From the NCBI GenBank assembly GCA_902516825.1, contig CABXZZ010000008.1, positions 1 through 37,030 on the forward strand: a stretch of 37,030 nt of DNA, written 5' to 3'. Below the pieces are notes generated by a model. The model made no database searches and was not told where the DNA came from. It saw only the letters and a list, made by a program, of their open reading frames with translations. Shown here one piece after another: positions 1-37,030 of this stretch (position 1 is its first letter; every line of letters begins with the position of its first letter). The translations under genes were made by a program, and so were the position numbers. The stretch is from an uncultured SAR116 cluster alpha proteobacterium (GTDB lineage: Bacteria; Pseudomonadota; Alphaproteobacteria; Puniceispirillales; Puniceispirillaceae).

Positions 1-875
1 TCTCGTATATTACTTAGCGAATGTGATCTGTGTCTCTTAGAGAGTTTTTTTCCATCTTCTCCTAAAATAACAGGATGGTGAAAATAAAGAGGCGATGGAA
101 GTCCTAGCAGTTTTTGTAAAAGGCTATGTATATCTGTGCTCCGGCGCAAATCCTCCCCTCTTGTAACTACTTCAATATTGCCGTCAGCATCATCTAGAAC
201 CACACTTAAGTGATAACAGGCTGTTATATCTCGCCTGCCAAGGATAATATCACCAAATTTGGCGGGCTCTGCACACGTAACAAAACCATCAAGACATGTC
301 CAGCTCACTTCGTCAACTTGTTGAATAGCTTTAGACATATCCAGTCTTAGAGCTGGTTTTATACCTTGTTCTTGTCGTTTAAGGATTTCTTTTCTGGAGA
401 GGGATCCTCGTGTGTGAGGCTGCTGTGTTTGGTCTTTACTTGGCGGCGACAAAAAGTCAGATATTTCCATTCGAGATAAATAACAAGGATAGATAAGGTC
501 TGCTTCCAGCAAAGTCCTAAGAGCTTCTGAATATCTTCTCATACGCTGGGATTGATATATTTCTCGAGCGCTCCAAGTAATATCTAGCCACATCAAGTCG
601 CTTTTCAGTCGATTAATATATTTGTCTGAACAACGAGTGTAATCTAAATCATCAATACGTAACAAAAATTTATCGGGGTTTTCACCAGCAATTTGCCACA
701 CGATATAGGCAGCATAGGCATGCCCTAAATGAAGAAAACCAGTTGGACTTGGTGCAAATCTTGTTCGCCATCCCTTTTTCTCTAAAATACTAGTATATAA
801 TTCTGGTGTGATTGGAGGTTTAATGTCCTGAATCAACGACAATGCGCTCTGCGTCATATTAAGTTTAACAGCCAT
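1..875 (-). CDS. gluQRS: glutamyl-Q tRNA(Asp) synthetase, C-terminus cut by window edge
   Basis: GluQRS is a paralogue of the glutamyl-tRNA synthetase catalytic domain. It attaches glutamate to queuosine at position 34 of tRNA-Asp. I translated this frame by hand from the ATG at 875. It contains RFAPSPTGFLHLGHA (the HIGH-type ATP motif, about residue 38 onward), then LLRIDDLD, YHLSVVLDDADGN, VVTRGEDL, and the KMSKS-equivalent KLSKRHRS near the window edge. About 291 residues are present, close to the family's usual length of roughly 300, so little is missing. There is no tRNA-binding domain, as expected for GluQRS rather than GltX. One oddity is that the zinc-site segment reads YPCYLSR, where the family usually has a CxC pair, and I see no later partner Cys. 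It is transcribed divergently from the esterase gene. The family call is firm; the exact start is less so. Confidence 0.9.
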   Translation of the reverse strand, partial: MAVKLNMTQSALSLIQDIKPPITPELYTSILEKKGWRTRFAPSPTGFLHLGHAYAAYIVWQIAGENPDKFLLRIDDLDYTRCSDKYINRLKSDLMWLDITWSAREIYQSQRMRRYSEALRTLLEADLIYPCYLSRMEISDFLSPPSKDQTQQPHTRGSLSRKEILKRQEQGIKPALRLDMSKAIQQVDEVSWTCLDGFVTCAEPAKFGDIILGRRDITACYHLSVVLDDADGNIEVVTRGEDLRRSTDIHSLLQKLLGLPSPLYFHHPVILGEDGKKLSKRHRSHSLSNIR

Positions 876-949
876 GATTATATTATTTGCAGGATGCAAT
901 AAAGATGCAACAATAATCCAAAAGAGCATTTTTAAAAAATTCTCGAGAC

Positions 950-965
950 GGTCATATCGGTGACC
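950..965. promoter_or_regulatory. short inverted repeat in the gluQRS/esterase divergent region
   Basis: GGTCA at 950-954 and TGACC at 961-965 form a perfect 5-bp inverted repeat around a 6-nt centre. It lies about 20 bp before the esterase start codon, in the 108-bp divergent region. It could be an operator or a small leader hairpin. At this size chance is also plausible. Confidence 0.2.
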
Positions 966-983
966 ATTAAAAGGGATTAATCC

Positions 984-1631
984 ATGGCAGAAATAAAAAA
1001 AATTGGTAAATTTGAGGGTATTTATCAGCCACCTATCAAGGCAGATGAGGTAAAATCACTTGTAATTCTGCTTCATGGCTGGGGAGCAGATGCCGCAGAT
1101 ATGTTCGGTCTTGCGCCTATTCTTGGACAAGTTAAAGAAGGATGCGCATTTTATGCACCAAACGCACCCTATCCCTGTGCAGCTTCACCCCATGGGCGAG
1201 AGTGGTTTGACATTCAGCAAGGTGAGAAGGGAGCGATAATGGCCATGGATGATTTGGATGAGCTGCTTAACAGTATATTTGATGAATTTTCGCTACCTAC
1301 ATCCCAAATTATATTAGGTGGTTTCTCGCAAGGGGGAATGATGACGCTGGCGGCTGGTCCATCTTATGAATTAGGTGGATTAATAAGCTTTTCAGGTGCG
1401 CTTTTGACAGAGCAAATATTGATAGAAGCCAACTTATCGAGCCCACCAATTTTACTTATACATGGTGACTTGGACGACGTGGTTCCAGCTTCGGCTTTAA
1501 TAGACGCCCAGACTCATCTTGAGGCGAAAAGATATGATGTTGAAGTGGTTTTAGAAAAGGGCATTGGGCATTCTATTAGTGAGAATGGTCTTGATGCTGC
1601 AAGATACTTCATCGAAAGCCACCTTAGCTAA
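984..1631 (+). CDS. carboxylesterase/phospholipase-type alpha/beta hydrolase
   Basis: This is a predicted cytoplasmic serine esterase of the phospholipase/carboxylesterase family (YpfH/acyl-protein-thioesterase-like); its natural substrate cannot be read from sequence. The 215 residues match the family's usual 200-230. The oxyanion-hole segment LLHGWGADAAD sits at residues 29-39. The nucleophile elbow GFSQGG places the catalytic Ser at 115, the acid lies in HGDLDDVVP (probably Asp164), and the His is in GIGHS (His196). The triad is therefore complete. There is no signal peptide. The ATG at 984 has a weak purine-rich GGGA 9-12 bases upstream. It stands alone between divergent gluQRS and the HNH gene, so context gives no functional hint. 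Confidence 0.88.
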   Translation: MAEIKKIGKFEGIYQPPIKADEVKSLVILLHGWGADAADMFGLAPILGQVKEGCAFYAPNAPYPCAASPHGREWFDIQQGEKGAIMAMDDLDELLNSIFDEFSLPTSQIILGGFSQGGMMTLAAGPSYELGGLISFSGALLTEQILIEANLSSPPILLIHGDLDDVVPASALIDAQTHLEAKRYDVEVVLEKGIGHSISENGLDAARYFIESHLS

Positions 1632-1645
1632 AAAACAACCAAATA

Positions 1646-1678
1646 GGTGATTTATTAGAAATTAGTCAAAAGATCACC
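1646..1678 (+). terminator. weak candidate terminator after the esterase gene
   Basis: GGTGAT (1646-1651) and ATCACC (1673-1678) can pair around a 21-nt loop and are followed by ATTAATTTT. The stem is only 6 bp and the loop is long, so this is a weak candidate for an intrinsic terminator. Confidence 0.2.
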
Positions 1679-1685
1679 ATTAATT

Positions 1686-1714
1686 TTGGCTAGACACCTG
1701 TATATTGTTATGAT
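1686..1714 (+). promoter_or_regulatory. sigma70-type promoter candidate for the HNH gene
   Basis: TTGGCT (1686-1691) and TATGAT (1709-1714) are separated by exactly 17 bases, close to the TTGACA-N17-TATAAT pattern. They lie 58 bp before the HNH start codon. The call rests on pattern only. Confidence 0.4.
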
Positions 1715-1772
1715 TCAATTATATTGCTACTAAATATGTGATTTATAACAATGCAAAAAGAGAAAATTTAAA

Positions 1773-2372
1773 ATGAATGCTATTACGCCAAAGGTGTTTT
1801 CCACTGCTGGTGAATTTCCTCCAGCATTAGTGTTAAATGCGGATTATCGACCGTTGAGCTACTATCCTCTTTCTTTATGGGGGTGGCAGGATGTTGTGAA
1901 GGCTGTTTTCCTCGAACGAGTAGATATTGTCCAGAAATATGAACGCGTAGTATCCTCTCCAAGTTTTCAGATTGAGCTCCCATCAGTAATCGCATTAAAG
2001 GAGTATGTCCATCAGTTTCGTAATCCAGCATTCACACGCTTCAATGTCTTTTTACGAGACGGGTTTTGTTGCCAGTATTGTAGCAAACCGTTCATAGCAA
2101 ATGAATTGACATTCGACCATGTAATTCCGCGCTCTAAAGGCGGCAAAACAAATTGGGAAAATGTGGTAGCAGCCTGCACTAGATGTAATTTAAAGAAAGC
2201 TAACAAAATGCCTAGCAAGGCAGGTGTCAAACCTATCAAACGCCCCATTAGACCAAACACCTATCAACTACAGGAAAATGGTAGAAAATTCCCCCCAAAC
2301 CATCTGCATCATACATGGACAGATTATCTTTACTGGGATGTGGAATTAGAATTGGACAGCTTAAACCATTAA
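1773..2372 (+). CDS. HNH endonuclease family protein
   Basis: This is a 199-residue HNH-family protein of the kind widely conserved as a single chromosomal gene in alphaproteobacteria; its cellular role is not established. The N-terminal part carries the conserved LNADYRPLSYYPLSLW segment (residues 21-36). The nuclease core follows: a Cys pair at 100 and 103 (CQYC), the catalytic FDHVIPRSKGG segment with Asp115-His116, Asn130, and a second Cys pair at 135 and 138 followed by Asn139 (CTRCN). The ββα-metal site and the structural zinc site both look intact. The ATG at 1773 follows an AGAG purine tract. There is no methylase or mobile element next to it, which argues against a restriction or homing role. 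It converges with the coq7 remnant. Confidence 0.88.
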   Translation: MNAITPKVFSTAGEFPPALVLNADYRPLSYYPLSLWGWQDVVKAVFLERVDIVQKYERVVSSPSFQIELPSVIALKEYVHQFRNPAFTRFNVFLRDGFCCQYCSKPFIANELTFDHVIPRSKGGKTNWENVVAACTRCNLKKANKMPSKAGVKPIKRPIRPNTYQLQENGRKFPPNHLHHTWTDYLYWDVELELDSLNH

Positions 2373-2399
2373 TCTATGCTTAACTATTACCGAAAATTT

Positions 2400-2415
2400 T
2401 GCTTTTTTTAAAGCA
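2400..2415. terminator. small A/T-rich hairpin between convergent HNH gene and coq7 remnant
   Basis: TGCTTT (2400-2405) and AAAGCA (2410-2415) form a perfect 6-bp inverted repeat around TTTT, directly after the stop codon of the coq7 remnant. It could end transcription weakly in either direction. The stem is A/T-rich, so confidence is low. Confidence 0.25.
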
Positions 2416-2925
2416 CTAGATTTTCTCAGCAATCTTAATAGCGGCCTTGTATCCCTTCTGTATCAAAAATTTTAGAATCTGATATGCAGGCACTTTTTCA
2501 CCTCTGCTAGCAACTGTAATATCCTTATACTCAAGCTCCTCATCGCAAAAATGTGCTAATGTATTTAAAAGCTCAGGATCGGTTTCAGTATGCCCAAGCA
2601 CATCGACCTGCTTTTGATAATGACCAACGATTACTTCCTTTACGGCAATCGTGCTCGCCATTGATGCTTTAGGCCCGAGTGCAGCGCTTACCACACCAAG
2701 GCTAAAGCCAGCAAAACTCCATATAGGGTTTAACAAAGAGGGGCGAACCTAATATTAATTTAAGAGTGAGTCGGGGGTCTCAATATGCACTTCCTCTTGT
2801 TCCATAATGTGCTGGATTTTTTCAGCCCCAGGTAGATTTTTTAGCACTGCTAGCTGGCCTTTATGGATTGTTTGTGCTGCATAGTCTGCCCTTAGAAATT
2901 CTGCTAACTGCTGTTTATCTTCCAT
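2416..2925 (-). pseudogene. coq7: COQ7-type demethoxyubiquinone hydroxylase, interrupted by two in-frame stops
   Basis: COQ7 is a diiron hydroxylase of ubiquinone synthesis. The 56 codons from ATG 2925 contain IHKGQLAVL and an EQEEVH segment typical of helices 1-2. Then TAA (2757-2755) and TAG (2751-2749) occur, separated by one Tyr codon. The same frame continues with VRPSLLNPIW, a helix 3 segment (AVKEVIVGHY), DEELEYKD and an APAY-like VPAYQILKFLIQKG, ending at TAG 2416. The whole frame is 170 codons, close to the usual COQ7 length, with no frameshift. Three of the six expected iron ligands appear replaced: helix 1 Glu by Asp14, helix 3 Glu by Lys, and the last His by Tyr. It begins 4 bp after the dsbB stop, so it was probably cotranscribed. 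The best reading is a young pseudogene; two separate peptides or a sequencing error are alternatives. Confidence 0.8.
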
Positions 2926-2929
2926 GATA

Positions 2930-3412
2930 TTATCCCTGTGTTTGTAATAACTTCTTCCAACAGAGGAATGCAAAAGTGGCAATAGAAAAGCTTAAAATAC
3001 TATTCCAACCAGCCATTGATACTCCCAATAGCGACCAAGTAATTTCATCACATTTCACTACTGGCATCTCTAATAACGAGGTTGTAACACGAGAAATTTC
3101 CGAATCAGAGTTCAACTGGTTACTGCAACCTGAAGGGCCAGACAACCACCCTTGTTCCACCCCTACATGATATAACCCAATCAAACTTGTACTTACCGCA
3201 GATAGCGCCATTAATAATAGCATCCAATTTTGTTTTATAGCGACCAGGCCAATAAACGCAATTGCGATAACGACGACGTGTGGCCAGCGTTGCAAAATGC
3301 ATAAATTACAGGGAGGGAGTCCTTCGATAATCTCAAACCAGAACGCTCCTGCTAAAAGGCTAAATGAGGCTAAAGCAGGGAATAACAACGCTTGTTTGTA
3401 GGAAAAATGCAA
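2930..3412 (-). CDS. dsbB: disulfide bond formation protein B
   Basis: DsbB is the inner-membrane oxidoreductase that reoxidises periplasmic DsbA and passes electrons to ubiquinone. The 160-residue product has four hydrophobic segments. The first active pair is in PPCNLCILQRWP (Cys35 and Cys38). The periplasmic pair is Cys96 (GPSGCS) and Cys121 (VVKCDE). The ending WSLLGVSMAGWN is typical of alphaproteobacterial DsbB. All four redox cysteines are present, so it should be active. It lies between the upstream VTT-domain gene (44 bp apart) and the coq7 remnant (4 bp apart) on the same strand, and probably shares a transcript with both. Confidence 0.93.
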   Translation of the reverse strand: MHFSYKQALLFPALASFSLLAGAFWFEIIEGLPPCNLCILQRWPHVVVIAIAFIGLVAIKQNWMLLLMALSAVSTSLIGLYHVGVEQGWLSGPSGCSNQLNSDSEISRVTTSLLEMPVVKCDEITWSLLGVSMAGWNSILSFSIATFAFLCWKKLLQTQG

Positions 3413-3456
3413 TTAATGTTACCTAATAAAAACTTACGATTATGTTTGTGCTATAT

Positions 3457-4050
3457 TTAATGACTGATTTTAATATAACTTACTGTGATTACGATTCCAA
3501 TAATAGAACTAATCAAAATCAAAATTTTTAAATTTTGATGATATTTTATTAACCCAGCCACTAATAAAAACCGAATACTTCTCCCTATTAATGCTGCGGC
3601 AATAAAGGGTAAGACCCCAAAATGAAACAACCCTGCTGTGATAGATACAAGCTTAAAGGGAAGCGGTGTGAAGGCGCCTAATAACACAATAAGTATGCCA
3701 TGTTCTAAAAACCCGGTAGAGACAGCCTCAAATTTTTTGGCTGATAAAAATGGAAGTCTTTCATTTAGCAGCAAAAAGCTGACAATGTCACCCATAAACC
3801 AGCCCAATCCTAAGCCTATTAATCCTCCTAAAACAGAATAAATTGCTGTCCAGATTGCAATTTTCCACCATCTTTTTGGAGCAGAATAAACGCACGCAGC
3901 AAGCAAAGGGTCTACTGGCACGGGAATGATAACTGATTCTAATGCAGAATAAAAATATAGCCCCCAGCGAGCCTTATGACTACCTGCTTTTCTTTTAATG
4001 TATGAGGAGATAGCATTTAGTTTGGAGCTGTCAGGCACCCACTTAAACAT
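3457..4050 (-). CDS. YqaA-type VTT/DedA-family membrane protein
   Basis: This inner-membrane protein belongs to the VTT (SNARE-associated, DedA-related) superfamily, YqaA branch. Relatives are implicated in lipid scrambling or envelope homeostasis, but the role of this branch is not settled. Visible family signatures are the re-entrant segment FYSALESVIIPVPVDPLL near the N-terminus, LLGAFTPLPFKLVSITAG in the middle, and IGRSIRFLLVAGLIK near the end, plus about four hydrophobic stretches. I chose the ATG at 4050 because AGGAG lies 8 nt before it. An in-frame ATG at 4146 would add 32 hydrophilic residues that do not resemble the family. That gives 197 residues, a normal length. It is the first gene of a likely operon with dsbB. 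Confidence 0.82.
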   Translation of the reverse strand: MFKWVPDSSKLNAISSYIKRKAGSHKARWGLYFYSALESVIIPVPVDPLLAACVYSAPKRWWKIAIWTAIYSVLGGLIGLGLGWFMGDIVSFLLLNERLPFLSAKKFEAVSTGFLEHGILIVLLGAFTPLPFKLVSITAGLFHFGVLPFIAAALIGRSIRFLLVAGLIKYHQNLKILILISSIIGIVITVSYIKISH

Positions 4051-4904
4051 TTTTAGATCTCCTGAAACGGCCACTCTGGTGTGGTGGTAGTTAGACTTGT
4101 GGGAAAATACAAGTAAATTTTTTAAATATAGCCTTCTGGATTGCACCTCTTAATATCTACATACTCAAAAGTAATTATAGATAATTAAATTGAAGAAAAA
4201 ATCACCATTATAAAAATTCTATGTTTCTACAAAATTATAAGAATCATAAAAATATGGTCTAGAAAAATACGCCAAAATCAAAGTATAAACGTCAACTAAA
4301 CCAACCCATATGTCATCTATAGAAGAGAAAATAGTGATTGTTCTAAAAGTAGTTATTTGTTGCCAGAGTTTTAATTAACTTCGCCTTGCGTTCAAAGTTC
4401 TAAGAGATTTAATTTCATTTATCTTTGGGAAAAATGAATCTTTTCACAGATTATTACGAAACCCAAGCTTAGGCTTGTTACACGAATTATGCTCCCATGG
4501 AATTTTAAATGGTTGCAGCAAAGTTATATGGGCGTGGTGTTGGTGCAGGACGGGTTATTACCTTTCTTTCGGTAAGATCTTAGATCCGTTTTGCTAATAT
4601 TGTGCCATTAGGCTTGATTGCATTCCTTCGGAAGATGAGTTTTATTTTACTTTCTCAAGCGGTAGCGATGACTACAGCATGGATTTGGGAGCTAATAGTA
4701 AAACGTGTGATCCTGTTTCCAAATCATAATTAGGTAGAACTTGCCAGAAGGATTTTAATTTTGGCACAAAGCAATCAAAGAAATTTGGGCAACAAATTCG
4801 GTCTTAGATTTTTCTAAAAAAGTTATTTAGGAAGACTTAACAACTTACCACTAATATATTAATGTGTGTGGACTCAGAAGGAAATAGATTTGCACTTTTT
4901 ATAT
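4051..4904. other. long non-coding stretch before tRNA-Leu
   Basis: I see no intact gene here. By hand count, base composition shifts inside it: 4201-4260 has 12 G/C in 60, while 4501-4560 has 25 and 4561-4620 has 23. The left part should hold the promoter of the minus-strand YqaA-dsbB-coq7 group, but I could not pick one with confidence. The G/C-richer part is listed separately as a possible gene remnant. I saw no large repeat, insertion sequence or recognisable RNA gene in the rest. Confidence 0.5.
4434..4733 (+). pseudogene. possible gene remnant of unknown family
   Basis: From the ATG at 4434 one reading frame runs 100 codons to TAG 4731, interrupted by TAG (4470), TAA (4506) and TAG (4581). 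The best open piece (4584-4730) would encode a hydrophobic, membrane-like segment around VPLGLIAFLRK and SFILLSQAVAMTTAWIW. The block is G/C-richer than the flanking DNA, as decayed coding sequence would be. I do not recognise the family. Stops are not much rarer than chance would give in AT-rich DNA, so this may not be a remnant at all. Confidence 0.2.
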
Positions 4905-4989
4905 TGGTGGGGATACTCGGACTTGAACCGAGAAGCCTTGCGGCACTGGATTTTGAATCCAGCGTGTTTACCAATTTCACCATATCCCC
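4905..4989 (-). tRNA. tRNA-Leu(CAA)
   Basis: The minus strand folds as a class II tRNA. The acceptor GGGGATA pairs with TATCCCC, the anticodon stem CTGGA/TCCAG encloses the loop TTCAAAA with anticodon CAA, and the T arm contains GGTTCAAGTCC. A long variable arm (around TGCCGCAAGGC) is typical of tRNA-Leu. The discriminator is A and CCA is encoded (4905-4907). It reads UUG codons. It is a single tRNA, and I found no copy of its 3' end nearby that would suggest an integration site. Confidence 0.96.
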
Positions 4990-5204
4990 GAGAAACATCG
5001 CAGTTGTTTGATAAGTGACGTTGCAATTTTATTCTTACATAGAGAGCACATTGTGCTGGGTCAAAGATATTTTCTAGGCAGAGTTCTAAATAATTATAAA
5101 AAACAGGGTTGCGTATCTAACATTAAAATACAAAAATTGTAGTTTGTTTAAAATAAAATAGTCTAGTTTTTGAGCAATAGCAACAAAAACACTAGATATT
5201 TTTT

Positions 5205-5234
5205 GGATAAACAAAAATTAATATATCTTTATCC
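5205..5234. promoter_or_regulatory. inverted repeat, candidate operator upstream of iclR
   Basis: GGATAAA (5205-5211) and TTTATCC (5228-5234) are perfect 7-bp inverted repeats with a 16-nt centre, ending 67 bp before the iclR start codon. IclR proteins commonly bind palindromes in their own upstream regions, so this is a candidate autoregulatory site. A second, imperfect inverted repeat (CTAGTTTTT at 5163-5171 and AAAAACACTAG at 5185-5195) lies just upstream. Nothing else is evident in the stretch 4990-5301. Confidence 0.3.
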
Positions 5235-5301
5235 TTGCCTTTTATCTGTAAACAGCCCATTTAAGTAAGCGGGGCTGGTACATCATGTAAGGATACATAA
5301 A

Positions 5302-6093
5302 GTGCCAGATGGATTTTTAGAAAAAAGAAGCGGACATACACAATCCGTATCTCGTGCGTTAAGTTTATTATCAAAACTAGCAGAAGAACAAAATGGTTTA
5401 AATCTGTCTGAGTTGGCCAGGCGAGTAAAATTAGCGCCTTCAACTGCACATAGATTGCTGACCACACTTCAGCTTGACAGGTTTGTACGTTTTGAAGAGG
5501 GGCGGTGGCTAATAGGTGTGCAATCATTTAATGTCGGTACGTCCTACATGCGTTCAAAAGATATTAGCCATATGGCTCGTCCATATTTACGGATGATGAT
5601 GCAAGAAACAGGTGAAACTTCCAACCTTGCCTTATTAGACAACAATGGGAATTCTCTTGTGTATGCGTCTCAGGTTGAATGTCCTCAATTGATGAGAGCG
5701 CTATCAAAGCCTGGAGCAAAAGCACCTTGGACGTGTTCGGCGGTCGGAAAAATCTGCCTTGCTTTTTCAAAGTCGAGTGTAGTCAGTCAAATCATTAATC
5801 AGGCAGGATTCACTCAGTTTACAAGGAAAAGTATAATGGATGAAGGAACGTTTTCACGTGAGATAGCCAAAGCTAAACAAAATTTTTATGCTGTAGATGA
5901 TGAAGAAAATTCTGAGGGTTTAAGATGCATAGCGTCCCCTATATTCGACGAAAATTCTGTCGTTATTGGCGCTTTGTCTGTAAGCGGACCTTCGGTTCGT
6001 ATCGAAGAGCAGAAATTACCAAATTTTGGAAGAGTTACACTTCGTACAGCAAAAGAATTAACGCGAGCTTTGGGTGGTACTTGGACTAGCTAA
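5302..6093 (+). CDS. IclR-family transcriptional regulator
   Basis: This is a 263-residue regulator with the standard IclR layout. The N-terminal winged helix-turn-helix (about 12-75) has the recognition region LSELARRVKLAPSTAHRLL, and an effector-binding domain covers about 85-255. The motifs resemble the BhcR-like group that controls glyoxylate or hydroxyaspartate use (VQSFNVGTSYMR, TGETSNLALLD, VECPQLMRAL, CSAVGKICLA), but this is a similarity impression only, and no bhc or glyoxylate genes are in the window. The start is GTG: AAGGA lies 8 nt before GTG 5302 and the conserved HTQSVSRAL begins at residue 12. It stands alone, with tRNA-Leu upstream and chaC converging, so its target is unknown. 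Confidence 0.88.
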   Translation: MPDGFLEKRSGHTQSVSRALSLLSKLAEEQNGLNLSELARRVKLAPSTAHRLLTTLQLDRFVRFEEGRWLIGVQSFNVGTSYMRSKDISHMARPYLRMMMQETGETSNLALLDNNGNSLVYASQVECPQLMRALSKPGAKAPWTCSAVGKICLAFSKSSVVSQIINQAGFTQFTRKSIMDEGTFSREIAKAKQNFYAVDDEENSEGLRCIASPIFDENSVVIGALSVSGPSVRIEEQKLPNFGRVTLRTAKELTRALGGTWTS

Positions 6094-6128
6094 AAAATTT
6101 TTTCAAGCTGTTTGATTTAAGTTTGGCA

Positions 6129-6827
6129 TCATCCGCCTTGATATATACGCACTAAAGCCGCGATCCGCGTTAGTTTGGGATCACTTATACCCTCCGCAGA
6201 CAACGCTGCTTCAGTTTTTAATAAATACTCAGTGTTCGAGCCTATTATACCTGACGCTTCGGCGATTATCTTAACGCATTCCAGTTCTGGTTGTGGGGCT
6301 ACAAAACTAGGATGGTCTCGTCTGATGATGAAAGTTATTGCCTTTACCACTTCATCACCAGGTCCCTTGACCTTAACCCAACTCGGTTCATAAGCTCCGC
6401 TTAACATTTCTCGCTTCCAAATTACATCACATTCCTTGGAGGCAGCGGATTCAGGAATTCGAAAAACCATTCCTTTAGTGGACCCACCGCGGTCAAGGCC
6501 GAGAACAAGTCCTGGCTTCTCAGGGCTCCCGCGTGTAATAGTCGTTCGCAAACAAAACCTGCGATGATATCCAAATAAATGAGCTTTCTTTCTCAGATCA
6601 AAGGTAAAAGATGGATTCCAAATAAGACTTCCGTATCCAAAGATCCATACATCCTCTCCTGAATGGTCGTCTTTAATGAAACAGCGACGCGATTGAAGTA
6701 GTTCTTCTCCGTTGAGAAGTTTTACAGGTTGACCAACACGTTCTGCTGCAAGTTTTTGAAGAATTCCTCCAGATAATGTTTCTCTATTGATTTCAACGGG
6801 AGTGTTTATATCTTTGTCGTTCATCAT
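6129..6827 (-). CDS. chaC: ChaC-type gamma-glutamylcyclotransferase
   Basis: ChaC proteins cleave glutathione to 5-oxoproline and Cys-Gly in the cytoplasm. The 232-residue product has the family's nucleotide-like binding loop FGYGSLIWNP (63-72), then FGYHRRFCL (85-93), TRGSPEKPGLVLGL, and the WKREMLSGAY segment in which Glu140 is the probable catalytic acid. It ends with LTRIAALVRIYQGG, typical of the family. About 60 N-terminal residues come before the core, as in E. coli ChaC. The ATG pair at 6827/6824 leaves the exact start open by one residue. It lies 25 bp after mscS on the same strand and is probably cotranscribed with it. Together with gshA it gives the window both synthesis and breakdown of glutathione. 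Confidence 0.9.
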   Translation of the reverse strand: MMNDKDINTPVEINRETLSGGILQKLAAERVGQPVKLLNGEELLQSRRCFIKDDHSGEDVWIFGYGSLIWNPSFTFDLRKKAHLFGYHRRFCLRTTITRGSPEKPGLVLGLDRGGSTKGMVFRIPESAASKECDVIWKREMLSGAYEPSWVKVKGPGDEVVKAITFIIRRDHPSFVAPQPELECVKIIAEASGIIGSNTEYLLKTEAALSAEGISDPKLTRIAALVRIYQGG

Positions 6828-6852
6828 GTCACTATAAAAAAATTATAAATAA

Positions 6853-7707
6853 TCAATTAGGTGCTTTGTGCAAAACAAGTTGAGCAAAAGGAATTTCAAT
6901 ATTATTTGCCTCAAAAATCTTTTTGATTTGTTTATTCAAATCCCAATTTAACGCAAACATATCTGCATAGTCCACATAAACCCGCAATCGAACCTGAATT
7001 GCGCTATCTGCATAACTGAGAACGTGAAATTGTGGAACTGGGTCTTTATGAACACGCGGGTCATTGGCTAGCGTGAGCATTGCTGCCTCTACCTCATCTA
7101 GATTGCTATTATAACTAACACCTACTTCAATATCTAATCTTCGCTGGGTGTGTTTCGAATTATTTATTATTGTTGAAGCCCATATTGTTGAATTTGGGAT
7201 AGAGATAAAAACATTATCAAATGTATCTATTTTAGTAGTGAATAATCCAACTTCCCTAACAGCGCCAGACGAGCCGGCAACCTCAATCCAGTCACCAGTT
7301 TCAAATGGACGAAGAATTAGCAGCATTACTCCAGCAGCAACGTTCGATAATGTGCCTTGCAATGCAAGACCAATAGCAAGACCGGCTGCCCCAAGGACAG
7401 CGATAATCGAGGTAGTTTGTATTCCGAACTGACCAAGAGAAACCACAAGTGTGAAAGTTATACTAGCATATCTTATAATACTCCCACTTATCGGAATAAG
7501 CATAGGGCTTAAACGCGGCACACCGGCAAGCATGTGCTTCACTGCACGCTCTGCCTTTCCAGATAGCCAAAATCCGATGATTAACGTTCCAATTCCGGAA
7601 AGAAAACTAGAAAAATAACTCACTAAAATTGAAAATTCAGGCTTTGATAAAACCTGAGAAAATGATAATCCTTCCGCAGAAAATTCCATATTTACAATCC
7701 ATGTCAA
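6853..7707 (-). CDS. mscS: small-conductance mechanosensitive channel, MscS family
   Basis: MscS channels open under membrane tension to release solutes on osmotic downshock. The 284-residue product has the minimal MscS layout: three hydrophobic segments within the first 130 residues, the pore helix rich in Gly and Ala (GAAGLAIGLALQGTLSNVAAG), then the β-domain with LRPFETGDWIEV, FDNVFISIPNS and the cytoplasmic αβ domain (GVSYNSNLDEV, VRLRVYVDYAD). Length and motifs match the E. coli MscS type. It is the first gene of a probable mscS-chaC unit and is divergent from ribF. A long inverted repeat lies in the shared upstream region. Confidence 0.92.
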   Translation of the reverse strand: MTWIVNMEFSAEGLSFSQVLSKPEFSILVSYFSSFLSGIGTLIIGFWLSGKAERAVKHMLAGVPRLSPMLIPISGSIIRYASITFTLVVSLGQFGIQTTSIIAVLGAAGLAIGLALQGTLSNVAAGVMLLILRPFETGDWIEVAGSSGAVREVGLFTTKIDTFDNVFISIPNSTIWASTIINNSKHTQRRLDIEVGVSYNSNLDEVEAAMLTLANDPRVHKDPVPQFHVLSYADSAIQVRLRVYVDYADMFALNWDLNKQIKKIFEANNIEIPFAQLVLHKAPN

Positions 7708-7753
7708 ACGAGCTGATACTTGGTAACCGCATCGATATAATTTTGTTAAAATT

Positions 7754-7796
7754 GTATGAAGCTGATGTGTAAAAGTTTATTCATAACGCTTCATAC
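7754..7796. promoter_or_regulatory. 9-bp perfect inverted repeat between mscS and ribF
   Basis: GTATGAAGC (7754-7762) and GCTTCATAC (7788-7796) are exact inverted repeats separated by 25 nt, in the 187-bp divergent region. A 9-bp perfect match over so short a region is unlikely by chance. It could be an operator for a dimeric regulator or a hairpin in the mscS leader. It does not resemble the conserved core of the FMN riboswitch. Confidence 0.4.
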
Positions 7797-7839
7797 TGTT
7801 ATTTAGTAGATAATAGTCTGGAATTGTTAATCCTTTCAA

Positions 7840-7868
7840 TTGAATTTAGATATAAAAAAGCGTTATAT
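7840..7868 (+). promoter_or_regulatory. sigma70-type promoter candidate for the ribF operon
   Basis: TTGAAT (7840-7845) and TTATAT (7863-7868) have a 17-base spacer, placing the expected start of transcription about 20 bp before the ribF ATG. AGGGA at 7886-7890 is the likely ribosome binding site. It would drive ribF through mutL. Confidence 0.4.
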
Positions 7869-7894
7869 TCTCGCCAAATCTATATAGGGATATT

Positions 7895-8884
7895 ATGGCA
7901 ACTAAAATTGTTCACTGGTCTATTGGGGATGCCCCTCTCAAAGATACTTCTTTAACAGCTGTAATTGGAAATTTTGATGGTGTTCATTTTGGGCATCAAA
8001 AACTGATATCAACGGCGCTTACATTAGCTAAAAATGACGGAACAAAAGTAGGTGTTATAACCTTCGATCCGCATCCAAGGAGATATTTCCGGCAGAATGA
8101 GCCTGGATTTTTACTATCTGATATGACAGAAAAAAATCGTACCTTATCATTGCATGGTATCGAGATAATTATCCATGTGCGCTTTAATGATGCACTTCGC
8201 CAATTATCGCCGATGCAATTTTTATCTGATGTGTTGTATCCCTTGGGGGTATCACATCTTGTGGCTGGCTCCGATTTTTCATTTGGTCGAGGAAGAGCAG
8301 GCGACATGAGCCTTCTATCCGAGATTGGGGGCGAATATAATATCAAGGTCACGAATGTTTCTTTAAAGGTCGATAATAAATCAGCAATCGTTTCGTCCAG
8401 CAGAGTGCGCGCCGCATTGCAGGCTGGACGAATAGATGATGCAGCAGAAATGCTTGGCAGACCACCTACAATTTGTGGCACGATTGAACATGGGGATAAA
8501 CGTGGACGTTTACTTGATTTCCCAACTGCTAATTTCAACTTAGAAGAGTATCAGGTTCCTGCTTACGGTGTATATGCAATTACCGCAGTGATTGAAAATA
8601 ATAATTCGTCAATACGAGGTGATACAGAGATTTTTGACGTTCCAGATTTACCAGAGTTAAAGGGAGTAGCCAATGTTGGAATTAGACCCACAATTGGAAA
8701 CAGAAAAGTAATGGCTGAGATACATCTATTTGATTTCGACAAAGATATATATGGCGAAAGATTATGTGTAAATCTGCATCATTATATGCGCGGAGAGAAG
8801 AAATTTGATTCTATCGATTCACTAAAAGCCCAAATTTCAAAAGATGCAGCAACTGCGAGAGATTTGCTGGAAGATAAAAAATAA
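7895..8884 (+). CDS. ribF: bifunctional riboflavin kinase/FMN adenylyltransferase
   Basis: RibF turns riboflavin into FMN and then FAD. The N-terminal adenylyltransferase domain (about 15-165) shows GNFDGVHFGH with the HxGH motif at 31-34, TFDPHP (57-62), and SSSRVRAAL at its end. The C-terminal kinase domain (about 185-325) shows GTIEHGDKRGRLLDFPTAN, the flavokinase PTAN motif, GVANVGIRPT and a KFDSIDSLKAQI tail. The 329 residues are the normal length and both activities look intact. It is the first gene of a plus-strand run through mutL, with 34 bp to ileS. RibF-IleS-LspA neighbourhoods are widespread in proteobacteria. Confidence 0.97.
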   Translation: MATKIVHWSIGDAPLKDTSLTAVIGNFDGVHFGHQKLISTALTLAKNDGTKVGVITFDPHPRRYFRQNEPGFLLSDMTEKNRTLSLHGIEIIIHVRFNDALRQLSPMQFLSDVLYPLGVSHLVAGSDFSFGRGRAGDMSLLSEIGGEYNIKVTNVSLKVDNKSAIVSSSRVRAALQAGRIDDAAEMLGRPPTICGTIEHGDKRGRLLDFPTANFNLEEYQVPAYGVYAITAVIENNNSSIRGDTEIFDVPDLPELKGVANVGIRPTIGNRKVMAEIHLFDFDKDIYGERLCVNLHHYMRGEKKFDSIDSLKAQISKDAATARDLLEDKK

Positions 8885-8918
8885 AATAAAAATGAGATGC
8901 AAATCATGAGAAATTCTG

Positions 8919-11714
8919 ATGTCAGATAATCAACATACAGCCAAAAATTACAAAGATACCGTATTCCTTCCAAATACGTCTTTTCCAATGCGTGGCGGAC
9001 TTCCCCAAAAGGAGCCTGAAATTATAGCGCGTTGGAAGACATTAGACCTTTATAGGAAATTGCGAGAAGAAAGACGCGGTAGAGAGAAATTTATTCTTCA
9101 TGATGGTCCTCCTTATGCGAATGGCAATTTACATATAGGACACGCCTTAAATAAGATTCTAAAGGACGTGATTAATCGCTCTCAGTCTATGTTAGGGAAA
9201 GATGCTAATTATGTGCCTGGCTGGGACTGTCATGGTCTGCCGATTGAATGGAAAATTGAAGAGCAATATCGAAAAAAAGGAAAAGATAAAGATGAAGTTC
9301 CGATCAAGGAATTTCGTCAGGAATGCCGCGCTTTTGCTGGACATTGGATGGATATACAGTCAGAAGAATTTCAACGATTAGGTGTGCTTGGCGACTGGGA
9401 AGACCCTTACTTTACTATGAAGTTCGAGTCCGAAGCAATTATAGCAGCGGAAATAGGTAAATTCCTAATGCAGGGCTCGCTTTATCGGGGCTCTAAACCA
9501 GTTATGTGGTCGCCTGTAGAAAAGACGGCATTGGCAGAGGCAGAGGTAGAATATAGTGACCATACATCCATTACTATTTTTGCAAAGTTCAAGCTTGTTG
9601 AGTGTTCAGTTCAAGAGTTGGTTGGAAGTTTTGTTGTAATCTGGACTACAACACCTTGGACTATGCCAGGTAATCGCGCATTAGCGTATGGTGATGAAAT
9701 TGATTACATTAGATTCAAGATTACGCAAGTTTCGGAAGGCTCTATCGCTTCTCCAGGGGAGGTGCTAATTGTCAGCGAGAAATTACTTGAGAACATCTGC
9801 TCTCAATGCGGAATTATGAAATATGAGTCCCTCCAGAAAATTAAGGGGTATCAATTTGAGGGCTCAATAGCAAACCATCCAATGGCAGATGCTGGCTATG
9901 ATTATTCAGTTCCACTGCTGGCTGCTGATTATGTTACTACTGAACAGGGAACAGGCTTTGTTCACATTGCTCCAGGTCATGGCCCTGAGGATTACGAGCT
10001 GGCTCATCTTCAGCATGGTATAGCTGTCCCAGATACGGTAAACGAAAATGGAACATTGATGGAGCAGTTGCCAGTGTTTTCAGGTCTGCATGTTCTAAGA
10101 GATAATAAGAAAATTGCTGATATTATGGCAGAGCATAATGCGTTGATTGGAATTGGCAAATTAACGCATTCCTATCCGCATAGCTGGCGTTCTCACGCCC
10201 CAGTAATTTATCGAAATACAGCTCAATGGTTTATTTCCATGGAAAGTGATGGCCTTCGGGAATATGCGCTTTCTGCATTAGCAGAAACTGTTTTTTACCC
10301 ACCTGCAGGACAAAAACGTTTAACCTCTATGATTGAGAACAGACCTGACTGGTGCCTCAGCAGACAACGCGCTTGGGGAGTACCTATACCTGTGTTTGTT
10401 GAAAAAAAGTCTGGCGAACCGCTGCGGGATCAATCAGTGGTGGACAGAATAACCAAAATTTTCAAAGAAGAGGGATGTGACGCATGGTTTACATCACACC
10501 CATCAAGATTTTTGGGTGATGATTATGACCCAGATACTTACGAAAAAGTGAATGATATTGCAGATGTCTGGTTTGATTCAGGGTCAACACATGCATTCGT
10601 TCTCGAGCAACGCGGTGATTTGCAATCACCTGCTGATTTATATCTTGAAGGCTCTGATCAACATCGGGGTTGGTTCCATTCATCATTGCTAGAATCGTGT
10701 GGTACACGCTCTAAAGCGCCTTATAAAGGCGTTTTAACACATGGGTTTGTGCTAGATGAGCAAGGCAGAAAAATGTCTAAATCGCTTGGAAATGTTATTC
10801 AACCTCAGAAAATCATTCAGCAAAGTGGAGCAGATATTTTGCGCCTATGGGTAGTAAGCTCTGACTATTATGACGATCTTAGAATAGGAGCGGAAATACT
10901 CAAACGGCAATCAGATCATTATCGTCGAATTCGTAATACACTTCGTTATTTACTCGGAGCTTTAAACGGATTTGATAATTTGCACCCGGTTGCGTTTGAT
11001 GAAATGCCAGAACTTGAAAAATGGGTGGCGGCTCGTTTGTTTGAATTAGATAAAATTATCACCGAAAAAGTCAATGTATATGATTTTCACGCAGTTTTTA
11101 CGGAGCTTCATGATTTTTGTAATAGTGATTTATCAGCGTTCTATTTTGATATTCGAAAAGATATGCTGTACTGTGACGTACTTGATAGCATGCCAAGAAG
11201 AGCAACACTAACAATGATGGATAGGTGTTTTAAAAGTCTGGTGGCATGGATAGCGCCTATTTTGTGTTTTACAGCAGATGAGGCTTGGCTAGCCTATGCG
11301 GGAGATTTAGAAGATTCTATTCATCTTCATGAATATCAAAAAATGCCCCATGAATGGCAGAATGCATCTTTAATTCAAAAATGGGAGCAGGTGCGTTCTA
11401 TTAGATCACAAGTTACAATAGCTCTTGAAAGTGCAAGGTCTGATGCGATAATCGGTGGAAGCCTACAGGCATCTGTTATGCTAAGCCTGCCGAAAGCAGA
11501 GGCAAAACTTCTATCTGATATAGATTTGCCGGCTTTATTCATAACATCAGACGTGCAAATCATCGATGATAATGCGGCACAATTAGCAGCTGATATTCAC
11601 CTTGCAGAGGGTAGCAAGTGTGCAAGGTGCTGGAAAATCCTTCCAGAAGTATCTTCCAATGAAGAAATGTGCATGCGATGCAAACACGTCGTAGTTGGCG
11701 GAAAAAAAGATTAA
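8919..11714 (+). CDS. ileS: isoleucyl-tRNA synthetase
   Basis: This class I synthetase charges tRNA-Ile and edits misactivated valine. The product has 931 residues. PYANGNLHIGHALN (66-79) contains HIGH. The editing domain shows WTTTPWTMPGNRAL and GTGFVHIAPGHG. The catalytic core continues with DVWFDSGS and EGSDQHRGWF, and KMSKS lies at about 617-621. The C-terminus carries a zinc module with two Cys pairs (CARCW and CMRCK, about 903-922), as in bacterial type 1 IleRS. The length is normal. The ATG at 8919 has no strong Shine-Dalgarno sequence, but the conserved YKDTVFLPNTSFPMRGGLP follows directly. It is the second gene of the operon. Confidence 0.98.
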   Translation: MSDNQHTAKNYKDTVFLPNTSFPMRGGLPQKEPEIIARWKTLDLYRKLREERRGREKFILHDGPPYANGNLHIGHALNKILKDVINRSQSMLGKDANYVPGWDCHGLPIEWKIEEQYRKKGKDKDEVPIKEFRQECRAFAGHWMDIQSEEFQRLGVLGDWEDPYFTMKFESEAIIAAEIGKFLMQGSLYRGSKPVMWSPVEKTALAEAEVEYSDHTSITIFAKFKLVECSVQELVGSFVVIWTTTPWTMPGNRALAYGDEIDYIRFKITQVSEGSIASPGEVLIVSEKLLENICSQCGIMKYESLQKIKGYQFEGSIANHPMADAGYDYSVPLLAADYVTTEQGTGFVHIAPGHGPEDYELAHLQHGIAVPDTVNENGTLMEQLPVFSGLHVLRDNKKIADIMAEHNALIGIGKLTHSYPHSWRSHAPVIYRNTAQWFISMESDGLREYALSALAETVFYPPAGQKRLTSMIENRPDWCLSRQRAWGVPIPVFVEKKSGEPLRDQSVVDRITKIFKEEGCDAWFTSHPSRFLGDDYDPDTYEKVNDIADVWFDSGSTHAFVLEQRGDLQSPADLYLEGSDQHRGWFHSSLLESCGTRSKAPYKGVLTHGFVLDEQGRKMSKSLGNVIQPQKIIQQSGADILRLWVVSSDYYDDLRIGAEILKRQSDHYRRIRNTLRYLLGALNGFDNLHPVAFDEMPELEKWVAARLFELDKIITEKVNVYDFHAVFTELHDFCNSDLSAFYFDIRKDMLYCDVLDSMPRRATLTMMDRCFKSLVAWIAPILCFTADEAWLAYAGDLEDSIHLHEYQKMPHEWQNASLIQKWEQVRSIRSQVTIALESARSDAIIGGSLQASVMLSLPKAEAKLLSDIDLPALFITSDVQIIDDNAAQLAADIHLAEGSKCARCWKILPEVSSNEEMCMRCKHVVVGGKKD

Positions 11715-11766
11715 TGACACCATAATATCAGCAGATTAGACAAATGCATGTTGGATTAAAAGTTAA

Positions 11767-12258
11767 ATGACCGTTTCTAAACAGTCTGATTATATACGAT
11801 TTGCTGTTATTTCAATTGTGATTATTATCGTCGATTTTATAACTAAGAAGTGGATGCTGTCACTTTTATTCGATATTCCTCAGCAGATTGTCGTTACATC
11901 GTTTTTTAATCTAACACCTGTTTGGAATAATGGCGTTAGTTTCGGTATTATGTCATCGCATCCTGAAATAATTCGTATTATTATTCCGGTATTAGCTTCG
12001 CTTGTTATTCTATACCTTATAAGACAGATTCACTTGCAGCAACGTACGCAACAAGTTGGGTCTGCTATTATCGCGGGCGGAGCAGCCGGGAACGTAATTG
12101 ACAGATTTTTATATGGGAGGGTAGTGGATTTTTTCGATTTTCATATTTGGGGGTATCATTGGCCCACGTTTAATATTGCCGATATTGCGATATGTGCTGG
12201 CGTTGCAATAACCATTTATGTCATTATAAGGCCATCATCAAAGATGGGAGAAAATTAA
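11767..12258 (+). CDS. lspA: lipoprotein signal peptidase
   Basis: LspA is the inner-membrane aspartyl protease that removes signal peptides from prolipoproteins. The 163-residue product has four hydrophobic segments and the family signatures: the NNGVSFGIM loop (54-62), GGAAGNVIDR with catalytic Asp112, and FNIADI with catalytic Asp139. The length is normal. Its stop codon overlaps the start of the next gene (TAATG), which encodes a lipoprotein and so a likely substrate of LspA. Confidence 0.96.
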   Translation: MTVSKQSDYIRFAVISIVIIIVDFITKKWMLSLLFDIPQQIVVTSFFNLTPVWNNGVSFGIMSSHPEIIRIIIPVLASLVILYLIRQIHLQQRTQQVGSAIIAGGAAGNVIDRFLYGRVVDFFDFHIWGYHWPTFNIADIAICAGVAITIYVIIRPSSKMGEN

Positions 12259-12779
12259 TGCAGAAGAGACGTTTGTTTTCGGTGATTATTGGTCTTGTCA
12301 TAGTTTTTGGCACAATTGCATGTTCTGATTATCGTCGTACAATTGGAACTGAGAAATCTACGCCAGATGAATTTCAGGTAGTTGTAAGACCACCATTATC
12401 GCTTCCCCCTGAGTTTACAACGCGGCCTGATGCTACTACCACCGACTTGGGTGTGGATGAAAAATCTTCAAGAAATCTGATGAATAAATTATTCGAAAGA
12501 CGCAATACTGCAGCATCTGGATATGATGAGTTTTTTGAGCTAAGTTCTATAGAATCAGATATTAGGGTTAAAGTTGACCAAGAAACAACAGGTATAATTT
12601 TTGAGCGTAGATTACCAATTAATGTCGTTTTTGGAGGCCTGCCAGAAGTTGGTCCTATATTAGATCAGATGGAAGAAGATAGGAGAATCCGCACAAATTT
12701 TATGCAGAAAAGGGCCATAAATGAGGGTGCTACACCCGCTTATGATGGAGTGTATGGCGATGAAGTGCAAGTTCAATAA
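12258..12779 (+). CDS. DUF3035-type lipoprotein, possible BamF
   Basis: This 173-residue lipoprotein belongs to the alphaproteobacterial DUF3035 family. Members are often labelled as the outer-membrane β-barrel assembly subunit BamF, a link I recall but cannot check. The N-terminus is basic (MQKRR), followed by a hydrophobic stretch and the lipobox FGTIAC, so lipidation is expected near residue 22. The family motif VVVRPPLSLPPEF follows. The rest is acidic and polar. I chose ATG 12258, which overlaps the lspA stop; an upstream in-frame start at 12192 would place a nonsense extension inside lspA. M16 peptidase genes that often follow this family are absent, and mutL comes next. Confidence 0.82.
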   Translation: MQKRRLFSVIIGLVIVFGTIACSDYRRTIGTEKSTPDEFQVVVRPPLSLPPEFTTRPDATTTDLGVDEKSSRNLMNKLFERRNTAASGYDEFFELSSIESDIRVKVDQETTGIIFERRLPINVVFGGLPEVGPILDQMEEDRRIRTNFMQKRAINEGATPAYDGVYGDEVQVQ

Positions 12780-12812
12780 CCTTGTAGGGTTAGAATGAAA
12801 AAGCACGTGTAG

Positions 12813-14651
12813 ATGAGCAGAATTCGTTTACTACCAAGCAACCTTGTAGATCAGATAGCTGCTGGGGAAGTCATTGAGCGACCAGCAAGCGCGCTTAAAG
12901 AGCTAGTTGAAAACGCGCTAGATGCTGGTGCTACTCAAATTATAATAGTCATAAAAGATGGTGGCCTAAGCTCCATTTCTGTGAGTGATAACGGATGTGG
13001 AATGAACGCGGATGAGCTATCGCTTGCCGTTAAAAGACACGCAACCTCCAAATTACCGGCTGGAAATTTATTCGACATTAAGAGCTTTGGCTTTAGAGGG
13101 GAGGCACTTCCCTCTATCGGGGCCGTATCAGATCTAGAAATTTCTTCCCGAGTTGAGACACTGGAACATGGCTGGAGAATACGAATAGAACATGGCAATA
13201 TTTATTCGCCTGAACCTGTTGCAAGTGCTGTTGGGACAAAAGTTAGCATAATGGATCTATTTGATAAAATTCCAGCAAGACGCAAATTCTTAAAAACAAA
13301 GCGAACAGAGGCCGGGCAGTGTCTCGAAGTTGTAAAGCAACTTGCCATGGCCACACCAGACGTATCATTTATCTTTACTGACACTGGTAAGACATTGCTA
13401 AATTTACCTGCCAGAATAGATAACAGTTCCCCCATTCGCGATAGATTGTCAGATGTGGTAGGTCATGTGTTTGCAAAAGAAGCTGTTATGCTAGATGCAC
13501 AGAAAGACGAATGTGGCCTATTAGGTTTAATGGGTCTTCCAACTATGAATAGACCAACTACGCAGCATATGAGTATCTTCGTGAATCAACGACCGGTTAA
13601 AGATAAACAGCTCATAGGGGCTGTTCGTGCAGCTTATTCAGATACCCTTCCAAAGGGCAGATATCCGATTGTTATCCTATTTATATCTGTTTCTCTTAAA
13701 AATGTAGATGTAAATGTACATCCAGCAAAAAGTGAAGTTCGCTTCTCAGACCCCGGCACGATACGAAGTTTGATAGTGGGTTCTATCCAGTCTGCCCTTA
13801 GAGAGAGTGGTATTTATGCCACCGCAGAGGGCGCGCAAAATACGTTAAACCGTCTTGCTGTCAGCGCAAGGGGATTAAACTTAGGACGAGCTAGCTACCT
13901 AAACCCGCCACAAAGCAATGCTTCAGAGTTAAAAAATGCAGAGTATTTACAGCGCCCCGCTGCTACTGGTTTTTTATCTTCATCAGATATGTTTTCTGAC
14001 TCACTCCCACTTGCAAAAACAGAAGAAAAACAAATTGATTCAGAAACTAAAGATAACCTGGAATTTGCAGAAAATCTCCTTGGTGCTGCAAGAGCGCAAT
14101 ATCATAAGAACTATATTATTTCTGAAACAAAAGATGGCATTGTCATCATAGACCAACACGCAGCTCATGAACGCCTTATAATGGAAAAAATGAAAGCTGA
14201 CTTAGCTTTGAACACAATAAAGACACAGCTATTGTTACTGCCTGAAATTATATCCCTCGCACCAGAACAATTAGAAAAGATTAAACATCATTTAGAACAT
14301 TTAAATAAGCTTGGTTTGGTTATAGAAGCATTTGGAGAGGGTGCTATAATAGTAAGAGAAACCCCAGCTCTCTTGGGAGAGGTCAATGCACAAGAACTTA
14401 TTAAAGATATTGCAGATGAACTGGTGCATCTATCAAATTCTACTAGCCTTGAAGATAAAATATCATATGTTTTAGCTACAATCTCCTGCCATGGGTCAGT
14501 TCGATCTGGGCGAGTTTTATCCGTGGCTGAGATGAATCAGCTACTGCGAGATATGGAGGTCACACCAAACTCGGGACAATGTAATCATGGCAGACCAACA
14601 TATATCAGAATTTCACTTTCGGATGTTGAGCGCCTATTTGGCAGACGTTAA
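12813..14651 (+). CDS. mutL: DNA mismatch repair protein MutL
   Basis: MutL couples MutS mismatch recognition to strand removal. The GHKL ATPase domain (about 1-330) shows IAAGEVIERPASALKELVEN, DNGCGM, the SFGFRGEAL loop, GTKVSIMDLF, and VNVHPAKSEVRF. A variable linker of about 100 residues follows, then the dimerisation domain. That domain carries the endonuclease signature DQHAAHERLIME (from about residue 447, fitting DQHAx2Ex4E), SCHGSVRSG and QCNHGRPT. It is therefore the nicking type of MutL, expected in lineages without MutH. The 612 residues are a normal length. It ends the ribF operon, and its stop codon overlaps that of the convergent rsmD by 4 bp. Confidence 0.97.
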   Translation: MSRIRLLPSNLVDQIAAGEVIERPASALKELVENALDAGATQIIIVIKDGGLSSISVSDNGCGMNADELSLAVKRHATSKLPAGNLFDIKSFGFRGEALPSIGAVSDLEISSRVETLEHGWRIRIEHGNIYSPEPVASAVGTKVSIMDLFDKIPARRKFLKTKRTEAGQCLEVVKQLAMATPDVSFIFTDTGKTLLNLPARIDNSSPIRDRLSDVVGHVFAKEAVMLDAQKDECGLLGLMGLPTMNRPTTQHMSIFVNQRPVKDKQLIGAVRAAYSDTLPKGRYPIVILFISVSLKNVDVNVHPAKSEVRFSDPGTIRSLIVGSIQSALRESGIYATAEGAQNTLNRLAVSARGLNLGRASYLNPPQSNASELKNAEYLQRPAATGFLSSSDMFSDSLPLAKTEEKQIDSETKDNLEFAENLLGAARAQYHKNYIISETKDGIVIIDQHAAHERLIMEKMKADLALNTIKTQLLLLPEIISLAPEQLEKIKHHLEHLNKLGLVIEAFGEGAIIVRETPALLGEVNAQELIKDIADELVHLSNSTSLEDKISYVLATISCHGSVRSGRVLSVAEMNQLLRDMEVTPNSGQCNHGRPTYIRISLSDVERLFGRR

Positions 14652-15208
14652 TTCTGTATCCAATTGAACAGATGAATAGATGTGGCCCCGTAGCTTCGCT
14701 GGTCTGCAAATTTAAATTCAACGGATAAAATTAATTTTTCTGATTTAGGCATTTCTGCTATAACAAGTCCGCCATTGGTAAGGGCGCCTATTTTAGCCAT
14801 ATTTTGAAGTGCTTGAGAGGTTATGTTTTTGCTATAAGGAGCATCACAAAAGACAATATCAGCTGGTGGGTAGGCCCATGTTTTAATATTTTCAACTGAA
14901 ACTGCTAAGATGGTTGTTGTTTCAAGGTAGTCTAGCCTTCGTATGTTTGCGCGTAATGTATCAAGTGCTTGCTGTTCACGCTCTACAAAATAGGCTCTGT
15001 GGGCACCTCTGGAGAGAGCCTCAAGCCCAAGTGCCCCTGTTCCAGCAAAAAGATCAAGGACCGTTGCATTCGATATCATAGGGGTGAAACGCCCGCCAGC
15101 CGTCATATTAAAGATAGCTTCTCTTACTCGCTGGCCAGTTGGGCGAACTGACTTGCTCCTGCACTTAGCGAGCTTGGCGCCGCGCCTTGCCCCGCCTATT
15201 ATTTGCAT
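14648..15208 (-). CDS. rsmD: 16S rRNA (guanine966-N2)-methyltransferase
   Basis: RsmD methylates G966 of 16S rRNA using S-adenosylmethionine. The product starts MQIIGGARRGAKL, the family's conserved N-terminus, at ATG 15208. An in-frame start at 15313 would add 35 non-family residues lying within rluB. The 186 residues match the family. Visible motifs are RPTGQRVREAIFN, the SAM-binding VLDLFAGTGALGLEALSRGA, and VFCDAPYSKN. The last is the (N/D)PPY catalytic motif with Ala in place of the first Pro, an unusual change. The gene overlaps the 3' end of the rluB-like gene by 44 bp in another frame, so translation is probably coupled. Confidence 0.93.
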   Translation of the reverse strand: MQIIGGARRGAKLAKCRSKSVRPTGQRVREAIFNMTAGGRFTPMISNATVLDLFAGTGALGLEALSRGAHRAYFVEREQQALDTLRANIRRLDYLETTTILAVSVENIKTWAYPPADIVFCDAPYSKNITSQALQNMAKIGALTNGGLVIAEMPKSEKLILSVEFKFADQRSYGATSIHLFNWIQN

Positions 15209-16055
15209 TCTTATACCTCGATTTACCAGAAATAGGGTTGTGTTTCCTAGATGCGATTTTTCGCTTACCAACCGATATAATTTGTTTTTTCTCTTCTTTA
15301 ACACTTTTTCCAAGCTGTTCGCGCAAGATAGCTTGCTTCACCTCTTTCAAATCATCTTCTTCCATATTGCCGAGCTGAAATGGTCCATAGGATGTTCTGA
15401 TAAGACGGCTAACAGAATATCCAAGATATTCCATAACGCGCCTAATTTCACGATTTTTTCCTTCTTTAATAGAAATTGTTAACCAAGCGTTACTTGTCAT
15501 TTGTTTATCAAGACGTGCAAGAAGACTTCCATAATGAATACCATCGATAGTGGTTCCGTCTTTAAGTTCTTCAAGTTGTTTCTCGTCAACTCTGCCATAA
15601 ATGCGTACACGATATTTCCGCGTCCAACCTGTACTAGGCAATTCAAGATGGCGGGCTAAACCACCATCATTTGTTAATAAAATCATTCCTTCGGAATCGA
15701 GATCAAGCCTTCCAACACTTATCACCCGAGGGAGCCTATTTTTTGTCCTGTCAAAAATTGTATCCCGATTTTGCTCGTCTCGGTGAGAGACAATAAGACC
15801 GCGTGGCTTGTAATACCGCCACAAGCGCGTTGCCTCTGGATTGGGCAGAGGCTTGTTATCCACAATAATTTTATCGTCAGGCCCAACTATATGGGCAGGA
15901 GTCTCAAGAAGAGTATCATTTATCATCACCCTGCCAGCTCTAATCCAGCTTTCTGCGTCCCTACGTGAGCACAAACCAGCGCGCGCCATCCGCTTTGCAA
16001 TACGCTCAGACTGTAAAACTTCGCCAAGAGTAAAAGAGGGTTTTATTAGAGACAT
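15165..16055 (-). CDS. rluB: RluB/RsuA-family rRNA pseudouridine synthase
   Basis: This enzyme isomerises uridine to pseudouridine in rRNA, probably 23S as for RluB; the exact target is inferred. The N-terminal S4 RNA-binding domain covers about 16-70 (ERIAKRMARAGLCSRRDAE). The catalytic domain has YYKPRGLIVSHRD, then SVGRLDLDSEGMILLTND with catalytic Asp118, and KEGKNREIRRVMEYLG. The C-terminal 60 residues are a Lys/Arg-rich tail without clear structure, common in this family. The 296 residues are normal. It is upstream of and overlaps rsmD, making an rRNA-modification pair. It is divergent from tadA, another RNA-modifying enzyme. Confidence 0.9.
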   Translation of the reverse strand: MSLIKPSFTLGEVLQSERIAKRMARAGLCSRRDAESWIRAGRVMINDTLLETPAHIVGPDDKIIVDNKPLPNPEATRLWRYYKPRGLIVSHRDEQNRDTIFDRTKNRLPRVISVGRLDLDSEGMILLTNDGGLARHLELPSTGWTRKYRVRIYGRVDEKQLEELKDGTTIDGIHYGSLLARLDKQMTSNAWLTISIKEGKNREIRRVMEYLGYSVSRLIRTSYGPFQLGNMEEDDLKEVKQAILREQLGKSVKEEKKQIISVGKRKIASRKHNPISGKSRYKNANNRRGKARRQAR

Positions 16056-16147
16056 AGTGTATAAATTAGAACATAAAAAAAAAGGAAAAAATAGTCAGAA
16101 GAAAACAAGATGTTGCTTTTTTATCATAGTTTTGTCATTGCGTAGAT

Positions 16148-16597
16148 ATGAGAAAAATAGATTATATGGAATTAGCCCTTATGCAGGCAAATAAAGCAGC
16201 TCAGCTAGGTGAAGTTCCTGTTGGAGCGGTGCTTGTTAGTGCGGAGGGAGATGTGGTTGCTTTTGCTCATAATCTTGTGGAATCACAGCGTGACGCAACT
16301 GCCCATGCAGAATTTCTTGTGTTAAGGCAAGCGATGAAATTTTTAGATCAGAAATTCCTTGAAGGATGTGATTTATGGGTGACGCTTGAGCCGTGCACGA
16401 TGTGTGCCGGCGCGATTTCAAACTCTAGAATTCGACGGTTATACTATGGTGCAGAAGATAAAAAAGGGGGTGCGGTAGAACATGGAGGCCGTGTATTCAG
16501 TAATTCCACCTGTCATCACAAGCCAGAAATTTATGGTGGTATAAAGGCGTCTTATGCATCTAAATTGCTTAAAGATTTTTTTGCTCAGAGACGTTAG
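16148..16597 (+). CDS. tadA: tRNA(adenine34) deaminase
   Basis: TadA converts A34 to inosine in the wobble position of tRNA-Arg(ACG). The 149-residue product has the cytidine-deaminase fold motifs: HAE at 53-55 (zinc His53 and proton-shuttle Glu55) and EPCTMCAGAI with zinc ligands Cys83 and Cys86. The N-terminal AAQLGEVPVGAVLV and the SRIRRLYYGAEDKKGGAVEHGG segment are typical of TadA rather than of cytosine deaminases. The ATG at 16148 has little Shine-Dalgarno sequence. It lies 92 bp from divergent rluB, and its stop overlaps that of convergent purD by 4 bp. Confidence 0.94.
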   Translation: MRKIDYMELALMQANKAAQLGEVPVGAVLVSAEGDVVAFAHNLVESQRDATAHAEFLVLRQAMKFLDQKFLEGCDLWVTLEPCTMCAGAISNSRIRRLYYGAEDKKGGAVEHGGRVFSNSTCHHKPEIYGGIKASYASKLLKDFFAQRR

Positions 16598-17853
16598 AAA
16601 TTACCAATATCTTTTCGGTAAAAACCGTTTTCCCATTTTATGTGTGATACGGTATCATATGCTTTTTTGCGAGCAGCACTGTAAGTTTCAGCAGTTGCGG
16701 TAATGCTTAATACACGCCCTCCTGAGGCAATAATATCGCCTTGGTCATTTTGTTGCGTGCCCGAATGATAAATAAATCTGTCTGATTGTACTGAGAGCGT
16801 ATCTAACTGTCTGATAATTGAATTCGGCTGATAGCTGGCAGGATATCCCTTGTTAGCCATGATAACTGTAATAGCAACATCGGGGCTGAAAACGACTTGT
16901 GCTTCTTGTTGTTTTTGACTGCAATGAGATATGATTAGCTCAAGTAAATCACTTTCCAACCGCGGCAGGATAACTTGAGCTTCGGGGTCGCCAAACCGAC
17001 AATTAAATTCAATTACCTGTGGGCCCTCATCTGTAAGCATAAGTCCTGCATATAAAATCCCTTTATATGGGGTACCATCAGCAACCATTCCTTTTGCTGT
17101 CGGCTTTAATATGTTCTCTAAAATATACTCACGCAAACTATCTGTCTCGTCTGGAGAGGGGCTTGCAGCTCCCATGCCTCCAGTATTTGGTCCCATATCT
17201 CCGTCAAAAGCCCTTTTGTGATCACGCGCAGTTGCCAACCACATTACGTCTTCCCCATCTACAAGTGCAAACGCAGAAAGCTCAGGTCCTGTTATACATT
17301 CTTCAACTAAGATAGCTTGACTTGCATCGCCAAAACCGCCTCCGAGCATCATATCAATAGCATCAAAAGATTGTTTTGTCGCATTGCACACTATAACTCC
17401 TTTGCCAGCGGCAAGACCATCTGCCTTTATAACACAATGAGGACCAATTAAACTTGCATATTTTTTGGCTTTCCGGATGTCTGTAAAACGCTCATAAGTA
17501 GGCTGGCGAATTTGATAACGTTTGCAAAAATCTCGAGCAAAAGATTTGGAACCTTCTAATCTGGATGCAGCTGCACTTGGTCCAAAAGCTAGGATGTTGT
17601 GATTGCGCAATGCATCGGCAAGACCTAAAACCAATGGCAATTCAGGCCCAATCACAACTAGCTTTATTTCTCGTTTTTGACATTCCTGAATAACGGATTC
17701 GGGGTTATCAGAAGATATTTCTAGACAAGTAGCAAATTGGGATATTCCTGGATTACCTGGCGCTGCATATAATTGCGTACATTTTTGTGATTTTGAAATT
17801 GCGCGGGCGAGAGCATGTTCTCTTCCCCCACCTCCAATAATTAATATATTCAT
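16594..17853 (-). CDS. purD: phosphoribosylamine-glycine ligase
   Basis: PurD (GAR synthetase) joins glycine to phosphoribosylamine in the second step of purine synthesis, using ATP. The 419 residues fit the family. The N-terminal domain starts [15 protein letters not shown], with APGNPG at about 31. The ATP-grasp region shows [11 protein letters not shown], then the signature [13 protein letters not shown], and [10 protein letters not shown] for metal binding. The C-terminal domain ends around [15 protein letters not shown]. All hallmarks are intact. It is a single-gene unit, divergent from xseA (134 bp) and convergent with tadA. Confidence 0.97.
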
Positions 17854-17987
17854 GCCTACCTGTCCAAAAGATTACCCTAAAAAAGTTTATGTACCCTTTA
17901 AAGTTGGGTTATATTATAAATAACTCACTCGTTGTCTTTGAGGATATATCTGTGCCATAAATAGAGTTCCAGAACAATGGACTTCAA

Positions 17988-19460
17988 ATGACAAATCTTA
18001 TTCACTCGCCATCAGACAGTCTCTCAAATCAGCCAATATTTTCGGTTGCTGATTTATCAAACGCGGTTAAACGGGCAATTGAGTCCAACTTTGAGTTTGT
18101 AAGAGTTCGTGGTGAAATCTCAAAGCCTGCTTTTCCAGACTCTGGGCATATATATTTCAGCTTAAAAGATGCGAATGTAACACTTGCTTCTGTTATTTGG
18201 AAAAGACAGCTCAGCCATATAAATATTCAGCCAGAAGAGGGCATGGACGTAATTTGCACAGGAAAATTAACAACTTTTTCTGGTCAGTCACGCTACCAGC
18301 TAAATGTCGCCCAAATTGAATTTTCCGGTGAAGGTGCGTTGTTAAAACAGCTTGAGGCACTGAGACAAAGACTTCAAGCAGAGGGTTTATTTTCTGAAGA
18401 TTGCAAGCAGAAAATTCCTTACTTGCCTTCTGTTCTAGGGGTTGTAACATCTCCAACAGGTGCCGTAATTAGAGATATACTTTATCAATTGTCAGAACGT
18501 TTCGGCACCCGTGTTTTAATAGCGCCAGTGCCAGTTCAAGGTAGAGGAGCAGAACAGCATATCGCGAATGCTGTAAAAGCATTCAACCAGATGCGCGAGG
18601 ACGGGCAAGTGCCAAAACCAGACCTTATTATTGTTGCGCGTGGAGGTGGATCGCTTGAAGATCTGTGGTGTTTTAATGAGGAAATAGTTGTAAGAGCTGT
18701 CTTTGAGAGTAAGATAGCCGTTATCTCTGCTGTTGGGCATGAGACTGATACAACGCTGATAGATTATGTATCAGATAGAAGGGCGCCGACTCCAACCGCG
18801 GCAGCGGAAATAGCAACACCAATTTTAACAGAACTGGTTGCCCGAATATCAGAACTTAATTCCAGAACTATCCGTGCCTTAGATAGAAAGTTCAATTTTA
18901 AAGAAAACCAGCTTACCGCAGCATTTCGGGGGCTGACGCACCCATCAGACCAGATTAATCAACTTAGTCAGAGGATAGACATAGTAAATGAAAAAATTGA
19001 AAAAAATTTTCAGCATATGCTGAGCAGTAAACAACATAATTTAGCAAGTTTGTTTCAGCGATTGCCAACCCCAATTAACAAGCTTGGGAATATTGAAACC
19101 CGAATTATAGCTGCAAATGAACGTATGCGAGCACAAATTGATAAAAAGCTTCTAAACTCAGAGCAAACAATCTTAAGATATGAACAATTGCTGAATGCGC
19201 TCTCATTTAAACGGGTTTTAGAAAAAGGGTTTGTGCTTGTAACTGATTTAGATGGAAATCCTATAAAGGAATCACAGGATGCACCTTCTTGTGCACATGT
19301 AAATTTGGAGTTTTTTGACGCGAAAAGACATGCACAGCTTGACCCCGAAAAGATTTCAGGTAGTAGCAAAAAAGCCCAAAAAGCTAGTCAGAAACAAACA
19401 CAAAATAAAAAAGAAGTAGGAGATGACACCGGTATAAGAACACAACCAAAATTGTTCTAG
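17988..19460 (+). CDS. xseA: exodeoxyribonuclease VII large subunit
   Basis: XseA is the catalytic subunit of exonuclease VII, which degrades single-stranded DNA. The N-terminal OB fold (about 17-115) starts with FSVADLSNAVKRAIE and includes RGEISKPAFPDSGHIYFSLKD. The catalytic region has LGVVTSPTGAVIRDI, IIVARGGGSLEDLWCFNEE and AVGHETDTTLIDYVSD. A long coiled-coil region (about 280-390) follows, then a short β module with FKRVLEKGFVLVTD. The 490 residues are at the long end because of a Lys/Gln-rich tail. The small subunit gene xseB is not in the window. The stop TAG lies in a CTAG shared with the opposite-strand lpxL stop. Confidence 0.96.
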   Translation: MTNLIHSPSDSLSNQPIFSVADLSNAVKRAIESNFEFVRVRGEISKPAFPDSGHIYFSLKDANVTLASVIWKRQLSHINIQPEEGMDVICTGKLTTFSGQSRYQLNVAQIEFSGEGALLKQLEALRQRLQAEGLFSEDCKQKIPYLPSVLGVVTSPTGAVIRDILYQLSERFGTRVLIAPVPVQGRGAEQHIANAVKAFNQMREDGQVPKPDLIIVARGGGSLEDLWCFNEEIVVRAVFESKIAVISAVGHETDTTLIDYVSDRRAPTPTAAAEIATPILTELVARISELNSRTIRALDRKFNFKENQLTAAFRGLTHPSDQINQLSQRIDIVNEKIEKNFQHMLSSKQHNLASLFQRLPTPINKLGNIETRIIAANERMRAQIDKKLLNSEQTILRYEQLLNALSFKRVLEKGFVLVTDLDGNPIKESQDAPSCAHVNLEFFDAKRHAQLDPEKISGSSKKAQKASQKQTQNKKEVGDDTGIRTQPKLF

Positions 19461-20359
19461 AAATCAATTCTTCCCCAGCGCCGATGAGGCCATAACCATT
19501 GTTCAGGGCGCTCTTTTATCCAGCTTTCTAATAGTTTATTGATCTTAAGGGCTACTGCAAGTATTTCGTCGTCTGAAGCTTTTTCGCTTACTGTAATTGG
19601 CGAGTGAACAACTATTTTATAATAAGCGCCTTTAATTCGAATTGTCTCTAGTGGATAGAGTTTTATTTTTTGTTTAGCTGCAATTTTTATATGGGCTAGG
19701 GGTGTTTTAACAGGCACTCCAAAGAATGGAACCATGCGGCCTTCACGAAGTTGCTGGTCAATTAATAAAGCAACAATTCCATTGGCCTTAACTGTAGCTA
19801 GCATGCCTTTTGCTGCCTCACGGCCTTTTAGAAAAAAGTTAGCATTTAAATATCTCTGGCGTTTTTGAATAAAAAAATCTGCAACGGGGTTATTAAGAGG
19901 GCGATAGACTATACCTGATTTTCGATTAAGTCGTTTTAGGGTGGTTGGAACTATCTCCCAGTTTGCTAGATGTGCGCCAAAAATAATACTACCCTTCTCA
20001 CAAGCCGAAATTTTATCCAAACCTTCAATCTTAATCCGTCTAGATGAATTCATTAATTTGAGCGTATGTGGAAATTCCCCTACATTGCGACCAAGGTTCC
20101 ACCACATTCCGGTCAATATTTTTCTTCGTTGTTTCTCGGTAAGCTCTGGCATAGCAAGTCTTAAGTTAGCATTTGCTCGCTTATGCCAGATTGTATGGGG
20201 TCCAATTTTTGATCCGAGCCATCCGGCTGAAGCACTGGCAATATCAATTGGAATTAGGCGCAAAATAAGAAGTACGAAAAACAAAAATATTGCCTCGATA
20301 GGCCAGCTCATATACCGAATTAAAAACCGCTTAAGATTATTATTGCGATGAAAGGACAT
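19457..20359 (-). CDS. lpxL: lipid A biosynthesis lauroyl/secondary acyltransferase
   Basis: This is a membrane-anchored LpxL/HtrB-family acyltransferase that adds a secondary acyl chain to Kdo-lipid IVA. The 300-residue product has one hydrophobic N-terminal anchor (about 20-38), WWNLGRNVGEF, and the catalytic HLANWE (His130 to Glu135, the HX4E motif). These are followed by GIVYRPLNNP, LLIDQQLREG and VPFFGVPVKTP. Whether the chain is lauroyl or another cannot be read. It is the last gene of the DUF374-waaA-lpxK-lpxL unit, and its start overlaps the end of lpxK by 20 bp. Confidence 0.92.
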   Translation of the reverse strand: MSFHRNNNLKRFLIRYMSWPIEAIFLFFVLLILRLIPIDIASASAGWLGSKIGPHTIWHKRANANLRLAMPELTEKQRRKILTGMWWNLGRNVGEFPHTLKLMNSSRRIKIEGLDKISACEKGSIIFGAHLANWEIVPTTLKRLNRKSGIVYRPLNNPVADFFIQKRQRYLNANFFLKGREAAKGMLATVKANGIVALLIDQQLREGRMVPFFGVPVKTPLAHIKIAAKQKIKLYPLETIRIKGAYYKIVVHSPITVSEKASDDEILAVALKINKLLESWIKERPEQWLWPHRRWGRIDF

Positions 20360-21344
20360 TTTTAAATGTTGTCTCCAGAAGTGATACTATTTTTATAGAA
20401 TCAGCTGAAGAGAAATGAATTCTTACAGGTACAGTCAAAACCCGCTCTCGCCACTCAGCAGGTAGTCTCATCCAGTCCTTTTGTGTTGTAACTAGTTCAG
20501 AACCAGCCTGATTTGCTTCCTCATATAATTGTGACATATCAGTATCAGTATAGGGGTGGTGATCTGCAAAATGGGCTTCACCAACGATATCAGCCCCAAT
20601 ATTTTCGAGCGTCTTGAAAAAACGAGGAGGATTTCCAATTCCTGCAAAGCCGTAAACACGTCTGCCTTTCATTTGTTCGATAATCTCGTCATCTGGGCGA
20701 AGCTCGCCTGTAAATATGGGGATATGTGACAGAATTTTTGGTATTAATCCTGTTTCATCCTCTCCATTAAAAATAACAATATCTACATTTTTAAGTCCAT
20801 CTTCTAGCTGCTCCCGCATTGGCCCCGCTGGTAGTAAAAGTCCGTTTCCAATCCCAAATTTTCCGTCAAAAACGGCAATCTTTAAATCTTTTACTAAGGT
20901 TGGGTTCTGTAGACCATCATCCATCACAACACAATCAAGTTCTTTTTCTGACGAAATAAAAGCTGCACCAACAGGTCTATTGCGGCTTACGCAAACGATA
21001 TTTGAGTTTGACATCATTAAAGGCTCATCCCCAACGTCTTCAGATTGGTGAAGATTAGAGTTGACAAAAATAGGTCCTCTCTCACGCCCGCCAAAGCCGC
21101 GTGTTAACACAGATGGCGACTTGCCAATGCCAGACAAAAATCGGCATAGTGTTATTACAACTGGCGTTTTACCGCTTCCACCAACTGTAAGATTACCAAC
21201 ACAAATTATGGGGATGTCACTTTTTTTTGGTCTTGCATTTTGCTGATTTAAGTAGTGACCAAGGCGCCATATATAACTAAGAGGAAATAAAAGAATAGAT
21301 TGCCAGTTTAGTCTTGACCAAAATTTCGGTGTTTTCAATGGCAT
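20340..21344 (-). CDS. lpxK: tetraacyldisaccharide 4'-kinase
   Basis: LpxK phosphorylates the lipid A disaccharide at the 4' position to give lipid IVA, on the inner face of the inner membrane. The 334 residues include an N-terminal hydrophobic stretch, the P-loop VGNLTVGGSGKTPV (49-62), LTRGFGGRERGP, and VVMDDGLQNPTL with catalytic-site aspartates. FADHHPYTDTD near the C-terminus and TTQKDWMRLP are also family signatures. It lies 6 bp after waaA and overlaps lpxL, so the four genes are almost certainly translated from one transcript. Confidence 0.95.
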   Translation of the reverse strand: MPLKTPKFWSRLNWQSILLFPLSYIWRLGHYLNQQNARPKKSDIPIICVGNLTVGGSGKTPVVITLCRFLSGIGKSPSVLTRGFGGRERGPIFVNSNLHQSEDVGDEPLMMSNSNIVCVSRNRPVGAAFISSEKELDCVVMDDGLQNPTLVKDLKIAVFDGKFGIGNGLLLPAGPMREQLEDGLKNVDIVIFNGEDETGLIPKILSHIPIFTGELRPDDEIIEQMKGRRVYGFAGIGNPPRFFKTLENIGADIVGEAHFADHHPYTDTDMSQLYEEANQAGSELVTTQKDWMRLPAEWRERVLTVPVRIHFSSADSIKIVSLLETTFKNVLSSQ

Positions 21345-21350
21345 CGGATA

Positions 21351-22637
21351 TCATTTCTCTATGGTTGATACGATATAATGTGCCGCTTTTGCAGGACGCA
21401 TGCAAGCCTCATGAGCAATTTCCTGACCTTTGATAATAGCCTGCAACATTGCATTATCGGTTCGTAGTATTTCATCTATTGTTTCGTTTAGAGTTTCGTT
21501 TGATTCAACCTGCCGAATAATCCCAGCCTTCATTAAATCAATATAATCAGCCTCGTTATTAAAAATGGATTTGCCACAAATCATTGGCTTTCCAGCAAGT
21601 GATGGTTCAACTGGATTATGACCACCCGAATGAAAAAAACTTCCTCCAATTATTATAATATCAGCCACATTATACAAACTTGTCATCTCGCCATAGCTAT
21701 CGCTTAAAAAATAGGGATTTTGGTTTTGCGGTAATTCACCTTGCGAGCGTTGTGGCATTGTTCCTATTTGGTTTATTATTTCTTTTGCTCTATGTGGATG
21801 ACGCGGGGCAAATATCAACAGACATTCACTTGCATTACTCAGTTTTGCAACAGCTTTGGCTATAAGAACTTCTTCATTTTCATGGGTTGAGGCAGCGAGT
21901 ATGAACTTTAATCTAGCTTGATTGGCGTGTTGTCTCAATGCTTTTTCGTACGCTAAATCTAACTCACTGTTAGAGATTCTGCTTTTGAGGGAGCCCATTA
22001 CTTTTACTTTTTGATTGCTGTTGTTTTTGATACAGCTAGCCAATTGCTCGAAGTTATTTTTCTGTTTGTTGTCTATTGCCAAAATCAAGGATGGGCTGGA
22101 AAATAACTTGCTCGCTAACAAAGGGTTTTTCTTCCATCTAGTTTTTGCAATGTTGGATATTTGGCTTGAGGCAAAAATGATAGGTAGCTGCCTTTTTTTA
22201 GTTTTAGTGACTAAATTAAACCAGAAATCAGATTCCAAAAATATAGCGCAATTTGGTTTCCAGTAATCTAAAAAGCGAGATACCCACTGTGGGTGGTCTA
22301 ATGGTTGGAATATATGAGTAACGGGCATGGCGGTACAACTCTTCTCGATGTGGTCTGCCGCGGTTATGGTGTTTGTGGTTATAACGAAATGCCACCCAGA
22401 ACGTATATCTTTTAAATGCGTTACCAAATTAATTGCTGCGTTAGACTCGCCAAGAGATACTGCGTGTAACCAGATTAAGGTCCTGTGAGGACGGGCGGAT
22501 TTATACCCGTTGCCAAAACGCTCTGTTATACGAGATTTATCCTCTTTTTTCTGGATAATACGTACATACAAATAAAGGCGAATAAAAGGATCAAGCAGAA
22601 TCCAGAAAACCTGATAAGCAAAAGGGGTTATATGCAT
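21351..22637 (-). CDS. waaA: 3-deoxy-D-manno-octulosonic acid transferase
   Basis: WaaA (KdtA) transfers Kdo from CMP-Kdo to lipid IVA. The 428-residue GT-B enzyme has an N-terminal membrane segment, IWLHAVSLGE (Glu64 is the conserved catalytic acid/base position), and FLESDFWFNLV. C-terminal signatures are FAPRHPHRAKE, the DSYGEMTSLYNVADI nucleotide-sugar region, and GGSFFHSGGHNPVEPSLAGKP. All expected motifs are intact. It starts 3 bp after the stop of the DUF374 gene and is followed by lpxK. Whether it adds one or two Kdo residues cannot be judged from sequence. Confidence 0.96.
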   Translation of the reverse strand: MHITPFAYQVFWILLDPFIRLYLYVRIIQKKEDKSRITERFGNGYKSARPHRTLIWLHAVSLGESNAAINLVTHLKDIRSGWHFVITTNTITAADHIEKSCTAMPVTHIFQPLDHPQWVSRFLDYWKPNCAIFLESDFWFNLVTKTKKRQLPIIFASSQISNIAKTRWKKNPLLASKLFSSPSLILAIDNKQKNNFEQLASCIKNNSNQKVKVMGSLKSRISNSELDLAYEKALRQHANQARLKFILAASTHENEEVLIAKAVAKLSNASECLLIFAPRHPHRAKEIINQIGTMPQRSQGELPQNQNPYFLSDSYGEMTSLYNVADIIIIGGSFFHSGGHNPVEPSLAGKPMICGKSIFNNEADYIDLMKAGIIRQVESNETLNETIDEILRTDNAMLQAIIKGQEIAHEACMRPAKAAHYIVSTIEK

Positions 22638-22639
22638 AT

Positions 22640-23392
22640 TTATGGCTCCCTTTTTTCGCAGAAGTTCGTTTTGAAAGAATTAGCACATAGTTCGTCGCAT
22701 TGTTTGGTTAATGCATTTAATTTATCTTCAATTTGACAACGCCAATTCTCAAGAGACTGTTTTGATATCTGTTTTTCAGGATCATCTACATTTTTTGATT
22801 TTTTTATTCTTTTCTCAGTTTTTCGCTTTTCAAGTTTAATTGGCTCACCCCATAGAATAATTGCTTTACTGAAAGGCTTTGGAATCCGGGTCTTATCCCA
22901 GCTTTTTAGAAGCCATTGTCTATCAGCTGAAAACACCACGGGAATAATTTCGATATCGCTCATATGAGCTAGTGCTATAGGCCCCATTGCAAGTATTCTT
23001 GCTGGACCGCGAGGTCCGTCGGGTGTGATCCCAACATTGCGACTATTTTTAAGTTCTTTGGCAAGCTGACGAAGACTACTAAGGGCTTTATTGTTTGAAG
23101 AGCCCCAGACCACGTTAAGCCCAACCATCTGCACGGCCTTCCCAAGTATCCTGCCATCTGAGTGAGGCGAATTTAGCGTTGTAATGGGTCTTGGGAGATT
23201 CCAAGCCATACCCAATATATGCTCATGCCAAGAGATGATGATATAGGGTTTTTTATGGTTTTTTACTAATTGATAAACAGCAAGGTTTTCATGCCGCCAT
23301 TTAACAGTTATCCCTAGAATAAAAATAATACACGCAAATACAACCGAGAACAGCGTTTGACCTATCATGGATTGGCTTAGTTTTTTAAGCAT
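22640..23392 (-). CDS. DUF374 lysophospholipid acyltransferase-like protein
   Basis: DUF374 proteins are related to the PlsC/LpxL acyltransferases and are coded beside waaA in many alphaproteobacteria; their precise substrate is not established. The 250-residue product has one N-terminal hydrophobic anchor (about 10-30), then SWHEHIL (His56), LNSPHSDGRIL, and TPDGPRGPARIL, the signatures of the family. The last 60 residues are Lys-rich and charged and probably not part of the fold. It is the first gene of the minus-strand lipid A unit and divergent from msbA, so a role in lipid A or inner-core acylation is a reasonable inference. Confidence 0.85.
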   Translation of the reverse strand: MLKKLSQSMIGQTLFSVVFACIIFILGITVKWRHENLAVYQLVKNHKKPYIIISWHEHILGMAWNLPRPITTLNSPHSDGRILGKAVQMVGLNVVWGSSNNKALSSLRQLAKELKNSRNVGITPDGPRGPARILAMGPIALAHMSDIEIIPVVFSADRQWLLKSWDKTRIPKPFSKAIILWGEPIKLEKRKTEKRIKKSKNVDDPEKQISKQSLENWRCQIEDKLNALTKQCDELCANSFKTNFCEKREP

Positions 23393-23634
23393 ATATGGGG
23401 CAACAAAGCTAAAGTTGGCAGTTACATGAAATTGTGGAACAATCCCATTAACATAAATATTTCTATCACGTCTTCACAATTATCGCAATTTGCAGACATA
23501 ATGATTTTTTAGCATAAAAAAGAAATTATTTGCGCATAAGTATGATAAAAAGACGCTAATAGTGAGCAAAAATAATGCCATAAAAAAAACCAGAGCAAAT
23601 AAGAGTAGATGTCATTCTATATTGAAGGTTGGTG

Positions 23635-25392
23635 ATGAAAAAAGCATCAAAGACAACATTTGAGGTTATACAAGAAATCTGGAAGGGCTTTGCAAAACCG
23701 TTCACTAGTTTGTTTGCCTCTGCTATTTTTCTGATGGTCATCGTTGCCGTTTCGGGCGCCGTTTATCCTGCGATGATACAGCAAGTTTTTAATCACTTAT
23801 CAGGGGAGGAAACTATTTTAAAGTATAATTTTCTAACCATTGTTCCGCTAGGCATTATCTGCATTGCGATGATAAAAGCTTTTGCAATGTATCTGCAAAT
23901 TATTACAGTAAATCGGTTCGCACAATCCATAGCTACGGCAATGCAAACTAAAATGATGAGCCATCTTATTAACGCAGATCTAAGCGTTATAACACAGCAC
24001 TCATCTGGTGTTTTTATCTCTCGGATTATGAATGATTTAAATCTGATAAAAGAGGCAGTGGTGAGATTATCCAATAACCTAATACGGGACTCACTGACTA
24101 TTCTTGTAATGATTGGAATGCTATTTTGGTTTGACTTTTGGCTTTCCGTATTGGTGCTCGCAATTTACCCCATCGCTTTCCAACCAATTTTGCGTTTAGG
24201 CCGTAAACAACGCGGTCACGCAAAGCATTTGCAGATAACTATGGAGGAAATTACTTCAGTTATAACTGAGATTATTGGTGGCAGCCGAATGATCAAGGCA
24301 TTCGAGCTTGAAGATAGTCAGAAATTAAGAGCATCAAAGAGTTTTGATAAATTAAAATCTGCTTATCTTTCCTTGTTATCAGGCAGAGCTAGAATAGACC
24401 CTGTGTTGGAAGTTTTGGGAGGGATTGCTATTGCCGGGGTTATTGGTGTTGCAAGCTGGCGGGTTAGCAATGGTGAAATGCTAGTTGGCGATGTGCTTGG
24501 ATTTATCACAGCGCTATTAATGCTTGTTCAGCCTGTAAGGGCACTTGGAACTCTGAATGCGGTTACTCAAGAAGGTATCTCGGCTGCCAATAGAGCTCTT
24601 GAATTACTAGCTACTGAACCTTACATCCGATCAGAAAAATATGCTAAAGATTTGAATACTGAAAAAGCCGAAATTGAATTTTCAACTGTGTCTTTCTCGT
24701 ATCATACCACGCCTATATTGCAGGATGTATCTTTAAAGATAAAAGCTGGAGAAACAGTCGCTTTAGTAGGCGAAAGTGGTGCTGGAAAAACTACTATAAT
24801 GAATCTCATTCCAAGGTTTTTTGATATTGATAAAGGTGCCATCTATATCAACAAACTTGATATAAAGCGGCTAAGTATTCATAGTCTGCGCGCACATATT
24901 GCGCTTATCAGTCAGGATTCCATTTTGTTTGACGATACGGTTATGGCAAATATTGGATTTGGCAAATCAGATGCAACAGAAACGGACATTATTGATGCGG
25001 CCAGAAAAGCTGCGGCGGATAAGTTTATCACATCACTTCCGCAAGGGTATCATACAAATGTTGGCCCGCAAGGAAACCTTCTTTCCGGTGGCCAGAGACA
25101 ACGCATCGTAATAGCAAGAGCCATATTGAAAGACGCACCAATTTTATTAATGGATGAAGCAACATCAGCTCTTGATGCGCAATCAGAACAGCTGGTTCAA
25201 GATGCATTGGAGCAATCAAAGAAGGGACGCACAAGTCTTATTATAGCACACCGGCTTGCCACGATTAAATCTGCAGACAGGATATATGTTATAGCATCTG
25301 GTAGAATTGTAGAAACAGGCACTCATGAGAGTTTATTAGAGATAAACGGTGCTTATGCAAAAATGATTTCACTGCAACAATTCTCGAAGTGA
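23635..25392 (+). CDS. msbA: MsbA-like lipid A export ABC transporter
   Basis: This is a half-size ABC exporter with six membrane helices followed by an ATPase. In this setting it most likely flips Kdo-lipid A across the inner membrane. The membrane domain covers about 1-310. The ATPase domain has Walker A GESGAGKTT (about 379), a Q loop ALISQDSILF, signature LSGGQRQRI (about 482), Walker B ILLMDEATSALD (about 503) and the switch IIAHRL. I chose ATG 23635 because GAAGG lies 6 nt before it; an in-frame TTG at 23629 is less likely. The 585 residues are normal for MsbA. It reads away from the lipid A operon across a 240-bp divergent region that I could not resolve into promoters. Multidrug export is the alternative function. 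Confidence 0.88.
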   Translation: MKKASKTTFEVIQEIWKGFAKPFTSLFASAIFLMVIVAVSGAVYPAMIQQVFNHLSGEETILKYNFLTIVPLGIICIAMIKAFAMYLQIITVNRFAQSIATAMQTKMMSHLINADLSVITQHSSGVFISRIMNDLNLIKEAVVRLSNNLIRDSLTILVMIGMLFWFDFWLSVLVLAIYPIAFQPILRLGRKQRGHAKHLQITMEEITSVITEIIGGSRMIKAFELEDSQKLRASKSFDKLKSAYLSLLSGRARIDPVLEVLGGIAIAGVIGVASWRVSNGEMLVGDVLGFITALLMLVQPVRALGTLNAVTQEGISAANRALELLATEPYIRSEKYAKDLNTEKAEIEFSTVSFSYHTTPILQDVSLKIKAGETVALVGESGAGKTTIMNLIPRFFDIDKGAIYINKLDIKRLSIHSLRAHIALISQDSILFDDTVMANIGFGKSDATETDIIDAARKAAADKFITSLPQGYHTNVGPQGNLLSGGQRQRIVIARAILKDAPILLMDEATSALDAQSEQLVQDALEQSKKGRTSLIIAHRLATIKSADRIYVIASGRIVETGTHESLLEINGAYAKMISLQQFSK

Positions 25393-25434
25393 ACAATTAT
25401 TTTAGTTAATGGCTGTTTGTATATTATTGACTGA

Positions 25435-26124
25435 TTATTCTCTTTTTAAGATGAAATCGACAAAGCGACTTGCTAAAGGCTGAGCTCTAAATTCCTGTAA
25501 GAGTTTTTCAGGCTCATAAACTTCTTTTACCCATTGCATGAACTCCATGCCTTGTGATTCAAACGGAATATAAGATGCAATAAAAGCATCGAGGATGCCT
25601 GTTTTAGCTTGCTTTACATGTAAATATTTAAAAGAAAGTTGCTTTAACGCTTTTATAGCGGGTTGTTTCATAACTATAAGTACATAAAGTGCTGAAATTA
25701 GCCCTGCTCTGTCGGCACCTGATTTACAATGAAGTAATGTGGGTTGTTGGATTGATGAGAAGAGTTCAGGTAGCTTCAGCAACATTTCTTTTTCAGGAGC
25801 TGCTCTGGAACGAACTCTGAAATTTACAAGTTGTAGCCCCATTTTATCGCAAGCCTCAGCCTCTAATTGCCATCCACCAGATGCACGAGGCCCTCGCAAA
25901 TTCAAAATTGCTTTTATCCCCAAATTTTTTTGCGCAATTTCAATTTGTTTTGGTGATGGCTGATTGCTCCGCCACATGTTGCTGTCAATCTGATACAAAT
26001 TATGAAAAGCAATCCTTAAAAACCCATGGTCATGAAAATATAACTCTAGCCAGTCTGCTAAACCAGAACGTTTGAATTTTGATGCTTTGTGAGGGTAGTC
26101 AAGTGTACTTTGCAATTGGCACAT
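25435..26124 (-). CDS. tyrosine/dual-specificity phosphatase-like protein
   Basis: This 229-residue cytoplasmic protein carries the Cx5R active-site loop HCKSGADRAG, with Cys133 as nucleophile and Arg139. Upstream are the family-like NLYQIDSNMWRSNQPSPKQI and GIKAILNLRGP segments. It resembles the small alphaproteobacterial protein-tyrosine-phosphatase group; the substrate is unknown. The general acid Asp/Glu is not obvious to me. I chose ATG 26124; an in-frame TTG at 26130 is possible and directly abuts the pmbA stop. It follows pmbA by 6 bp and is probably cotranscribed with it. It converges with msbA, so a link to lipid A phosphate trimming cannot be excluded but has no direct support. Confidence 0.8.
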   Translation of the reverse strand: MCQLQSTLDYPHKASKFKRSGLADWLELYFHDHGFLRIAFHNLYQIDSNMWRSNQPSPKQIEIAQKNLGIKAILNLRGPRASGGWQLEAEACDKMGLQLVNFRVRSRAAPEKEMLLKLPELFSSIQQPTLLHCKSGADRAGLISALYVLIVMKQPAIKALKQLSFKYLHVKQAKTGILDAFIASYIPFESQGMEFMQWVKEVYEPEKLLQEFRAQPLASRFVDFILKRE

Positions 26125-26130
26125 AACCAA

Positions 26131-27468
26131 TTATCCACCTGCGACCATCATACCGTCAACACGAATACTAGGCGCTGATGTAGAAAAACGAAGATCAATA
26201 TCGTTAGCAGGTGTCATTTCGAAAAACATTTCTTTTAAGTTTCCAGCAATTGTAGCTTCTGTTACAGGATACGTAATTTCCCCATTTTCTATCCAGATGC
26301 CTGATGCACCACGGCTGTAATCTCCTGTTGTAAGGCTGACCGAGCTGCCGATAAGTTCTGTTACCAAAAATCCTTCTTTGATATCAGAAATAAGCTCCTC
26401 TAAAGAGATGGTCCCATTTTCAATGAGGCAGTTAGAGGTGCCAGGGGAAGGAGGTGATGATAGTGACCTACTTGCATTTCCAGTTGGGGTCAAACCTAAT
26501 TGTGCTGCACTAGCTAAATCGAGTAGCCAGCTTTCCAACACGCCATCTTTAATAAGTTCTTGTTGTTTTACGGGTAGTGTTTCACCATCAAATCTTCGGG
26601 ATCCAAGTCCCCGATGGCGCAAAGGATCATCTGTGACTGTTATATGTTTGCTCGCAATTTCTTGGCCCATTTTATCTTTAAGAAAACTAGACCCTCTAGC
26701 TACGCTGGACCCATTTACCGCACTTGCGAAATGTCCCGTTAGGCTTTTAGAAACGCGGCTGTCAAATATAACAGGGAATCGCCCTGTTGAAGCACTTTTA
26801 GCCCCAAGTCTGTTGATAGTACGCTTGCCAGCAGATGCACCAATTTTTCTAGCATCAATCAGATCCTCAGCATAGACAGTTGAGCTAAAGTCATAATCGG
26901 TCTCCATTCTACCATCTTTTTCAGCAATAACAGAAGCTGAAACACTAAAAGAAGAGCGCGAATATTCTCCCGCAAATCCAGTGCTGGTTGCAATAGCTAT
27001 TTCAGCTGTTGATTGCCCTGCAGACGCCCCTTCGGAATTGGTGATGCCTTTTATTCCGAGTGCAGATTCTTCGCATTTTAGGGCTGTTTCGGTTAGTGTT
27101 TCCGTTGTAAATTCGGTGGAATCAAATAGCTCTATATTTGGAAGCTCTGCTGCTTGTTCCTCCTTGGAGGCAAGGCGTGCATATGGGTCAGCAGGCGCTA
27201 GACGTGCCATCGCAACTGCCCTCTGACAAAGTGCTTTTGCAGCATCTGTGTCAACTTTGCCGGTGGAGATGCTTGCAGATTGCTGGCCGGTAAAAACTCT
27301 TAATCCTATTTGGAAATCTTCTGCATGTTCAACCGATTCAAATTTGCCAAGGCGAACTTCAACGCCCACACCTTTATTTCTAACCAATGTTGCTTCCGCG
27401 GCATCAGCACCCTCAGATTTTGCTGTTTCCAACATCTGATTAATAATATTTTTTGTTTTTTCATCCAT
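26131..27468 (-). CDS. pmbA: metalloprotease subunit PmbA/TldE
   Basis: PmbA (TldE) is the non-metal partner of TldD. Together they form a cytoplasmic peptidase that degrades unfolded peptides and matures some modified peptides. The 445 residues match the family, with AAEATLVRNKGVGVEVRLG near the N-terminus, GFAGEYSRSSFSVSASVIAE, the VIFDSRVSKSLTGHFASAVNG segment where TldD has its zinc site, and TGDYSRGASGIWIENGEI near the end. As expected for PmbA, there is no HExxxH. Its partner tldD lies about 5 kb downstream in this window rather than next to it. It is divergent from argC across 75 bp. Confidence 0.95.
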   Translation of the reverse strand: MDEKTKNIINQMLETAKSEGADAAEATLVRNKGVGVEVRLGKFESVEHAEDFQIGLRVFTGQQSASISTGKVDTDAAKALCQRAVAMARLAPADPYARLASKEEQAAELPNIELFDSTEFTTETLTETALKCEESALGIKGITNSEGASAGQSTAEIAIATSTGFAGEYSRSSFSVSASVIAEKDGRMETDYDFSSTVYAEDLIDARKIGASAGKRTINRLGAKSASTGRFPVIFDSRVSKSLTGHFASAVNGSSVARGSSFLKDKMGQEIASKHITVTDDPLRHRGLGSRRFDGETLPVKQQELIKDGVLESWLLDLASAAQLGLTPTGNASRSLSSPPSPGTSNCLIENGTISLEELISDIKEGFLVTELIGSSVSLTTGDYSRGASGIWIENGEITYPVTEATIAGNLKEMFFEMTPANDIDLRFSTSAPSIRVDGMMVAGG

Positions 27469-27506
27469 TCTTATCAGATAGCGTGCAAATACGTCTTGTG
27501 CAACAG

Positions 27507-27518
27507 CTTGCTAGCAAG
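27507..27518. promoter_or_regulatory. 12-bp perfect palindrome between pmbA and argC
   Basis: CTTGCTAGCAAG is a perfect 12-bp palindrome ending 25 bp before the argC start, in a 75-bp divergent region. A direct repeat GTGCAA (27484-27489 and 27499-27504) lies just upstream. It is a good candidate operator for argC or pmbA; the binding protein is unknown. Confidence 0.35.
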
Positions 27519-27543
27519 AAAGTTTCTGTTTATAGTTTTTTTT

Positions 27544-28500
27544 ATGAAAAAAAAGTTAGTTTTTATAGATGGAAGTGCTGGTACAACTGGCCTCCAAGTA
27601 TCGTCTAGGTTATTCCGGCGAACAGATATTAGACTTATTTCTCTTTCAGAAGAAGATAGAAAATCAGAGCAAAAACGTGCTTCTATAATGCAGGAAGCCG
27701 ACGTAACAATTCTGTGCTTACCAGATTCTGCGGCGATTCGTGCAGTAGAAAAAGTCGCTGATAAGGACATTCGCATTATCGATGCCTCTTCTGCCCATCG
27801 AACGGCAGATGGGTGGGTTTATGGTTTTGCAGAATTAAGTCCTGACCAAAGTCAGAAAATTGCTGAAGCCAATCTAGTAAGCAATGCGGGCTGTTATGCA
27901 TCTGGGTTTATCGCTCTATCACGCCCACTTGTTGAAAATGGTTTTATTGCGCCAGATCAGACTCTTATCGCTCCTGCAGTTTCTGGCTATTCTGGGGGTG
28001 GAAAAAATATGATTTCCTCTATGAAGAAAGGCAGTCTGCCACCCCATTTTGATTACGCGCTTAGTTTGTCACACAAACATATTCCAGAAATGATTATGCA
28101 TTCGGGTCTTCAGGTTGCACCATTATTCATGCCGTCGGTGGGTATGTTCGAGCAGGGCATGTTGGTTCGCCTTGCTATACCTGTCTCTCATTTCTCAAGA
28201 ACTGTAACCATTCATGATGTTCACGAAATGTATGAGGAGGCCTATCGTGATCATCAGATGATTAGGGTTTGCGGACTAGATGAAGCAGTATCATTGCAGC
28301 ATTCAGGTCAGTTGTCACCAGATGGACTTGCTGGAAAAGACGGCCTTGAAATTTTCTGCTTCAATAATCCTGAAACACAACAGTTTTTAATTATAGCAAG
28401 GCTAGATAACCTTGGAAAAGGAGCTGCTGGCGCTGCTGTTCAAAACTTGAATATTATGCTTGGTTGCAGCCCCAATACTGGTCTTAACTGGGATTATTAA
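27544..28500 (+). CDS. argC: N-acetyl-gamma-glutamyl-phosphate reductase, type 2
   Basis: ArgC reduces N-acetylglutamyl phosphate to the semialdehyde in arginine synthesis, with NADPH. The start at 27544 gives MKKKLVFIDGSAGTTGLQV, the conserved nucleotide-binding N-terminus; an open frame further upstream runs into pmbA on the opposite strand and lacks homology. The 318 residues fit the short type 2 ArgC. The nucleophile Cys117 lies in SNAGCYASG, and APAVSGYSGGGK, KHIPEM and DNLGKGAAGAAVQNLN are all present. It is a single gene away from other arg genes. Confidence 0.95.
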   Translation: MKKKLVFIDGSAGTTGLQVSSRLFRRTDIRLISLSEEDRKSEQKRASIMQEADVTILCLPDSAAIRAVEKVADKDIRIIDASSAHRTADGWVYGFAELSPDQSQKIAEANLVSNAGCYASGFIALSRPLVENGFIAPDQTLIAPAVSGYSGGGKNMISSMKKGSLPPHFDYALSLSHKHIPEMIMHSGLQVAPLFMPSVGMFEQGMLVRLAIPVSHFSRTVTIHDVHEMYEEAYRDHQMIRVCGLDEAVSLQHSGQLSPDGLAGKDGLEIFCFNNPETQQFLIIARLDNLGKGAAGAAVQNLNIMLGCSPNTGLNWDY

Positions 28501-28515
28501 AATCTAACCTATCTC

Positions 28516-29433
28516 TTAGAAAAGAGCCTGGAGAAGCAAACCTGCTGTCAGAATAAGGCCACAATTTCGATTGGATCTAAAAACAACTAAAGCTGATTTA
28601 CTGTCTATTTCTGATAGTTTATGTACTTGCCATCCTAAATGAATGGCAGTTCCTATAATACCAATAAGCCAAATATCTAGTCCAAAATGAAGCCATAAAC
28701 CAGCGGACCACAATAGGACCGCAGCTAGATAAAGTGCTGTTATGCCCTTGGTTAGATTGGCTCCAAGTGACAGTGCAGCAGAGCCAATACCAAGCTTACT
28801 GTCATCGTCTTTATCCTGAATTGCATAGATGGTATCATATCCGACGATCCAGCAAGCTGTTCCTGCATATACCAACAACATTGCATCAGTTGGCCAGCTA
28901 TTTGTTGCACTCACCGCACCTAGCAAAATGCCCCATGAAAAAGCAAGTCCAAGAATGACTTGCGGCCATTTAGTAACTCGTTTTGCAAGTGGATAACAGA
29001 TTATTAAAGGGATTGACAATAAGCCCATTATCCACGCTTTAAAAGGGAGTTGTAGCAAAATAAAAAACCCTGCCAGTAGTGTAAAGCCAAGAAATATAAG
29101 CGCAGAACGAACAGATATAGTCCCGGCAGCAAGAGGTCTCATTGCGGTTCTGGAAACTTTTTTATCAATATTACGATCCCATAGGTCATTTATGATACAT
29201 CCTGCAGCACGCATTACGATGGCACCGACTAAAAACCAACACATCAGTTTGGCTGTCTCAATCATCTCATTTTGATGTGCCAAGATAGCCCACCAGCCCG
29301 GTAGTAGTAATAACCACCAACCAATTGGCCTATCTACCCTTGCTATAATAGCATATGGTTGAAGCCAGTTTGGGATGCCCGATAACCACCCATTAGTAGC
29401 GATATCCGTATGCGTTTCGTATGGCAATTTCAT
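28516..29433 (-). CDS. ubiA: 4-hydroxybenzoate octaprenyltransferase
   Basis: UbiA attaches the polyprenyl chain to 4-hydroxybenzoate, the first committed step of ubiquinone synthesis, in the inner membrane. The product has about eight hydrophobic segments. The first aspartate-rich motif is NDLWDRNID (82-90) and the second lies in YAIQDKDDDSKLG (about 220). Other family marks are RPIGWWLLLLPGWW and RPLAAGTISV. I favour ATG 29433 because GGA lies 8 nt before it; ATG 29484 would add 17 basic residues. The resulting 305 residues are normal. It is divergent from rsmE. The presence of UbiA shows the cell makes ubiquinone, which makes the broken coq7 notable. Confidence 0.93.
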   Translation of the reverse strand: MKLPYETHTDIATNGWLSGIPNWLQPYAIIARVDRPIGWWLLLLPGWWAILAHQNEMIETAKLMCWFLVGAIVMRAAGCIINDLWDRNIDKKVSRTAMRPLAAGTISVRSALIFLGFTLLAGFFILLQLPFKAWIMGLLSIPLIICYPLAKRVTKWPQVILGLAFSWGILLGAVSATNSWPTDAMLLVYAGTACWIVGYDTIYAIQDKDDDSKLGIGSAALSLGANLTKGITALYLAAVLLWSAGLWLHFGLDIWLIGIIGTAIHLGWQVHKLSEIDSKSALVVFRSNRNCGLILTAGLLLQALF

Positions 29434-29672
29434 TAAATAATTCCGACTTTTAATTACTCTGGCTTTGCTTTTCAATAAAAACATAACTACATCTATACGA
29501 TAAAAACTGAAAATAGTATTTTTAATGTTTGCAATCTATTTTGGGTATAGCCTTTTAAAAGATGAAAAAAGCATTCCTAATTATGTCTAATTGTTCTTAC
29601 TGTTGTTACTCTTTATAAAGGGTTTATAAGATGAAATACTCCACATTTTTCATATTGGTTAATTGAGTTAAA

Positions 29673-30461
29673 ATGGACGTAGATTCTAGACTTAATATGA
29701 CACGATTATTTGTGGATTGTGCTTTAATGGACCATGCTTTGATAGAACTCAATTCTGGGCAAAGCCACTATCTTTCTTCTGTTTTAAGAAAAAAAAATGG
29801 GGCTGAGCTTTTGTTATTTAATGGCAGGGATGGCGGTTTTCTTGGCGTTATTGAAACTACTGGCAAGCGTTCCCTTTTAGTCAGGTGCAAGCATAAACTT
29901 CTCTCTCAAACTCGCTCATCTGATTTGTGGCTGATATTTGTGCCAATTAAAAGAACAAGAATGGATTTTATGGTTCAAAAGGCAACCGAATTAGGAGTAT
30001 CAAAAATCTGGCCGATAATATCCAAATTTGGTCAGGTAAAGCAAATTCGTGAGCATAAATTGCGTGCGAATATGATAGAAGCCGCAGAGCAGACAGAACG
30101 TTTGGATTTACCCGAAATTGGAAAATTTACCCCGCTTCAAATAGTGCTAGATAATTGGCCAAAAGATAGAGTATTAGTTGTTTGTAATGAGACAAAGTCA
30201 GAAGCGGGGAACGCACATTCAATGCTTCATTTGAATAGGAAACTAACAAAAAAAGCGGCTATTTTGATAGGTCCAGAGGGAGGATTTAGTGCCCTTGAGC
30301 GAGAACAACTCCAAGTACATCCAATGTGTGAGAATATTTCGCTGGGTCCACGAATTCTGAGAAGTGATACTGCAGCAATAGCTGCATTAAGCATTTTCCA
30401 ATCTAATTTTGGGGATTGGTATAAAACGCCAGAATTTTTAAATGATGAAAAGCAAAATTAA
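29673..30461 (+). CDS. rsmE: 16S rRNA (uracil1498-N3)-methyltransferase
   Basis: RsmE methylates U1498 of 16S rRNA. It is a SPOUT-class enzyme with an N-terminal PUA-like domain (MTRLFVD, HYLSSVLRKKNGAEL, LLFNGRDGGF) and a C-terminal knotted methyltransferase domain. Visible motifs are KATELGVSKIWPI, AAEQTERLDLPEI, LIGPEGGFSALE (from about 198) and LGPRILRSDTAAIAAL near the end. With the ATG at 29673 the length is 262. The ATG at 29697 (MTRLFVD) fits the family start better but has no visible Shine-Dalgarno sequence. gshA follows after 18 bp, a neighbourhood common in alphaproteobacteria. Confidence 0.94.
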   Translation: MDVDSRLNMTRLFVDCALMDHALIELNSGQSHYLSSVLRKKNGAELLLFNGRDGGFLGVIETTGKRSLLVRCKHKLLSQTRSSDLWLIFVPIKRTRMDFMVQKATELGVSKIWPIISKFGQVKQIREHKLRANMIEAAEQTERLDLPEIGKFTPLQIVLDNWPKDRVLVVCNETKSEAGNAHSMLHLNRKLTKKAAILIGPEGGFSALEREQLQVHPMCENISLGPRILRSDTAAIAALSIFQSNFGDWYKTPEFLNDEKQN

Positions 30462-30479
30462 GAGAAAGCAATATAGATC

Positions 30480-31838
30480 ATGACTGATACGGAAATATCA
30501 CCGTCGTTCAATTCGCTTGTGAGCTGGCTTTCCAGTAAGGAGAAAGACCCAAAACAATGGCGTATTGGCACAGAGCACGAAAAATTCATCTATACATTGG
30601 ATGGATTGGCGCCAGTTAAATATGAAGGTGACAATGGAATTGAGGCTATTCTGCATTACCTAAGCGATGCCTACAATATGACGCCAATCATGGAGAAGGG
30701 GATATACGTTGCTCTTGAGACCAATGACGGAGCTTCGATATCCTTAGAGCCGGGGGGGCAGTTTGAGCTATCTGGCAATATCGTAAAAACACTTCATCAT
30801 AGCTGTGTTGAAACTAATAAACATTTAAGGCAAATGCTTGATGTTACCTCCAAGTTAGGACTAGGAATGATTGGATTAGGTTTTCATCCCACAGCATCAA
30901 GAGAACAGATTAACTGGATGCCTAAGGGGCGATATAAGATCATGAAGAATTATATGCCAAAGGTCGGAAGTCTTGGCTTAGATATGATGCTTCGCACTTG
31001 TACCATTCAGACAAATTTAGATTATCAAGATGAAGAGGATATGAGGCGTAAGTTTAAAACTTCATTAGCAATGCAGCCAATCGCTACGGCGTTATTTGCT
31101 AATTCACCGATGAAAAATGGTCGCCTTACAAATATTCAGTCTAATCGTGCTTTGGCTTGGACAGATACAGATCCAGATAGGTGCGGTGCTCCAGAGTGTG
31201 TGTTTGATTCTAATTTTGGATATGAGCAGTGGATTGACTATATTCTAGATGTGCCAATGTATTTTATTTATAGGAATGGGGAGTATCTGGATGTAGCTGG
31301 CAAATCATTCAGAAGGTTCATGAAGTCAGAATATAGAGAAGAATTTTTTGGTCATACCGCCTCGATGTCAGATTTTGAAGATCATATTACAACTGTCTTT
31401 CCAGATGTAAGATTAAAGGGGTATCTTGAAATGCGTGGAGCAGATGGCGGCCCCTGGTCTATTATTTGTGCGGTGCCGGCACTATGGGTCGGATTATTAT
31501 ATGATTCTGAAGCGTTGCAAAAAGCAGAAGCTATTGCGAATCAGTTTTCTCATAAAGATGTCGTTAATGCTCGAATATCTGCTGCAAAAGATGGTCTGAA
31601 AGGACAAATAGGCTCTCAAAATATTCACCAGGTAGCCAAACAGCTCATTGAAATTGCGGAAACAGGTTTAAAAAACCGAGCTAGAATGAACAAGGAAGGC
31701 GAGGATGAAAGAACATTCCTAACACCCTTAAAAACTATAATAGATAGTGGCTTAACCCAATCAGATATTGTGCGCGATCTTTATCACACTGAATGGAACC
31801 AGGATATCAATAAGGTTTATACTTATTATAAATATTAA
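30480..31838 (+). CDS. gshA: glutamate-cysteine ligase, plant/alphaproteobacterial type
   Basis: GshA joins glutamate and cysteine to γ-glutamylcysteine, the first step of glutathione synthesis. This is the GCS2 (plant-type) family, distinct from the E. coli enzyme. The 452-residue product has WRIGTEHEKFIYT (26-38), LETNDGASISLEPGGQFELSG, MLRTCTIQTNLDY, YLEMRGADGGPW and the family-type ending. All expected substrate-site acidic residues in EHEK and EPGGQ are present. It sits 18 bp after rsmE and converges with tldD. gshB is not in the window; chaC supplies glutathione breakdown. Confidence 0.95.
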   Translation: MTDTEISPSFNSLVSWLSSKEKDPKQWRIGTEHEKFIYTLDGLAPVKYEGDNGIEAILHYLSDAYNMTPIMEKGIYVALETNDGASISLEPGGQFELSGNIVKTLHHSCVETNKHLRQMLDVTSKLGLGMIGLGFHPTASREQINWMPKGRYKIMKNYMPKVGSLGLDMMLRTCTIQTNLDYQDEEDMRRKFKTSLAMQPIATALFANSPMKNGRLTNIQSNRALAWTDTDPDRCGAPECVFDSNFGYEQWIDYILDVPMYFIYRNGEYLDVAGKSFRRFMKSEYREEFFGHTASMSDFEDHITTVFPDVRLKGYLEMRGADGGPWSIICAVPALWVGLLYDSEALQKAEAIANQFSHKDVVNARISAAKDGLKGQIGSQNIHQVAKQLIEIAETGLKNRARMNKEGEDERTFLTPLKTIIDSGLTQSDIVRDLYHTEWNQDINKVYTYYKY

Positions 31839-31955
31839 ACGCAGACTGAGTTCTTTGACTGTACCTAATATCTTCTTTCAAAACCCCTTGAATATATGCC
31901 ACACTATTTTCCCAGTGTTAAATTTGGGTTCAGAGATTGTTGTGCACATAAAACC

Positions 31956-33395
31956 TTATGTGACTTGCGTTCCACCAACTGTGATACCGCCAATCTTCAA
32001 AGTTGGCTGTCCAACACCGACGGGAACAGATTGGCCGTTTTTACCACAAGTTCCAACCCCCGCGTCTAGTGCCATATCGTTGCCAAGCATAGAAATTTTA
32101 GACATGGCATCTGGCCCATTGCCAATTAAAGTAGCGCCCTTAACCGGCGCTGTAATTTTTCCATTTTCTACAAGATAGGCTTCCGAGGCAGAAAACACGA
32201 ATTTGCCGGATGTTATATCAACCTGCCCGCCGCCGAAATTGACTGCATAAAGACCCTTTTTCACAGAAGATACAATTTCGCCTGGTTCTAGCTCACCAGA
32301 CTCCATGAAAGTGTTTGTCATTCTTGGCATAGGAAGTGACGCATATGATTCGCGTCTACCATTTCCAGTTGGCGCTACATTCATTAATCTTGCATTTTGC
32401 CGGTCCTGTAAATATCCTTTTAAAATGCCGTCCTCAATAAGAACATTTCTGGCGGATTTTGTGCCTTCATCATCTATTGTAATTGAGCCACGTCTATCTG
32501 ATATTGTGCCATCATCAATCACTGTAACTCCTTTGGCAGCTACTTGCTGCCCGACCTGTCCAGAAAAAACAGAGGTTCCTTTGCGATTGAAATCACCCTC
32601 TAGACCGTGACCAACCGCTTCATGTAACATGACCCCCGGCCAGCCTGGACCTAATACAATTTCCATTTCACCCGCAGGTGCAGGTATAGATTCCAGGCCA
32701 AGAAGTGCAAGACGCAATGCCTCGTCAACTTCCTTTTGCCAGCAACCAGACTCAAGATATTTATCGAACATAAATCTACCGCCAGTCCCGCTGGACCCTG
32801 TTTCCATGCGGCCATTTACTTCAACCATTACTGATACGTTCAATCTAACTAACGGACGAATATCTGCTGCTCTATAGCCATCAGGTCTTAAGATTTGGAC
32901 AGCTTGCCATGAACCTGCAATGGATGCGGACACTTGTTTTACTCTGCTATCTTTGTTTCGTGCATATGAATCTATTTCTTGCAGCAATTTTACCTTAGCA
33001 TCAAAAGGAGTTGCATCAAGCGGATTTGCATCTGAATACAAAGGCTGGTTTGCCACATTTGCGGGTGAAAGAGCCAACGCGCCAGAATAGCCACTTGTAA
33101 CTGCTTCTACAGTTTTACCTGCACGTTCAAGGGCTGCCATTGACATATCACCCGAATGGGCGAAGGCATCAGCTTCGCCAACAATCGCCCTTAAACCAAA
33201 ACCACTAGATTGGTTGTAGCTTGCAGATTTCAGTCTACCATCATCAAAAGCGAGAAATTCCAGATAATCCATTTCTAGAAATAAATCACCATCATCAGCG
33301 CCACGTAGGGCATCTTTCAAAATTGATTGCGCATTCTCTCTCTCGAAATTTTCATCTTTGAAAAACAAGGCGTCTGTTTGGGCAAGTGGATCCAT
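31956..33395 (-). CDS. tldD: metalloprotease TldD
   Basis: TldD is the zinc-bearing subunit of the TldD/PmbA peptidase. The 479 residues contain LGPGWPGVMLHEAVGHGLEGD, in which His258, Glu259 and His263 form HExxxH, and a Cys in GVGTCGKNGQ near the C-terminus, the third expected zinc ligand. VTVIDDGTISDRRGS and DRQNARLMNVAPTGNGRRES are also family segments. The catalytic half is thus complete and should work with PmbA coded at 26131-27468. It lies directly upstream of and divergent from coxB, an arrangement seen often in alphaproteobacteria. Confidence 0.96.
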   Translation of the reverse strand: MDPLAQTDALFFKDENFERENAQSILKDALRGADDGDLFLEMDYLEFLAFDDGRLKSASYNQSSGFGLRAIVGEADAFAHSGDMSMAALERAGKTVEAVTSGYSGALALSPANVANQPLYSDANPLDATPFDAKVKLLQEIDSYARNKDSRVKQVSASIAGSWQAVQILRPDGYRAADIRPLVRLNVSVMVEVNGRMETGSSGTGGRFMFDKYLESGCWQKEVDEALRLALLGLESIPAPAGEMEIVLGPGWPGVMLHEAVGHGLEGDFNRKGTSVFSGQVGQQVAAKGVTVIDDGTISDRRGSITIDDEGTKSARNVLIEDGILKGYLQDRQNARLMNVAPTGNGRRESYASLPMPRMTNTFMESGELEPGEIVSSVKKGLYAVNFGGGQVDITSGKFVFSASEAYLVENGKITAPVKGATLIGNGPDAMSKISMLGNDMALDAGVGTCGKNGQSVPVGVGQPTLKIGGITVGGTQVT

Positions 33396-33506
33396 CTGGG
33401 CGTCCTTTTATAGTAAGCTACAAAGTGTTTTAAAAATTTAAAAATCAACTCTATATTGTAGACATAATTATGGGGGCAGTCGATGTTAACTTCAAGCCCT
33501 CTAGCA

Positions 33507-33581
33507 TTTGATACATCAAAGTATTTTTGATAAATGCCAATTGAATACGATTATGCAGGAATTTGCGCGACAGGCAGTCGC
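33507..33581. promoter_or_regulatory. palindromes and hairpin upstream of coxB
   Basis: The 305-bp tldD/coxB divergent region contains a perfect inverted repeat TTTGAT-AC-ATCAAA (33507-33520), then TTGAT-N4-GCCAA (33527-33540). The second resembles an FNR/FixK-type box (TTGAT-N4-ATCAA) at 8 of 10 positions. A hairpin GCGAC-AGGCA-GTCGC follows at 33567-33581. FNR-type control of oxidase genes is well known, so oxygen-responsive control is a reasonable inference, but the first palindrome has a 2-nt rather than 4-nt centre. I could not place the promoter firmly. GGGAG before ATG 33701 is the ribosome binding site. Confidence 0.35.
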
Positions 33582-33700
33582 ACCTTTCTTCCCAAACCGT
33601 AAAAAAGCAGATAGAATTTTAATGTATTTATCAGTATTTAAAATCTGAAAAAATTGCGTTTTATGCGTTTGTTAGGACAATATTCTTGGGAGATTAAATT

Positions 33701-34534
33701 ATGAGTGCAAACTTTATGCGCTATTTATCGTCAAGTGCTGTTATATTAGGCATTCTTGTTGCGAATGTTGCTGGAGCAGCGCAACCTGAGCCGTGGCAAA
33801 TGGGCCTCCAAGAACCAGCGGGTTCTATTGCGCAAAAAGCAACAGATTTACATAACCTGCTACTCATTATAATATCATTGATATCTTTGTTTGTGCTTGC
33901 GCTTCTTGTGTTTGTCGGATGGCGTTTTCGCAGAGATGCCAACCCAACTCCGTCCAAGACGACTCACAACACTACAATCGAAATATTATGGACTGTTGTT
34001 CCTGTATTAATTTTGGTGGTTATAGCAGTACCCTCTTTTCGACTTCTATATTACATGGATGAGACAAAAAATGCGGAAATGGTTATTAAAGTGACTGGAA
34101 ATCAATGGTACTGGAATTATGAATACATGGACGAGCAAATCGCATTTGATAGCTACATGTTAAGCGATGATGAATTGGAGCTTGGTCAACCAAGACTTCT
34201 TTCTGTTGACAACCCGCTTGTTGTGCCATCGAATACAAAAATAAAAATGTTGGTAACAGCCAATGACGTTATGCATTCATTTTTTGTGCCTTCATTGGCT
34301 GTTCAGACTTACGCATTAATCGGACGTGTGAATGAAGTATGGATAGATGTGCCGGAAGGCGAAAAAATCTATTATGGTCAATGTAATCAAATCTGTGGCG
34401 TTAATCATTCGTTCATGCCGATAGTAGTCAAGGCTATGGCAAAAGATGAATATCAAGCATGGCTTGTAGATGCAAAACAGGAATTCGCAATTCTTGACTT
34501 ACCACTACCAATTCAGCTTTCCGCTGTTAATTAA
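33701..34534 (+). CDS. coxB: cytochrome c oxidase subunit II
   Basis: Subunit II carries the CuA centre that accepts electrons from cytochrome c. The 277-residue product has a signal peptide (about 1-27, ending AGAAQ), two membrane helices (about 52-74 and 94-115), and a periplasmic cupredoxin domain with QWYWNYEY (135-142). The CuA ligands are His192 (DVMHSF), Cys228 and Cys232 (CNQICG), His236 and Met239. In most relatives the residue between the cysteines is Glu (CSELC/CSEIC), whereas here it is Gln230. The CuA site marks a cytochrome c oxidase rather than a quinol oxidase. coxA follows after 24 bp. Confidence 0.96.
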   Translation: MSANFMRYLSSSAVILGILVANVAGAAQPEPWQMGLQEPAGSIAQKATDLHNLLLIIISLISLFVLALLVFVGWRFRRDANPTPSKTTHNTTIEILWTVVPVLILVVIAVPSFRLLYYMDETKNAEMVIKVTGNQWYWNYEYMDEQIAFDSYMLSDDELELGQPRLLSVDNPLVVPSNTKIKMLVTANDVMHSFFVPSLAVQTYALIGRVNEVWIDVPEGEKIYYGQCNQICGVNHSFMPIVVKAMAKDEYQAWLVDAKQEFAILDLPLPIQLSAVN

Positions 34535-36151
<1,617 letters not shown>

Positions 36152-36164
36152 ATATCTCGTTACA

Positions 36165-37030
36165 ATGGAAAAAATTCAAAACATAACAACACAGACAGCG
36201 GTATTTGACCCATCTGCTGTATCTAGTTTTTTTCAACTCATGAAACCGCGTGTCATGAGCCTTGTGATTTTCACAGGGTTTGCAGGTATGTATCTTGCTC
36301 CTAGAGATTTGCATCCAGTGCTTGCTTTTATATCACTGGTTGCGATTGCTGCTGGCGCTGGTGCGTCTGGCGCTATTAATCAATGGTATGATAGAGATAT
36401 TGATGCCGTAATGCAAAGAACACGTGGCCGCCCAATTCCGTCCGGCAAGGTGGAGCCATCAGAAGCACTTGGCTTTGGTGTTACCATTTCTGTTATATCT
36501 GTTTTAATTTTGAGTTTATCAGCAAATCTTCTCGCTGGCGGTCTGCTAGCTTTTACGATCATATTTTATGGCTTAATTTATACAGTCTGGCTTAAGCGCT
36601 CGACAGCTCAGAATATAGTGATTGGCGGTGCAGCTGGTGCGCTTCCTCCTATTATTGGATGGGCGGCGGTTACCGCAAGTATAAGTATAGAGTCTATTAT
36701 TCTGTTTAGTTTAATCTTCTTTTGGACTCCGCCACATTTTTGGGCTTTGGCTTTGGTTAAAAATCGGGATTATAAAAAAGCAAAAATCCCGATGCTTCCA
36801 GTAGTAGTTGGCGGGAATGAGACAAGAAAGCAGATTTTTATATATAGCGTGATAATGGTCGGAGTTAGCCTTCTGCCGAATATTATTGGAATGTCGAAAA
36901 TCCTATATGGCTCAGTTGCTGGGGTAAGTGGCTCTATATTTCTGCTGCTTGCATTTCAATTACTAAGGAAGCCAGGAGATAACCTTGCAATGCTTTTATT
37001 CAAATATTCAATAGTGTATTTGTTTATTTT
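36165..37030 (+). CDS. ctaB: protoheme IX farnesyltransferase, C-terminus cut by window edge
   Basis: CtaB (CyoE) converts heme B to heme O, the precursor of the heme A used by CoxA. I translated the frame by hand from ATG 36165; 288 codons are present and the gene runs off the window. Family marks are FFQLMKPRVMSLVIFTGFAG near the start, GASGAINQWYDRDIDAVMQR (first Asp-rich motif), RPIPSGKV, YTVWLKRSTAQNIVIGG, and FFWTPPHFWALAL followed by KNRDYKKAKIPMLPV. About nine hydrophobic segments are expected and at least seven are visible. Little of the C-terminus is missing. It belongs to the cox operon, in which ctaG and coxC would be expected next. Confidence 0.96.
   Translation, partial: MEKIQNITTQTAVFDPSAVSSFFQLMKPRVMSLVIFTGFAGMYLAPRDLHPVLAFISLVAIAAGAGASGAINQWYDRDIDAVMQRTRGRPIPSGKVEPSEALGFGVTISVISVLILSLSANLLAGGLLAFTIIFYGLIYTVWLKRSTAQNIVIGGAAGALPPIIGWAAVTASISIESIILFSLIFFWTPPHFWALALVKNRDYKKAKIPMLPVVVGGNETRKQIFIYSVIMVGVSLLPNIIGMSKILYGSVAGVSGSIFLLLAFQLLRKPGDNLAMLLFKYSIVYLFI

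Follow-up and report, generated by a model that had tools for sequence, protein, structure and literature searches.

The window, by which we mean the whole stretch of 37,030 nucleotides analysed here, belongs to a MAG (G000) that is 62% complete and falls in SAR116 by its nearest relatives. It carries a broken coq7 gene, whose lesions and neighbours are listed below together with ubiA.

1773 to 2372, plus strand: HNH endonuclease gene, on the other flank of coq7 from dsbB and tail to tail with coq7
2416 to 2925, minus strand: coq7 pseudogene, a decayed ortholog of canonical alphaproteobacterial Coq7 (from the frame, the Pfam match, identity and branch changes)
2527 to 2529, minus strand: last ligand position, His to Tyr, codon 133 (from alignment)
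2638 to 2640, minus strand: helix-3 ligand position, Glu to Lys, codon 96 (from alignment)
2749 to 2751, minus strand: second in-frame stop, TAG, codon 59
2755 to 2757, minus strand: first in-frame stop, TAA, codon 57
2872 to 2892, minus strand: helix-1 region, with a four-codon in-frame deletion that removes the motif carrying the first Glu ligand (from alignment)
2930 to 3412, minus strand: intact dsbB, immediately upstream of coq7 and on its strand (from family match and open frame)
28516 to 29484, minus strand: ubiA (PF01040), intact (from family match and open frame)

A first-pass annotation of this DNA had described dsbB and ubiA as intact. Indeed, both have open frames and family matches, and open frames were also seen for two cytochrome oxidase subunit genes located elsewhere in the window. 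The intact ubiA points to continued use of the ubiquinone pathway, and the cell presumably makes ubiquinone.

The coq7 frame runs on the minus strand from 2925 to 2416 and keeps a single phase over 170 codons. As had been annotated, it is interrupted by TAA (codon 57) and TAG (codon 59), two codons apart, and thus failed the open-reading-frame test. The Pfam COQ7 model (PF03232) matched it at 144.7 bits (E 1.7e-42; positions 5-169 of 169), compared with 190-229 bits for the canonical Coq7 copies of the order. Three of the six residues that we take to be the iron-ligand set of COQ7 are lost: the first Glu is deleted, one Glu is replaced by Lys and the last His by Tyr. The latter two changes had been correctly read in the first-pass annotation, as Glu to Lys in helix 3 (codon 96) and as ExxH to ExxY at the last motif (codon 133). 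The proposed change of the helix-1 Glu into Asp was a mis-registration. Alignment with the congeners showed that this Asp is the one normally preceding the His-Ala-Gly-Glu motif, and that the Glu itself lies in the four-codon deletion.

All six ligands were kept in 75 of the 80 aligned rows, which include the reference and duplicate loci. The five other rows were the window, its own copy (L001), one G110 gene that appears as two loci, and the first part of a G046 copy with a frameshift. No relative combining an intact frame with the Lys and Tyr substitutions was found among the 80 rows; the pattern occurred only in the window and in L001.

The fused frame was 72-74% identical to the canonical Coq7 of three congeners (G007, G002 and G006), and only 25-31% identical to an intact, divergent COQ7-like paralog from another family of the order. 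It is therefore a canonical Coq7 ortholog in decay, and was rejected as a copy of the divergent paralog, an assignment that would have overturned the pseudogene reading. The paralog itself was observed in L032-L039 (for example L033:4608-5180), in one family of the SAR116 order and often alongside canonical Coq7. Its full-length matches scored 109-132 bits and, in the alignment, retained the iron ligands. The single paralog scanned against the NCBIfam COQ7 model reached 40.9 for a cutoff of 180, and a canonical congener copy was also below this cutoff, at 82. As G042 (93% complete) displayed no ubiquinone FMO above 87 bits, the paralog might serve another ring position.

Codon changes were then counted on the window branch, with the three intact congeners as the yardstick. 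Among the 77 changed or unchanged codons where these congeners agree, 20 were nonsynonymously changed (stops included) and 11 synonymously. On the branch of the sister G007, 1 nonsynonymous and 19 synonymous changes were found (Fisher 2.3e-5 between the two branches), under slightly different rules, since agreement of the three congeners was used for the window branch and agreement between the window and G002 for the G007 branch. Neighbouring genes on the window branch had 9 synonymous and 8 nonsynonymous changes for VTT, 7 and 6 for dsbB, and 18 and 10 for ChaC; nonsynonymous changes outnumbered synonymous ones in none of eight neighbouring genes. The pairwise dN/dS of coq7 against G007 was 0.18, for neighbours at 0.03-0.20 (dsbB, VTT, GluQ and ChaC at 0.16-0.20), and the excess in the window is seen only against the usual value of coq7 itself, 0.01 between G007 and G002. 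Because the pairwise value falls within the range of the neighbours, the decay would be recent, or would have followed a period of normal constraint.

The window coq7 is thus broken, a canonical ortholog that has become a pseudogene. The stops, the deletion and the loss of three of six ligands support the loss of catalysis suggested in the first-pass annotation. With a source MAG that is 62% complete, the stops might be assembly or sequencing errors in the contig. This is very improbable, as the deletion, the two ligand changes and the excess of amino-acid changes would all need to be errors too, and no comparable excess over synonymous changes is seen in the eight neighbouring genes.

The HNH-coq7 neighbourhood is old. 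The gene order HNH-coq7-dsbB is common to the coq7-bearing congeners (L044-L046) and to the outgroups L052, L053, L110 and L054. The nearest records to the HNH gene (L044-L051, four SAR116-cluster genomes among them) were 82-93% identical to it. When the locus was compared among close relatives, coq7 was found intact in three congeners and its site empty in five (G005, G008, G009, G003 and AH-326-N16), where the flanking order is kept and coq7 was not found. The spacing between the HNH and dsbB matches was 82-177 bases in the empty-site congeners, compared with 577-606 in the three coq7-bearing ones and 563 in the window. In a genus tree built from nine syntenic proteins, G000 grouped with the coq7-bearing G007 and G006 (100/100), and the five genomes without coq7 formed a separate clade (100/100). 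Since the window and the empty-site genomes lie in separate clades, the genus has seen at least two losses or breakdowns of coq7. Adjacency of HNH and coq7, as at 1773-2925 of the window, was also observed in Pelagibacteraceae and other alphaproteobacterial records.

In eukaryotes, COQ9 is a partner of COQ7. All ten genomes of the genus retain a COQ9-family match, including those without Coq7 (G000:C22:9481-10032 and relatives); no COQ9 was found in G057, a genome that lacks Coq7 and carries the flavin enzyme described below as FMO2. Retention of COQ9 would be compatible with a role for the broken frame as a functional pseudoenzyme, or a read-through product, acting as a structural partner in the ubiquinone complex; the frame is also open from the stops to its end and its family is still recognisable. 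We give this idea very little credence. The gene has accumulated two stops of different kinds and the helix-1 deletion, amino-acid change is raised over the gene, its ligand pattern is seen in no aligned relative, and the site is without a gene in five congeners.

The first-pass annotation had proposed that C6 hydroxylation was taken over by a flavin enzyme of the UbiF, UbiM or UbiL type. A search for ubiquinone FMO in 61 relatives revealed a second FMO (FMO2) in many coq7-less genomes, including G000. There, an intact copy lies on another contig than coq7 (G000:C26:643-1863), with an open frame of 406 amino acids; the stops reported inside its profile match fit the gene's own end. The G000 protein scored 256 bits against TIGR01988, above the cutoff of 224.65. 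For all five FMO2 scanned, the best NCBIfam model was NF005691 (PRK07494), at 328-357 bits (347 for G000), below a cutoff of 459 that was itself passed by only 4 of the 289 genomes of the class sample. FMO2 contains the FAD-binding and GD-type motifs, as GGGHSG, GADGANSVVR and GEAAHKLPPIGAQGFN.

The position of FMO2 among related enzymes was assessed with a quick maximum-likelihood tree with SH-aLRT support, in which R. capsulatus UbiL1 itself is absent. L223 yielded no FMO sequence. From 117 extracted FMO, three duplicates were removed to give 114, and 24 more were omitted as near-duplicates or badly bounded, leaving 90 rows; seven of these 24 were class-wide hits (L233, L240, L243, L247, L249, L250 and L252). 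The SAR116 FMO2 formed a clade of their own (100). With a support of 99, this clade grouped with five class-wide hits and with the second FMO found in Gemmobacter, HTCC2255, Oceaniovalibus and Neomegalonema, all of them inside a wider clade that comprises 37 rows (SH-aLRT 99). UbiM (100), the ordinary alphaproteobacterial UbiL (96), the SAR116 FMO1 (99) and E. coli UbiF, UbiH and UbiI all fell outside this wider clade.

UbiM was rejected as the replacement enzyme, with FMO2 scores of 154-179 bits against the UbiM model (NF006593, cutoff 420) and a position outside the UbiM clade; UbiF was ruled out by model scores and by the tree. Only the UbiL part of the earlier proposal thus stands, in the form of a divergent subtype. 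The Gemmobacter FMO displayed pair identities of 30, 45-49 and 30-35%, mirroring the matrix published for UbiL1 and UbiL2 of R. capsulatus (31, 46 and 32). For this reason the FMO2 clade was taken as UbiL1-type, and the G000 enzyme as a putative divergent UbiL subtype of that kind, about 34% identical to the Gemmobacter and HTCC2255 enzymes, the nearest named UbiL1-like proteins compared. By its clade membership, FMO2 would hydroxylate C6 of demethoxyubiquinone.

The distribution of the two enzymes was analysed in 136 genomes of the order, with thresholds of at least 326 bits for FMO2 and at least 190 bits for canonical Coq7. Seven more genomes at the search threshold scored 207-221 bits and were treated as lacking FMO2; G000 was not counted as having canonical Coq7, nor was G046, with its frameshifted coq7, while G110, with a coq7 containing a stop, was counted as having it. 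FMO2 was present in 16 of the 136 genomes. Canonical Coq7 was found in 4 of these 16, compared with 88 of the 120 without FMO2 (Fisher 2.5e-4). Among the 43 best genomes (completeness of at least 90%, contamination of at most 5%), none of the 3 with FMO2 had a COQ7-family match, compared with 40 of the 40 without it (Fisher 8e-5), these 40 including G048, with the divergent paralog only, and G046, with the frameshifted canonical copy. Both FMO2 and a six-ligand Coq7 occur in four genomes, G117, G070, G078 and G098 (56-79% complete); FMO2 therefore does not always displace Coq7. Neither canonical Coq7 nor FMO2 was detected in 32 of the 136 genomes, many of them incomplete. In the class sample of 289 genomes, a COQ7 match was missing from 15 of the 16 genomes with a placed FMO in the wider clade, and present in 5 of the 6 with a placed FMO in the ordinary UbiL clade (Fisher 0.0013), a count covering 22 of the 29 class-wide hits. 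G367 combined an FMO of the wider clade with a low-scoring COQ7 match (E 3.5e-42). The order and class counts share ancestry and do not represent independent events.

Two more damaged coq7 genes were noticed in the order. In G110 (UBA2954; L291:1389-1892 and L055), coq7 also has an in-frame stop, located at the fourth ligand codon, together with a two-residue deletion, and no FMO2 was found in this 77% complete genome. In G046 (99% complete, without FMO2), the canonical coq7 is split over two frames (L042:4388-4872), through either decay or assembly error.

Some genomes gave negative results. FMO2 was searched and not found in G008 (95% complete, 7% contaminated), which has an empty coq7 site; a 109-amino-acid piece at the end of contig C44 in this contaminated genome is unlike FMO2 and was rejected as a second FMO and left uncounted. 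Neither Coq7 nor FMO2 was found in G001 (73% complete) and G004 (64% complete). The case of G008 would fit with a dead coq7 whose function had passed to an existing UbiL-like FMO1 broadened to C6, FMO2 then having another role. A ubiquinone FMO hit of 229-243 bits was indeed present in all nine congeners, with or without coq7 (six were placed as FMO1), and one study documents broad regioselectivity for UbiL and UbiM enzymes (PMC5069965). This alternative leaves unexplained both the mutual avoidance of FMO2 and Coq7 and the grouping of FMO2 with the UbiL1-like clade, and FMO1 was searched in the 62% complete G000 and not found. We regard it as unlikely.

The origin of the G000 FMO2 was also considered. 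G003, G005 and G009 have a common FMO2 neighbourhood, and the G000 gene lies elsewhere; on C15, which carries the ortholog of the nucleoside hydrolase gene found beside FMO2 in these three congeners, no FMO2 was detected at the contig end. In the FMO2 gene tree, G000 grouped with G005 and G009 (97/94), hence within the FMO2 of the other clade, against its grouping with G007 and G006 in the genus tree (100/100). The arrangement keeping G003, G005 and G009 together, as expected from vertical descent, was not rejected (p-AU 0.083). The GC content of FMO2 is 0.337 in G000 and 0.334-0.341 in the other clade, which is itself at 0.352-0.364. The first 10 kb of C26, which hold FMO2, are at 0.35-0.37 and the remainder at 0.42-0.44 (0.395 for the whole contig). 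Two genes near FMO2 were 84-88% identical to G009 and G008; for one of them, a CobW gene, G007 and G002 gave no match at E 1e-30. Whole-contig composition speaks against a mis-binned contig from the other clade: the tetranucleotide correlation of C26 with the window is 0.94, compared with 0.86-0.88 between C26 and the other clade. Given the GC step inside it, C26 may contain an imported stretch or be a chimeric contig. FMO2 was likely transferred into the G000 lineage from the low-GC sister clade, with a chimeric contig as a possible alternative to import.

Altogether, we consider it probable that the UbiL1-type FMO2 encoded on another contig has replaced the coq7 pseudogene of this genome in the C6 hydroxylation of demethoxyubiquinone. 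Our confidence was slightly lowered by the GC step in C26 and by the pairwise dN/dS. In a genome 62% complete, an intact coq7 elsewhere is possible, which limits this explanation. Redundancy probably came first, with FMO2 and Coq7 together in one genome, since this combination occurs in the order. Freed from selection, coq7 would next have undergone the deletion, the ligand changes and the stops that give its state in the window. The end point would be an emptied site, as is already the case in the sister clade.

A broader reading can be offered tentatively, and we hold it to be possible rather than likely: the di-iron enzyme would have been swapped repeatedly for a flavin enzyme in SAR116, set off here by the transfer of FMO2 from the low-GC sister clade. 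The stages would be Coq7 alone, both enzymes, FMO2 with a dead coq7, and FMO2 with an empty site, all represented in living genomes. Iron sparing in surface waters may have driven this swap, which is conjecture. With a pseudogene beside an intact sister, one can trace how redundancy gives way to relaxation and then to deletion. Moreover, related genomes with either FMO2 or Coq7 permit a direct test of the C6 enzyme and of its link to iron supply. In a literature search, no report of coq7 loss in SAR116 appeared among the titles and the first lines of abstracts.

By identity and by its position between HNH and dsbB, the window frame is an ortholog of the di-iron demethoxyubiquinone hydroxylase COQ7/CLK-1, from which it differs by two stops, a deletion and the loss of three of six ligands. 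The Coq7 of R. rubrum, when expressed in E. coli, hydroxylates C6 alone (PMC5069965). FMO2 is presumed to catalyse the same reaction as E. coli UbiF, C6 hydroxylation by a flavin enzyme, but the two are only 23-25% identical and separate in the tree. UbiM (NF006593), the generalist FMO of Neisseria, is of the same superfamily, but FMO2 is below its cutoff and outside its clade. UbiM also occurs in genomes with few hydroxylases (PMC5069965).

The closest parallel is R. capsulatus UbiL1. The UbiN paper presents it as a demonstrated C6 hydroxylase, which allows R. rubrum lacking coq7 to grow aerobically again and whose knockout accumulates DMQ10, and cautions that position and phylogeny can disagree (PMC10626278). 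The SAR116 FMO2 belong with the Rhodobacterales second FMO (support of 99), where we also place UbiL1 since Gemmobacter shows its identity pattern, but they form a clade of their own, at only about 34% identity to the UbiL1-like enzymes compared. Rhodobacter and Paracoccus have a two-UbiL repertoire without Coq7, according to PMC5069965. Similarly, 12 of the 16 FMO2 carriers of the order have a broken Coq7 or none, but four carriers retain Coq7 and a coq7 pseudogene is still visible here. Replacement of Coq7 by a second FMO is known from Rhodobacter as a finished state, and here intermediate states are found within one order. The proposal of the first-pass annotation is largely right, and the present locus would be a further case of this flavin-for-iron replacement, caught at the pseudogene stage.
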